DNA from: Porphyrobacter sp.
GTDB taxonomy: Bacteria; Pseudomonadota; Alphaproteobacteria; Sphingomonadales; Sphingomonadaceae
Length of the DNA stretch: 64,000 bases
Assembly: GCA_017744315.1 (NCBI GenBank)
Contig: JAGIBN010000001.1
Coordinates: 248,001-312,000, forward strand
Direction: 5' to 3'
Below are positions 1 to 64,000 of the stretch, one piece after another. A program made the translations under genes and the position numbers. Position 1 is the stretch's first letter. Every line of letters starts with the position of its first letter. Under the pieces are notes generated by a model. It was not told the origin of the DNA. It searched no databases and saw only the letters and a list, made by a program, of their open reading frames with translations.

Positions 1-1126
1 TCTCATCGCGCTCGGCGTCATGCCCTACATTACCGCGTCCATCGTGGTGCAGCTGGCCGCGGCCCTGCATCCTTCGCTGGTAGCCCTCAAGAAAGAGGGT
101 GAGGCCGGACGCAAGAAGCTCAACCAGTACACCCGCTACGGCGCGGTGTTCCTCTGCGCGATCCAGGGCTGGTTCCTGGCTGCTGGGCTCGAGGCCTACG
201 GCGCTCAGAGCGGTTTGCAGGCGGTGGTCAACCCCGGCCTGATGTTCCGCATCGTGGCCGTGATCAACCTCGTTGGCGGCACGATGTTCCTTCTCTGGCT
301 CGGTGAGCAGATCACCAGCCGCGGTATCGGCAACGGCGTGTCGTTGATCATCATGGCCGGCATTGTCGCCCAGTTCCCGACCTTTATCGCCAACCTGTTC
401 GAAGGCGGTCGCACCGGCTCGATCAACATGTTCGTGATCATCGGCCTGTTCGTGATGATCATCGGCCTGGTGCTGGGCATCTGCTTCATGGAGCGGGCGC
501 AGCGGCGATTGCTGGTGCAATATCCCAAGCGAGCGAGTGCCCGCGGGATGATGCAGGCGGATCGCAGCCATCTGCCGCTCAAGCTCAACACCGCCGGCGT
601 GATCCCGCCGATCTTCGCCAGTTCGTTGCTGCTGCTGCCGCTGACCATCAGCCAGTTCGCCGGCAACTCCGTCAGCACCAGCAGCGCATTTTACGGCGTC
701 ATCCAGACCCTGAACCAGTACCTGCAGCATGGGCAGCCGCTGTACCTGGCGCTCTACGCCACGGGCATCATCTTCTTCTGCTTCTTCTACACCGCTGTCG
801 TATTCAATCCCGAAGAGACGGCGGAGAACCTGAAGAAGAATGGCGGGTTCATTCCCGGCATCCGTCCGGGCAAGCGCACGGCGGAGTACCTGGATTACGT
901 GCTCACGCGCATCACCGTGATCGGTGCGATTTACCTGACGGTGGTCTGCGTGCTGCCGGAGTACATGATCGCGCAGACGGGCATTCCGCTGTTCCTTGGC
1001 GGAACCAGCCTGCTCATCGTGGTGAACGTTACGGTCGACACGATCAGCCAGATCCAGTCGCATCTGCTTGCGCACCAGTACGGTGATCTTATCAAGAAGG
1101 CCAAATTGAAGGGCCGCTTGCGCTAA
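1..1126 (+). CDS. secY: Protein translocase subunit SecY (5'-truncated by window edge)
   Basis: Frame is open from base 2 ([26 protein letters not shown]...); SecY TM pattern; followed by adk and the alpha operon. Confidence 0.95.
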
Positions 1127-1140
1127 ACGGCGCGGCGCGA

Positions 1141-1163
1141 CCGCCCTGGCTTGGCCAGGGCGG
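1141..1163. repeat. Perfect 10-bp stem hairpin in secY-adk spacer
   Basis: ccgccctggc-ttg-gccagggcgg; no following T-run. Confidence 0.7.
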
Positions 1164-1181
1164 GGCAAACGGGGGAGCGTA

Positions 1182-1832
1182 GTGAATATCATTCTTCTTG
1201 GCCCTCCGGGGGCCGGCAAGGGCACTCAGGCCCAGCGCCTGGTTGAAGGCCGGGGCATGGTCCAGCTTTCAACCGGCGACATGCTGCGTGAAACGCGCAA
1301 GGCCGACACGCCGCTGGGCCGCCAGGTGGCCGACGTGATGGATTCGGGCGCGCTCGTCTCCGACGAGATTGTCACCGCGATGATCGACGAGAAGCTTGCG
1401 AGCCTCGACGCCGACACCGGCGTGATCTTCGACGGCTATCCGCGCACCGCGGCTCAAGCTGAGACCCTGGACCAGATCCTCGCCGGCCGCGGTCGTAGGC
1501 TCGATCGCGTGATCGAACTCGGCGTGGACGAAGACGCCTTGGTCGAACGCATCGTCGGCCGCTACACCTGCGCCACTTGCGGCAAGGGCTACCACGACAA
1601 GTTTGAGCAGCCCAAGGTCGAAGGCACTTGCGACAAGTGCGGCGGCCACGAGTTCAAGCGCCGGGCTGACGACAATGAAGACACCGTCCGCACCCGCATG
1701 GGCGAATATCGCGCCAAGACCGCGCCGATCCTTCCGTATTACGAGGCCCGCGGCCTGGTGAGCCGGGTGAACGGCATGGCGCCGATCGATGAAGTTACGA
1801 AGTCGATCGAGGATATCCTCGGCGCGGATTGA
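1182..1832 (+). CDS. adk: Adenylate kinase (GTG start)
   Basis: MNIILLGPPGAGKGTQAQRL P-loop; lid Cys motif CATCGKGYHDKF...CDKCGG. Confidence 0.97.
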   Translation: MNIILLGPPGAGKGTQAQRLVEGRGMVQLSTGDMLRETRKADTPLGRQVADVMDSGALVSDEIVTAMIDEKLASLDADTGVIFDGYPRTAAQAETLDQILAGRGRRLDRVIELGVDEDALVERIVGRYTCATCGKGYHDKFEQPKVEGTCDKCGGHEFKRRADDNEDTVRTRMGEYRAKTAPILPYYEARGLVSRVNGMAPIDEVTKSIEDILGAD

Positions 1833-1877
1833 ACCCGGGCGCAGTCTGGGTCACACCCTTCCGCAAGGAGGTGACCC

Positions 1878-2420
1878 ATGCGTCGTGCTCTACTCGGTTT
1901 AACGGCCTCGCTGGTCCTGACCGCCGCAGCGCCGCTTGCGGCGAAAGTCGCGGCGTCGAGTGAGGCCGGATTCGTCTCCCACAACGAAGCGCTGGTCCGG
2001 GCACCTCCCGAGCAGGTCTGGGCCACACTGATTGCTCCCTCACAATGGTGGAACAGCGCGCACACCTACTCCGGTGACGCGGCCAACATGACCTTGAACG
2101 CCAAGGCGGGTGGTTGCTTCTGTGAGCGGGTTCCCGGCAAGGGGCGGCCCGACGGTGAGGTCGAGCACATGCGGGTGATCTACATGACGCCCCATTCGGC
2201 TTTGCGTCTGAGCGGTGGACTTGGGCCCCTGCAGTCCGAACCGGTGAACGGCGTCCTGACTGTTACGCTCAAGCCGGAGGGGGAGGGGACCCGTGTCGCC
2301 TTCGACTATGCCGTGGGAGGCTACATGCGCGCGTCGACGGTCGAGATGGCCCCGCTCGTGGATGGGGTTGTCGGTGAACAACTGCAACGCCTCGCCGAAC
2401 GGCTTGGAAAAGTCGGCTGA
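1878..2420 (+). CDS. SRPBCC/START-like secreted protein
   Basis: N-terminal signal peptide; APPEQVWATLIAPSQWWNSAHTYSGDAANMTL pattern. Confidence 0.7.
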   Translation: MRRALLGLTASLVLTAAAPLAAKVAASSEAGFVSHNEALVRAPPEQVWATLIAPSQWWNSAHTYSGDAANMTLNAKAGGCFCERVPGKGRPDGEVEHMRVIYMTPHSALRLSGGLGPLQSEPVNGVLTVTLKPEGEGTRVAFDYAVGGYMRASTVEMAPLVDGVVGEQLQRLAERLGKVG

Positions 2421-2731
2421 CGCGAACGGCTAATTTTTGACGGCGGCGGTGATTTGTTGTAGTCCAAAGAAATCGAGCTGGCGGCCTGCCTCAATGCGGC
2501 CGATCCAGCGCTGCGCGTGTTTCGCTGTTGACGGCGAGCGCGATTCGCCGTAAGCGCGCCGCTCATTCGACACTTGCAGGGCAGTTCGGCAGGCGGGCCA
2601 GGTGCTTGTCCAACCGGACTTATTGCCATTGGTGCAAAGACAGGCCAGTGTCGGTGAGCAAAAGCGATGAGATAGGGGGCTCAGTTCCGCCCGCCGGAAT
2701 GACCGGTCCCCTGTGGAGCATGGAGAATTAA

Positions 2732-3100
2732 GTGGCTCGTATTGCCGGGGTAAACCTCCCCACCAACAAGCGCGTGATCGTCGCGCTGACCTATATCCAT
2801 GGTATTGGCCCGACCACGGCGAAGAAGATCGCCGACAAGCTGGGCATCGATCACAGCCGTCGCGTTCAGGACCTGTCGGATGCCGAGGTTCTGCAGATCC
2901 GTGAAACCATCGACGCCGATCACACGGTGGAAGGCGATCTTCGTCGCGAAACCGCGATGAACATCAAGCGCCTGATGGACCTGGCCTGCTACCGCGGCCT
3001 GCGTCACCGCAAGGGCCTGCCCGTTCGCGGTCAGCGCACGCATACCAACGCCCGTACCCGCAAGGGCAAGGCCAAGCCGATCGCCGGCAAGAAGAAGTAA
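2732..3100 (+). CDS. rpsM: 30S ribosomal protein S13 (GTG start)
   Basis: [26 protein letters not shown]...[18 protein letters not shown]. Confidence 0.98.
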
Positions 3101-3154
3101 GCGCGCCTTCAAGGCAGCAGCTTGCTCTTTCAGGATTAGGACAGGACACGAACA

Positions 3155-3544
3155 ATGGCACGCGAACCCCAGCGCATCAAAAGGCGGGAGCGCAAGAACA
3201 TCTCGAGCGGCGTCGCGCACGTGAACGCTAGCTTCAACAACACCATGATCACCATCACCGACGCGCAGGGCAATGCGATCAGCTGGTCCAGCGCCGGCAT
3301 GATGGGCTTCAAGGGCAGCCGCAAGTCGACTCCCTATGCCGCCCAGGTTGCTGCGGACGATGCCGGCAAGAAGGCCGCCGAACACGGCGTCCGTACGCTG
3401 GAAGTGGAGATCAAGGGTCCGGGTTCGGGCCGCGAAAGCGCGCTCCGGGCCTTGCAGGCCGTCGGCTTCACTATCACATCCATTCGCGATGTGACCCCGA
3501 TCCCGCACAACGGGGTCCGGCCGTCCAAGCGTCGCCGCGTCTGA
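3155..3544 (+). CDS. rpsK: 30S ribosomal protein S11
   Basis: [19 protein letters not shown]...[18 protein letters not shown]. Confidence 0.98.
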
Positions 3545-3648
3545 GCGAACTTGCTGGCGGCCTGCAGGCCGTCATTTGAATTCGGTTCGGTCGCGGTGCT
3601 TCCAACGCTCCGCGACCGTGCCGCCCGAAACACCTTTAGGGGAAGTCC

Positions 3649-4704
3649 ATGTCCGTCAACACCAAGAACTGGCAGGAACTCAAGAAACCCAACAGCCTCG
3701 ATATCAAGAGCGGCGGTGATGCGAAGCGCAAGGCGACCTTCGTGGCCGAACCGCTCGAACGCGGTTTTGGCCTGACGCTCGGCAACGCGCTGCGCCGCGT
3801 GCTCCTGTCGAGCCTGCAGGGCGCGGCAATTACCTCGATCCGCATCGAGAACGTGCTGCACGAGTTCTCGTCGCTCGCCGGCGTGCGCGAGGACGTGACC
3901 GACATCGTCCTCAACGTGAAGCAGATCGCCCTCAAGATGGAAGGCGAAGGCCCGAAGCGGCTGCAGCTTTCCGCGACCGGCCCGGCTGAAGTCAAAGCCG
4001 GTGACATCGCCGTTTCCGGCGACATCGAAGTCCTCAACAAGGACCTCGTGATCTGCCACCTCGACGAAGGCGCGACGCTCAACATGGAGCTGACTGCCGA
4101 CACCGGTAAGGGTTACGTCCCGGCCGTGTCGAACCGTCCGGTCGACGCGCCGATCGGCCTGATCCCGATCGACTCGCTCTACTCGCCGATCCGTCAGGTC
4201 AGCTACAAGGTCGACAACGCCCGCGTTGGGCAGGAACTCGACTACGACAAGCTTTCGATCACGGTCGAGACCGATGGCACCGTCACCCCGGAAGACGCCG
4301 TGGCTTATGCCGCGCGCATCCTCCAGGACCAGCTGACGCTGTTCGTCCACTTCGAAGAAGGCATTCCGCAGCCGTCCAGCCCGATGATCGGTGTGGCCGC
4401 GCAGCCGGAAGAGAGCGACGCCAACCAGCTCAACCGTTACCTCCTCAAGAAGGTCGACGAGCTCGAGCTGTCGGTTCGTTCGGCCAACTGCCTCAAGAAC
4501 GACAACATCATCTACATCGGTGACCTGGTCCAGAAGACCGAAGCCGAGATGCTGCGCACGCCGAACTTCGGCCGCAAGTCGCTCAACGAGATCAAGGAAG
4601 TGCTCTCCAGCATGGGTCTGCGCCTTGGGATGGACATCCCGGGCTGGCCGCCGGAGAACATCGAGGAAATGGCCAAGAAGCTCGAACAAGAGCTGCTCGG
4701 TTAA
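3649..4704 (+). CDS. rpoA: DNA-directed RNA polymerase subunit alpha
   Basis: [24 protein letters not shown]-terminal alpha-CTD ([17 protein letters not shown]). Confidence 0.98.
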
Positions 4705-4711
4705 GAATAGA

Positions 4712-4735
4712 CCTCCCCGGGTTCGCTCGGGGAGG
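4712..4735 (+). terminator. Hairpin downstream of rpoA
   Basis: cctccccg-ggttcgct-cggggagg. Confidence 0.5.
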
Positions 4736-4819
4736 GTTCATGGGTGATAGGGCGGCGACCCTGACTGCCGCCTGGATCGGGGTACCTGATACGGCCCCCC
4801 TACGAACGGAGTATATGAA

Positions 4820-5236
4820 ATGCGTCACGGTCACGGCGGCCGCAAGCTGCAGCGCAAGTCCGGCCATCGCGCCGCCCTTCTGCGCAACATGGCAGCGGCT
4901 CTCATCAAGCACGAGCAGATCCAGACCACCACGCCGAAGGCGAAGGAATTGCGTCCTTACGTCGAAAAGCTGATCACGCTGGCCAAGCATGGCGGTCTTT
5001 CCAACCGTCGCCTCGCGCACGCTCGCATCCTCGACGAAGCTCAGGAAAAGAAGCTGTTTGAAGTTCTGGCCGCGCGTTACGCCGACCGTGAAGGCGGTTA
5101 CACCCGCATCATCAAGGCCGGCATCCGCGCCAGCGATGCTGCGCCGATCGCGATCATCGAGCTCGTCGACCGCGATGTCGACGCCAAGGGCAAGGACAGC
5201 GGTCCGGTGATGAACGAGGAACTTGAAGAAGCGTAA
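4820..5236 (+). CDS. rplQ: 50S ribosomal protein L17
   Basis: [37 protein letters not shown]. Confidence 0.98.
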
Positions 5237-5255
5237 GGCTCCGGTTCATCACGTA

Positions 5256-5304
5256 TTTTGCAAAGGCGGTTGCAGTCGTTACGGTTGCAACCGCCTTTTG
5301 CATT
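5256..5304 (+). terminator. Stem-loop downstream of rplQ
   Basis: gcaaaggcggttgca ... tgcaaccgccttttgc, near-perfect inverted repeat followed by t-rich bases. Confidence 0.7.
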
Positions 5305-5317
5305 TCTGGAGCCCTTG

Positions 5318-7447
5318 ATGCGTCTTCCTGTTCTCGCCACGGCCGTCGCTGCCGTCGTCCTTTCCGTTCCCTTGCAGGCCCAGGATATGACCGCTCCAAA
5401 CTACCCTGAAACTCGCCGCGACGATGTGGTCGAAACGCTGTTCGGCGAACAGATTGCCGATCCCTATCGCTGGCTCGAGAACGATGTCCGCAACGATGCC
5501 GAGGTGGCCGATTGGGTCGAACGGCAGAACAAGCTGACCGATAGCTATCTGGCGAAGCTTCCCATGCGCGCGTGGTTCAAGCAGCGCATCGGGCAGCTCT
5601 ATGACTACGAGCGCTTCTCGACTCCGGTGAAGCGGGGCGATCGCTATTTTTACAACCGCAACTCGGGCTTGCAGAACCAGTCGCCGCTTTATGTGCGCGA
5701 GGGGCTGAACGGTACGCCGCGGCTGCTGATCGATCCCAATACCTGGGCCAACGACGGTGCGACCGCACTCGACGCCTGGCGCGCGTCCCCCGATGGCTCG
5801 AAGGTGCTCTACAGCGTGCAGGACGGCGGCACTGACTGGCGCATCATCCGTGTGCTCGATGTCGCGAGCGGCAAGCAGCTGAGCGAAGAGATCCGCTGGG
5901 CCAAGTTCACCGACCTCGCCTGGGTGGGCGAGGAGGGCTTCCTCTACTCGCGCTTCCCGGAGCCGGAGAAGGGACAGGACTTCCAGGCGCTCAACTACGA
6001 TCAGGCCGTCTATTTCCACCGCCTGGGCACGCCGCAGAGCGAGGATCAGCAGGTCTACTCGACACCGGCCAACCGCGACTACAACCACGGCGCGACCGTG
6101 ACGAGCGACGGCCGCTGGGCGATCATCACGACTTCGGTCGGCACCGATGCCCGATACGAGATCCGCGCGATTGACCTTGCCGCGCGTGGCACCAACGGTT
6201 GGGCAACGCGCGAATTGGTCACCGGCTTCGACAACGCCTGGACCCTGATCGATGGCGTCGGCGGAAAGCTGTGGTTCTCAACCAACAAGAACGCGCCCCG
6301 CTACCGCGTCGTTTCGGTCGATCTCGACAATCCCGCGACCGACTGGGCGGAGATCGTGCCCGAGAAGGAACAGCCGATCGACAGTGCGTCGATCGTGGGG
6401 GACCGCCTGGTACTGTCCTACCTCAAGGACGCCACCGCACTCGCGCGCACCTTCGACCTGTCAGGCAAGGAATTGGCGCCGGTTGAGCTAACCGGCCTCG
6501 GCTCGGTCGCCGGCTTCACCGGCAAGCCGGGTGATCCGGAGACCTTCTACAGCTTCGCCAGCTTCAACCGTCCCGCGACGATCTACCGCTTGAACGTTGC
6601 CACGGGCGAAAGCTCGGTCTTCGCGCAGCCGGAACTCAAGTTCGATCCCGAGACAATCGCGGTCGAGCAGCGCTTCTACACCTCGAAGGATGGCACTCGC
6701 GTCCCGGTGTTCATCGTCCGCCGCAAGGATGTGACCGGCCCGGCGCCGACGCTGCTCTACGGTTATGGCGGGTTCGACATCTCGCTGACCCCGACCTTTT
6801 CGCCTTCGCGCCTCGCCTGGATCGAGGCAGGCGGGGTGTTCGCGCTCGCCAACATTCGTGGCGGCGGCGAATACGGCAAGGCCTGGCATGACGGCGGCCG
6901 CCTGAACAACAAGCAGAACGTGTTCGACGATTTCATCGGTGCGGCAGAATTCCTCAAGGCCGAGAACGTCGCCAGCCAGGTGGCAGTGCAGGGCGGCTCC
7001 AACGGCGGTCTGCTGGTGGGTGCGGTGATCAACCAGCGGCCCGACCTGTTCGCGGCCGGTAACGCCCAGGTTGGCGTGATGGACATGCTGCGCTTCGATC
7101 GCTGGACCGCGGGCCGCTATTGGGTTGACGACTACGGTTACCCGGATCGGGAAGCGGACTTCGAAGTCCTGCGCACTTACTCGCCGTACCACAACATTCG
7201 TTCAGGCACCGAGTATCCGGCGGTCATCGTGACCACTGCCGACACCGACGACCGCGTGGTCCCGGGACACAGCTTCAAGTACACCGCGGCGCTCCAGGCT
7301 GCCGACGTCGGGAACAAGCCGCACCTCATCCGCATCGAAACCCGCGCCGGCCATGGCTCGGGCAAGCCGACCGACAAGGCGATCGAGGAAGCGTCAGACA
7401 TCCTCGCCTTCCTTGGCAAGTGGGCCGGGCTGGATGCTCCGAAGTAG
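5318..7447 (+). CDS. Prolyl oligopeptidase family (S9) serine peptidase, secreted
   Basis: MRLPVLATAVAAVVLSVPLQAQ signal peptide; NYPETRRDDVVETLFGEQIADPYRWLE; GGSNGGLL nucleophile motif. The ORF-track start at 5258 is a TTG inside the terminator. Confidence 0.93.
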   Translation: MRLPVLATAVAAVVLSVPLQAQDMTAPNYPETRRDDVVETLFGEQIADPYRWLENDVRNDAEVADWVERQNKLTDSYLAKLPMRAWFKQRIGQLYDYERFSTPVKRGDRYFYNRNSGLQNQSPLYVREGLNGTPRLLIDPNTWANDGATALDAWRASPDGSKVLYSVQDGGTDWRIIRVLDVASGKQLSEEIRWAKFTDLAWVGEEGFLYSRFPEPEKGQDFQALNYDQAVYFHRLGTPQSEDQQVYSTPANRDYNHGATVTSDGRWAIITTSVGTDARYEIRAIDLAARGTNGWATRELVTGFDNAWTLIDGVGGKLWFSTNKNAPRYRVVSVDLDNPATDWAEIVPEKEQPIDSASIVGDRLVLSYLKDATALARTFDLSGKELAPVELTGLGSVAGFTGKPGDPETFYSFASFNRPATIYRLNVATGESSVFAQPELKFDPETIAVEQRFYTSKDGTRVPVFIVRRKDVTGPAPTLLYGYGGFDISLTPTFSPSRLAWIEAGGVFALANIRGGGEYGKAWHDGGRLNNKQNVFDDFIGAAEFLKAENVASQVAVQGGSNGGLLVGAVINQRPDLFAAGNAQVGVMDMLRFDRWTAGRYWVDDYGYPDREADFEVLRTYSPYHNIRSGTEYPAVIVTTADTDDRVVPGHSFKYTAALQAADVGNKPHLIRIETRAGHGSGKPTDKAIEEASDILAFLGKWAGLDAPK

Positions 7448-7579
7448 AGTGTTCAGAAAACAAACTTGAAACCTGAACAATCTCTGTCAGCAGCATTCAG
7501 GCATCGCATATCGCGCCAGTGATAGCTCCTGACTCGGCAAGGGACATCGAGTCCCTTCGAGAGTTGAGAGGAGCAGATC

Positions 7580-8188
7580 ATGAAGTCCTTTACCAAAGCC
7601 TTGGTCGGAACTGTCGCGGCTGGCGCGATGGCGGTGACCGCGACTGTTCCTGCACAAGCGCAGTCGCGTAACAACCGTGATGACGACGGCATTGATGCCG
7701 GCGACATCATTGCCGGCGCGCTTATCATCGGCGGTATCGCTGCGATTGCCACTGCGGCGAGCCGCGGCAACGATCGCTACGATGGTTATAATGGCGGCAA
7801 TTACAATCGCGGCGACAACAACCGCTACGATCGTGGCTACAACAATGGCTACGCCCGTGCCGGTAACTCGCGCCAGGCCGTCGAGCAGTGTGTTGCGGCA
7901 GCCGAGCGCGGTGCCAACCGCAGTTCCTATCGCGGCAACTCGCAGGTGACCGATATCCGCAATATCGATCGCAAGCGGGACGGCTACACGGTCAAGGGCC
8001 GCATTGCGGTCAACACCGCTGGCCGTGACTGGCGCCGTGGCGACGCCGTATATGGCCGGGGCTGGAATGGCGACTACCGTGGTTGGAACAACAACTACCG
8101 CGGCTATGACGCCGGCAGCTTCACCTGCAAGGTGCGCTACGGCCAGGTCGTCGACCTCGACTACAGCGGAATCCGCGGCCTCGGGTAA
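7580..8188 (+). CDS. Secreted hypothetical protein with Asn/Gly/Tyr/Arg-rich low-complexity segment
   Basis: Signal peptide plus RYDGYNGGNYNRGDNNRYDRGYNNGY. Confidence 0.7.
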   Translation: MKSFTKALVGTVAAGAMAVTATVPAQAQSRNNRDDDGIDAGDIIAGALIIGGIAAIATAASRGNDRYDGYNGGNYNRGDNNRYDRGYNNGYARAGNSRQAVEQCVAAAERGANRSSYRGNSQVTDIRNIDRKRDGYTVKGRIAVNTAGRDWRRGDAVYGRGWNGDYRGWNNNYRGYDAGSFTCKVRYGQVVDLDYSGIRGLG

Positions 8189-8214
8189 TCCCCTTCCCAG
8201 AGGACTGCGTCAGG

Positions 8215-8239
8215 CGGCCCGGGCGATGAGCCCGGGCCG
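8215..8239. terminator. Stem-loop between convergent genes
   Basis: cggcccgggc-gatga-gcccgggccg followed by tttgcgttt. Confidence 0.7.
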
Positions 8240-8246
8240 TTTGCGT

Positions 8247-8864
8247 TTAAGGATCTCGTGAATACGCGGGCAGCTCGATGTTCCAGATCAGTGCTGCCCC
8301 GCGCAAGCTGAACCCGGCGCCCGCGGCGACGGCCCAGACCGGAAACAGCGGCAGCCCAGCCAGCGAACCCAGCGCGCACAGCGAGGCAGAGAGCGCGGCG
8401 GCGGTGACGTAGAGTTCAGGCCGCATGAGGATCGAAGGCCTCCCCGCGAGCACGTCGCGAATGATGCCTCCGACACAGCCAGTAATAACGCCCATCAGGA
8501 TCGCCGGTACCGGCGCCACGCCATAGGCGAGCGCCTTGGCCGTACCCAGCACTGAATAGACTGCGAGGCCCACCGCGTCCGCCCAGTCGAGCATCTTGCC
8601 GTCCCACCAGCGGCTTGGTGTGAACCAGGTGATGAAGGCGATCATCAGGATCACCGGCGCCACCCAGGGATCGCGTACCCAGAACACAGGCGCGTCGATC
8701 AACAAATCGCGCACCGAGCCGCCGCCCACCCCGGTCACCAGAGCGAAAAACACCACCGAGACAATCGTCTGCCGCATCTTCGCGGCGAGCAGGGCGCCGC
8801 TCAGCGCGAAGACAGCAATGCCGGTGAGATCGAGCAGCGGGGGCAGGGCCGGAGGTGGCGTCAT
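8247..8864 (-). CDS. Trimeric intracellular cation channel (TRIC/UPF0126) family membrane protein
   Basis: LDLTGIAVFALSGALLAA...GVGGGSVRDLL...GGIIRDVLAGRPS; start chosen at MTPPPALPP. Confidence 0.85.
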   Translation of the reverse strand: MTPPPALPPLLDLTGIAVFALSGALLAAKMRQTIVSVVFFALVTGVGGGSVRDLLIDAPVFWVRDPWVAPVILMIAFITWFTPSRWWDGKMLDWADAVGLAVYSVLGTAKALAYGVAPVPAILMGVITGCVGGIIRDVLAGRPSILMRPELYVTAAALSASLCALGSLAGLPLFPVWAVAAGAGFSLRGAALIWNIELPAYSRDP

Positions 8865-9547
8865 GCCTTCACGCGGGCCTTTCGGCGCCTGAACAGCAAA
8901 GTGCAACCGAGGCTCGCCCCAATCACCGAGAGCGCGGCGAACACGATCAGGATGGGATGGTGCGCGTTCTCACGCGTCTGCAGGTCCATGATGTGGAGGC
9001 CCCACATCACGTCGTAGAGCCGCCATTGCGGCGTCCGCAGGGCCAGAACCTCGCCGGTGGTATCGTCGACGTAGACCCGCGTTCCGTCAGCGTAAGTGGT
9101 CTGCCAAACCGCAGCCTTCGAACGTGCGTCGTTCGGAGCTTCTGCGGGCGGGAAATAAGTGACAGCCGTACGGGCTGCCTTTCCGGCGTAGGCCGCGTCG
9201 GCGATCCGGCCGGCTTCTTCCTTAACGACCGGCGGCAGAGCGGCGCTGCCGTCTGCCGAATAGCGCCAGACCGCGCCTTGGGCGGACGTGACGACCCAAG
9301 CGGGCCCGCCCGGCAGCGAGAGCAGGCGCGCGTCGCGGATCGGTTCGCCGATGGTGGACGGGAACCTGATGCCCGCCGGATCGATGGCAGAACTTTCGGC
9401 GCGGAGCTGGTCGCCGCGCACTTCCTCGATCGGCCGGGCCGCCATGTAGAGCCCGGTCACCGTCCACATCAGTATGGGGAAACCGACCAGCCAGCCGAGC
9501 CAGATGTGCCAGCGCGCGAACTGCTGCATGATGCGTTGCCGTGCCAT
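8861..9547 (-). CDS. PepSY domain-containing membrane protein
   Basis: N- and C-terminal TM helices, TGEVLALRTPQWRLYDVMWGLHIMDLQTRENAHHP. Confidence 0.75.
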   Translation of the reverse strand: MARQRIMQQFARWHIWLGWLVGFPILMWTVTGLYMAARPIEEVRGDQLRAESSAIDPAGIRFPSTIGEPIRDARLLSLPGGPAWVVTSAQGAVWRYSADGSAALPPVVKEEAGRIADAAYAGKAARTAVTYFPPAEAPNDARSKAAVWQTTYADGTRVYVDDTTGEVLALRTPQWRLYDVMWGLHIMDLQTRENAHHPILIVFAALSVIGASLGCTLLFRRRKARVKA

Positions 9548-9556
9548 GGCGAGGGG

Positions 9557-10036
9557 TTACTCCGGGATGGCGCGATCCGCCAGCAGCTCCGCAGCGAGCG
9601 GTGGATAGGGCAGGGGCAGACGGTCGGGCTCGACCCATTCGCGCCGGGCCACCCGGCTCATCAGCCGGGCCTCTGTCCAATAGGGCTCAAGCCAGCGAGA
9701 ATCGCCGAGAGGGCTGGCCAGCACGTTATCGAGGATCGGCGCCAGCTCTGCGTCGGGACCGGCCTCGGCCAGGAAGCTCGCAGTCGCGCGCAGAGAGGCG
9801 ATGGTGATCGTGGCGTGATAGCCGCGAGTCTGGGTGTTCGGAACGCCGACCGCCTCGTTGTAGCCGCGAATAATGGGCCCCATGCCGCCGTGCTGCACCA
9901 ACACGTCAGGATGACGGAGCAACCACAGTGCCGCGGCGAAATGCGCGGCGTGGGTCCATTCCGCATAAGGATGCGTCCGTTCGAGCACGCCTTTGGCGAT
10001 GCGCTCGATATCGGTTTCGGAATAAGGGGAAGTCAT
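9557..10036 (-). CDS. Conserved hypothetical protein
   Basis: ORF MTSPYSETDIERIAKGVLERTHPYAEWTHAAHFAAALWLL; start chosen downstream of the track ORF start. Confidence 0.6.
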   Translation of the reverse strand: MTSPYSETDIERIAKGVLERTHPYAEWTHAAHFAAALWLLRHPDVLVQHGGMGPIIRGYNEAVGVPNTQTRGYHATITIASLRATASFLAEAGPDAELAPILDNVLASPLGDSRWLEPYWTEARLMSRVARREWVEPDRLPLPYPPLAAELLADRAIPE

Positions 10037-10234
10037 TGGGGTCGTTCCTGTTCGGGAAGGTCCGACCGGTTTGCTGTCCGGCCAGGTGAGGCCGGGTGAG
10101 GTTGGGAGGGAGCGGGTTGCTACCCGCGGCCCGTCCGCACGCACACCCGCGATACCGCCTGTTGGCGGACCGCGGCTTGGGTGCAGAAGATGAGCTTGCT
10201 CACGCCCAAGGCCTTAGCAATCGGGGCCCGTGGG

Positions 10235-10654
10235 TCAATCCTTGGCGAAGAGCTGGCCCAGGTCGGCGAAGGCCTTCATCTCGATGGCATTGCCGCTCGG
10301 ATCGCGGAAGAACATCGTCGCCTGCTCGCCGGGCTGACCCTTGAAGCGGATGTGCGGTTCGATCACGAACTCGGTGCCAGCGGCGGCGAGCCGATCGGCG
10401 AGAGACTGCCAGTCCTCAAGCGTGAGCACGATGCCGAAGTGCGGCACCGGAACGTCGTGACCATCGACCGGGTTGGACGCGGTTTCGCCGGCGTTCTCTG
10501 CCAGATGCGCGACGATCTGGTGGCCGTAGAAGTCGAAGTCGATCCACTCGTCGCTGCTGCGCCCTTCCGGACAGCCGATCACGCCTCCCCAGAAGGCGCG
10601 CGCGGCGTCGAGGTCATGGACCGGGAAGGCGAGGTGGAACGGGCGAAGCGTCAT
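10235..10654 (-). CDS. VOC (glyoxalase/bleomycin-resistance) family protein
   Basis: [28 protein letters not shown]...[14 protein letters not shown]; start overlaps the lpd stop (TGATG). Confidence 0.88.
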
Positions 10655-12060
10655 CAAATATGGATCGGCTTGCCCTGAACCGCCATGGCGGCTTCCTTGA
10701 GCGCTTCCGAGTGCGTCGGGTGGGCGTGGCAGGTGTAAGCGATGTCTTCGCTGGTGGCGCCGAATTCCATCGCCTGGGCGGCCTGCGCGATCATCGTCCC
10801 GGCGACCGAAGCGATGATCCACACACCGAGAACGCGGTCGGTCTTGGCGTCGGCGACGACCTTCACGAAACCATCGGGCTCGTGGTTGGTTTTGGCGCGG
10901 CTGTTGGCGAGCATCGGAAACTTGCCAACCTTGACCTCGTGCCCGGCTTCCTTCGCCTGCTCTTCAGTCAGGCCGACACCGGCGATCTCGGGCATGGTGT
11001 AGACGACGCTCGGGATCACCGCGTGGTTCACGATGCCGGTCTGCCCGGCAATGTTCTCGGCCACGGCAATGCCCTCGTCCTCGGCCTTGTGCGCGAGCAT
11101 CGGACCGGGGATCACGTCGCCGATGGCCCAGACGCCATCAACCTTGGTGCGGAAGTCGTGGTCGGTTTCGATCTGGCCGCGCTTGTTGAGCTCAAGGCCG
11201 ATGGCTTCAAGGCCGAGACCCTCGGTGTTGGGGCGGCGGCCGATCGAGACCAGCACGCAGTCGGCTTCAAGCGTCTCGCTGGCGCCGCCTGCGGATGGTT
11301 CAAGCGTGAGCGTGGCCTTCTTGCCCTTGACCGTCACGCCGGTGACCTTGGTCGAGAGGCGAAGGTCCATGCCCTGCTTCTTGAACAGCTTTGCCGCTTC
11401 CTTGCGGACCTCTCCGTCCATACCCGGAAGGAGCTGGTCCAAAAATTCGACAACGGTAACTTCTGAGCCAAGTCGGCGCCACACGCTGCCGAGCTCCAGC
11501 CCGATCACGCCGCCACCGATCACGACCATCTTCTTGGGGACCGAGGCCAGCTCCAGCGCGCCGGTGGAATCGACCACGACGCCCTTCGAGTTGTCGACCT
11601 CAACGCCCGGAAGTGGAGTGACCGAGGAGCCTGTGGCGATGACGATGTTCTTGGCGGTCACCTTCTGCCCGCCGACGTCCACCGTATGCGCGTCCTGGAA
11701 CTTCGCCAGGCCTTTCACCCAGGTGACCTTGTTCTTCTTGAACAGGTACTCGATCCCGCCCGTCAGCTGCTTGACCGCGTCGAGCCGCTGGCCCTGCATC
11801 GCGTCGAGATTGAGCTTGGGCGTGACTTCGACCCCGAGCTTGGCCATCGAGCCATTCGCTGCCGCCTCGAAGTACTCCGAGGCATGGAGCATCGCCTTCG
11901 AGGGGATGCAGCCGACGTTGAGGCAGGTTCCGCCAAGCGTCTCGCGGCTTTCGGCGCAGGCCGTTTTCAAGCCCAGCTGGGCCGCGCGGATCGCCGCGAC
12001 ATAACCGCCGGGTCCGGCACCGATGACAAGCACGTCGTAGTCGTAAGTCTGGTCAGCCAT
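10654..12060 (-). CDS. lpdA: Dihydrolipoyl dehydrogenase
   Basis: [38 protein letters not shown] redox motif. Confidence 0.97.
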
Positions 12061-12144
12061 GCAATCCTCAGAAGATGCCGGAAACGTTGTGCCCCTTAAT
12101 GGCGATGTGGGCCGCTGGCCAGTCGGTGCAAGCCCTTAGAGTCG

Positions 12145-13224
12145 CTATTTCTGGCGTACCTGGTCGAGACCCTCGCCCGCATCGATCAAACGGCCCTGCC
12201 GCTGCTCCTGTACCGCACGCAAAAGGGTGCGTGCGGCATTGCGGACTTCCTCCTGGATGTCGCGGTCCCGGTCGAGTTCCAGGTGGCTGGTGGCGTAGGG
12301 TTTCCAGTAGCCGATGTAGCGGTCGAGCTCTGCCGCCGGGCCGGCGGGCTTGAGCTTCATGAAGCGCAGCCAGTCGGCGAGGCTACGGCGCACGTTCTCC
12401 GCTCCCTCGACATCACCGTGGACGACAACGGAGAACACGCGCCCTTCGAGATGGCGCGGGTAGGGCCAGCCGGCGAGCTCCAGCTCCTTGGCCTTTTCCG
12501 CGTCCTTGCCATGGGTCGAGGTAGGATCGGGATTGCCGCCGTCAGCGCAGACCAGGCGGTCCATCATTAGCTTGAGCGGCGAGGTGGGCGAATACCAATG
12601 CACCGGGGTGATCACCATCACGCCATGCGCCCGCACCCACAGCGGGTAGATCTCGTTCATCCAGTCTTGGACCTGGCCGAGGCTGTGGTTGGGATAGCAG
12701 CTGCACGGCCAATGACAGAGCGCCGCGGCAGTCGAGAAGCAGGCCTTGCAGGGATGAATATGGCGGCCGTACTCCGAGGCCAGCCGCGCGAGGTCAAGGA
12801 CGCGGACGAGCGTGCCGTCCACTCCGCAGATCTCCCGGGCGATCTCCAACAGTCGCCAGGTCTTGGACATTTCGCCCGGGCACGTGTGCTCGCTGCGGGG
12901 GCTGCAGTTGACGATCAGGATGCAGGGTGGTTCGGCCGGATCATCATGCTCGCGCTGCGCCTGTTCGATCGCGTCGCGTGCAGCAATCCAGTCGACCGAG
13001 AGGTCGTAGTCGGGATCGGCGAAGCCGGGTCCGGCCTTGCGAGTGCGCGGTGCCTTGCGGCCGTTCGAATAACCGTCCCAGGCGATGCCGGCGATCCGGT
13101 CGATCTCGGCGCGGACCGGCTCGAACGCTGGGTCGGCGAACTGCTGGAGATACCGTTCGCGGAACGCCTGCTCGTCCAGCTTGGGGGAAGGCATCCCCTT
13201 GCGGGGTGGGGGAGCGTCGGTCAT
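12145..13224 (-). CDS. NADPH-dependent FMN reductase/flavodoxin-like protein with Cys cluster
   Basis: PCILIVNCSPRSEHTCPGEMSKT flavin-binding-like segment; HPCKACFSTAAALCHWPCSCYPNH; VVITPVHWYSPTSPLKLMMDR. Confidence 0.75.
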   Translation of the reverse strand: MTDAPPPRKGMPSPKLDEQAFRERYLQQFADPAFEPVRAEIDRIAGIAWDGYSNGRKAPRTRKAGPGFADPDYDLSVDWIAARDAIEQAQREHDDPAEPPCILIVNCSPRSEHTCPGEMSKTWRLLEIAREICGVDGTLVRVLDLARLASEYGRHIHPCKACFSTAAALCHWPCSCYPNHSLGQVQDWMNEIYPLWVRAHGVMVITPVHWYSPTSPLKLMMDRLVCADGGNPDPTSTHGKDAEKAKELELAGWPYPRHLEGRVFSVVVHGDVEGAENVRRSLADWLRFMKLKPAGPAAELDRYIGYWKPYATSHLELDRDRDIQEEVRNAARTLLRAVQEQRQGRLIDAGEGLDQVRQK

Positions 13225-13258
13225 CGCGTAATCAACGCGACGCCCGACGCTTGTATCC

Positions 13259-14509
<1,251 letters not shown>

Positions 14510-14587
14510 CGTGCACCATCCCAAAGTCCGAATGTCCGTTCGACACGAACGAACGCAAATTGATCCCAAACACAGTCACAGTTCCGG

Positions 14588-17377
14588 TCACAGGCCCAGC
14601 GCCTCGGCGACGAGCGCCTCCTGCTGTTCCTTGTGGCGGCTGGCCAGGCCCGTGGCGGGCGAGGCCGAGGCGTCGCGGCCGGCGTAGCTCGGGCGCATGC
14701 CCTTGTGCCCGGCCTCGGTCAGCGCATCCTCGATCTGGCCGTCGACGAAGAACCAGGCGCCGTTGTTCTTCGGCTCTTCCTGGCACCAGACGACCTCCTT
14801 GAGGTTGGTCATGCGCGCGAGACGCAGAGCGAGCGGTTCGCCCGGGAACGGATAGAGCTGCTCGAGCCGGACGATCGAGACGTCCTTGAGCTGCTCCCGC
14901 TCGCGCGTTTCCATCAGGTCGTAGGCGACCTTGCCGCTGCACAACACCACGCGCCGGACCTTGTCGTCGGCGATCTCCATGCGGTCCGAGAGGATGCGCT
15001 TGAAGTGGCTCGTCGCGACGAACTCGTCCGCGCTGCTCTTGGCCATCGGATGGCGGAGCAGCGACTTGGGCGTCATGATCACCAGCGGCTTGCGGAACGG
15101 CCGCAGCATCTGCCGGCGCAGCACGTGGAAGTAGTTCGCCGGGCTGGTGATGTTGCACACCTGGATGTTGTCGTTCGCACAAAGCTGCAGGAAGCGTTCA
15201 AGGCGGGCGGAGGAGTGCTCCGGACCCTGGCCCTCGAAGCCGTGGGGCAGCAGCAAGACCAGGCCGTTGGCGCGGAGCCACTTGGCCTCGCCCGCGGCGA
15301 TGTACTGGTCGATGATGATCTGCGCGCCGTTGGCGAAGTCACCGAACTGCGCTTCCCACAGAACCAGCGTCTTCGGGTCCGCCGAGGCGAAGCCGTATTC
15401 GAAGCCGAGCACGCCGTATTCGCTGAGCGGGCTGTCGTAGACCTCGAACTTGCCATGCGGCAGCTGGCACAGCGGGATGAACTTGCGTTCGGTTTGCTGG
15501 TCGACCCAGATCGCGTGGCGCTGGCTGAACGTGCCGCGGCCCGAGTCCTGACCCGACAGGCGAACGCCGAAGCCCTCGGTCACCAGGCTGCCATAGGCGA
15601 GCGCCTCGGCAGTGGCCCAGTCGAAGCCTTCGCCGGTTTCGAACATCAGCCGCTTGGCTTCGATTACTCGGCCCAGCGTCTTGTGGATCTGCAGATCGTC
15701 CGGAACCGTCGTCAGCGTACGGCCGAGGCTGTCGAACAGCTTGCGGTCGATCGCGGTGTCGACGTTGCGGCGCGCGGTTTCCGGATCGGCCGGCTTGTGC
15801 AGCCCGCTCCAACGCCCGCCGAACCAGTCGGCCTCGTTCGGCTTGTAGCTCTTGCCCGCGTCGAATTCGCCGTTGAGCAGGCCTTCGAACTCATAGCGCA
15901 TGTGCGGCGCGGTCTGGCCGTCGATCACGCCTTCCGCGATCAGGCGGTCGGCGTAGATCTCGCTGACGCGCTGGTGCTTGCGGATGCGGTCGTACATCAG
16001 CGGCTGGGTGAAGCTCGGCTCGTCGCCTTCGTTGTGGCCGAAGCGGCGGTAGCACCACATGTCGATCACGATGTCGCGGCGGAACTTCTGCCGGTATTCG
16101 ATCGCCAGCTTGCAGGCGAAAGTCACCGCTTCCGGATCGTCGCCGTTGACGTGGAGGATCGGTGCCTGGACGCCTTTGGCGACGTCCGAGGGATAGGGGC
16201 TGGAGCGCGCGAATTGCGGGCTCGTGGTGAAGCCGATCTGGTTGTTGATGACGAAGTGCAGGCAGCCGCCGGTGTTGTAGCCGCGCACGCCGGAGAAGCC
16301 GAAGCACTCCCACACGATGCCCTGGCCGGCGAAGGCCGCGTCGCCATGGATCAGCACCGGCAGGACCTGCTCGTGCTGCGTCAGGTCGTCACGGATCGCC
16401 TGCTGAGCGCGGGTCTTGCCGAGCACGATCGGGTCCACGGTTTCGAGGTGGCTCGGGTTCGGGACCAAGCTCATATGCACCTTCACCCCGTCGAAGTCGC
16501 GGTCGGTGCTGGTGCCGAGGTGGTACTTCACGTCACCCGATCCGCCGACGTCTTCCGGGTTGGCGGTGCCGCCCGAGAATTCGTGGAAGATCACGCGATA
16601 GGGCTTGGCCATCACGTTCGCGAGCACGTTCAACCGGCCGCGGTGGGCCATGCCGTAGATGATCTCGCGCACGCCGAGCTGGCCGCCGTACTTGATCACC
16701 GCTTCGAGCGCCGGGATCATGGACTCGCCGCCATCGAGGCCGAAGCGCTTGGTGCCGACGTACTTCTTGCCGAGGAACTTCTCGTATTCCTCGCCCCGGA
16801 TCACCGCGCCGAGGATCGCCTTCTTGCCCTCGGGCGTGAAAGTGATGACCTTGTCCTTGCCCTCGATACGCTCCTGCAGGAAGCGGCGCTCGTCGACGTC
16901 CGCGATGTGCATGTATTCGAGGCCGACGTGGCCGCAGTAGTTCTTGCGCAGGGTCTCGACCAGCTGGCGCACGGTGCCCCACTGGAAGCCGAGCGTGCCG
17001 CCCATGTAGACCGGGCGATCGAGCGCCTCTCCGCTGAAGCCGTGGTATTCGGGGGTCAGGTCCTCGGGCAACTCGTGCTGGGTAAGCCCGAGCGGATCGA
17101 GTTCAGCTGCAAGGTGGCCGCGCACGCGATAGGTGCGCACGAGCATCATCGCGCGGATGGAATCGTCCGCCGCGCGTTCGATCGCGCCTTCGTCCACCGG
17201 GGCACCGGCCTTGGCCGCGGCCTGCTTGACCGCGAGCCGCATCGCGGTCGGGTCCATGGCCTGGGTCAGGTCGCCGCCATCGTCGAGCGGCCAGCGCGTG
17301 TTCGCCCAGCTCGGGCCGGGTTGCGGCCCTTCCTGTGCGGCAAGCTCGGGGAGGAAATTCTGCGCTTCGTTACCCAT
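14588..17377 (-). CDS. sucA: 2-oxoglutarate dehydrogenase E1
   Basis: GMAHRGRLNVLANVM; HGDAAFAGQGIVWE; C-terminal EEPKNNGAWFFV. Confidence 0.97.
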   Translation of the reverse strand: MGNEAQNFLPELAAQEGPQPGPSWANTRWPLDDGGDLTQAMDPTAMRLAVKQAAAKAGAPVDEGAIERAADDSIRAMMLVRTYRVRGHLAAELDPLGLTQHELPEDLTPEYHGFSGEALDRPVYMGGTLGFQWGTVRQLVETLRKNYCGHVGLEYMHIADVDERRFLQERIEGKDKVITFTPEGKKAILGAVIRGEEYEKFLGKKYVGTKRFGLDGGESMIPALEAVIKYGGQLGVREIIYGMAHRGRLNVLANVMAKPYRVIFHEFSGGTANPEDVGGSGDVKYHLGTSTDRDFDGVKVHMSLVPNPSHLETVDPIVLGKTRAQQAIRDDLTQHEQVLPVLIHGDAAFAGQGIVWECFGFSGVRGYNTGGCLHFVINNQIGFTTSPQFARSSPYPSDVAKGVQAPILHVNGDDPEAVTFACKLAIEYRQKFRRDIVIDMWCYRRFGHNEGDEPSFTQPLMYDRIRKHQRVSEIYADRLIAEGVIDGQTAPHMRYEFEGLLNGEFDAGKSYKPNEADWFGGRWSGLHKPADPETARRNVDTAIDRKLFDSLGRTLTTVPDDLQIHKTLGRVIEAKRLMFETGEGFDWATAEALAYGSLVTEGFGVRLSGQDSGRGTFSQRHAIWVDQQTERKFIPLCQLPHGKFEVYDSPLSEYGVLGFEYGFASADPKTLVLWEAQFGDFANGAQIIIDQYIAAGEAKWLRANGLVLLLPHGFEGQGPEHSSARLERFLQLCANDNIQVCNITSPANYFHVLRRQMLRPFRKPLVIMTPKSLLRHPMAKSSADEFVATSHFKRILSDRMEIADDKVRRVVLCSGKVAYDLMETREREQLKDVSIVRLEQLYPFPGEPLALRLARMTNLKEVVWCQEEPKNNGAWFFVDGQIEDALTEAGHKGMRPSYAGRDASASPATGLASRHKEQQEALVAEALGL

Positions 17378-17408
17378 GGGGCGTTCCTTGCAGCCTAATC
17401 CGGGAGGG

Positions 17409-18299
17409 TCAGGCGAGTTCCTTCAACAGCGCGTCGAGCGTGGTGCCGAGTTCGCTGGGCGAGGCGGCAACGCGCACGCCGGCCTCTTCCATCGCCGCGA
17501 TCTTGTCTTCGGCGCCGCCCTGGCCGCCCGAGACGATCGCGCCGGCGTGACCCATGCGGCGTCCCGGAGGAGCGGTGCGGCCGGCGATGAATCCGACCAT
17601 CGGTTTGCGGCGCCCGCGCTTGGCTTCGTCCTTGAGGAACTGCGCGGCCTCTTCCTCGGCGCTGCCGCCGATCTCGCCGATCATGATGATCGACTTGGTA
17701 TCGTCGTCGGCCAGGAACAGCTCGAGCACGTCGATGAAGTTGGTGCCGTTGACCGGGTCGCCGCCGATGCCGACCGCGGTGGTCTGGCCAAGGCCGATCT
17801 GGCTGGTCTGGAACACCGCCTCATAAGTGAGGGTGCCCGAACGCGACACGACGCCGACCGAACCCTTCTTGAAGATCGAGCCGGGCATGATGCCGATCTT
17901 GCACTCTTCCGGGGTCAGGACGCCGGGGCAGTTCGGCCCAATCAGGCGGGACTTGGAGCCCGAGAGCGCGCGCTTCACCCGCACCATGTCGAGCACCGGG
18001 ATGCCTTCGGTGATCGCGACGATCAGCTCGATCTCGGCATCGATCGCCTCGAGGATCGAGTCCGCGGCGAACGGCGGCGGCACGTAGATCACGCTGGCGG
18101 TGGCGCCGGTGGCGTGCTTGGCCTCTGCTACGGAGTTGAACACCGGCAGGCCGATGTGCGTCTGCCCGCCTTTGCCCGGCGTGACGCCGGCAACCATCTG
18201 GGTGCCGTAGTCGAGCGCCTGCTGGGTGTGGAAAGTGCCGGTGTCACCGGTCATCCCCTGGGTGATGACCTTGGTGTTCTTGTTGACGAGAATGCTCAT
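17409..18299 (-). CDS. sucD: Succinyl-CoA ligase subunit alpha
   Basis: [55 protein letters not shown]. Confidence 0.97.
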
Positions 18300-19650
<1,351 letters not shown>

Positions 19651-19888
19651 TTAAGGCAACAGGATCCGGCACCAATCCGCGTCCGCAAGGGGAGGGCGCC
19701 TGATATTCGGCGCTCGACCTAGGCCTGCCGGCAGGGGTTTGCAACTGCGAAAAACCCCTATTTGTCAAGTTTTTATGATATCAGTTCGCAATAGCGTTAA
19801 GGTGTGCAATTCGCGACGGTTTGGTAGGGATTTGGTAATCGGAACAAGGGGTCGCGCGCGATACATGACGTTTCACCATAACCCTAGC

Positions 19889-19983
19889 TCACCCCGGCAC
19901 AGGCCGGGGTCCGGCGCAACAAAGAGAGTGTCGCTTCGCGGCTCATTTTACTCGCTGGGTCCCGGCCTTCGCCGGGATGACGG
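19889..19983. repeat. REP-like inverted doublet
   Basis: tcaccccggcacaggccggggtccg (19889-19913) and, inverted, tgggtcccggccttcgccgggatgac (from 19956). Confidence 0.65.
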
Positions 19984-20013
19984 GAGTGTGTTTCGAATGG
20001 AAGCGCTCTACGC

Positions 20014-21909
20014 TCAACCCGCCAGGCGGGTGCTGGTGTCCTTGTCGCGGTCTTGCTCCTGCGACAGGAGCATCGCGGCCAGGTAATCCGGAACCGCACG
20101 GCTGAAGTAGTAGCCCTGGCCTAGCGTACAGCCGGCATCGCGTACGACCTGCACCTGCTCGATCGTCTCGAGTCCCTCGGCGACGATATCCATGCCCAGC
20201 GTGGCGCCCATCTCGGCCACGGCGCGGATGATGGCGTCGCTCTTCTTGCCGATGTTGGGGCCCGACACGAAGCTGCGGTCGACCTTGATCTTCTTGAACG
20301 GGAACTTGTTGATGTAGCCGAGCGAGGAATAGCCGGTGCCGAAGTCGTCGAGGGCGAAGCGGACCCCGCAGGATGCCAGCTCGTCCATGAAGCGCGCGGT
20401 GTTGTCGTTGTCGTCCAGGAACAGGCTCTCAGTGACCTCGAGTTCAAGGCGATGCGGGTCGAGGTTCGCCTCGCGGAGTGCGTTGAGGATCCCAAGCGCG
20501 GCACCCGGCGCGCGGATCTGCGCGGGCGAGAGATTGACCGCCACGGTCACATGCTCCGGCCAGCCGGCGCAGGCCTTGGCAGCTTGCGCGGTGATCCAGT
20601 TGCCGAGCGTGATGATGACGCCGGTCTCTTCGGCCACGGGAATGAACTCGTCAGGGCGCAGTTCGCCCTTCTCGGGGTGGAACCAGCGCACCAGCGCCTC
20701 GAAAGTGCGGATGCGGCCGGTTTCGAGATCGACAATCGGCTGGAAGAAGATCGACAGCTCGTCGCGTAGGATCGCGGCGCGCAGTTCGGTTTCGATCTGC
20801 TTCTTGCGCACGAGGTCGCGCGTCATGGCGTTGTCGAAGAAGCAGATCTGCCGGCGGCCGCCGGTCTTGGCGTGATAGAGCGCCAGGTCGGCGCCTTGCA
20901 TCAGGGTGTCGATGTCAGGGCCGTCGTCCGGCAGCAGGGCCACGCCCATCGAGGCCGAGGTATCGATCCGCTGGCCCTCGATGCGGGCGGAGCGGCAAAT
21001 CTCGTGGTTCATCGATCGGGCGAGGCGCTCGCTTTCGGCCCGGTCGAACACTTCGGCCACGACAATGAACTCGTCGCCACCGAACCGGGCAAGCGTGGCG
21101 CCGTTCGGGGTGGACGAACGCAGGCGGTTCGCGACTTCGGCCAGCACCTTGTCGCCGATCGTGTGACCGAGGGTATCGTTGATTTCCTTGAACCGGTCGA
21201 GGTCGAGCCAGAACAGGGCGAGTTGTTTGCCTTCGCTCAGGTTGGTGACCATCTCCGCCAGGTCGTGGTTGAGGCCGGCGCGGTTGACGAGGCCGGTGAC
21301 CACGTCGGTGCGGGCCAACTCGCGCATCTTCTCGGCCATCTGGGCGCTAGCTTCGGCGGCGAAGATCTGTTCCTTGAGCGTGCGGAACACGTTGAACGTG
21401 ATCGACATGACGCCGAAGATCACGAAGATCATCGTGATCGACAGCACGTAGTAGACGAGCCCGCCCACGATCGGGCCCACGACCATGATCGGTAGAGCGG
21501 ACAGGATCAACTGGCCCACGGCAATGACCGGGCGTCCCGCGTTGCGAGCCGAGATGCCGACGCCGTAGACCAGCGCATAGGCGACCGTCAGCGTCTGGAT
21601 ATGCCCGCCGCTAGTGTCGTAGACGGTGAGCGCTGCGAGGATGCCGGACAGAAGGGCGTAAGTGTAAGCGCCGATCTCGTAGATCATCTCCAGGCGGCGA
21701 GCGTCGACTTGGGTGGCGTTCTTCCTGGCATGCCATCCGGCCTGGACGACGCGCGCGGTGGCCGTGAACATCATCAGGCTGCCGACGATGGTGATCGCTT
21801 TGTTCTCGCTGACGAAGATCGCCGCGGCCGCGCACGCGATTCCGGCCAGCGCACCTACGGCAAGGCTGGTCGGCTGGGCGTAGAGCGTGTCGACGAGCTT
21901 CCGGCGCAC
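20014..21909 (-). CDS. GGDEF/EAL bifunctional c-di-GMP signalling protein with N-terminal membrane domain (start uncertain)
   Basis: ARFGGDEFIVV; FEALVRWFHPEKGEL; DDFGTGYSSL. Confidence 0.93.
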   Translation of the reverse strand: MRRKLVDTLYAQPTSLAVGALAGIACAAAAIFVSENKAITIVGSLMMFTATARVVQAGWHARKNATQVDARRLEMIYEIGAYTYALLSGILAALTVYDTSGGHIQTLTVAYALVYGVGISARNAGRPVIAVGQLILSALPIMVVGPIVGGLVYYVLSITMIFVIFGVMSITFNVFRTLKEQIFAAEASAQMAEKMRELARTDVVTGLVNRAGLNHDLAEMVTNLSEGKQLALFWLDLDRFKEINDTLGHTIGDKVLAEVANRLRSSTPNGATLARFGGDEFIVVAEVFDRAESERLARSMNHEICRSARIEGQRIDTSASMGVALLPDDGPDIDTLMQGADLALYHAKTGGRRQICFFDNAMTRDLVRKKQIETELRAAILRDELSIFFQPIVDLETGRIRTFEALVRWFHPEKGELRPDEFIPVAEETGVIITLGNWITAQAAKACAGWPEHVTVAVNLSPAQIRAPGAALGILNALREANLDPHRLELEVTESLFLDDNDNTARFMDELASCGVRFALDDFGTGYSSLGYINKFPFKKIKVDRSFVSGPNIGKKSDAIIRAVAEMGATLGMDIVAEGLETIEQVQVVRDAGCTLGQGYYFSRAVPDYLAAMLLSQEQDRDKDTSTRLAG

Positions 21910-22198
21910 GCGCTCGTCGCGGTCGTCACCGCCAAAATAACCCGTAAAGATCCGACCCAGACGCAGGATGACTCACTCCTCGACACAATCGCCATAATTG
22001 AAAGACGTCACCGAGTGGTTAAGCGGCGTGTAACCGCGGTCACGTAGGTGCCTAGCGGCCTGGCGGCGGGGCCAGGTCTGCTCAAACAATGACGTCAAGA
22101 CGCCTTCCCGCGTCCCGCGAATTGCGGGTCCAGCGGCGGCGCGCTTCTCCGGGCGCGTCGATTAGTTGGCTGATGGTCCCATCGAACCGGCAGCGATC

Positions 22199-22536
22199 TC
22201 AGATTGAACCGAGATCCGAGCTTGCGGGAGCGACCTCTTCGGCCATGGCCGTACCGAGGTCCTGCGCCATGCGCCGATCGAGCGCACGGCAGATTTCGAG
22301 CCACCAGGCATAGCCCTGGCGGTCGCCGGCGAAGAAGGCAGCTTCGGCCTGCTTGCGGGCGCGATGGGCCGCGGCCAGACCGTGCTCTGCGAAGTGGCGA
22401 AGCGCGGCGTGGAGCAGGGCATCGCTCTGATCGTCACGGCCGTTGTCGTTGCACGGGATGCCGCAGACCTCGCGGATAACCGCCGCACTAAGGCGCGGAC
22501 GTAGTCGACCGGGAGGTAGGGCAAGGCGGATGGTCA
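22199..22536 (-). CDS. Conserved hypothetical protein
   Basis: MTIRLALPPGRLRPRLSAAVIREVCGIPCNDNGRDD; ORF coherence only. Confidence 0.5.
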
Positions 22537-22693
22537 TTCGGCGTCCGATCACATGTGTCGGCGGCAAACTATCCAGGCGCGGCTAAGCGAAGGTTTGGAT
22601 CAATGGTTTCCGAAACGACGCTGGAGATTTACCATCTTCTCCATGTCATTGAATTAGGAGCATTCCTTATTGAAGGAACGCAGGCCTGCCCAG

Positions 22694-23782
22694 TTACGGT
22701 TGGCGCAACCATTGGCCACTGCGGGCGTATTCTTCGCGGACCTGTCCGGACCCGGCGAGGGCGGCCGGTTGGAGAGGATTCTCGCTGCTGCGATTCTCGG
22801 CTTCCCGGTTGTGCGCAGCCACGGGCACGGCGGTGCTGGGGAGGGTCTTCGGAGCTTGTTTCAACGTCGCTTCGTAGACCCGGGCAAGGGTCAGCGGATC
22901 GGCTGCATCGGGCGCGTTCACTGCCGATCTCGGGTGAGGCGCCGCGGCGGGTTCGCCTCCGCGGTAGAAGTCGTTGAAAGCCTCCGCCGTACCGGCCGCC
23001 CCGCGCCAGCGATAGAAGCGATGCGCCCCGATCGTGCCTACGCTGGCGAGGCTGTCGGCCCAGTAAGGGTGGACCTGTACGGTGTGGTAATGCGTGGCCA
23101 GCCCGGCCGGAGCATAGACGGACCCGGCTAGCGCGGCGCGGGCGACCTTGGCGGCCCGGTCCCACCACTGGCGGGCCGGCTTGCGGGCCAGAGATCCGTC
23201 GCAGGTGAAGCTGAACTGGCAGCCCGTCGTCCGCTCGGAGCCCTGGAAGACTACGCCGCAGACCGTGTTCGGATAGTTCGGATGTGCGACCCGGTTGAGC
23301 ACGACTTGCGCCACGGCGCGCTGCCCGGCGTCGGGCTCGTTCGCGGCCTCATAGTAGATCGCCATGGTCAGGCACTGCTGCGCTCGCACTCGGTCGGTTG
23401 CGGTCCCGGCGAAGTGCAGGGGATTGGCGGCGGGGCCCGTCTCAAGCCGGCCGGTGGATGGGCGAAGGGCAAGTTTCGCGCCGTCCACCGGCTGGCCGCC
23501 TGCCGTTGCCGGCAAGTTCGGTTGGTCGGCCAGATAGAAGAAGGCCGAGCCGGGAAAGCTCTCGCCCGGCGTCTCGAAGCCCATCGGCTTCAGGAGTTCC
23601 GGGGCAGGATCGTTTGATTGATGCCAGTCGGGCGCAGCCATCGCAGGTACCGCGATCGCCAGAGCAAGCACCGCCAGGCGGCGGCCGAAATGGCCCCGAG
23701 CGCGCGCTCGGTATGCGGTTGAAGGCAGGCGGTTATTCGTTGGCACGACCCGGCGCCTAGACCGGGTGAGCGACCTCTGCAT
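22694..23782 (-). CDS. Cell wall hydrolase, SleB-like
   Basis: CLTMAIYYEAANEPDAGQRAVAQVVLNRVAHPNYPNTVCGVVFQGSERTTGCQFSFTCDG; ATHYHT. Confidence 0.88.
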   Translation of the reverse strand: MQRSLTRSRRRVVPTNNRLPSTAYRARARGHFGRRLAVLALAIAVPAMAAPDWHQSNDPAPELLKPMGFETPGESFPGSAFFYLADQPNLPATAGGQPVDGAKLALRPSTGRLETGPAANPLHFAGTATDRVRAQQCLTMAIYYEAANEPDAGQRAVAQVVLNRVAHPNYPNTVCGVVFQGSERTTGCQFSFTCDGSLARKPARQWWDRAAKVARAALAGSVYAPAGLATHYHTVQVHPYWADSLASVGTIGAHRFYRWRGAAGTAEAFNDFYRGGEPAAAPHPRSAVNAPDAADPLTLARVYEATLKQAPKTLPSTAVPVAAHNREAENRSSENPLQPAALAGSGQVREEYARSGQWLRQP

Positions 23783-23858
23783 CTGTCGCGCGGGCGCTGT
23801 GCCAAAGCTGGACAGGGTGAGAGGGGAGTCTCAATTGAGTTCTCCCGAACGGCCTGGA

Positions 23859-24344
23859 TCAGTAGCCCGCTGGCTTGCCGTGCTCGTCCAGCTTCTCGCT
23901 TCCGCCAGTCAGGCGATGAATGGCAACGACCTTGTTGCTCTTGTGGTCGTAGTCGTAGGCGACGGCATCGTACGACCAGCAGCAGTCGGTAGGTATCTTG
24001 GTGCCCCAGCTGGCGGTCGAACTGAAATACTCGATCAGGAGAACGCGACCTGTCGAGGAGTATCCTTGTATGACTTTGAAGAAGACGCCGGGAGCTGCAA
24101 GCTTCTCCCCAAAACGGGCCATCCATTCGGCCTTGGTTCTGGCCACTACCTTTCCGTCCACAAAGACCTGCACATCGTCTGCCAGAAGCGAGGCGTAAGT
24201 TTCGGTATTCTTTGACGTAAGGGCTAGCACGAGTTGTTCAGCCGCCTCGTGCTGGCCTGGAAAGGCAGGCGGCGGAGGAACTGCCCCGACTGGTAGGGGC
24301 GTCATCACCAACAAGGCAGCAACTAGGGGTAGGCGGATTGCCAT
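23859..24344 (-). CDS. Secreted NTF2/SnoaL-like protein
   Basis: MAIRLPLVAALLVMTPLPVGAVPPPP signal; YASLLADDVQVFVDGKVVARTKAEWMARF. Confidence 0.6.
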   Translation of the reverse strand: MAIRLPLVAALLVMTPLPVGAVPPPPAFPGQHEAAEQLVLALTSKNTETYASLLADDVQVFVDGKVVARTKAEWMARFGEKLAAPGVFFKVIQGYSSTGRVLLIEYFSSTASWGTKIPTDCCWSYDAVAYDYDHKSNKVVAIHRLTGGSEKLDEHGKPAGY

Positions 24345-24470
24345 CCAGATTCTCACACGGATCAGACGGCCATCATGCCATTCAAATCTCGCGTAAAAAC
24401 TAGGTAAGAGTACGGGGTGATGATCGCAGCCACGCGCGGTTCCGTACGCTGGACTGGGAGCTTGAACCCA

Positions 24471-24498
24471 ATCCTCCCCGAGCAAGCTCGGGGAGGAT
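24471..24498 (-). terminator. 13-bp perfect stem hairpin downstream of the M3 peptidase gene
   Basis: atcctccccgagc-aa-gctcggggaggat. Confidence 0.7.
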
Positions 24499-24504
24499 CT
24501 TGGC

Positions 24505-26682
24505 TTACTTACCCGTCAGCCCACGCGCTTCGAGCAGCGGGCCGACTTGCGGTTCGCGGCCGGCGAAGTCGTGGAAGGCCTTGAAGTAGTCTTCCGTGCC
24601 GCCCTTGCTCAGCACCGTCTCGCGGTAGTGATCGCCGTTGGCGCGGGTCAGGCCGCCGTTGGCCTGGAACCAGGCGCGGCTGTCGCGGTCGAGCATCTCG
24701 GTCCAGAGGTACGAGTAGTAGCCCGCCGAATAGCCCGCCGGATCGGAGAAGATGTGGCGGAAGTACGAGCTGCGGTAACGCGGCGGGACCAGGCCGACCT
24801 CGAGCCCGAGCCGCTTGAGCGCAGCCGCCTCGAACTCGTCGACCTTGGCCGGCGTGTCGATCGCCTTGGCCTGCTCCGGCGTGAGGGCGTGCCACTCCAT
24901 GTCGAGCAGCGCGGCCTCGACCACTTCCCCGAACTCGTAGCCCTGGTTCCACTTGGCGGCGGCGTTGATCTTGTCGATCAGCTCGAGCGGGATCGCTGCG
25001 CCGGTCTGGTAGTGCTTGGCGTAGTTCGCCAGCACTTGCGGGTCGCTCGCCCACATCTCGTTCACCTGGCTCGGGTATTCGACGAAGTCACGCGCGACGT
25101 TACCGCCGGAAGCGTAGGTCAGGTCCGAGAGCAGGTAGTGCAGCGCGTGGCCGAATTCGTGGAACATCGTGTTCACGTTGTCCCAGCTCACCAGCTGCGG
25201 CTGGCCCTCGGCGGCCTTGGGGATGTTGAGCACGTTGAACGCGACCGTCTTGGTCCCCTTCAGCTTGCTGTAGTCGACCAGGGTCGACATCCACGCCCCA
25301 CCGCGCTTGCTGTCGCGCTGGTAGGGATCGAAGTAGAACAGCCCGAGCTCCGAGCCGTCGCGGTCATAGACGGTGTAGGTCCACACGTCCGGGTGCCACA
25401 CCGGCAGGTCCGTGCGCGGCTTGAAGCTGAGGCCGTAGAGTTTGTTGGCGGCGAAGAACACGCCGTCTTCCAGCACGTGGCGGATCTCGAAGTACGGCTT
25501 CACCGTCTCTTCGTCGAAGGCGTAGCGCTCCTTCTTCACCTTGTCGGCGTACATCTGCCAGTCCCACGGCTGGACTTCGAAGTTCTTGCCGTCCGCGGCG
25601 ATTGCGGCGTTGAGCACACCGGCTTCGGCGCGCTGGCTGGCGGCGAGGGCGGGGACCATCTGGCGCATGAAGTCGAGCGCGGTCTTCGGTTCCTTCGCCA
25701 TGCGGTCGTACATGGTGTACTCCGCCCAGCTCGAGTTGCCGAACAGCGCCGCCTTCTGCGCGCGGAGCTGCATGATCTCGGCGAGCAGCATGCGGGTGTC
25801 GTTGGCGTCGCCAAGGTCGGCGCGGTGCACGCTCTTCTCGAACAGGGCCTCGCGCGTGGCGCGGTCAGTCAGCGTCGAGAGAGCCGGCTGCTGCGTCGTG
25901 TTCTGCAGCGCGATCAGGTACTTCCCGGTCAGGCCGCGGGCTTCCGCAGCCTTGGACGCTGCGGTGACTTCGGCTTCGCTCAACCCGGCGAGCGCGGCCT
26001 TGTCCGACACCACCAGCGCGCCGGCGTTGGTCGCTTCGGTCAGTCGCTGCGAGTAGGCGGTGGTCACTTCCGAAAGCCGGGAGTTGATCGCCTTGACCTG
26101 CGTCTTCTGCGCCTCGGTCAGCTGGGCGCCGGCGTGGACCATGTCCTTGTAGGTCTTTTCGAGCAGGTAGGCGTCTTCAGGCGTCAGGCTCATCGCCGCG
26201 CGGTTGTCATAGACCGCCTTGACCCGGGCGAAGAGCGCGGGATCGAGCTGGATCGCATCGAAGTGTGCGGTCAGCTTGGGCGACATTTCCGCCTCTGTGG
26301 CGTCGAGCGTGTCGTTGGTGTTGGCGCCGATCACCGTGTTGAAAGCCGAATAGACCCGGCCCAGCATCTGCCCCGACTGGTCGAGCGCGACGATGGTATT
26401 TGCGAAGTTCGGGGCTTCCGGATTGGCTACGATCGCGGCGATTTCCGCCGATTGGATCGCCATGCCCTGTTCGAAGCCGGGCTTGTAGTCGCCGTTCTGG
26501 ATCTTGCTGAAGTCGGTCGTCTTGAACGGCAGGGTGCTTTCCCGCGCGAACGGGCCAGTCGCCTGAGGAAGGGCGGCGGTGGTGGCAGCGGCGGCAGTCA
26601 TCGGCATCGGGGTCTCCGCACGGGACGGGCTAGCAGTCAGCAACGCGCCAAGGGCCACGCCGGCGAATAAACGGATCATCAT
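24505..26682 (-). CDS. M3 family metallopeptidase (peptidyl-dipeptidase Dcp-like), exported
   Basis: Signal peptide; MFHEFGHALHYLLS zinc motif HEFGH. Confidence 0.93.
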   Translation of the reverse strand: MMIRLFAGVALGALLTASPSRAETPMPMTAAAATTAALPQATGPFARESTLPFKTTDFSKIQNGDYKPGFEQGMAIQSAEIAAIVANPEAPNFANTIVALDQSGQMLGRVYSAFNTVIGANTNDTLDATEAEMSPKLTAHFDAIQLDPALFARVKAVYDNRAAMSLTPEDAYLLEKTYKDMVHAGAQLTEAQKTQVKAINSRLSEVTTAYSQRLTEATNAGALVVSDKAALAGLSEAEVTAASKAAEARGLTGKYLIALQNTTQQPALSTLTDRATREALFEKSVHRADLGDANDTRMLLAEIMQLRAQKAALFGNSSWAEYTMYDRMAKEPKTALDFMRQMVPALAASQRAEAGVLNAAIAADGKNFEVQPWDWQMYADKVKKERYAFDEETVKPYFEIRHVLEDGVFFAANKLYGLSFKPRTDLPVWHPDVWTYTVYDRDGSELGLFYFDPYQRDSKRGGAWMSTLVDYSKLKGTKTVAFNVLNIPKAAEGQPQLVSWDNVNTMFHEFGHALHYLLSDLTYASGGNVARDFVEYPSQVNEMWASDPQVLANYAKHYQTGAAIPLELIDKINAAAKWNQGYEFGEVVEAALLDMEWHALTPEQAKAIDTPAKVDEFEAAALKRLGLEVGLVPPRYRSSYFRHIFSDPAGYSAGYYSYLWTEMLDRDSRAWFQANGGLTRANGDHYRETVLSKGGTEDYFKAFHDFAGREPQVGPLLEARGLTGK

Positions 26683-26851
26683 GCAAAAGTCTCCAGGCCG
26701 CCAGGCAGGTTGGGCAAAGGCGGTTTCTTGGGAAACTTCCTTAGCGGGCGCGTGAAAGGCGCGTCAACCACGGAGGGGGTTGTTCTCGCGCCGGTCCGAA
26801 ATGGATCGGGTTGCGCTTTTCGATGAAAATCAAATGGGTTAATGATCGGTC

Positions 26852-27067
26852 ATGGCCATGCAGTCAGACTATCGGGAACTCGATCTTCAGCAACAGCTTG
26901 CTTCGATTCGTCGGGACCAGGCGGAGATCGATCACCGCATGGCCGAAATTCGGAAGTTCGCGGCCCAGACAAATACCATCTCCCCATCGGTCATTTTTCA
27001 GGGGATGCTCGCGACGGCTGCCATGCTCGGTGCCGGTGCGGCGATCGCAAAGGTTTTCTTCCCTTAG
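26852..27067 (+). CDS. Small coiled-coil plus single-TM protein (71 aa)
   Basis: MAMQSDYRELDLQQQLASIRRDQAEIDHRMAEIRK...FQGMLATAAMLGAGAAIAKVFFP; chosen over overlapping frames for heptad-like plus TM organisation. Confidence 0.55.
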   Translation: MAMQSDYRELDLQQQLASIRRDQAEIDHRMAEIRKFAAQTNTISPSVIFQGMLATAAMLGAGAAIAKVFFP

Positions 27068-27143
27068 GAACTGGCGGCTATCGTCGGCACTTCACGAACG
27101 CGTCGAGGCAGTCCGCCTTTCAAGCTCCAGCTCAAGCCTCCCT

Positions 27144-27689
27144 TCAAGCCGCCCCATCGCCTCGCAACGGATATTGCGCGATCGCCTCATAATGTGCGCC
27201 GGTGTGGCCGAGGTGGCTTTCGTAGAGCGTGAAGCCGTCGATCTCCCACTCGGCGTGCATGTCTCCGAAGGAGGACAGCCAGGCGTCGATTGGACCAACG
27301 CTGCGATTGAGTCGGGCGAGGGTTATGTGGGGCGTGAACTTGCGGGTCTCGCGCTCGAACCCGGCGCTTTCGCACGCGCGTTCCACCTTTTGCCGCAGGG
27401 CTTCAAGCGGCGCGGACGGAACGATCCGCGCCCATAGGGCATGCGGATGGCCCTTGCGTTCGAAGTGACCGACTCCCTCGATCCGCGCGGAAAAGGGCGG
27501 GGCGGTGATGTGCTCCAGCGCCATCGCCAGGTCGTTTGCCGCCGGGCGCTCGACCTCTCCGATGAAACGGAGGGTCAGGTGCAGGTTCGATTCGTCCTGC
27601 CAGCGCGCGCCTTCGATCCCTTCCATCGCGTCGAGCAAAAGGTCGCCGACGCTTTCGGGCGGGCGCACACCGATGAACAGCCTGTGCAT
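27144..27689 (-). CDS. thpR: RNA 2',3'-cyclic phosphodiesterase
   Basis: MHRLFIGVRPPESV; two HxTx motifs HLTL and HITL. Confidence 0.93.
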   Translation of the reverse strand: MHRLFIGVRPPESVGDLLLDAMEGIEGARWQDESNLHLTLRFIGEVERPAANDLAMALEHITAPPFSARIEGVGHFERKGHPHALWARIVPSAPLEALRQKVERACESAGFERETRKFTPHITLARLNRSVGPIDAWLSSFGDMHAEWEIDGFTLYESHLGHTGAHYEAIAQYPLRGDGAA

Positions 27690-27845
27690 GGCCGATCCCC
27701 TACGCTCTGACTGGTTCGCTGACGAGTCCGGCGGCGTAATGTGCCGTGCGCAATCTTTCCTCGCCCATCCGCTTGTGGTTAGAGTACCTTCTCAACGGGT
27801 CGAGAGTCTTGCCAGGGCGGCGTTCCTGGCGGGCCAGGAGGGTCA

Positions 27846-28361
27846 GTGGGGCAGGTCCACTTCGAGAACGAAATGCTGCTGGCGGACCTGACCGCCAAGC
27901 AGCGCGACGTGCTCGACCTGCTGATCGAGCACAAGACATCGAAAGAGATCGCCCGGCTGCTGGAGATATCTCCGCATACGGTCGATCAGCGGATCCAGTT
28001 CGCCAAGGACAAGCTCGGCGCCCGTTCGCGCAACGAGGCTGCGGCCGTCTACCGCCGGCTCGTCGAGACATACGGGCAAATGACATACGAGAATTCCTGT
28101 ATCGCGCCGCAGGACATTGCGTTGGACAACGGCCCCGGGACGCAGGGTCCGCCCCCCAATTGTAGCCTTGGGGGGCGGATTCAATCCGGCCAGCCCGACA
28201 GCGCCGAGGTGGATTACCGGGTCGTCCCAGAGTTGTTCGACGGACGTTACGGTACGTTGGTCAGGCTGGGAGCGATTGTGGTGATCGCTGTATTCCTCGT
28301 CTTTCTCGTGCTGGGCGGACTGGCCATCTTCTCTCAGCTCTCGGAGCTGATGGCCGCGTAG
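27846..28361 (+). CDS. LuxR-type HTH regulator with C-terminal TM helix
   Basis: LTAKQRDVLDLLIEHKTSKEIARLLEISPHTVDQRIQFAKDKLGARSRNEAA; C-terminal GAIVVIAVFLVFLVLGGLAIF. Confidence 0.85.
   Translation: MGQVHFENEMLLADLTAKQRDVLDLLIEHKTSKEIARLLEISPHTVDQRIQFAKDKLGARSRNEAAAVYRRLVETYGQMTYENSCIAPQDIALDNGPGTQGPPPNCSLGGRIQSGQPDSAEVDYRVVPELFDGRYGTLVRLGAIVVIAVFLVFLVLGGLAIFSQLSELMAA
28148..28179. repeat. 12-bp perfect hairpin inside the LuxR-type CDS
   Basis: tccgccccccaa-ttgtagcc-ttggggggcgga. Confidence 0.75.
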
Positions 28362-28416
28362 CCGAACTCGGACAGCTCATCGTCAAGTGATTTGGCCCAG
28401 GGCCAAGGGGGATTTT

Positions 28417-28737
28417 ATGCCGATGACAGTTCCAGTGGCGCAAATGCGCATTGCTCGCGACATCAGTGAAGCCGAAAAGGCGCTCGACGAGGCGCTTGTG
28501 CGTCAATCGTCGCTGTTCACCTCGCTGGTGACGGCCCGCCGCGAGACAGGTAGCGACCCCTTCCTCGGACACGAGGCGCTCCTACGGCTGGCGAAGTCGC
28601 AACAGGCGCTGCTCGAAGCCGGCGGCAATCTTGCCCGCGTGCACGGATCGCTGCTCGAGGTGCAGAAAGAAGTCTGCGGCGTGGACGATTGTCCGCCCGA
28701 TGGCGAACGAAAGTCGACCAGCGCGATTGCGGCCTGA
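28417..28737 (+). CDS. Hypothetical protein
   Basis: MPMTVPVAQMRIARDISEAEKALDEALVRQSSLFTSLVTARRE; coherent ORF. Confidence 0.6.
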   Translation: MPMTVPVAQMRIARDISEAEKALDEALVRQSSLFTSLVTARRETGSDPFLGHEALLRLAKSQQALLEAGGNLARVHGSLLEVQKEVCGVDDCPPDGERKSTSAIAA

Positions 28738-28776
28738 GACTTTTGGTTTGGGGCCGAAGGACCCTAGGTAGCTAAC

Positions 28777-29226
28777 GTGACCGGGTCGGCCAGCTTCATT
28801 TTTGCCATCGTCCTTGCCGTCGGGGCCTTCGCGTTTCGCCGCGGAGGCCCGCCGGAGAAATACGCCGCGGCGATCATCGTCAGCTGGATAGCTGCGGACG
28901 CTCTCTACCACCTGCTGATGGGCCCTTCGGGCTTTAACTCGGTCGATCCGGTTCACGTCGTGCTCGATGGAGCCGAACTGGTCGCGATCGTGTGGCTGGC
29001 CCTGCGCGCCAACCGGTTTTGGCCACTATGGGCGGCAGCGGCCCAGCTAATCTGCGTCTCAGGTCACCTCGCGGCCTTCATCGAGCCGGGCGGAATGCGC
29101 CGGGCTTACTGGGCGATGACCCAGTTGCCGCAATACATCCAACTCATCGCGCTGATCCTGGGCGCCCTGGCGCATGCCCGACGGCAACGACGAATCGGGC
29201 CGTACCGGAGTTGGCGGCTCGCCTGA
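28777..29226 (+). CDS. Hypothetical multi-TM membrane protein (GTG start)
   Basis: Four or more hydrophobic segments: ASFIFAIVLAVGAFAF...AAIIVSWIAADALYHLL. Confidence 0.6.
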   Translation: MTGSASFIFAIVLAVGAFAFRRGGPPEKYAAAIIVSWIAADALYHLLMGPSGFNSVDPVHVVLDGAELVAIVWLALRANRFWPLWAAAAQLICVSGHLAAFIEPGGMRRAYWAMTQLPQYIQLIALILGALAHARRQRRIGPYRSWRLA

Positions 29227-29317
29227 GCCGAGCTGATCCCGGGGAAACCGCAATCCGCCGGCACTGGACAGAGTGCGCAGCCATCACTAGCGCCAGCCCC
29301 GGGAGAGGGAGGGACGC

Positions 29318-30637
29318 ATTTCTAGATTTGGCTGGCTGGTCGCCGCCGCACTTGCGGTGGGGACGCCCTGCGTTGCGCAGGATTCATCAGACGATTCCAT
29401 TAAACTGAGCGCGGTCGAGCTGTTCGATTTCGCCGATCGCACGCGCGATGCCGGGGACTTTGCCACGGCCGAGACCGCATACCTGGCGCTAGCGCAGGAT
29501 CCCGATCTCGAATTGAGGACAGAGGCTCGCTTCCGCCTTGCGCTGATGTATGCCGACAAGATGGATCGCAAGCGTGACGCAGCCGTCCTCCTGCGCAGAA
29601 TTCTCGACGACAAGCCCGATGCCGCGCCGGTCAGGCTCAAGCTGGCGCAAGTCCTGGCCGAACTGGGCGAATACCAGTCGGCGCGGCGCGAATTGCGTGC
29701 GGTGCAGGCCGGCGGATTGCCGCCCGATGTCGCGCAACTGGTACGCTTCTATTCCAATGCCCTGAGCGCCACGAAACGCCTTGGCGGCAGTCTCGATATC
29801 GCCATCGCGCCCAGCACCAATATCAATCGCGCTACCCGTTCCGATACGCTCGGTACCGTGATCGGCGACTTCACGCTCAGCGAAGACGCGCAAGCGCAGT
29901 CGGGCGTCGGTCTTGCGCTCAAGGCGCAAGGGTATGGTCGCGTTCCGCTCAATGCGAAGACCGATCTGCTCGTGCGGTTGAACGCGGCGGGCGACCTCTA
30001 TCGCCGGTCCGAGTTCGACGATGTCACGCTGTCGGTGCAGGCCGGTCCGCAGTTCATTTCGGGACGCGATCGGCTCGCGCTCTCATTGACGGCCGGGCAC
30101 CGGTGGTACGGTCTCGATCCCTATTCTGTGTTCTATGGCGTGTCGGGCAACTGGGACCATCCGCTCGACGACAAGACCCAGATCCGCATCGATGCGAGCG
30201 CGCTCAAGGATGACAACTCGGTCAACCGCTTGCAGGACGCCGATCGTTTCACCGCCGCCGTGGGCCTGGATCGAGCTTTCAGCAGCACCACAGGCGGGGG
30301 CGTGCGCGTGTTCGGTTCGCGCGACGACGCTCGCGATCCGGGCTATTCGAACACTTCGGGCGGGGGCAGCGTTTATCTCTACCAGGACGTGGCGCGTACC
30401 ACGATGGTGGTCAACGCGGCCTATCGCCGGCTGGAGTCCGACGCGCGGCTGTTCCTCTATCCGGAGCGGCGCAAAGACGACAATCTCGACCTCTCGCTCT
30501 CGGCGACGTTCCGTAGCCTGACGATCGGTACTTTCGCCCCGCTCACGCGTGTGCGGTACGAGCGAAACTGGTCGACGGTTGGGATCTACGATTACGACCG
30601 CCTCGCATTCGAGTTCGGGGTGGTTTCAGCCTTCTAG
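29318..30637 (+). CDS. Surface lipoprotein assembly modifier (Slam/DUF560-like), TPR plus beta-barrel; apparent ATT start
   Basis: TPR-like N-domain (ELFDFADRTRDAGDFATAETAYLALAQDPDLELRTEARFRLALMYADKMDRKRDAAVLLRRIL), C-terminal barrel ending in aromatic residue (FGVVSAF); followed by a TbpB-like lipoprotein. GTG at 29357 is the first canonical start but lies inside the signal peptide. Confidence 0.8.
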   Translation: MSRFGWLVAAALAVGTPCVAQDSSDDSIKLSAVELFDFADRTRDAGDFATAETAYLALAQDPDLELRTEARFRLALMYADKMDRKRDAAVLLRRILDDKPDAAPVRLKLAQVLAELGEYQSARRELRAVQAGGLPPDVAQLVRFYSNALSATKRLGGSLDIAIAPSTNINRATRSDTLGTVIGDFTLSEDAQAQSGVGLALKAQGYGRVPLNAKTDLLVRLNAAGDLYRRSEFDDVTLSVQAGPQFISGRDRLALSLTAGHRWYGLDPYSVFYGVSGNWDHPLDDKTQIRIDASALKDDNSVNRLQDADRFTAAVGLDRAFSSTTGGGVRVFGSRDDARDPGYSNTSGGGSVYLYQDVARTTMVVNAAYRRLESDARLFLYPERRKDDNLDLSLSATFRSLTIGTFAPLTRVRYERNWSTVGIYDYDRLAFEFGVVSAF

Positions 30638-30728
30638 GAGGATCCGGCAAAGGGCTGTCGGAAATTGACAATTGGCAAGTTGTCCGCGCCGCGCGATCAA
30701 GCGGTTCGGGGGAATAATGGGGGATTAT

Positions 30729-33353
30729 ATGAAGTTGGGACGTCTTGCGGCGAATGCGTCGGTGCTTTCGCTTGGGCTCATGCTGGCAGCTTGCGGTGGG
30801 GGTGGTGGGGTCAATTCGACGCCTGCTCCAGTGCCAAGCCCATCGCCGAGCCCCGGCCCGAGCCCCACTCCAACTCCAACGCCGTCTGCGATAAACGACG
30901 ACCTGTTGCTGCCGCTGGCGAGCGAGACATTTACAAATGCAGCCTCGCGTGCGTCCGCCACGTTCAACGCGAATGGCACCAGCGGCACGAACGGCGCCAT
31001 TTCTGCCACGATCAGTTTCAACGCGAGCAACAATACCTATGCTTTGACGACACCAACTGGCTCGATCTCGTTTGGCCCAGGAGACATCGACACGGCCCAG
31101 AGCAGCGCGGGCGGCGTAGTCTATGTGAAGGAGTCGGGAAGCCGGACAGACTCGCTGACTGTCACACGCCCGGGCACCTCGGGCAGAATAACCTACCAGT
31201 ACGTCGGCGGTGCTTTCTGGCAGCGCACCACAGTTGGTTCGAACACGGCGTCGGGCTCGATCGATTCCCTAGTATATGGCGTGGAAACGCCTTCTGGCTC
31301 GGTCCCGCGCACTGGTTCGGCCAATTACCTCGTGGACCTGGTGGGAGCGATATCGACCGCCGACAATCTGTTCTCGCTTACCGGTCAGGGAAGCACTTCC
31401 GTAGATTTCTCTACGGGCCAGGTTCTTGTCGTTGGCGTAATAGACATGGTGCCCCTCCTTGGGAAATCTGCACAGTTTGACGGATCCGCACAGCTTTCGT
31501 CGACCTCGGGACAGTTCAGCGGCACTATGTCTTTCGACGATTTTGGACGATTTGATGGCCAACTTTCCGGAATGCTGTTCGGACCTCACGCCGAGGAGAT
31601 TGGGGCTAGTTGGTCGGTCAAGGATTCAACCGGTCGTGTCGCGGTCGGCGCACTGCTCGGGCGCGAGGGCAACGATGATTTCGGCAATGACTCATTTAGC
31701 CCAGATCCCATCAATCAGTTGGCCAACAGCCAGACGTTCGACACGGAAGAGGCAGTGCTTCGCTTCCAGTTTGACGATCGGATCGGCTACAACCAGCAGG
31801 TCGGTGATCTGACGCGCATCTCATCGAAGATCGATCCTCTCAAAATCCGCTATGAAGAAGTGACCGACAGCTACTCGCTTTTGGCTGCTGGCATATTCGG
31901 CACTTACGACAATTCGAGCCAGAGCTTCACCGGGCTGGGGCCGGCGACCCAGGCAAGCTGGGACCGGGGGACGCAGAGCGTTCGCGGAGTTCCCTTGTCC
32001 TATTTGCGAGCGCGCGAATGGACCAATGCCGATGGGATCAACGGTACGAACGACTACCGTGTTTCGCACCATGTTTACGGGATGCCGACAGCTCAGGCCG
32101 ATCTCGTCCGTACCGGTACAGCGGGTTACCGGATCGAGTTGTCCGGCATGGCTGCCGATGGTGCGTATCGCAATCCCATGCGTATCAGTGGCTTGGGTGA
32201 CCTCTACGTCGATCTCGCAGCTGGGAGAGTCTCGGGCTATGCGCCTCTGGAATACCGGGAAGCCGGTGGTCTGTCGGGCCTGTTTCCTGTCACCGTGCTT
32301 GGCTCCTGGCGCTACTCGGCCGAGCTTGCGGCGGATAAGAACGCGTTCGCCGGAACGGTCGAGATGGACGGCCTGGGAACTTATCTCGGGACTGGATCGG
32401 GCAAATTCTACGGACCGGACGCCGATGAAGTCGGCGGGGTATTCTCAACCAGCGAGACCGGCGGCGGTGCGGCCACCGGATATTTCGTCGGCTATCGTGA
32501 CGACACGGTTCGCGACCCCAGCAATAATGGTGTCCTGCCCTTGGCGGACTTGCCCGGCCAGACCAATCTCGCTTTCAAGTACCGTGATGACATTCAAACT
32601 GTTGCCGACATCAAGAACATTTCTTTCGATCCGGTCGGCCATACGTACAGGGTGTCTTTCCAACCTTTCGGCATGATGAATCCGCCGACGAACATTGTCA
32701 CCTTCTCGGATGCTGAGCGCGATTCTGCGGCCAGTACCGGCGACATCGACCTGTATCGAACGGCCTACCTCACCTATCCGACGGTTGTCCGTAAGCTCTC
32801 GCCGAACGCGTCGGTGGCGTTGAGCTATGCATCGTTTGCCGAGATTTCGATCCAACTCTACCCGGCGAACAAGTATTACGACGCGATCTACTATGCGGTT
32901 TTCGGTAACCAGACCATTCAGATGCCGCGCACCGGGACGGCTTCATATGGCGGGTTGGCGATGGGCTCCGTCGAAGTTCAAGCGTCGAGCCCGTCTGGAT
33001 GGGAATACGACATCTACAACGTTCTCGGAACGTCGGGTTTGAGCGTCAATTTCGGGGCCGGATCGTTCGTGCTGACGATCGACGGCCTGGGCGGTGATCG
33101 CGTCTACGCGGGGGCGAACAGGCCGGGCCACGATACCGTCTTGTTCCCGACCATGGAATTCAATGGATTGATTTCGGGCGCGTCAATGTCGGGAAGCGAC
33201 GTTGATCGATCATTCAACGGGAGCTTCTTCGGGCCGAATGCTGAGGAGTTTTCGGGCGTTTTCAGGACGAATAACGTTAAGCCGGCGAGCCTGAATTTGG
33301 ATCCCAACCAACTTGTGACTGTCACCGGAGTGGCCGCCGGAAAGAAGAACTGA
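30729..33353 (+). CDS. Large lipoprotein with three TbpB-like barrel motifs (putative Slam client)
   Basis: MKLGRLAANASVLSLGLMLAACGGGGG lipobox; Pro/Ser/Thr linker; three GxhhGPxAxEhxG motifs (LFGPHAEEIGASW, FYGPDADEVGGVF, FFGPNAEEFSGVF). Confidence 0.85.
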   Translation: MKLGRLAANASVLSLGLMLAACGGGGGVNSTPAPVPSPSPSPGPSPTPTPTPSAINDDLLLPLASETFTNAASRASATFNANGTSGTNGAISATISFNASNNTYALTTPTGSISFGPGDIDTAQSSAGGVVYVKESGSRTDSLTVTRPGTSGRITYQYVGGAFWQRTTVGSNTASGSIDSLVYGVETPSGSVPRTGSANYLVDLVGAISTADNLFSLTGQGSTSVDFSTGQVLVVGVIDMVPLLGKSAQFDGSAQLSSTSGQFSGTMSFDDFGRFDGQLSGMLFGPHAEEIGASWSVKDSTGRVAVGALLGREGNDDFGNDSFSPDPINQLANSQTFDTEEAVLRFQFDDRIGYNQQVGDLTRISSKIDPLKIRYEEVTDSYSLLAAGIFGTYDNSSQSFTGLGPATQASWDRGTQSVRGVPLSYLRAREWTNADGINGTNDYRVSHHVYGMPTAQADLVRTGTAGYRIELSGMAADGAYRNPMRISGLGDLYVDLAAGRVSGYAPLEYREAGGLSGLFPVTVLGSWRYSAELAADKNAFAGTVEMDGLGTYLGTGSGKFYGPDADEVGGVFSTSETGGGAATGYFVGYRDDTVRDPSNNGVLPLADLPGQTNLAFKYRDDIQTVADIKNISFDPVGHTYRVSFQPFGMMNPPTNIVTFSDAERDSAASTGDIDLYRTAYLTYPTVVRKLSPNASVALSYASFAEISIQLYPANKYYDAIYYAVFGNQTIQMPRTGTASYGGLAMGSVEVQASSPSGWEYDIYNVLGTSGLSVNFGAGSFVLTIDGLGGDRVYAGANRPGHDTVLFPTMEFNGLISGASMSGSDVDRSFNGSFFGPNAEEFSGVFRTNNVKPASLNLDPNQLVTVTGVAAGKKN

Positions 33354-33477
33354 GCTGCGGGATTGGGCGGCCGACGTTGCGCGACCGCCTCGTCACCCCC
33401 ACATGGCCTGCAAGCCTGTGGGGGTGCGTTCGCGTGCCTCTTGACCAACGCGAACATTTGCGGAACATCCTGCCTCT

Positions 33478-36390
<2,913 letters not shown>

Positions 36391-36500
36391 GGGATGTGAT
36401 TTCTTGGAGGCAGTAGCTAAATCGGCCGGAAACTAGATACTTGCAAGGGAAGGAAAATCGTTGTCCAAGAGTCGCCTAAGGGCGTTATTGGGGGGATTTG

Positions 36501-37355
36501 ATGGCTCGTCGTCACAAGATGGAAGTTGGCGGACTAAATGTTCGCGTCCATCCGCACTCAGAAGACATATATCGTGACTTGATTCATGATCTCTATAAGC
36601 TCCGTAGGATTGCCAAGATACATGGCGATCGGCATGGCTTAATTACTACGTTGGACCGAAGAAGTCGTGAGCCTGTAGTGGGTGGAATTATTACAACCTT
36701 TCTTGAAATAGATTCCGCAGGAGAATGGTTCAATACTGAGACGATGAAGGAGGCGTCAGATAACGAGATAGAGGCAATAGTCATACCAGATAATTTGAGG
36801 CCAAATGCTAAGTCATTTAGATTTCAATTTGATGTGGTTAGACATGAGCTTGTGTTTGAGCATTATTCGGAAGGCGACGTTCTAACTCATAATTCGGCAT
36901 TGAAGTTTTTTAAAAATCTAACAAATGTTAGATCTATAGGAAACAAGTTTGGGTTGGTGGATGTAAACATCATTCAATCAAGAGGAAGTGCTGAGAAAAT
37001 CTTTTCAATCCCTAGGATAACTGACTTGGAAATTCTTATCGAAAAGCCAAATGCAGATATTTGGGGTGAGGATTTTGAGGAGCAGGCCGAAGAGCATCTT
37101 GACGAAAAGAATGCTCGTTCGATGCGGGTTTCCTATAAATCGGAGGCTGGGCAGGGAATTAGGAGAGACGTCGAGTTGGAGGCGTTGATTAGGGCAAGTG
37201 TAAATAACGGTCGTTCTGTTGCTAAGGGATACGGACCAAATGGTCATTTGATCGTTAGCACTGATTCATATCCTAGAGTTGAGCAGGAGACCTACGAGCC
37301 CGATGAGGCCCCGTCTCAGGTGTTCGCGAGGCTTGCCCGGATATTTAGGCGGTAA
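36501..37355 (+). CDS. DUF4747-like protein
   Basis: MARRHKMEVGGLNVRVHPHSEDIYRDLIHDLYKLRR...RFQFDVVRHELVFEHYS; AT-rich, different codon usage from neighbours. Confidence 0.6.
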   Translation: MARRHKMEVGGLNVRVHPHSEDIYRDLIHDLYKLRRIAKIHGDRHGLITTLDRRSREPVVGGIITTFLEIDSAGEWFNTETMKEASDNEIEAIVIPDNLRPNAKSFRFQFDVVRHELVFEHYSEGDVLTHNSALKFFKNLTNVRSIGNKFGLVDVNIIQSRGSAEKIFSIPRITDLEILIEKPNADIWGEDFEEQAEEHLDEKNARSMRVSYKSEAGQGIRRDVELEALIRASVNNGRSVAKGYGPNGHLIVSTDSYPRVEQETYEPDEAPSQVFARLARIFRR

Positions 37356-37357
37356 TC

Positions 37358-38014
37358 GTGTATAGAGATACCATTAGGGCTTTTAGCCAATACTGGAAAG
37401 AGTATGGGGGTTTCCGGGATCTCATAAGGTCCCCCTTTGCACACTTTAGTTTTATTGTGACGGTTTTATACGCGGCGGGACTTTTGGAGATTGAGTGGCG
37501 AGAGGTTGTCCGGGACTCGCTACCGACGATCTTGGGTTTCAGTTTGGCGGCGTACACAATCACATTTACGCTTATGGGAAGTGCTCTTCATCGCGCGTTA
37601 ACAGTAGCCATCGATAAGAAAACTGGTCATAAGCTAATAAGAATTGTTAATGCGACATTTTTCCATGTGGTTGTATTTCAGGCCATCGCCTTGCTATATG
37701 CCCTTTTGACGAAGGGATCATTGGTTCCATCAATAGTCTCTTGGACTGTAAATGATGATCAAGTGGCGGCTTGGATTAATGTAAGGGTCTATTTTTGGGG
37801 CGACGTGATTGGCTGCTTTTTTGCCGTTTATGCGTTTTTCCTGCTTTTGTCGGTAGGGTTGGCGATGTTCAGGTTGGGACGGATCTCGCCTCCAGTCGTG
37901 GCCTCCAGCAGGGGCGTCCCCGAGCACTCGCAGGAATCAGAACCTCCAGTAGTCAGGACTTTGCGCTTCAAGTTTGTTGTGTGGCTTTCTAAACGCCTTC
38001 GGCTTTACGACTAG
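37358..38014 (+). CDS. Hypothetical multi-TM membrane protein, 2 bp after the upstream stop
   Basis: Hydrophobic segments HFSFIVTVLYAAGLL, LGFSLAAYTITFTLMGSAL, HVVVFQAIALLYALL, GCFFAVYAFFLLLSVGLAMF; GTG start 37358. Confidence 0.75.
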   Translation: MYRDTIRAFSQYWKEYGGFRDLIRSPFAHFSFIVTVLYAAGLLEIEWREVVRDSLPTILGFSLAAYTITFTLMGSALHRALTVAIDKKTGHKLIRIVNATFFHVVVFQAIALLYALLTKGSLVPSIVSWTVNDDQVAAWINVRVYFWGDVIGCFFAVYAFFLLLSVGLAMFRLGRISPPVVASSRGVPEHSQESEPPVVRTLRFKFVVWLSKRLRLYD

Positions 38015-38244
38015 CAAGTCGACCGATTCAATCGCTGAACACACTCCAGCTGATTGTCCTCTCTCACCGATGGTTGTGCATCTGTCGGCCGCGGATTCCA
38101 CCCCCTAACCTACATCAACACGAATCCCTTAGGCTCCCCTGCCAAACAGGCGTACACGCAATCCCATCGCTGACCCTGTCCAGGCCTGTCAGCGGCTGAG
38201 AGAAGCTTCGGCACTGCTCCCGCCTCGTGCAATGGAGCAAGACA

Positions 38245-38403
38245 ATGCCTAGTTGGCTCGCCCTCTCCCTGATTATCGTGTTGTTCTTCATTCCCACCAT
38301 CCTGGCGGCCGAGCGCCTCGCCCGGTTTGTTACGCGGCGGAACAAGCGGCGCGAGGTTACCGTGGAGACGGGCAAGGCCGACGGGCGGCCGTCCGGTTGG
38401 TAG
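38245..38403 (+). CDS. 52-aa single-TM microprotein
   Basis: MPSWLALSLIIVLFFIPTILAAERLARFVTRRNKRREVTVETGKADGRPSGW; upstream ggagc; below the ORF-track size cut-off. Confidence 0.5.
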   Translation: MPSWLALSLIIVLFFIPTILAAERLARFVTRRNKRREVTVETGKADGRPSGW

Positions 38404-38458
38404 GGCTGTTCCAGATCCCTGCCGCAAGCGGAGGGATCTGGAAGACCACCCCTGTCTG

Positions 38459-39226
38459 CTATCCCACGACCGGCTGGAAGGTCCCGCCGTCGAGAGGTCC
38501 GTGGGTGGCATTGGGATCGGGCGCATCAAGGCGGCAATCAAGGAAGTAGTTCACGGGGAACTCCTGTATGCTGATGCCAAGCGGCCGCATGAAGTTCGTG
38601 CGGACTTTTGGATCGCCCGAGACGCCGCGAAAGCCGAGCGTGAAGACTGTCGGCGCGATGGTGTCGAAGTGCCAGAAGTCGGCGGCGATGAAATCATCCC
38701 GATCGAGCGCTCCGAGAATCCCCAGGATGGTGTCGCCCACCCCGAGCGCGTCCTTGATCGCTTCGGTGGCCTTGTCCCGCACGGCCTTCTTCATGACGTC
38801 GACGATCGCCTGCCGGTCCTCGTCGGTATCGGCCGTCACCAGTGGGCCGATCTTCAGGCGGAACTGCGCGTTTAACTCGTCGAGATAGGCTTGATAGCCC
38901 GCACGGATCGCGTCCGCTGGAATGTCGAAGTCAGCTTCGAGCAGCGCAACGACGAGGAACAAGTGCCTGATCGGGGTATCAAATTGAGCCACAAGGCGGT
39001 TGTTTCCATCAAGCGGCAACTGGGCGCTTTCATTGGCGCGCATTTCGTCCTTGATGTTGCGCCGCGCTTCGAATTCCGTCGCCACAGTCGGCGTTGAAGA
39101 GAACTGGCCCCCGTCAAGAATGCCGAGCCAAGGCCAGACGTAGGGTTCGCTATGGCTGGTGTTTTGCTGATCGCTCTCCTCGAAACAGACGAGGCGTTCG
39201 AGGGTGATGGTCGCTTGAATGGGCAT
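38459..39226 (-). CDS. Hypothetical protein
   Basis: MPIQATITLERLVCFEESDQQNTSHSEPYVWPWLGILDGGQF; coherent ORF. Confidence 0.6.
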   Translation of the reverse strand: MPIQATITLERLVCFEESDQQNTSHSEPYVWPWLGILDGGQFSSTPTVATEFEARRNIKDEMRANESAQLPLDGNNRLVAQFDTPIRHLFLVVALLEADFDIPADAIRAGYQAYLDELNAQFRLKIGPLVTADTDEDRQAIVDVMKKAVRDKATEAIKDALGVGDTILGILGALDRDDFIAADFWHFDTIAPTVFTLGFRGVSGDPKVRTNFMRPLGISIQEFPVNYFLDCRLDAPDPNATHGPLDGGTFQPVVG

Positions 39227-39537
39227 GTCGTGTCTCCTGATCCGATGCCGATGGGACAGGTGACCGGTGAGGAGCGCACAGCACGAGGAAAGCGGATCGA
39301 TGCGCAGCACACTCTCGGCACTCGGCCTGTCATTTGCGCGATCCGGCACATGCTTTTGCACGGCGCCGATAGTATCCGTTTAGCGCGAGGCCCGGTCAAG
39401 GCAGCGAACGCCACGGAAGAGCAGCCGGTCTGACGCCTTGCACCGGTGGCCGAGTATATTTTTGAAAGAAAACACTTTCCTACAGCCCCCGCTATGCTCC
39501 ACTTGGTTTGGTTCATCGACTCGAAGCGAGGTGAACC

Positions 39538-40734
39538 ATGTCCCACTACACGCCCATCGACCGTTTCACGCTGCCGGGTGATATTCCGGATTCTGCGGGC
39601 TTCGACGCGCCCACCCCCGGCCCCTCCCGTGAGCGGGAGGGGAGTCGGTCGCGCTTCCAGTCCCCCTCCCGCTTGCGGGAGGGGTTAGGGGTGGGCCACG
39701 GGGTCGACTACGAAGACGATCCCCGCCATCTCTCGCACCCCGCCGGCCGGGGCTGGCAGCCGGTCAGCCGGCAGCGCTTGCCGGGCGAGCCGCCCGAGCC
39801 CTCGAGCGTCGACGCCTTTGCCGCGCTGCTCGACGAGGGGGAGAGCCCGCACGCGGTGTTCACGCGCGCCTTGCAGGTGCGGTTCCTCGATCGGCTGGCG
39901 ACTTGCGGCAACGTGCGCTCGGCCTGTGCGGCGGCGGGGGTCTCGCCGCACACCGCCTACAAGGCGCGGCGGCGCGACGGGGCGTTTGCGCGGTTGTGGG
40001 ATGCGGCGCTGCTGCTCGCGCGGCCGCATGCCGAGGCGGTGCTGGCGGCGCGGGCGCTCGACGGGGTCGAGGTGCCGATCCTCTATCGCGGCGAGGTGAT
40101 TGGCTATCGCCGGCACTATGACGGGCGCCTGCTGCTGGCGCATCTCGGGCGGCTCGACCGCGCGATTGAGGAGGCGGCGCCGGGGGCCGAGGAGGCGGCC
40201 GAGCGGTTCGAGGAGCTGCTGGCGCTGCACCTGGGGGTGGAGCCGGACGAGGCGTTGATCGAGGCGAGCGGGGAGGGGGAGGCGCTTCCCGGCACGCTCG
40301 ACCAGGTGGTCGACGAGGCGCGGGCGCGGGCCCTGGCCGAGATCGAGGCGGAGCAGGCCGAGGCCGCGCCTCCGCGCGAGCGGCTCACCGACGAGGAGTG
40401 GCGGGCGGCGGGTTGTCCCGACGAAGACGATGAGGATTACGAGGACGACTGGGAGGAGGAACCGCTCAGCGAGGAAGAGCAGGCGGCGCTGGCCGCTCAG
40501 CACGCCGCGATGGACCAGGCCGAGGACGGCGCGCGGGCGCTATGGGCAGCGTGGCAGGAAGCCGCGCTCGCCGCCGTGGACGCAGCGCTCGCCGATCCTC
40601 CCCAGGATGGGGAGGATCTAACTCCCCTCCCGCTTGCGGGAGGGGTTGGGGGAGGGCCTGTCGAGCCCGAGATCGACACCTCAGAACCGTGTCACCCCGT
40701 CACCCCCCTGGCCCGTCCCGCAGTCGCCGCTTGA
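39538..40734 (+). CDS. Hypothetical HTH-like protein with acidic C-region and embedded palindromic repeats
   Basis: RLATCGNVRSACAAAGVSPHTAYKARRRDGAFARLWDAALLLARP; repeats encode the N- and C-terminal tails. Confidence 0.7.
   Translation: MSHYTPIDRFTLPGDIPDSAGFDAPTPGPSREREGSRSRFQSPSRLREGLGVGHGVDYEDDPRHLSHPAGRGWQPVSRQRLPGEPPEPSSVDAFAALLDEGESPHAVFTRALQVRFLDRLATCGNVRSACAAAGVSPHTAYKARRRDGAFARLWDAALLLARPHAEAVLAARALDGVEVPILYRGEVIGYRRHYDGRLLLAHLGRLDRAIEEAAPGAEEAAERFEELLALHLGVEPDEALIEASGEGEALPGTLDQVVDEARARALAEIEAEQAEAAPPRERLTDEEWRAAGCPDEDDEDYEDDWEEEPLSEEEQAALAAQHAAMDQAEDGARALWAAWQEAALAAVDAALADPPQDGEDLTPLPLAGGVGGGPVEPEIDTSEPCHPVTPLARPAVAA
39609..39696. repeat. Inverted palindromic-element doublet inside a CDS
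   Basis: cccctcccg-tgag-cgggagggg (39621-39642) and cccctcccgc-tt-gcgggagggg (39663-39684), with similar outer arms in opposite orientation. Confidence 0.8.
40594..40645. repeat. Two adjacent palindromic elements inside the C-terminal end of the same CDS
   Basis: gatcctcccca-gga-tggggaggatc (40594-40618) and cccctcccgc-tt-gcgggagggg (40624-40645). Confidence 0.8.
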
Positions 40735-40791
40735 CCGCGCCAAGCTCTGCGTTACCTCTTGCATCCGAACATAAAGAGAGAGGGAGAAGTC

Positions 40792-41205
40792 ATGCGCGAA
40801 ACGTCCGTGAAACTTGGTCTTGCTGCTCTTGGTCTGCTGGCCGTTTCAGTGCCCGCAGCCGCACAGTTCGGCGGTCCGCCGCCGGCGCCGAACACGGGGG
40901 TGCCGGTCTACACCCGGCTCGCGGGTGGCCAGGCGGGCGGCAGCTTCACCGGCGTGATCGATCCGCCGAAGGGCCAGTTCTGCTACATCATGAACGTGAC
41001 GGGCACCAACGCCCCGACCGCGGCGAGCATCAACGGCGACAATGGCGCTTCGGTGCTCTCGCTCGGCGCCTTGAGCGGCAACTCGAGCGGGGGCTGCCAG
41101 CCGATCGCGGCCGACCTGGCGGCGGCGATCCTGGCCAATCCTTCGGCCTACTACGTCAGCGTGCCGACCTCGGTCGGGGCGCTGCAGGGCCGTCTGTCGA
41201 AGTAG
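40792..41205 (+). CDS. Secreted CHRD-like hypothetical protein
   Basis: Signal peptide MRETSVKLGLAALGLLAVSVPAAAQ; AAAILANPSAYYVSVPTSVGALQGRLSK. Confidence 0.6.
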   Translation: MRETSVKLGLAALGLLAVSVPAAAQFGGPPPAPNTGVPVYTRLAGGQAGGSFTGVIDPPKGQFCYIMNVTGTNAPTAASINGDNGASVLSLGALSGNSSGGCQPIAADLAAAILANPSAYYVSVPTSVGALQGRLSK

Positions 41206-41258
41206 TTGGAAGTTTGGGAGCGGGGGAGGGCTGGTGCCGTCCTCCGCTACCAACGGGC

Positions 41259-41783
41259 TTAGTCGTCGCCGACGACGGCGAGTTCGACTTTACCGCTGCC
41301 GGCGCTGCGAATGCCGATTTCCTCGGCAGCGGCCTGGCTGAGGTCGATCACGCGGTTGCCGTGGAACGGACCGCGGTCGTTGATGCGGACCACCACGGAG
41401 CGCTCGCCCCGCGACACGCGGACCAGGCTGCCGAAGGGCAGGGTGCGGTGAGCGGCGGTGTATTCATCGGGATCGAAGCGTTCGCCGCTCGCGGTGCGAC
41501 GGCCTTCGAACTCGCGGCCGTACCAGCTGGCGACGCCGCCGCCGATCTCACGGACTTCCTCTTCCTCGGGAAGCGGCTGAACCACGGCATCCTGGAAAGG
41601 CACGATCGAAGCTTCGGCCGAATTGGTCGACGGAACGAAGCGGGGAAGCTCTGCAGCGGCCGCGGCAGCAACCGGGTTGGCCGGAGCAGTAACGGCTTCC
41701 GCCGTCACTTCGGCCAGAGCCGGGGCGATCGACCCGCCGAGCGCGACCAGGGCAAGCCCTGCCAGCGCCATGCGGAGTTTCAT
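41259..41783 (-). CDS. RlpA-like septal ring lytic transglycosylase family protein
   Basis: GGVASWYGREFEGRRTASGERFDPDEYTAAHRTLPFGSLVRV...VRINDRGPFHGNRVIDLSQAAAEEIG. Confidence 0.92.
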   Translation of the reverse strand: MKLRMALAGLALVALGGSIAPALAEVTAEAVTAPANPVAAAAAAELPRFVPSTNSAEASIVPFQDAVVQPLPEEEEVREIGGGVASWYGREFEGRRTASGERFDPDEYTAAHRTLPFGSLVRVSRGERSVVVRINDRGPFHGNRVIDLSQAAAEEIGIRSAGSGKVELAVVGDD

Positions 41784-41949
41784 GGTGGTATTCCCGTCCA
41801 TGGGCTTGGCAATAGGCGCCACTTCGCAGGTGCGTAACCCGTCGGAGGTCGCTTCACCCCGCCTTCGGCTCGACTCATCCCTTTGTGAGGAACTGTTAAC
41901 TATGAACCAGATCGGCTCGACGCTGGCACGAAACGAGTCGTCGGCGGTG

Positions 41950-42510
41950 CCTCAACGAAGGTCGGCGGTGGCTCGGCCCGAGTCGCGGCGGATGGGAATT
42001 GGGAGGGGAGTTGGGTCGTGGAATGTGGGCGCCGAGCCCGAAAGAGAAATGGGGCCAACCCGAAGGTTGACCCCACTCTCACCGGCGTGTGGGCCCCGAA
42101 GGACACTTTACGCCTGGCGTCTTCAAAGCTGCCCATTAGGCAGCGTCTCCATCGCCCGGCGCTCGCGCCGGTGCCGGTTCCATCCGGGGGGCAGGTCATG
42201 TCCCGAAGGACTTGTCCAAAGCCATCCTTTGGTTCCGAGATCGGATCTTCGGACTGGACCTCAAGCGGTTCCGGCGTTGCCCGTGAGCATTGCTGAAACC
42301 TCGGCGCCAGGCCGGAACACCCGACCTTTCCGACTGCGATACCTTGCGGCTGAGTTGTCAGAGGCTTGGATTGGCCCGAAGGCTATCCTGCGTCCTGTCC
42401 CTCCACCGTGCGGCCCTCGCCGTCGCGTCGATCCAGTTGCTGTTCCCACCTTCCACTCGGGCCTTGCGGCCTTTGATCCGGTGGGGACTTTTCCCCGTTT
42501 CGATGATTGG
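41950..42510 (-). ncRNA. Candidate structured non-coding RNA region (boundaries and strand uncertain)
   Basis: Several hairpins, e.g. ggggccaacc-cgaa-ggttgacccc (42051-42074), gctgcc-cатta-ggcagc type stem near 42128-42144, gtcc-cgaa-ggac (42200-42211); read on the minus strand, loops become UUCG. Confidence 0.3.
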
Positions 42511-42553
42511 AGGATGCGTCTGTTGACCGATTCGGGCAACAGCGCGACAGGCC

Positions 42554-42600
42554 AGTTATCCACTTTTGGCAGTTTTGCCAGTGGACAAGGGTGGATAACT
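42554..42600. repeat. Nested inverted repeat with DnaA-box-like ends
   Basis: agttatccac (42554-42563) ... gtggataact (42591-42600), inner tggca-gttt-tgcca. Confidence 0.6.
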
Positions 42601-42626
42601 CAACGGCCCGTCGCGAAGTGTACGAT

Positions 42627-43844
42627 TTATCCGCGATCGCGCTGGGCGAGGAGCCTCAAACGCAGCGCATTGAGCTTGATGAAGCCCGCCGCGTCTTGCT
42701 GATCGTAGGCCCCAGCATCGTCCTCGAAGGTCACGTGGCGCTCGGAATAGAGGCTGTTCGGGCTCTTGCGGCCGACTACCTGGGCCAGGCCCTTGTAGAG
42801 CTTGAGCCGCACGGTCCCGCTGACCTTCTCCTGGCTGAGGTCGATGGCGGCCTGCAGCATCTCGCGCTCCGGAGCGAACCAGAAGCCGTTGTAGATGAGC
42901 TCGGCATACTTGGGCATGAGCTCGTCCTTGAGGTGCGCGGCACCGCGGTCGAGCGTGATGCTCTCGATACCGCGATGGGCGCGGGCATAGATCTCGCCGC
43001 CCGGGGTCTCGTACATGCCGCGGCTCTTCATGCCGACGAAGCGGTTCTCGACCAGGTCGAGGCGGCCGATGCCGTGCTTCTTGCCGAGATCGTTGAGCGC
43101 GGCGAGCAAGGTGGCCGGGCTCATCGCCTGGCCGTTGAGGGCGACCCCGTCACCGCGTTCGAAGTCGATCGTGATGTATTCGGGCTCGTTCGGCGCATCC
43201 TCAGGATTGTCGGTGCGGCTGAACACGTAGTCCGGCACTTCCTGCCACGGGTCTTCCAGCACCTTGCCCTCGGAAGAGGTGTGAAGGAGATTGGCGTCGG
43301 TCGAGAACGGGCTCTCGCCCCGCTTGTCTTTCGGAACCGGGATCTGATGCTGCTCGGCCCAGGCGATCAGGGCGGTGCGGCTGGTGAGGTCCCACTCGCG
43401 CCACGGTGCGATGACCTTAATGTTGGGATCGAGCGAATAGGCCGACAGCTCGAAGCGGACCTGGTCGTTACCTTTGCCGGTGGCGCCGTGGGCGACGGCG
43501 TCGGCACCGGTCTCGTGAGCGATCTCGACCAGGCGCTTGGAGATCAGCGGTCGGGCAATCGAGGTGCCGAGCAGGTAGTCGCCCTCGTACCGCGCGTTGG
43601 CGCGCATCATCGGGAACACGAAGTCGCGCACGAACTCTTCGCGCAGGTCATCGATATAGATGTGGTTGTCCGGAACGCCCATGAGGCGGGCCTTCGCACG
43701 TGCCGGCTCCAGTTCTTCACCCTGGCCGAGGTCGGCCGTGAAGGTAACGACCTCGCAGTTGTAGGTCACCTGCAGCCACTTGAGGATCACACTGGTGTCG
43801 AGGCCGCCGGAATAGGCCAGCACGACGCGCTTGATATCGGACAT
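42627..43844 (-). CDS. argG: Argininosuccinate synthase
   Basis: [35 protein letters not shown]. Confidence 0.97.
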
Positions 43845-43917
43845 TTCTTGCTCCGCCGGGGATTCGCCGGCGGCGGTTATCAGGCTCTTTCCCGTCCGGC
43901 AACTTGGCTCGGAGAGG

Positions 43918-44469
43918 TTAAACGATCGGCTTGGCGCCAAGCTGTGGGTTGAGCGTCCCGATATAGTTGAGCCAGGCCTTGGGTTTGCGAAGCATTTCCT
44001 TTGGATAGGCGACTTTCAACCCGCCGAGTTCGGCGATCCGCCCCACGAAATGAATGCAGTTCCGGGTGTCGAGATCGTAGAACTTACCCGGAGCATCGCG
44101 CCAGGCAGCGACCTCCTGTTTCATCCTGCGGTAGGTGGCGTCCGACACGACGATCGAGAAATGCGTGTTGGTGCTGCGGATGTACTTTTCTTTTTCGATG
44201 TAGATCATGTGCTCGACAGGACCGGCCAGGATCGAGGGGCCGACGCTCTTGGCCGAGAAGCCGAAGTTTTCGTGCACCGACTGTCCGGTGTCGTCGAGCT
44301 TCCCATCGAACACCACGAACGTGTGGGGATAGCGGCCGAACATCACCGAGCCGTTGAAGCTATGGAACGAGACCGTGACCGCGGCGAGCGCCTGGCCATG
44401 CCAAAGCGACAGGGCGATCAGGACGAGGGAAAGCCGAGCAACTACGCGGCGAATGGACGACCAGGGCAT
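43918..44469 (-). CDS. Secreted hypothetical protein, possibly NlpC/P60- or papain-like fold
   Basis: Signal peptide ...[29 protein letters not shown]. Confidence 0.5.
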
Positions 44470-44558
44470 ACGATCCGCTTTAGCTGGAATGGGCTGGTCG
44501 CACTGCTAGCCGACGGGACCGGGCGCGACAACGGGGGGACTTGGCAGTTGTCCCGGTT

Positions 44559-45773
44559 TCATTGTGAAGGTTCGAGGCGGAGAACGGCGTTCTCCGGACC
44601 GTCGGTGAGTACGTAGATCAAACCATCGGGCCCTTGCGCGAAATCGCGGACTCGCTGGTGGATCTCGGTCAGCAGGGTTTCCCGGCGGAGTTCGCCGAAT
44701 TCCGGGCCAAACACGACGCGTTCGAGGCCGCCGGTGCCCGGTATCTCGCCGCGCCTTCCGCTCCCGACGAAGAGGTTACCCTTCCACTTGGGGAAGCGGT
44801 CTCCGTCGTAGATCATCAGTCCGGTGGGCGCGATCGACGGCAGCCACACCAAGAGCGGCTTCTCGATCCCCGCGGCGAGTGGGAGCTCTGCCAGGTGAGA
44901 ACCGTCGTACTGCCGGCCGTAGGTGTATTTGGGCCAGCCGTAGTTCGCGCCCGGGCGGATCAGGTTGACCTCGTCGCCGCCGTTTGGTCCGTGCTCGGCT
45001 GAGAAGACGGTGCCCGTAGCGGCGTCTACCATTAGGCCGTGCTGGTCGCGGTGGCCGTAGCTGTAGATTGCCGGATGAGCGCCCTCACGACCCACGAAAG
45101 GATTGTCCGGCGGTATTGACCCATCGTCATTGAGGCGCAGGACCTTGCCGTAGATGCTGCCCAAGTCTTGAGCGATCTCACCGAACGCGCCGCCGGTGGT
45201 CATGAACAGCTTGCCGTCCTTGGCGAAGGCTACCCGGGAGCCGAGCGCAGCAGAAGGTTCGCCGGTGAGCAGGGTTTCAACGTTTGAGACCTGACCATTC
45301 TCGAGTTTGGCCCGCATCAGGCTTAGCCGGGCGTAGCGATAGATGCTGGTATCGCTTGCTGGTTTTGGCGCCGGGTCATTGTACGTGAAATAGATCAGGT
45401 GGTTGCGGGCAAAGTCTGGGTGGAGCGCGATGTCCTGCACACCCACACTGAAGGCCGGTTCCCCCGTCGGGACCGGGAATCCGGCGACGGGCTGGGGATC
45501 GAGTTGAGCGCCGGGCTTGGTGGCCTGATGCAAGGTCCTGAGCCCCATGCCACGTTCGACAATCAGCAGGTCGCCGTCCGGGAGGAACTCGATGGCAAAG
45601 GGCCTCGCGAAGCCCTTGGCGAGCACTGTTGCCTTGATGCCGTGCTGTTCGGCGGTATCGAAGACGTAAGGTTCGCTGCGAAGCGTGACCGGAGCGATAC
45701 CGATGTCGCTTTCCTGGGCAAACCCCGCTGCCGATATCAGCAGCATGGAGCCGGCGATCCATTTCTTCATCAT
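44559..45773 (-). CDS. PQQ-dependent sugar dehydrogenase family protein
   Basis: FARPFAIEFLPDGDLLIVERGMGLR; FSAEHGPNGGDEVNLIRPGANYGWPKYTYG. Confidence 0.9.
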   Translation of the reverse strand: MMKKWIAGSMLLISAAGFAQESDIGIAPVTLRSEPYVFDTAEQHGIKATVLAKGFARPFAIEFLPDGDLLIVERGMGLRTLHQATKPGAQLDPQPVAGFPVPTGEPAFSVGVQDIALHPDFARNHLIYFTYNDPAPKPASDTSIYRYARLSLMRAKLENGQVSNVETLLTGEPSAALGSRVAFAKDGKLFMTTGGAFGEIAQDLGSIYGKVLRLNDDGSIPPDNPFVGREGAHPAIYSYGHRDQHGLMVDAATGTVFSAEHGPNGGDEVNLIRPGANYGWPKYTYGRQYDGSHLAELPLAAGIEKPLLVWLPSIAPTGLMIYDGDRFPKWKGNLFVGSGRRGEIPGTGGLERVVFGPEFGELRRETLLTEIHQRVRDFAQGPDGLIYVLTDGPENAVLRLEPSQ

Positions 45774-45799
45774 CGCCGGCCCCCCATTCTGTTGATTGT

Positions 45800-47080
45800 T
45801 TACTCGGCCGCCTGCGACAGGTGCCAGGCCGGCGGTTCTTCGCTTTCGCGCAGCCGCTCGCTTTCCTCGTACATGTAGTCACGCGTCATCGGGATGGCCG
45901 CGCGATCCTTCACGTAGATCATCTGCCAGTTGACCAACCGTCCATGGCGGAAGCTCTGCTCGGCACCGGCGAGGTAGAACTGCCACATGCGATAGAACAC
46001 CTCGTCATACATATCGACGATCTCGTCCTTGTGCATGACGGTGCGGTTGTACCACTCCTCCAGCGTGTGGCTGTAGTGGAAGCGCATCCCCTCCACGTCC
46101 ATGATCTGCCAGCCGGCCTTCTCGCTTTCCTTCACAAGTTCGGACAACGACGGGATATAGCCGCCCGGGAAGATGTACTTGCGCGTCCAGGCGTCAGTGA
46201 AGCCCGGAGGACCCGCGCGGCCGCAGCAGTGCGAGAACATCACCCCATCGGGCTTGAGCAGCCGGTGGGTATGCTCGAAAAACTGAGGATAGTGCGGAGT
46301 GCCGACGTGTTCGAGCAGACCGACCGAGCTGATCCGGTCGAATTCGCCCTGGACATCGCGATAGTCCATCAGCGCGAACTTCACCTTGTCCTCGACGCCG
46401 GCTTCCTTGGCGCGTTCCTGACAGAAGGCGATCTGGTCGGGCGCCAGCGCCACGCCGAGCACTTCGCAATCGTAGTGGCGGTTGAGATAGAGAGCGAGAC
46501 CGCCCCAGCCACAGCCGATGTCGAGCACCTTCATGCCCGGCTTGATGTTCATCTTGGCGGCGATGTGCGCCTTCTTGTCCAGCTGCGCTTTCTCGAGGCT
46601 GTTGTTGAGGTCGCGGTGATAGCCCATCGTGTACTGGCGGTCCTCGTCGAGGAACAGTTCGTACAGGCGGCGGGTGAGGTTGTAGGTGTGTTCGGCATTC
46701 TTGCGCGCTTTGCCGCGCAGATTGACGCTGTCGATCTTGGCCAGCGTCCGCTGTACCGCCTTACGGAACGGGCCCTTGGCGCCGAGGGTGGTGTGGCTCT
46801 TCACCTTGGCGTTCATCGCCACGTAGAGGACCATGTCGCGGATGTCGTAGGGCTCATCGACGACGAGCCAGCCCCACATGTAGGCTTCGCCAGCGCCGAC
46901 TGCGGGATAGCGAGCGATGTGGTTGGCGGCCTTCTTGGTGGTCAGCCTGATATGCATCGGGCTGCCGTGTTCCATTCCTTCCGGTCCGGGCCCGTATTCG
47001 TATACCTTGCCATCATAGTCCGTGATGACCAGTCGGCCCGTTTTGATGATCTTGGTAAGGAACTTATCCAACAGCCACAT
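45800..47080 (-). CDS. Cyclopropane-fatty-acyl-phospholipid synthase family methyltransferase
   Basis: GMKVLDIGCGWGGLALYLNRHYDCEVLGVALAPDQ; HIFPGGYIPSL-type IFPGGYIPS. Confidence 0.92.
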   Translation of the reverse strand: MWLLDKFLTKIIKTGRLVITDYDGKVYEYGPGPEGMEHGSPMHIRLTTKKAANHIARYPAVGAGEAYMWGWLVVDEPYDIRDMVLYVAMNAKVKSHTTLGAKGPFRKAVQRTLAKIDSVNLRGKARKNAEHTYNLTRRLYELFLDEDRQYTMGYHRDLNNSLEKAQLDKKAHIAAKMNIKPGMKVLDIGCGWGGLALYLNRHYDCEVLGVALAPDQIAFCQERAKEAGVEDKVKFALMDYRDVQGEFDRISSVGLLEHVGTPHYPQFFEHTHRLLKPDGVMFSHCCGRAGPPGFTDAWTRKYIFPGGYIPSLSELVKESEKAGWQIMDVEGMRFHYSHTLEEWYNRTVMHKDEIVDMYDEVFYRMWQFYLAGAEQSFRHGRLVNWQMIYVKDRAAIPMTRDYMYEESERLRESEEPPAWHLSQAAE

Positions 47081-47161
47081 TCTGCAGCACTCCCCTCAGT
47101 CCTTTTGAGCAGTAGAACCGCGGCTTTGCAGCCTGTCAATCGTGGGTTATCCTCTCTCCCC

Positions 47162-47599
47162 ATGGCCGAAGCGAAGACCAAGCCCACGCAAGTCCGCGTC
47201 TCGGACTTCATTGCCGCCGTCGAACCCGCGAGCAAACGCGAGGATGCGCCGGTGCTGGACGCGCTGTTCCGCAAGGTGACGGGCGTCGAACCCGAGATGT
47301 GGGGTCCGACCATCGTCGGCTACGGCGAGTACCACACCGTCTACGACAGCGGCCGCAAGGTTCGTTGCTGCCGGGCGGGCTTTTCGCCGCGCAAAGCCAA
47401 GCATTCGCTCTATCTGCTTCCCTGCGATGACGACGGGTCGAAGGCGGATTTCGAAGCCTTGCTCGCCCGGCTGGGTAAACATTCGCTGGGGCAGGGCGGC
47501 TGCCTTTACGTGAACAAAGTGGCGGACATCGATCTGGGCGTGCTCGAAGAGATGATTGCGCTTGCCTGGAAGAACTCGTTCGCGCGCTATCCGGACTGA
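47162..47599 (+). CDS. DUF1801-like protein
   Basis: MWGPTIVGYGEYHTVYDSGR...GFSPRKAKHSLYL. Confidence 0.8.
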   Translation: MAEAKTKPTQVRVSDFIAAVEPASKREDAPVLDALFRKVTGVEPEMWGPTIVGYGEYHTVYDSGRKVRCCRAGFSPRKAKHSLYLLPCDDDGSKADFEALLARLGKHSLGQGGCLYVNKVADIDLGVLEEMIALAWKNSFARYPD

Positions 47600-47713
47600 G
47601 AGATCGCACTAAAGATGTGCGAATCCAACATCTTGCCGACGATTTGAAAGAGCGTTCCTGCTCCTTTCAGATCACCTGTCTGTAGGAAAGTGGTTATTCC
47701 GCGAGCGGCTTGT

Positions 47714-48451
47714 CTAAACCCCCGCGTACCACTGGTAGCCCTTGTCTTCCCAGTAACCGCCGCCGCCCTGGCCGATGCCCTCCAGGGTATCGACCGCCTC
47801 GATCGCGGTCAGGTATTTAGCGTGCTTGTACCCAAGCTGTCGCTCGAGCCGCATTCGTAGCGGAGCGCCATTGGCGACCGGCAGCGGTTCTCCGTTCAGC
47901 TGGTGAGCGACGATGGTCTGCGGATGCATCGCATCGTTCAAGTCGCAGCTTTCGTAATACGGGGTCTCTCCGAAGCTGTCGGCGCAGCGGAAGACGATGT
48001 AGCGCGCTTCCGGCTTGACCCCGGCCTGTTCGAGAATGGCCGAGAGCTGAGGTCCGGTCCACTGGCCGATGGCGCTCCAGCCTTCGACACAGTCGTGACG
48101 GGTGATCTGCGTGCGTTGGGGCAGGGCGCGGACATCGTCGAGCGAGAGACTGAGCGGCCGTTCGACCAACCCGCCTACATTCAGGCGCCAGTCGGCGAAC
48201 CCGGCCGCGAGATGAGCGCGGTAATCGTCACTGTCGACTTCGGTATTGCCGTTGCCGCGGAACGAGGGGGAAATATCGGCGAGCGTGTATTCCCGCGCCA
48301 GCGCCTGTCCACCGCCAAGCATCCGCTGCGCGCCTTTGTGCAGCTTCTCGGCGCTGTCGACGAGGCCGCTGAAGGTCTCGCTCTTGCTGATCTTGGTACA
48401 GCCCGCGGTGATGAACGCAGCGAGGCCGACAAGGACGTTACGCCGTTCCAT
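47714..48451 (-). CDS. Molybdopterin-dependent oxidoreductase (sulfite oxidase-like fold)
   Basis: RLNVGGLVERPLSLSLDDVRALPQRTQITRHDCVEGWSAIGQWTG. Confidence 0.85.
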   Translation of the reverse strand: MERRNVLVGLAAFITAGCTKISKSETFSGLVDSAEKLHKGAQRMLGGGQALAREYTLADISPSFRGNGNTEVDSDDYRAHLAAGFADWRLNVGGLVERPLSLSLDDVRALPQRTQITRHDCVEGWSAIGQWTGPQLSAILEQAGVKPEARYIVFRCADSFGETPYYESCDLNDAMHPQTIVAHQLNGEPLPVANGAPLRMRLERQLGYKHAKYLTAIEAVDTLEGIGQGGGGYWEDKGYQWYAGV

Positions 48452-49124
48452 CGGCGGTCCCTCCGGTGATCATCTCGCCCACGTTTTTCAGGGGCTTGTT
48501 GAGCAGAACCAGTATCACATGCACGATGAAGAATCCGAACAGTGTCCAGGCGATGATGAAGTGGATCGAACGCGCGCTTTGTCGCCCGCCGAAGATCTCG
48601 CTGAGGAACGACCATGCTGCGTCCATGCCGGGGCTCATCGCCATGCCCGTCAGGATCATTAGCGGCAGCAGGATGAACACGACCAATCCGTAAGCCAGCT
48701 TCTGCAGGAAATTGTACTTCGCGCCGGCGTGGTCGAACTTGAGCCGGAGGTGGGCCCGCACATCGGCCCAGATCGCGCTCGGGCGCCAGTCCTTGCGCCG
48801 GGTCACGATGTCGCGCCGGAAATGGCCGTTGAGCATGCCGACGATCAGGAACAGCAGCAGCGAGACCGAGAAGATCCACGCGAACAGCACGTGCCAGTCG
48901 CGAGCGACGGCAAGGCTGTAGTAATCCGGGATCGTAGCCCAGCCGGGGAATTTCGGCGGGTGCAGCCAGGCATCCTTGGGCGAGAAGCCCCATTCGCCCC
49001 AGTATAGGTGGCGGTGGGCGTTCGAGATGTTGAGCCCGGACATGAACAGCACCGCGAGGCTGAGCGCGTTGATCCAGTGCCAGATGCGGGTGCTGAGCTG
49101 ATGCCGCTTTCTTGGGCGTGTCAT
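48438..49124 (-). CDS. Cytochrome b/b6-type (cytochrome b561-like) membrane protein
   Basis: HQLSTRIWHWINALSLAVLFMSGLNISNAHRHLYWG; RSIHFIIAWTLFGFFIVHVILVLL. Confidence 0.88.
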   Translation of the reverse strand: MTRPRKRHQLSTRIWHWINALSLAVLFMSGLNISNAHRHLYWGEWGFSPKDAWLHPPKFPGWATIPDYYSLAVARDWHVLFAWIFSVSLLLFLIVGMLNGHFRRDIVTRRKDWRPSAIWADVRAHLRLKFDHAGAKYNFLQKLAYGLVVFILLPLMILTGMAMSPGMDAAWSFLSEIFGGRQSARSIHFIIAWTLFGFFIVHVILVLLNKPLKNVGEMITGGTADGTA

Positions 49125-49885
49125 CGGGCAGAATCCTCCTTTCCGGCCAGATACATCACGTCGCGCGGTTGGGCGAGGAGGTGTTGGCCGGAATCGACGA
49201 ACAGCGTTTGCCCGCTCTGAAGGGGGCCCGTGGCGAGAAAGAAAGTGGCCTCCGCCACCTCGCCTGCGCCGGTACGACGGCCGAGCAGGTTGAGGCGGTG
49301 CGTCACCTCAGCTTGCCCCTCCGACTGTTCGTGGCTGGCGAGGATGGCGCCCGGAGCTAGGCCGTAGATCCGGTCGGCGGGATCGGCTGCCATGGAGAGC
49401 ATCGGAACCGTCGCGGCGAGGGCGTGCTTGCTCAGGGTGTAGCTGAAGAAGTCCGGGTTGGGATTGGCGAGCTTCTGATCGGTCAACTGGATTACCCGGC
49501 GCCCCCCTTCCGAGCGGGCCTGGCGCAAGTAGGCCTGGCTCATCATCGCGGGGGTGACGGCGTTGACCTGCATCGCTTCCCAACTGATCCCGACGTCGAG
49601 CGCCGTGGCATCGTCGGGCCGGAATACCGAGGCGGAGTTCACCAGCGCCCGCCAGTCCTCCAGGCGGCCGGCGAGATCCTCGATCATGGCGAGGGCCGCG
49701 TCTCCGTCGGCGAGATTGCAGCGGACGACTTCGGCGCTGGGCAGTTCATCGGCGAGAGCCTGTGCCTCGGCGTAGGACCGGCAGCAGTGGATCACGACGT
49801 GCCACCCGGCATCCCCGAAGCGACGCGAAATGGCGGCCCCGATGCGCCGGGCGCCGCCGGTTACGAGAACTGCGGGGCGGCTCAA
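49121..49885 (-). CDS. SDR family oxidoreductase (pteridine-reductase-like)
   Basis: AVLVTGGARRIGAAISRRFGDAGWHVVIHC; YTLSKHAL. Confidence 0.85.
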   Translation of the reverse strand: MSRPAVLVTGGARRIGAAISRRFGDAGWHVVIHCCRSYAEAQALADELPSAEVVRCNLADGDAALAMIEDLAGRLEDWRALVNSASVFRPDDATALDVGISWEAMQVNAVTPAMMSQAYLRQARSEGGRRVIQLTDQKLANPNPDFFSYTLSKHALAATVPMLSMAADPADRIYGLAPGAILASHEQSEGQAEVTHRLNLLGRRTGAGEVAEATFFLATGPLQSGQTLFVDSGQHLLAQPRDVMYLAGKEDSAR

Positions 49886-49905
49886 CGGGCAGGCCTAGGG
49901 GCAGA

Positions 49906-50071
49906 GGGGGTGACGGGGTGACACTGTTGTGGCGTTTGTTGAAACCCGAAAAGTGTCACCTTGGAGCGGGTATCGGATATACGCCGTAAATCGCTGTTTT
50001 TATAACAAAAAGAATCCGTCCGAAATCGCATCCGAGCAATCAAGCACATTGCGTGTGAGTAGGAAAGTGTT
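49906..50071 (-). repeat. Non-coding segment bounded by motifs shared with the 39471-40707 locus
   Basis: gggggtgacggggtgacac (49906-49924) is the reverse complement of 40689-40707; gtaggaaagtgtt (50059-50071) is the reverse complement of 39471-39483. Confidence 0.5.
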
Positions 50072-50101
50072 CCGTCAAATGCTCGCCATAAATCCTCACC
50101 G

Positions 50102-50506
50102 TCACCCCACGCCTTCGAACGAAGCGATGATCGGGCACGGCCCGTCACCCCCTCCGGCGCACTCCTTGGCCAGCTTCGACAGCGACTGCCGCGCTGCCTG
50201 CAATCGGGCGATCTGTTCGTCGAGCGCGCCTATGCGAACGCGGGCCATCTCCCTGGCGCGAGGACGATCGTCGCTGGCATCCAGCAGCAGCAGTTCCCCG
50301 ATCTCCTCCAGCGTGAACCCGGCATCCTGGGCAGAGCGGATGAAGCGCAAGCGCCGGGCCTCGTCCGGACCGTAGTGACGGATGCCTCCCGCGCCGGTCT
50401 TCTGCGGTCGGGGGTCATCCAACAGCCCGCGGCGCTGGTAATAGCGCACCGTTTCCACGCCGACCCCGGCACTGCGCGCCAGTTCGGAAATGCTCATCGC
50501 CGACAT
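50102..50506 (-). CDS. MerR family regulator
   Basis: SISELARSAGVGVETVRYYQRRGLLDDPRP; C-terminal ECAGGGDGPCPIIASF. Confidence 0.92.
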   Translation of the reverse strand: MSAMSISELARSAGVGVETVRYYQRRGLLDDPRPQKTGAGGIRHYGPDEARRLRFIRSAQDAGFTLEEIGELLLLDASDDRPRAREMARVRIGALDEQIARLQAARQSLSKLAKECAGGGDGPCPIIASFEGVG

Positions 50507-50508
50507 GC

Positions 50509-50540
50509 TTGACTCCGTACTATGGTACGGGAGTTATATA
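50509..50540 (+). promoter_or_regulatory. MerR-type promoter/operator
   Basis: TTGACT (50509) - 19 bp - TTATAT (50534), spacer carries dyad actccgtac-tat-ggtacgggagt. Confidence 0.75.
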
Positions 50541-50550
50541 GGCGGTCATC

Positions 50551-51330
50551 ATGACCGAACAAACCCGAATCGTCGGCTCCGAAACCGCCATCGGCGGCAA
50601 GACAGCCACTCTCTATCGCATGGTGATGCCAAGCCACGTCTGCCCTTACGGGCTCAAGGCGAAGCACCTGCTCGAACAGAAGGGCTACGCGGTCGATGAC
50701 CGCTGGCTCACCACGCGCGATGAGACCGACCGCTTCAAGGCCCTGCATGGGGTCCAGACGACCCCGCAGACCTTTATCGATGGCGAGCGTGTGGGCGGTT
50801 ACGACGACTTGCGCCGGTTCTTCGGCCTCAAGGTCGCGGACCCGAACGCGACGTCCTACACCCCGGTGCTCGCGGTATTTGCCGCGACTGGCGCGCTGGC
50901 GCTGGCGGTAAGCCAGGCGGTCTACGGGACCCCGCTGACAGTCCGAACGATCGAATGGTTCGTCGCCTTCTCGATGGTCATCCTGGGGATGCTCAAGCTG
51001 CAGGACGTCGAGCGGTTCTCGACCATGTTTTTGAACTACGACCTGCTGGCCAAGCGCTGGGTGCCCTATGGCCGTGTCTATCCCTTCGCCGAGTTCGGTG
51101 CCGGTGTGCTGATGGCGGCTGGCGTGCTCAACTGGCTGTCGATCCCGGTGGCGTTGTTCATCGGCACGGTCGGCGGCATCTCGGTGTTCTACGCCGTCTA
51201 CGTCCAGAAGCGCGAGCTCAAGTGCGCCTGCGTCGGCGGGTCGAGCCGCGTGCCGCTCGGCTTTCTGTCCCTTACCGAAAACGTGTTCATGGTGGCGATG
51301 GCCCTGTGGATGCTCTTCTCCCATGCTTGA
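50551..51330 (+). CDS. Glutaredoxin-MauE/DoxX-like membrane fusion protein
   Basis: MPSHVCPYGLKAKHLLEQKGYAVDDRWL...TPQTFIDGERVGGYDDLRRFF followed by multiple TM segments and KCACVGGSSRVPLGFLSL. Confidence 0.85.
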   Translation: MTEQTRIVGSETAIGGKTATLYRMVMPSHVCPYGLKAKHLLEQKGYAVDDRWLTTRDETDRFKALHGVQTTPQTFIDGERVGGYDDLRRFFGLKVADPNATSYTPVLAVFAATGALALAVSQAVYGTPLTVRTIEWFVAFSMVILGMLKLQDVERFSTMFLNYDLLAKRWVPYGRVYPFAEFGAGVLMAAGVLNWLSIPVALFIGTVGGISVFYAVYVQKRELKCACVGGSSRVPLGFLSLTENVFMVAMALWMLFSHA

Positions 51331-51340
51331 AGGATCGAAG

Positions 51341-52681
51341 ATGAAGTCCCTGTTGGTACTGGCCGCGAGCGCGCTTTCCACCGGCCTCGCGGCCCCGGCT
51401 TTCGCGCAGGATCACTCCGGCCATGGCGACCATACGCCGGCCCCGGAGCCTGCCGAGCCGGTCGATCACTCGCAGATGGACCATGGCCAGATGGATCATT
51501 CGCAAATGGATCATGGCGCGATGGCTCACGTTGAGCACTCCGCGCCAGCCGGTCCCGTCGAGGGTTCGGGCACTTCGCGTCTGCCGCAGGCCGAGGGCAT
51601 GATGCCCGGCCTGCATTTCAACATCGGCGACGGCTGGATGGGCATGGCGCACGGCTATCTGTGGGGCGTCTACACCGACCAGACCGGCCCTCGGGGTGAC
51701 GACAAGCTCTACGTCCAGTCGATGGCCATGCTCATGGCGGAGAAGCAGTTCGACGGCGCGCGCCTGCAATTCCGCTCGATGATGAGCGCCGAACCGCTAA
51801 TGAGCAATCGCGGCTATCCCAACCTCTTCGCTACCGGCGAGACCGCAAACGGAGAGCCGCTCGTCGACCGCCAGCATCCGCACGATCTTTTCATGGAGTT
51901 GGCTGTCCGAGCCGACGTCGATATCGCCGACGGCACAACGGCCTTCGTCTATGGAGGCCCGGTCGGCGAGCCGGCGATCGGCCCGGCCGCGTTCATGCAT
52001 CGCGCCTCTGCCAAGCTGAACCCCGAGGCGCCGATCACGCACCACTGGTTCGATTCCACGCACATCACTTACGGTGTCGTGACCGCGGGCGTCGCGAGCA
52101 AGGTGTGGCAGATCGAAGCCTCTGCGTTCCGCGGCGAGGAGCCCGACGAAGACCGCTGGGACATCGAGACCCCGCGCCTCGACAGCTGGAGCGTCCGCGC
52201 CACGCTGACGCCTTCGCCGAACTGGGCAATGCAGGTGAGCCACGCCCGTCTCGACCAGCCAGAGGCGATGCACCCGGGCCAGGACGAGGCGCGCACCACT
52301 GCCAGCGTGAACTACAACTCCGGTAACGGGCTTGCGGCGATGGTGGCCTTCTCGGCCAAGAACCGCATGCCGGGCGATACGCTCAACGCCTGGTTGGCCG
52401 AGGCGAACTGGGACATCACCAAGCACCACACCGTGTTCGGCCGGATCGAGAATGTCGAGAACGACGAACTCTTCCCCGACCACGACGATCCGCTGCACGA
52501 CCAGATGTTCCGCGTGACCAAGTTCCAGGCAGGCTATGCCTACACCCTGCCGCTGGGTCCGTTCGGCCTCTCGCTGGGCGGCACCGTGGCGACGTTCCTG
52601 AAACCGCAGGTGCTGGACGCGGTCTATGGCGACAATCCGATGGGCTACACCGTGTTCGCCAAGCTGAATTTGGGACGTTGA
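51341..52681 (+). CDS. Putative metal-associated outer membrane protein with His/Met-rich N-terminus
   Basis: Signal peptide; DHSQMDHGQMDHSQMDHGAMAH; beta-strand-rich remainder. Confidence 0.75.
   Translation: MKSLLVLAASALSTGLAAPAFAQDHSGHGDHTPAPEPAEPVDHSQMDHGQMDHSQMDHGAMAHVEHSAPAGPVEGSGTSRLPQAEGMMPGLHFNIGDGWMGMAHGYLWGVYTDQTGPRGDDKLYVQSMAMLMAEKQFDGARLQFRSMMSAEPLMSNRGYPNLFATGETANGEPLVDRQHPHDLFMELAVRADVDIADGTTAFVYGGPVGEPAIGPAAFMHRASAKLNPEAPITHHWFDSTHITYGVVTAGVASKVWQIEASAFRGEEPDEDRWDIETPRLDSWSVRATLTPSPNWAMQVSHARLDQPEAMHPGQDEARTTASVNYNSGNGLAAMVAFSAKNRMPGDTLNAWLAEANWDITKHHTVFGRIENVENDELFPDHDDPLHDQMFRVTKFQAGYAYTLPLGPFGLSLGGTVATFLKPQVLDAVYGDNPMGYTVFAKLNLGR
51463..51529 (+). repeat. 15-bp-period degenerate tandem repeat encoding MDH(S/G)Q units
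   Basis: atggaccatggccag/atggatcattcgcaa/atggatcatggcgcg. Confidence 0.8.
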
Positions 52682-52802
52682 TTTTCGTGCTCCGGAGAAG
52701 CTAGAGGTAGGCCACCGGGGCAAAGCAACCTCCCGGTCAGGCCTTGCGCCCAAGCGTTGCCTTCTATCCCCGCTTCGGCGGGCCAGGAGGTATTGGACGG
52801 AA

Positions 52803-54119
52803 ATGGCCGGCACTGATTTGCACCACCCCACATTCTCGGAACTGACGCGCGTCTCGGCGCGGATCGGGTTCCTCAGCTTCGGCGGACCCGCCGGGCAGAT
52901 CGCGCTCATGCACCGTGAGCTGGTCGACGAGCGGCGCTGGGTGGAAGAGGACGATTATCTGCAGGCGCTGAACCTGTGCCACCTGTTGCCGGGCCCGGAG
53001 GCACAGCAGCTGGCGACATGGATCGGCTGGAAGCTGCACGGCTGGAAGGGCGGGGTGGTCGCGGGCGCGTTGTTCGTGATTCCTGGCGCGCTGGTCATGC
53101 TGGCGTTGTCGATCCTTTACGCCTTTGCTGCCGATCTCGACTGGTTTGCGGCGCTGTTCCTCGGGATCAAGGCGGCGGTGCTGGCGATCATTGTCCAGGC
53201 TCTGCTGAGGATCGCGGGAAGGGCGCTCAAGACCCCGATCCAGAAGGGCATGGCCGTCGCTGCCTTTGCGGCGCTGTTCCTGTTCAATGCGCCATTCCCG
53301 CTGGTGGTGCTGGCGGCCTTGGCGCTTGGCGCGTGGATCGGGGCGAAGCGGCCGGACTTGCTGGCGCTCAAGTCTGGGGGACCTGCGGGTGAAGGCCATC
53401 CGCGCCCCTGGCGGGCGAGCCTGATCGCGGTGCTCGCCTGGTGTGCAATCTGGGCCGCGCCGATGGTTCTGGTGCTGGTGTTCCTCGGCCGCGACCATGT
53501 GCTGTGGGACATCGGGGTGTTCTTCTCCCAGCTCGCCGTGGTCACGTTCGGCGGCGCCTATGCGGTGCTCGCTTATATGGCGCAGGAGGCGGTGAACGGC
53601 TTTGGCTGGCTCAGCGCGGGCGAGATGGCCGACGGGCTTGGCCTTGCCGAGACCACGCCCGGTCCGCTGATCATGGTCACCCAGTTCGTCGGCTACCTCG
53701 CCGCCTTCCGCGTTCCTGAGCCGTTCAGCCCGCTGTTGGCAGGTGTGCTGGGAGCGGTGCTGACCACCTGGGTCACCTTCGCGCCCTGCTTCCTGTGGAT
53801 CTTCGCCTTCGCGCCGTGGATGGATCGGCTGCAGCGCCAGCCGGCGTTGAAGGGCGGGCTGGCGGGTGTCACCGCTGCAGTCGTGGGCGTCATCGCCAAC
53901 CTGGCGCTGTGGTTCGCTCTGCACGTGCTGTTTGCCGTGGTGGATGCCGTGCCCGTCGGCCCCATGGTGCTTCAGGTGCCCGAGTGGTCGACTTTTGACT
54001 GGCGCGCGGCGCTGATCGCGACAGTGGCGGCGGTGCTGATCTTCCGCATGAACTGGGGCATCATCCGCACGCTCGGCGTGGCGGCGGCGATGGGACTGGC
54101 GCTGGGGAGCCTGGCCTAA
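52803..54119 (+). CDS. chrA: Chromate efflux transporter
   Basis: LTRVSARIGFLSFGGPAGQIALMHRELVDERRWV...FGGAYAVLAYMAQEAV; duplicated ChrA domains. Confidence 0.93.
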   Translation: MAGTDLHHPTFSELTRVSARIGFLSFGGPAGQIALMHRELVDERRWVEEDDYLQALNLCHLLPGPEAQQLATWIGWKLHGWKGGVVAGALFVIPGALVMLALSILYAFAADLDWFAALFLGIKAAVLAIIVQALLRIAGRALKTPIQKGMAVAAFAALFLFNAPFPLVVLAALALGAWIGAKRPDLLALKSGGPAGEGHPRPWRASLIAVLAWCAIWAAPMVLVLVFLGRDHVLWDIGVFFSQLAVVTFGGAYAVLAYMAQEAVNGFGWLSAGEMADGLGLAETTPGPLIMVTQFVGYLAAFRVPEPFSPLLAGVLGAVLTTWVTFAPCFLWIFAFAPWMDRLQRQPALKGGLAGVTAAVVGVIANLALWFALHVLFAVVDAVPVGPMVLQVPEWSTFDWRAALIATVAAVLIFRMNWGIIRTLGVAAAMGLALGSLA

Positions 54120-54814
54120 CCCGCCCGTTCCTCCGGCACCACGTTGTACCGCCGCACTTCCTCCTGGCTCAGGCAATAGCGCGTGCTGGGGTTGTCGGCG
54201 GTCTTCACCGCTTGCTGGCGGTACATGATCTCGGTCAGCAACTTGCGGCTGACGCCCATGCGGATGAGGAAGTCGTTATCCTCGCTCGCCAGCAAGGCGC
54301 TTTGCTGTTCGATGTCGGCGATAAGGCGGACGGTTTCCGCGGTGCCTTCCTCGGCGGCGAGATAGATCGCCTCGCGGTCGCCCGTGTGGGTGAACATGTG
54401 GACCATGAAGAAGCCGCCATCGTCCACGAACCGGCGGTCGCCGCCCATGAACAGGAAGTTGCAGGCGGAAAAGCAGGTCCAGCCCGCGGGTATGCGCGTG
54501 ATCATGCCGGGGAACGAGCGGATGATTTTGCCGGCCTCGTTCCCTGCACGGGCGTCACCGCCGCGCGAGCGCATCCAGATCTCGGCCAGTCGATCGTCCT
54601 TGTCGATCGCCGCCTTGAGCCGTTCGGGCAGGGTGGAATCGATGATCCCTTCGGCGACGAGGACATGCGTGCCGTCGACGACCTTGGGTGTCAGGACCAT
54701 GGCCTTGGCCGGGCCCCAGTCGGGCTCGGCAGGGCAGGTGGGGTTGTTCGGGTCGGTCGCCCCCGCCAGCACGGCCAATGCCGCTAGGGCAGCAGCAGAG
54801 CGAAGCAGGCGCAT
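54116..54814 (-). CDS. Secreted ClpP/crotonase-fold-like hypothetical protein
   Basis: MRLLRSAAALAALAVLAGATD; IWMRSRGGDARAGNEAGKIIRS...CFSACNFLFMGGDRR. Confidence 0.6.
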   Translation of the reverse strand: MRLLRSAAALAALAVLAGATDPNNPTCPAEPDWGPAKAMVLTPKVVDGTHVLVAEGIIDSTLPERLKAAIDKDDRLAEIWMRSRGGDARAGNEAGKIIRSFPGMITRIPAGWTCFSACNFLFMGGDRRFVDDGGFFMVHMFTHTGDREAIYLAAEEGTAETVRLIADIEQQSALLASEDNDFLIRMGVSRKLLTEIMYRQQAVKTADNPSTRYCLSQEEVRRYNVVPEERAG

Positions 54815-55404
54815 CAGGCGACGATCGCGTAACGCACGGCTGGCGGGGTGCGGCACATGCGCTTGTCGGCGCGGGTTTCCTCGCCCTTCACGATGACTAC
54901 GTCGGACACCGTGATGCACTGGCGGCCGTCGGCAGCGGCATCGTCCCGCGCGACCACGGTCGAGCTTCCGGAAACGTCCTGGCGGGTGTTGGAGGTCCAT
55001 TCCGATGTCGTGCCGACCTCGGCCGCGGTAGTCTCGTCGGCGCTGCGAGTGGCTTCGAGCGTGGCGTTGGCGGCTTGCTCCTGCTCCTTCGGATCGAGCT
55101 TGCAAGCGATCGAGGCGGTGATCACGTCGGTGAAGGCGGCGACGGGAACATAGGCGATAAGCCCGCCCGCGCTGCCCGCCGCGCTTCCGGCGATGGAGCC
55201 GAGGATTCCGCCAGCCACGCGCGAGCCGCTGCTGCGCGACTTGCCTTTCGGGCAGCCATTGCTGTCGCTGCTGTTGTCGGACGAGCTCGCGGACCGCGCC
55301 GCGCTGTTCAGGATGCCGCCGAATTGTGCCTGCACCGGCGCCGAGAGCGCAGCCAGCGCCAGCGCGCTCGCGGCGAACCCTGCGAAACGAATTCGAGCGT
55401 CCAT
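54814..55404 (-). CDS. Secreted hypothetical protein
   Basis: MDARIRFAGFAASALALAALSAPVQAQFGG; stop overlaps next start (TGATG). Confidence 0.6.
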   Translation of the reverse strand: MDARIRFAGFAASALALAALSAPVQAQFGGILNSAARSASSSDNSSDSNGCPKGKSRSSGSRVAGGILGSIAGSAAGSAGGLIAYVPVAAFTDVITASIACKLDPKEQEQAANATLEATRSADETTAAEVGTTSEWTSNTRQDVSGSSTVVARDDAAADGRQCITVSDVVIVKGEETRADKRMCRTPPAVRYAIVA

Positions 55405-55519
55405 CAACCCTATCCCCAAGACCGCGGTCCCTTCCGCCGGAAGGGCTCCGCCATGCGCATACCTTTCACGCGGTTGAAAAATTACGCTCCGGCTGGGGGG
55501 AGGTCAATTGCTCTAGGGG

Positions 55520-57820
55520 CTAATCCGGAACCTTGGTCCGTAACTCGTCCAGCCACACATCGGCAACCGCGTCGCTCGGCGCGCGCCAGTCACCGCGCGG
55601 GCTGAGCGCGCCGCCGGTGCTGACCTTCGGGCCGTTGGGGATCGCGCTGCGCTTGAACTGGCTGAAAGCGAAGAAGCGCCGCACGAAGCTCTCCAGCCAG
55701 CGCTTGATCGTGGCGAGGTCGTATTCGTTCTTCGATGCCTCGGGAAAGCCCGCCGGCCACCCTCCACGCGTCTTGTCGCGCCAGGCGTGCCAGGCGAGGA
55801 ATGCGACTTTCGAAGGCCGCTGGCCATAGCGAACGACGTGGTGCAGGTAGAAGTCGTTTAGCTCATAAGGCCCTATCTTTTGCTCCGTCGACTGGATTTC
55901 TCCGTTCTCGCCGATCGGGACCAGTTCGGGGCTGATCTCCTGGCCGAGGATCGCCTCGAGGACCGCGTCGGTCGCCTTGTCGAATTGGTCGGTGCGGGTG
56001 GTCCAGCGGATCAGGTACTGGATCAGCGTTTTGGGCACGCCGGAGTTGACGTTGTAGTGGCTCATCTGGTCACCCACGCCGTAAGTGCTCCAGCCCAGCG
56101 CGACTTCGCTGAGGTCGCCGGTGCCGATCACGAAACCGTTGTGATGCCCGGCAAGGCGGAACAGGTAGTCGGTCCGCAACCCGGCCTGCACGTTCTCGAA
56201 GGTCACGTCGTAGACCGGCTGGCCCTTGCCATAGGGGTGGCCGATGTCCTTCAGCATCGTCGTAGCAGCCGGGCGGATGTCGATTTCCTCGGCCACGATG
56301 CCGAGCGCCTTCATCAGCTTCCAGGCGTTGGACTTCGAGCCTTCCGAGGTCCCAAAGCCCGGCATCGTGTAACCGCGGATCGTGGTGCGCGGGAGGCCGA
56401 GCCGGTCGCAGACCTTGGCGGCGACGATCAGCGCGTGGGTGGAGTCGAGCCCGCCCGACACACCGATCACCATTGAGCCGCCCGCGGTCTGCTGGAACCG
56501 GCGCATCAGGCCCTCGACCTGGATGTTGAAAGCCTCGTAGCAATCGTCGTCGAGTTTGTCCGGTCGATTGGGGACGAACGGGAAGCGGCGGATCGGACGG
56601 ATCAGGCCGATGTCTCCGCCTGCTGGCCGATGGTCGAAGCGGATCGCGCGGTAGTGCTCTTCCGGGCGCCCGGCCGCTTCGGCGGAATCGTTGAAGGTCG
56701 GCAAGCGCAAGCGATCGCCGAGGATGCGGTCGGTATCGATGTCGGCAATCGCCAGTTCGGGCCGCAAGGCGAAGCGCTCGCTTTCGGCGAGCAAGTCGCC
56801 CAACTCATAGATCACCCCTTGGCCGTCCCACGCCATGTCGGTCGTGCTCTCACCATGTCCGGCAGCCGAGTAGACGTAGGCGCTGGCGGTACGGGCGCTC
56901 TGGGCGCGGCAGAGCATGTGGCGCTCGTCCGCCTTGCCGATCACGATGTTGGAGGCCGAGAGGTTGGCGAGGATGGTCGCCCCCGCCAGCGCTCCTGCGG
57001 TCGATGGCGGGTTGGCGGCCCAGAAGTCTTCGCAGATTTCCACGCAGAGTTTGAAGCCGGGGATCTGGTTGGAGGCGAACAGCAAGTCGACGCCGAAGGG
57101 GATATCTTCCTCGCCTACCCGGATCGACTGGCCCCGGATCGTGATGCCCGAGGCGAACCAGCGCTTCTCGTAAAACTCGCGGTAGTTGGGCAAATAGCTT
57201 TTCGGCACAGCGCCCAGCAGCTTCCCGTTAGCGACCGCCAGCGCGCAGTTGTAGATGCGCCCGTTGTGCCGCAGCGGCGCCCCGATCAGCAGCACGGGCG
57301 AGAGGCCGGAACTGGCCTTGGTAATCTCGACCACGGCTGCCTCTGCCGCATCGAGCAGGGCCGACTGCATGTGCAGGTCGTCAATCGCGTAGGATGAGAC
57401 GCAGAGCTCTGGATAGACCAGCAGGTCGACATGCGCAGCATGGGCGCGCCGGGCTTCCTCGATGATCGCGTCGCGGTTGAACGAGACGTCGGCGGTGCGG
57501 ACTTGCGGCGTGCTGGTGGCCACGCGCACGAAGCCGTGACTGTGCATCGCGTAGAACGGATGCGCTCGATCCCCTCGGGCGCCGGTCGCAGGCTCGCTGT
57601 CGGACGCGGGGAGCAGCCAGTCTTCGGGTTGGCAAATGCCTAGCTGGGCCAATCGGCGCTGAGCGGCGGCGCGGGGGATCTTGCCCTTCGCCTCCCAGCC
57701 ATAGACGGTGCGGCTAGGCCACGGATTGGGTTCGCCGTAGCGCTCGCCGAACTCCCCGGCCGAGAGCGGAGGGGTATGAGCTTCGCGCCATGCGCGTATC
57801 TTCTGACCGGCTTTATGCAT
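55520..57820 (-). CDS. nadE: Glutamine-dependent NAD+ synthetase with N-terminal HTH-like extension
   Basis: MHKAGQKIRAWREAHTPPLSAGEFGERYGEPNPWPSRTVYGWEAKGKIPRAAAQRRLAQLG then HPFYAMHSHGFVRVATSTPQVRTADVSFNRDAI (nitrilase domain) and GVSGGLDSTHALIVA (synthetase). Confidence 0.9.
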   Translation of the reverse strand: MHKAGQKIRAWREAHTPPLSAGEFGERYGEPNPWPSRTVYGWEAKGKIPRAAAQRRLAQLGICQPEDWLLPASDSEPATGARGDRAHPFYAMHSHGFVRVATSTPQVRTADVSFNRDAIIEEARRAHAAHVDLLVYPELCVSSYAIDDLHMQSALLDAAEAAVVEITKASSGLSPVLLIGAPLRHNGRIYNCALAVANGKLLGAVPKSYLPNYREFYEKRWFASGITIRGQSIRVGEEDIPFGVDLLFASNQIPGFKLCVEICEDFWAANPPSTAGALAGATILANLSASNIVIGKADERHMLCRAQSARTASAYVYSAAGHGESTTDMAWDGQGVIYELGDLLAESERFALRPELAIADIDTDRILGDRLRLPTFNDSAEAAGRPEEHYRAIRFDHRPAGGDIGLIRPIRRFPFVPNRPDKLDDDCYEAFNIQVEGLMRRFQQTAGGSMVIGVSGGLDSTHALIVAAKVCDRLGLPRTTIRGYTMPGFGTSEGSKSNAWKLMKALGIVAEEIDIRPAATTMLKDIGHPYGKGQPVYDVTFENVQAGLRTDYLFRLAGHHNGFVIGTGDLSEVALGWSTYGVGDQMSHYNVNSGVPKTLIQYLIRWTTRTDQFDKATDAVLEAILGQEISPELVPIGENGEIQSTEQKIGPYELNDFYLHHVVRYGQRPSKVAFLAWHAWRDKTRGGWPAGFPEASKNEYDLATIKRWLESFVRRFFAFSQFKRSAIPNGPKVSTGGALSPRGDWRAPSDAVADVWLDELRTKVPD

Positions 57821-57831
57821 ATCGTCATTCA

Positions 57832-57848
57832 GTATCCATAAGGGATAC
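57832..57848. promoter_or_regulatory. 17-bp palindrome upstream of nadE (candidate operator)
   Basis: gtatcc-ataag-ggatac. Confidence 0.55.
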
Positions 57849-57861
57849 AAATTTCAAGTTG

Positions 57862-58368
57862 TCATGCTCTTAGTGCCTGTTCGAGCATTTGCAGAGCAGT
57901 ATTCAGCGCTTCCAAGCGCACCCGCTGTCTCCCAATAGGGCCGAAATGCTCTTCGCGATGGAATGTCTTACCGTCTCGAATGGCGCAAGCGAAGTGGACC
58001 AGGCCTTCCTCTTCATCGCCAGCGGGCCCGGCAAACCCGGTAATAGAAAGCGCAATATCGGCCTGCGAGCGGCGCAGAGCACCCAGCGCCATCTCGATCG
58101 CGATTTCCTTGCTCACCGCGCCGCAACTGTCGACTTTGTGGCGAGCTATATCGAGCAAGTCGCACTTCGCGTCCTTTGAATAGACCACGAAGCCGCGCTC
58201 GAACACATGGCTGCAGCCCGGAACGTCGGTGAGGAGTGCAGCCAGCAACCCGCCCGTGCAGCTCTCTGCCGTGGCGAGGTAGAGTTCCTTGTCACTGGCA
58301 AGTTCGAGCACCTTGTCCGCACGGTCCTGAACTTCGGGCGGCAAGGCGGGATCGAGCGTTTCGGCCAT
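57862..58368 (-). CDS. pncC: CinA C-terminal family nicotinamide-nucleotide amidase
   Basis: LATAESCTGGLLAALLTDVPGCSHVFERGFVVYS; SITGFAGPAG. Confidence 0.9.
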   Translation of the reverse strand: MAETLDPALPPEVQDRADKVLELASDKELYLATAESCTGGLLAALLTDVPGCSHVFERGFVVYSKDAKCDLLDIARHKVDSCGAVSKEIAIEMALGALRRSQADIALSITGFAGPAGDEEEGLVHFACAIRDGKTFHREEHFGPIGRQRVRLEALNTALQMLEQALRA

Positions 58369-58404
58369 AAGGCCTTATCGCTCGAGGTCGCGTCGGGTTC
58401 CAAA

Positions 58405-58425
58405 TCCTCCCCGGGACGGGGAGGA
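58405..58425 (-). terminator. Hairpin downstream of the amidohydrolase gene
   Basis: tcctccccg-gga-cggggagga. Confidence 0.6.
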
Positions 58426-58427
58426 CC

Positions 58428-59639
58428 TTACGCCGCTTCTTTGGCTTGCCCGATCGGCAGCTTGGCCCGCACGGTCGCCTTGCTCAGGTCGAGGCCGTAG
58501 AGCTTGGCCGCGTTGCCGCCGACGAGGCTGCGGACCACGTCGGGGTTCATGTGACCCATGGTCTCGCCGATCGTGCGGATGCTGTTGGGCCAGATCGAGT
58601 CCGGATGCGGATAGTCGCTGGCCCAGAGCATGTTGTCCGGTCCCCAGAACTCGAGCAGCCGCATCGCGGTCGGGCTCTGCTGGAAGGTGCCGTAGACCTG
58701 GCGTTGGAACACTTCGCTCGGCTTCATCTTGTGCGGGATGCCGCCCTTGTCGGTCCAGTAATCGGCGCATTCCCACAGGCGATGGTGACGATAGTCGAGC
58801 TCTTCGATCACCCACGGAACCCAGCCCACGCCGCTTTCGGCGATGACGATCTTGAGCTTCGGGTGCCGTTCCAGGATGCCCCAGGCGAACAGGTCGACGA
58901 ACGGATCGAGGAACTGCTCGATGAACATCTTGGCGTGAAGGAAGGTCGCGCCCGGGCTGCCCCGGTACTTGTCGAATGCGTCGCCGGCCTTGGGGAACAC
59001 GGTGACGTGGAAGCTGAGCACGATGCCCGACTGTTCGAGGAGGTCGAACAGCGGCTCCCACCGCTTGTCCTCAAGCCGCGGTTCGGCAACGGCGATCTGC
59101 AGGTTGGCCTGGCGCACGCCGCCCTTCTTGGCCAGTCGCTGAAGCTCCTCGAAAGCCGCTTCGGGATGCGGCGGGAGCATGGCGACGCCGATCAGCCTGT
59201 CCGGCGCGACGCTGCAGAAATCTTCGTAGAGCCAGTCGTTGTAGGCGGCGTAGCAGGCGCGCATGAACGCCTCGTCCGTGGTCTTGATCGAGGTAACCGG
59301 CCCGAACACCACGTGTGCCCACACGTTGTCGCGATCCATGTCCTGCAGCCGCAAGACGGGGTTGCCGGCGCGCAGTTCGGTCAGGTCCTCGATTCCGCCG
59401 CGATCGTACGCGGTCAAGATCGGCTTGGGTCCGTCGCCAAACGGGCTCGGGCCCTTCTTGCCCGACCAGAAGCCCCAACGTTCCCCATCGGCGATCCACG
59501 CAGCCGCCTGACCCTCTGGCGCGACAATCTGCGGAGTGCGCTCGCCCCATTTCGCCGACATGCGCTTCGCGAGCGCGTCGGCGGGGAGCATGTTGAGGTC
59601 GAGATGGTCGTCGCAGGAGACGAGGGCGGCTTCGATCAT
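58428..59639 (-). CDS. Amidohydrolase family protein (ACMSD-like TIM barrel)
   Basis: VSCDDHLDLNMLPADALAKRMSAKWGER...WGPDNMLWASDYPHPDSIWP. Confidence 0.9.
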   Translation of the reverse strand: MIEAALVSCDDHLDLNMLPADALAKRMSAKWGERTPQIVAPEGQAAAWIADGERWGFWSGKKGPSPFGDGPKPILTAYDRGGIEDLTELRAGNPVLRLQDMDRDNVWAHVVFGPVTSIKTTDEAFMRACYAAYNDWLYEDFCSVAPDRLIGVAMLPPHPEAAFEELQRLAKKGGVRQANLQIAVAEPRLEDKRWEPLFDLLEQSGIVLSFHVTVFPKAGDAFDKYRGSPGATFLHAKMFIEQFLDPFVDLFAWGILERHPKLKIVIAESGVGWVPWVIEELDYRHHRLWECADYWTDKGGIPHKMKPSEVFQRQVYGTFQQSPTAMRLLEFWGPDNMLWASDYPHPDSIWPNSIRTIGETMGHMNPDVVRSLVGGNAAKLYGLDLSKATVRAKLPIGQAKEAA

Positions 59640-59735
59640 GGCACTCTCCGGAAATATCGTTAGCTTGCTAATAGAATAGCCAAGCCGGTTGGGCAATCCG
59701 CTAGCATGTCATTCATTACGGGCGAGAACGAAAAA

Positions 59736-59758
59736 GGGCGCCCCGCAACGGGGCGCCC
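59736..59758 (-). terminator. Rho-independent terminator of phoX-like gene
   Basis: gggcgccccg-caa-cggggcgccc; T-run on the minus strand. Confidence 0.85.
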
Positions 59759-59793
59759 AGTTCGCTCGCAACTTTCGGGAGGTGCGAGGGGTG

Positions 59794-62253
59794 TTAGAGT
59801 CCCACTACGCCGCCGTCGTTGCGGGTGATCGCGACGATCGCCGACCGCGGACGGCCCGAGGTGGTGCCGCCCTGGCTTTGCGGCCAGTTGCTGCTCGGGG
59901 CCGTTGCCGTGCCGTTTTCGCCCGGATGCTGGATGCCGACAAACAAGGTGCGGCCATCAGGCGTGGAGTCGACGCCGGTGAGCTCGCACTCCTTGGGTCC
60001 GACGAGGAAGCGCTTGAGGGTGGCTGCGGTGGCGGCAGCGCCGACGCGCGTGGCCTGCGTGGCCGTGGCACCGCCGGTGCCGACGTTGGTGATCGTCTTC
60101 ACGCCGCCATCGCCAACCGTGCCCGGAAGCGCGGCAAGCATCTGGTTGTTGGTCCGGTCGGTGAAGGCGCCATCGTCGGTCTGGATCCACAGCAGCGGCT
60201 TGACGAGACCGGCCGGGTTCTGGGTGCGGGAGAACCACAGGCCGTCGGGGCTCGAGAAGTCGTTGTCGGCGGTCAGACCCGAGAGATTGACGTTGTTCGG
60301 ATCGGAATCGGCCGAGTCAGCGCCGAACAGGTAGATGTCCCAGGCAAACCCGGTCGCCGCCGGATCGTCGGAGTTTTCGCGTAGACGGATGATGTGGCCG
60401 TTGGAGTTGCCGAACTGCGCCGTGTTGGTGGCGCCGCGCGGGTCGTTGTAGTGACGCGGGTTGGCGGCGTCGGTCCCGGTGAGCGGGCGTCCGGCGGCGT
60501 TGTTGTTGGTCAACGTCAGGTAGATTTCGCCGGTGACGTTGTTGGTCGCGGTCCATTCAGGGCGATCCATCGGGGTGGCGCCGACAGCGTCCGCGGCGAG
60601 GCGGGCGTTGACCAGAATGTCGATCTGGCTGGCGAACACGTATTCCGGGTCGGATCCGGTCACCGGACGATTGGGTACGCTGCCGAACACCAGCGGCAAC
60701 CAGGTGCCGGTGCCGTCGGCGTTGAACTTGGCGACGTAGAGCGTGCCGCTGTCGAGGTACTTGTCGCCGATCGCCAGGCGATCGGTCGCCTGCGCGTCGT
60801 TCGGATCCCAGTTCGCCGAGGAGACGAACTTGTAGAAGTACTCACGACGGGAGTCGTCGCCGAGGTACACCGCGAGCTTCTTTCCGGCGGTCAGCTTGCC
60901 GGCCCAGGCGCCTTCGTGGCCCATGCGGCCAAGAGCGGTGCGCTTGCGCGGTGCCTTGGTCGGATCATAGGGATCAATCTCGAGCACCCAGCCGAACTGG
61001 TTGGGCTCGTTGCGGTAGTCGGCCAGGGCATTCGCGCCGGACGCACGGGCGTCCCAGCGGCGGAACATCGGATCGGAGCCGGCGCTGGCCCAGGCGTAGT
61101 TGCCGGTCGAGCTGGTGACGCCATAACGACGCAGCGACGTCAGCTCGCGCGGCGTGCGGGCGGCATCGTCGCCGCTACGCAGGAAGTAGCCGGCCCAGTT
61201 TTCCTCGCAGGTCAGGTTCGTGCCCCACAGGGTGTGGCCGTTCGAACAGTTGTTGATCGTGCCGCGCCCGGAAGTGCCGTCGGTCGAGGCGACGGTCTTG
61301 AGGAAGTCGCTGCCGCGCACCGGACCGTTGAAGACGATCGGCGTATTCGGGGTGATGCGGCGGTTGAACGCGCCGTCCTGAGCCCAGGTCCAGGTGCGGT
61401 TGCCGGTGTCGCGGTACTCGGTGACGCTGACGCCGTGAGCTTCGATCTCCTTGGTCGCCTCTGCCGCAGGGCGGGGGCCGCTGGCGACGTTGGTCGGACC
61501 ATTGGGGTGAAGGTACTGGATGTTCAGGTTCTCGTGGTTCTGAACCATCAGGCCGCGAGTGGAGCTGTTGTCGTCACGGGTGCCGGTGGCGCTGAGGCCG
61601 TACCAGTAGAGCGCGTCACCATGGTCGCCGATGCGCTGGGCGAAGTTGGTGTCGGTCCCGTCGTTGGCGTAGCTCGCGACACCGGCGGCAATCGGATCGC
61701 CGAGCCGGGTCATTACCGTGACCGAATAGCCGGCAGGCACTGTCACGATGTCGTTGAGGTTCTTCGGAACCGCGGTGAACCCGAGGACGGCCGGGCTGAC
61801 GGTGACTTTGGTCTCATCGGACTTGGCGCCGAGAATGTCGGAGACCTGGAAGCGGAACACCAGATCGGTCGCTGCACCGACGGCCGGAGCGATGAAGCTC
61901 ACCGAGTTCCCGCTGCCGGTGAGTTCCACGGTCGGGCCAGAGACCTGGGTCCAGGTCGGCGCGGTGGCGGTGCCGGAAGTTGCGGCGCCGGTAAGGGTGA
62001 CCAGATGCCCGGTCGTCGTCGCAGCGTCGTCGCCTGCGCTAACGGTCGTGGCACCGCCGCCGCCGAAGACGTCGTCGCTGCACGCCGCGAGCAAGCTGGT
62101 GCCGAGCAGAGCAGCGACCGTGGTCTTGAAGCCACCGATCAGGGTGCCACGGCGTGAATAGCGCTCGGCGACGATCGCGTTGAGGTGCTGGTTTTCGGTG
62201 AAGTTGGTATCGACGTCGCCGTCCGAATAACCACGCGTAAGATCACTGCTCAT
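59794..62253 (-). CDS. PhoX-family phosphatase, Tat/lipoprotein-type signal, with Ig/PKD-like insert
   Basis: YSRRGTLIGGFKTTVAALLGTSLLAACSD; QNHENLNIQYLHPNG; TCEENWAGYF. Confidence 0.9.
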   Translation of the reverse strand: MSSDLTRGYSDGDVDTNFTENQHLNAIVAERYSRRGTLIGGFKTTVAALLGTSLLAACSDDVFGGGGATTVSAGDDAATTTGHLVTLTGAATSGTATAPTWTQVSGPTVELTGSGNSVSFIAPAVGAATDLVFRFQVSDILGAKSDETKVTVSPAVLGFTAVPKNLNDIVTVPAGYSVTVMTRLGDPIAAGVASYANDGTDTNFAQRIGDHGDALYWYGLSATGTRDDNSSTRGLMVQNHENLNIQYLHPNGPTNVASGPRPAAEATKEIEAHGVSVTEYRDTGNRTWTWAQDGAFNRRITPNTPIVFNGPVRGSDFLKTVASTDGTSGRGTINNCSNGHTLWGTNLTCEENWAGYFLRSGDDAARTPRELTSLRRYGVTSSTGNYAWASAGSDPMFRRWDARASGANALADYRNEPNQFGWVLEIDPYDPTKAPRKRTALGRMGHEGAWAGKLTAGKKLAVYLGDDSRREYFYKFVSSANWDPNDAQATDRLAIGDKYLDSGTLYVAKFNADGTGTWLPLVFGSVPNRPVTGSDPEYVFASQIDILVNARLAADAVGATPMDRPEWTATNNVTGEIYLTLTNNNAAGRPLTGTDAANPRHYNDPRGATNTAQFGNSNGHIIRLRENSDDPAATGFAWDIYLFGADSADSDPNNVNLSGLTADNDFSSPDGLWFSRTQNPAGLVKPLLWIQTDDGAFTDRTNNQMLAALPGTVGDGGVKTITNVGTGGATATQATRVGAAATAATLKRFLVGPKECELTGVDSTPDGRTLFVGIQHPGENGTATAPSSNWPQSQGGTTSGRPRSAIVAITRNDGGVVGL

Positions 62254-62401
62254 TAGAGAATCCCCCATTCGAGAAATTGCGAATGAGCGGGGGACTATCG
62301 GGCCAATGTGACCTGCAGAGGCGATTCGGGTGGCGGTGTGGGGACCCTTCGGTGACCGTGCCGTAAGATCGAGGTCCCGAAATCGTAATCAGCGGGCGCG
62401 C

Positions 62402-62430
62402 AAAAAGGGCGCCCCGTGAGGGACGCCCTT
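62402..62430 (-). terminator. Terminator of glycine-zipper protein gene
   Basis: aaaaagggcgccccgtgagggacgccc; T-run on the minus strand. Confidence 0.7.
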
Positions 62431-62455
62431 CGCGCTGTGACTTGAGGGGTTCGCT

Positions 62456-62830
62456 TTAGCGGCAGCGCAGACCGCTGGAATCGATTTCCTTGCCGATCAG
62501 CGCCCCGCCAGCAGCACCCAGAATGGTACCGAGTGTGCGGCTCTGACCGCCGTCGAGAGCGTGGCCGAGCAAAGCGCCGGCAGCGCCGCCGATAATCAGG
62601 CCGGTCGTGCCGTTGTCGCGCTTGCAATGGTACTGGCCGTCGTTGCCCCGCCAGACGCGGTCGTTGGCAGAGAGCTGGCGCGGCTCAACATAGCGGCCGT
62701 AGCGGTCATACCGGACGGCGTCGTGCGCGCGCTTGCCATGAGCCGGGGCCCAGGGCGGCGGGTCCGCCATGGCGGGAGCAGCGGATACTGTCATGGCGAC
62801 AGCAGCGATTGCGAGCAGTGACTTACGCAT
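62456..62830 (-). CDS. Glycine-zipper 2TM domain protein
   Basis: GLIIGGAAGALLGHALDGGQSRTLGTILGAAGGALIGKEID. Confidence 0.85.
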   Translation of the reverse strand: MRKSLLAIAAVAMTVSAAPAMADPPPWAPAHGKRAHDAVRYDRYGRYVEPRQLSANDRVWRGNDGQYHCKRDNGTTGLIIGGAAGALLGHALDGGQSRTLGTILGAAGGALIGKEIDSSGLRCR

Positions 62831-62986
62831 TGTGCGAACCTTTCCGTCGTCGTTTTTCTTGCCTCAACAACGGGAAGGTTCGTTCATCGATCCCCAACCT
62901 CAGATGAACAGAATCGCTCAGGCGAAGGGGTGCGACGAACTGCCAGTTTCATGCGGCGGGGCGAGAACATGCTCGGACCGAGAAGG

Positions 62987-64000
62987 CTACTTCTGCGCAG
63001 CGAGTTCGCTTTGAAGGGATGGCGCAGCAGTCGACGACCGTGGCTGGAGGCCGCTTTCGCCGAACCTGGCCTCATCCTCGATCATGTAGTTGCGCGTGAT
63101 TGGCGTTGTCCGGCGGTTGCGCAGGTATTGGAGCTGATAGACCACCATGCCGCCGTCGGTGAACATGGTCATCGAAGCCGCGAGGTAGAACGCGTAGAGG
63201 CGCCAGAAGCGCTCGTCGTACATCTCCACTATTGCGTCGTGATTGGTTTTGAACCGCTCGTACCAGGCATGGAGCGTGTAGACGTAGTGCATCCGCAGCG
63301 CTTCGCAGTCGGCCATGATCAGCCGTTCTCGTTCGCTGGCGAGGATGATTTCCGACAGGGCAGGGAGGTAGCCGCCGGGAAAAATGTGCTTTTGCATGAA
63401 GCGGTCGGTTGTGCCCGGCTTGCCCATGCGGCCCATAGTGTGGATCAGCGCCACGCCGTCGGGCGTCAGAAGCTCCTTCACCTTGCGGAAGAAGGTCGGG
63501 AAGAAGCTCGTCCCCAAGTGTTCGAACATCCCGATCGAGACGACCCGGTCGAACGGCCCCTCTAGATCGCGGTAGTCCATCAGCTCGAACTTCACCCGGT
63601 CGGATACGCCGGCAGCCGCGGCCCGTTCACGCGCCACCGCAAGCTGTTCCTTGGACAGCGTCACGCCGAGCACATCGACGTCGGCCACGCGGTTGAGATA
63701 GAGCGCCAGCCCGCCCCAGCCGCAACCGATGTCGACCACGCGCTGGCCCGGTTGCAGATAAAGCTTCGAGGCGATGTGGGCCTTCTTGTCGAGCTGGGCC
63801 TGTTCGATGCTGTTGGACGGGTCAGTGAAATACCCGCAGCTGTACTGCATGTCCGGATCGAGGAACTGGCGGTAGAGGTCGTTGCCGATGTCATAGTGAT
63901 GGGCGACGTTCTTCCTGGAGTCCGCCCTGCGATTGTAGGTATTCAGCAGGTGCCGCAGTCGGTTGGTCTTCTTGAGGAAGCTCGCCGAACCGTCGAGTTC
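62987..64000 (-). CDS. Cyclopropane-fatty-acyl-phospholipid synthase family methyltransferase (5'-truncated by window edge)
   Basis: GQRVVDIGCGWGGLALYLNRVADVDVLGVTLSKEQ; frame open to window end. Confidence 0.92.
   Translation of the reverse strand, partial: ELDGSASFLKKTNRLRHLLNTYNRRADSRKNVAHHYDIGNDLYRQFLDPDMQYSCGYFTDPSNSIEQAQLDKKAHIASKLYLQPGQRVVDIGCGWGGLALYLNRVADVDVLGVTLSKEQLAVARERAAAAGVSDRVKFELMDYRDLEGPFDRVVSIGMFEHLGTSFFPTFFRKVKELLTPDGVALIHTMGRMGKPGTTDRFMQKHIFPGGYLPALSEIILASERERLIMADCEALRMHYVYTLHAWYERFKTNHDAIVEMYDERFWRLYAFYLAASMTMFTDGGMVVYQLQYLRNRRTTPITRNYMIEDEARFGESGLQPRSSTAAPSLQSELAAQK

What the first reader, a model, noticed from the sequence alone, without database searches (positions are those of the whole stretch)
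29318..33353. Orphan Slam (type XI secretion)-like gene paired with a large TbpB-like lipoprotein
Seen: a TPR plus beta-barrel protein is followed directly, same strand, by a lipoprotein with a LAAC-GGGGG lipobox and three G-x-h-h-G-P-x-A-x-E motifs. Known: Slam proteins (DUF560) move TbpB-like barrel lipoproteins to the cell surface, often beside a TonB receptor. Inference: this is a surface-lipoprotein export pair of unknown ligand. No TonB receptor is adjacent; the next gene is uvrA.
Basis: partly seen in the sequence, partly recalled or inferred. Interest (0 to 1): 0.75.

Follow-up and report, generated by a model that had tools for sequence, protein, structure and literature searches.

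The report
Surface-lipoprotein exporter with three-module cargo
Two neighbouring genes in a sphingomonad bacterium encode an outer-membrane exporter (Slam, type XI secretion) and a large surface lipoprotein built from three transferrin-binding-protein-like modules; the pair is real, but its kind has already been described.

Summary
Gene 29318-30637 is a Slam/DUF560 protein (PF04575 E 4e-13; predicted TPR region plus 14-strand barrel). Gene 30717-33353 is a lipoprotein with three TbpB-type handle-barrel modules (PF01298 E 2e-17; Foldseek top hits TbpB/LbpB). The kind is known: Grossman et al. described a Sphingomonadaceae T11SS subcluster 1C (2021) and a multi-barrel 'Sphingomonas surface protein' cargo with a Pro-Thr N-terminus (2025), which this cargo matches. 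What I add: (1) the genome has one Slam but three cargo genes, two on other contigs, one of these directly upstream of a TonB receptor; (2) 72 of 82 sphingomonad Slam loci have an adjacent cargo, in a size ladder of 1 (~330 aa), 2 (~600) or 3 (~890) modules; (3) modules group by position in a tree, so the three-module form is old and the C-terminal module is a distinct lineage; (4) the pair sits in a slot before uvrA that is empty in one congener and holds Slam (90% identical) without cargo in another. Export is well supported by homology; the ligand is unknown. A new member of a known kind, of modest interest.

The parts
29300..29320 (+). Ribosome-binding stretch GGGAGAGGGAGGGACGC followed by the probable ATT start codon (29318-29320) of Slam
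   Evidence: Only start option upstream of the signal peptide; the same layout, GGGAGGGGCGC-ATT, in congener G201
29318..30637 (+). Slam / T11SS outer-membrane protein, 439 aa: signal peptide, TPR region (about 29411-29767), 14-strand barrel (about 29780-30634)
   Evidence: PF04575 3.9e-13 and TPR_Slam 6.9e-6; AlphaFold2 pLDDT 79.8
30717..33353 (+). Cargo lipoprotein, 878 aa (start 30717 or the in-frame ATG at 30729)
   Evidence: PF01298 1.9e-17 in three stretches; NF041636 6e-16, below its cut-off; TbpB by profile and fold
30792..30794 (+). Codon of the lipidated cysteine in LAAC-GGGGG
   Evidence: Sequence; cysteine and the next three glycines invariant in 17 homologues
30810..30887 (+). Pro/Ser/Thr-rich stalk
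   Evidence: Sequence; predicted disordered; length varies among homologues
30912..31709 (+). Handle-barrel module 1 (limits approximate)
   Evidence: Model; similar to module 2, E 2e-14
31719..32516 (+). Handle-barrel module 2 (limits approximate)
   Evidence: Model and self-comparison
32544..33350 (+). Handle-barrel module 3, the probable export signal (limits approximate)
   Evidence: Best Pfam stretch; separate lineage in the module tree

Best explanation
This is a type XI secretion (Slam) locus. The lipoprotein is made with a signal peptide, lipidated on the cysteine of LAAC, carried to the outer membrane by Lol, held unfolded by a Skp-type chaperone and passed through the Slam barrel, so that it stays anchored by its lipid with three barrel modules standing out from the cell on a Pro/Thr stalk. 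The C-terminal module is probably the export signal; the first two are probably the ligand-binding or structural part. The same Slam probably also exports the two unlinked cargo lipoproteins, one of which probably works with the TonB receptor encoded next to it. Shown here: the architecture, by sequence and by models. Inferred from Neisseria and Moraxella Slam1/TbpB: the export steps. Inferred and weakly supported (about 0.4): a role in capturing a nutrient.
For: PF04575 and three PF01298 stretches; TPR plus 14 strands; TbpB/LbpB/NHBA/fHbp fold and profile match to TbpB 9e-18; cargo adjacent in 72 of 82 loci; barrel domain and Slam co-occur in 48 of 50 genomes; a single Slam with three cargos that share the CGGGGG start; OmpH/Skp homologue present; a cargo directly upstream of a TonB receptor.
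Against: No experiment. NF041636 stays below its cut-off. Two genomes have the barrel domain without a detected Slam. Nothing identifies a ligand. That one Slam serves all three cargos is not shown; another route could carry the unlinked ones.
Confidence: 0.88

Rival explanations
1. The TPR-barrel protein is an exopolysaccharide exporter of the BcsC/PgaA/PelB type and the lipoprotein is an unrelated surface protein.
For: BcsC is the top Foldseek hit of the Slam model, and PelB and AlgE also appear.
Against: 14 strands, not 16-18; PF04575 above its cut-off; no polysaccharide genes beside it; the TbpB-type lipoprotein is adjacent in 72 of 82 loci.
Confidence: 0.03
2. Export is as in the best explanation, but the lipoprotein is an adhesin or structural surface protein rather than a nutrient co-receptor.
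For: No TonB receptor at this locus. Long Pro/Thr stalk. Module number varies from one to three. Some T11SS cargos, such as NilC, are linked to host colonisation (PMC9100927, title and abstract).
Against: A paralogue sits beside a TonB receptor, and in G009 a run of cargo genes ends at a TonB receptor, which points to nutrient capture for at least some members.
Confidence: 0.4
3. The Slam is dedicated to its neighbour, and the two unlinked lipoproteins reach the surface by another route or face the periplasm.
For: In most relatives Slam and cargo are adjacent.
Against: This is the only Slam in the genome. Congener G201 has a 90% identical Slam with no adjacent cargo and a cargo 158 kb away. 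Modules of the unlinked cargos fall in the same clade as the last modules.
Confidence: 0.2

Closest known systems
'Sphingomonas surface protein' architecture of T11SS cargo (Grossman et al. 2025, PMC12282271)
   Same: Lipoprotein, Pro-Thr-rich N-terminal stretch, two to three handle-barrel pairs, next to a T11SS gene, in sphingomonads
   Different: Nothing tested here sets it apart; I could not compare sequences with the paper's own set
T11SS subcluster 1C, environmental Sphingomonadaceae (Grossman et al. 2021, PMC8406197)
   Same: DUF560 protein of an environmental sphingomonad lineage
   Different: Assignment to 1C is by taxonomy only; the similarity network was not rebuilt
Neisseria Slam1 with TbpB
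   Same: Exporter family, barrel fold of the cargo, lipid anchor
   Different: Three modules instead of two lobes, no TonB receptor beside the pair, no host transferrin expected
Psychrobacter surface proteins (PMC12282271)
   Same: Multiple TbpB_B_D domains after a proline-rich repeat stretch
   Different: PTD repeat and another lineage, according to the paper; not compared here

Membership tests
Slam / T11SS outer-membrane protein (PF04575) | DUF560/SlipAM domain above the curated cut-off | tested here: met
   50 bits v cut-off 22
Slam / T11SS outer-membrane protein (PF04575) | N-terminal TPR region and a 14-strand barrel | tested here: met
   TPR_Slam itself is 26.9 bits v cut-off 35.2
Slam / T11SS outer-membrane protein (PF04575) | Moves a cargo to the cell surface | not testable with these tools
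   Needs an exposure assay
Slam-dependent surface lipoprotein | Signal peptide with a lipobox | tested here: met
   LAAC-GGGGG, cysteine invariant in 17 homologues
Slam-dependent surface lipoprotein | C-terminal eight-strand TbpB-type barrel | tested here: met
   PF01298, profile, fold
Slam-dependent surface lipoprotein | NCBIfam NF041636 above its cut-off | tested here: not met
   59 bits v cut-off 80; the other sphingomonad cargos tested also fall below, so the model is narrower than the class
'Sphingomonas surface protein' class | Pro-Thr N-terminal stretch and two to three handle-barrel pairs beside a T11SS gene | tested here: met
   definition from PMC12282271
TbpB (transferrin co-receptor) | Two lobes and an adjacent TbpA receptor | tested here: not met
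   Three modules; no TonB receptor beside this pair. The fold is shared; identity as TbpB is not claimed

The most novel reading that the evidence does not exclude
Sphingomonads use a single conserved Slam as a shared export hub for a set of modular surface lipoproteins: one to three barrel modules, scattered in the genome, gained and lost at a fixed chromosomal slot, some paired with TonB receptors. The C-terminal module would then be a general export tag to which binding modules are added, in bacteria that meet environmental rather than host ligands.
Probability: 0.4. Interest if true: 0.5.

Novelty: new member of a known kind. Interest (0 to 1): 0.3.

Why it matters
The T11SS proteins verified by experiment all belong to the animal-associated cluster 1 (PMC12282271). 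A sphingomonad with one Slam and three cargo lipoproteins is a clean system for asking whether one Slam serves several cargos, which module is the export tag, and what such proteins bind outside an animal host. The finding itself is one more example of a described class.

Tried and rejected
B12 link: many relatives have a BtuB-like TonB receptor with periplasmic-binding and ABC genes on the far side of the M3 peptidase gene. But of 55 genomes where that receptor lies within 12 kb of the peptidase, 46 have no Slam, and this genome has no such receptor at E 1e-60. It is inherited gene order and not a Slam partner.

Exopolysaccharide-exporter reading of the barrel: rejected, see the rivals.

Counting cargo by whole-protein search: in Slam-minus genomes the matches are mostly the CGGGGG-PTPT stretch of other proteins of about 800 aa, so I used the Pfam barrel domain for co-occurrence instead.

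Four-module cargo (L133, 1028 aa): one example only, no lipobox found in its frame and only two Pfam stretches; not claimed.

Promoter and terminator scan: no better than shuffles. PADLOC: no hit for the pair or for the two genes after uvrA. Plasmids: two distant Novosphingobium hits only.

Full report
What is there. The window carries, on the + strand, a 439-aa protein (29318-30637) and, 79 bp later, an 878-aa lipoprotein (30717-33353), followed after 124 bp by uvrA. The first matches Slam/SlipAM (PF04575, 50 bits, cut-off 22) and has TPR repeats. The second matches TbpB_B_D (PF01298, 64 bits, cut-off 26) in three stretches and the C-terminal domain of factor-H-binding protein. The NCBIfam model for Slam-dependent lipoproteins also hits in three stretches, but below its cut-off (59 v 80 bits). 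The three FGPxAxE motifs are not chance: none appeared in 2000 shuffles.

Structure. AlphaFold2 with 22 Slam homologues gives a helical TPR region and then 14 strands (pLDDT 79.8); Foldseek finds BcsC and the porin OmpG first. With 17 cargo homologues the lipoprotein model (pLDDT 77.1) has a disordered stalk and three beta-rich modules. The closest solved structures are TbpB (7e-13) and LbpB, then haemophilin, NHBA and fHbp. Whole-chain TM-scores are low (about 0.2-0.3), as expected if the modules are arranged differently; single domains fit better (TbpB C-lobe 0.60, NHBA C-terminal domain 0.72, by target length). A profile from the alignment hits TbpB at 9e-18 by sequence alone, where the single sequence reached only 0.006.

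The rest of the genome. There is one Slam but three cargo proteins: this one, a 606-aa protein on contig C12 and a 645-aa protein on contig C11. All start C-G-G-G-G-G after the lipobox and continue with a Pro/Thr stretch. The C11 cargo lies 290 bp upstream of a 1041-aa TonB receptor. So a TonB partner exists, but beside a different cargo. The assembly is listed with 5% contamination; the two contigs are large (590 and 424 kb), and I did not test their origin further.

Relatives. Eighty Slam loci came from named records, and every one named to genus is a sphingomonad. They were screened with a barrel profile built from these and the earlier loci. Cargo proteins form a ladder: median 330 aa with one module, 604 with two, 893 with three. 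The profile is partly circular, being seeded from the same loci. An independent check with Pfam alone in 201 family genomes finds Slam in 48 of 50 genomes that have the barrel domain and in 14 of 151 that do not (Fisher P 5e-31, overstated because the genomes are related). Several genomes have one Slam and at least five cargo genes (G009, G030, G140).

History. In a tree of 61 modules, first, middle and last modules group by position: 3 changes where 2 is the least possible and shuffled labels need 29. The three-module form is therefore older than the split of these genera. The last modules form a distinct lineage (branch 0.7, support 98/98) that also takes in modules of the two unlinked cargos. 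This fits the published idea that the C-terminal barrel is the export signal. The locus is a conserved slot: M3 peptidase, a LigT-like gene, a LuxR-type regulator, a 149-aa hypothetical gene, then uvrA. In congener G081, which lacks Slam, that order is intact with about 1 kb before uvrA. In congener G201 the Slam is 90% identical, but no cargo is beside it and unrelated genes lie between it and uvrA; a cargo lies 158 kb away. So exporter and cargo have been gained or lost separately.

Start codon. The Slam gene appears to start with ATT at 29318 after GGGAGAGGGAGGGACGC. The congener has GGGAGGGGCGC-ATT at the same point; Croceibacterium seems to use TTG. A rare start would keep Slam synthesis low; this is inference.

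What is known. Slam proteins, their TbpB-type cargo and their frequent TonB partners are established (PMC5449769; PMC9090332). A Sphingomonadaceae subcluster 1C (PMC8406197) and 'Sphingomonas surface proteins' with Pro-Thr repeats and two to three handle-barrel pairs (PMC12282271) are published. This pair fits that class. I found no paper on the function of a sphingomonad member in the open-access library searched.

Verdict. The observation and its interpretation hold. It is a new member of a known kind. The modest new content is the single-Slam, multi-cargo layout, the module ladder with position-specific lineages, the variable slot before uvrA, and the ATT start.

Noticed in passing
window 29318-29320; L089:8530-8532: Probable ATT start codon of the Slam gene, with a strong ribosome-binding stretch, kept in a congener.
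   Followed up: partly
window 36498-38014: After uvrA, a DUF4747 gene (PF15931, 3.5e-48) and a 218-aa probable membrane protein; the DUF4747 gene is absent after uvrA in congener G201. No PADLOC hit.
   Followed up: partly
window 27846-28361; L008:10231-11067: A LuxR-type HTH protein lies upstream of the Slam pair, and another (GerE plus DUF4019) lies near the unlinked cargo on contig C11; possibly coincidence.
   Followed up: no
L127 (G009 contig C2:625000-641000; G009 is Croceibacterium xixiisoli by matching contig length): Six tandem one-module cargo lipoproteins on one strand, with a 1046-aa TonB receptor at the end of the run and no Slam beside them.
   Followed up: partly
L096, L097, L107, L112: BtuB-like TonB receptor with periplasmic-binding and ABC genes next to the M3 peptidase in many relatives, with or without Slam.
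   Followed up: yes
many family genomes (e.g. G113:C1:2109430-2109588): The CGGGGG-Pro/Thr lipoprotein N-terminus is shared with proteins of about 800 aa in genomes without Slam; their identity was not pursued.
   Followed up: no
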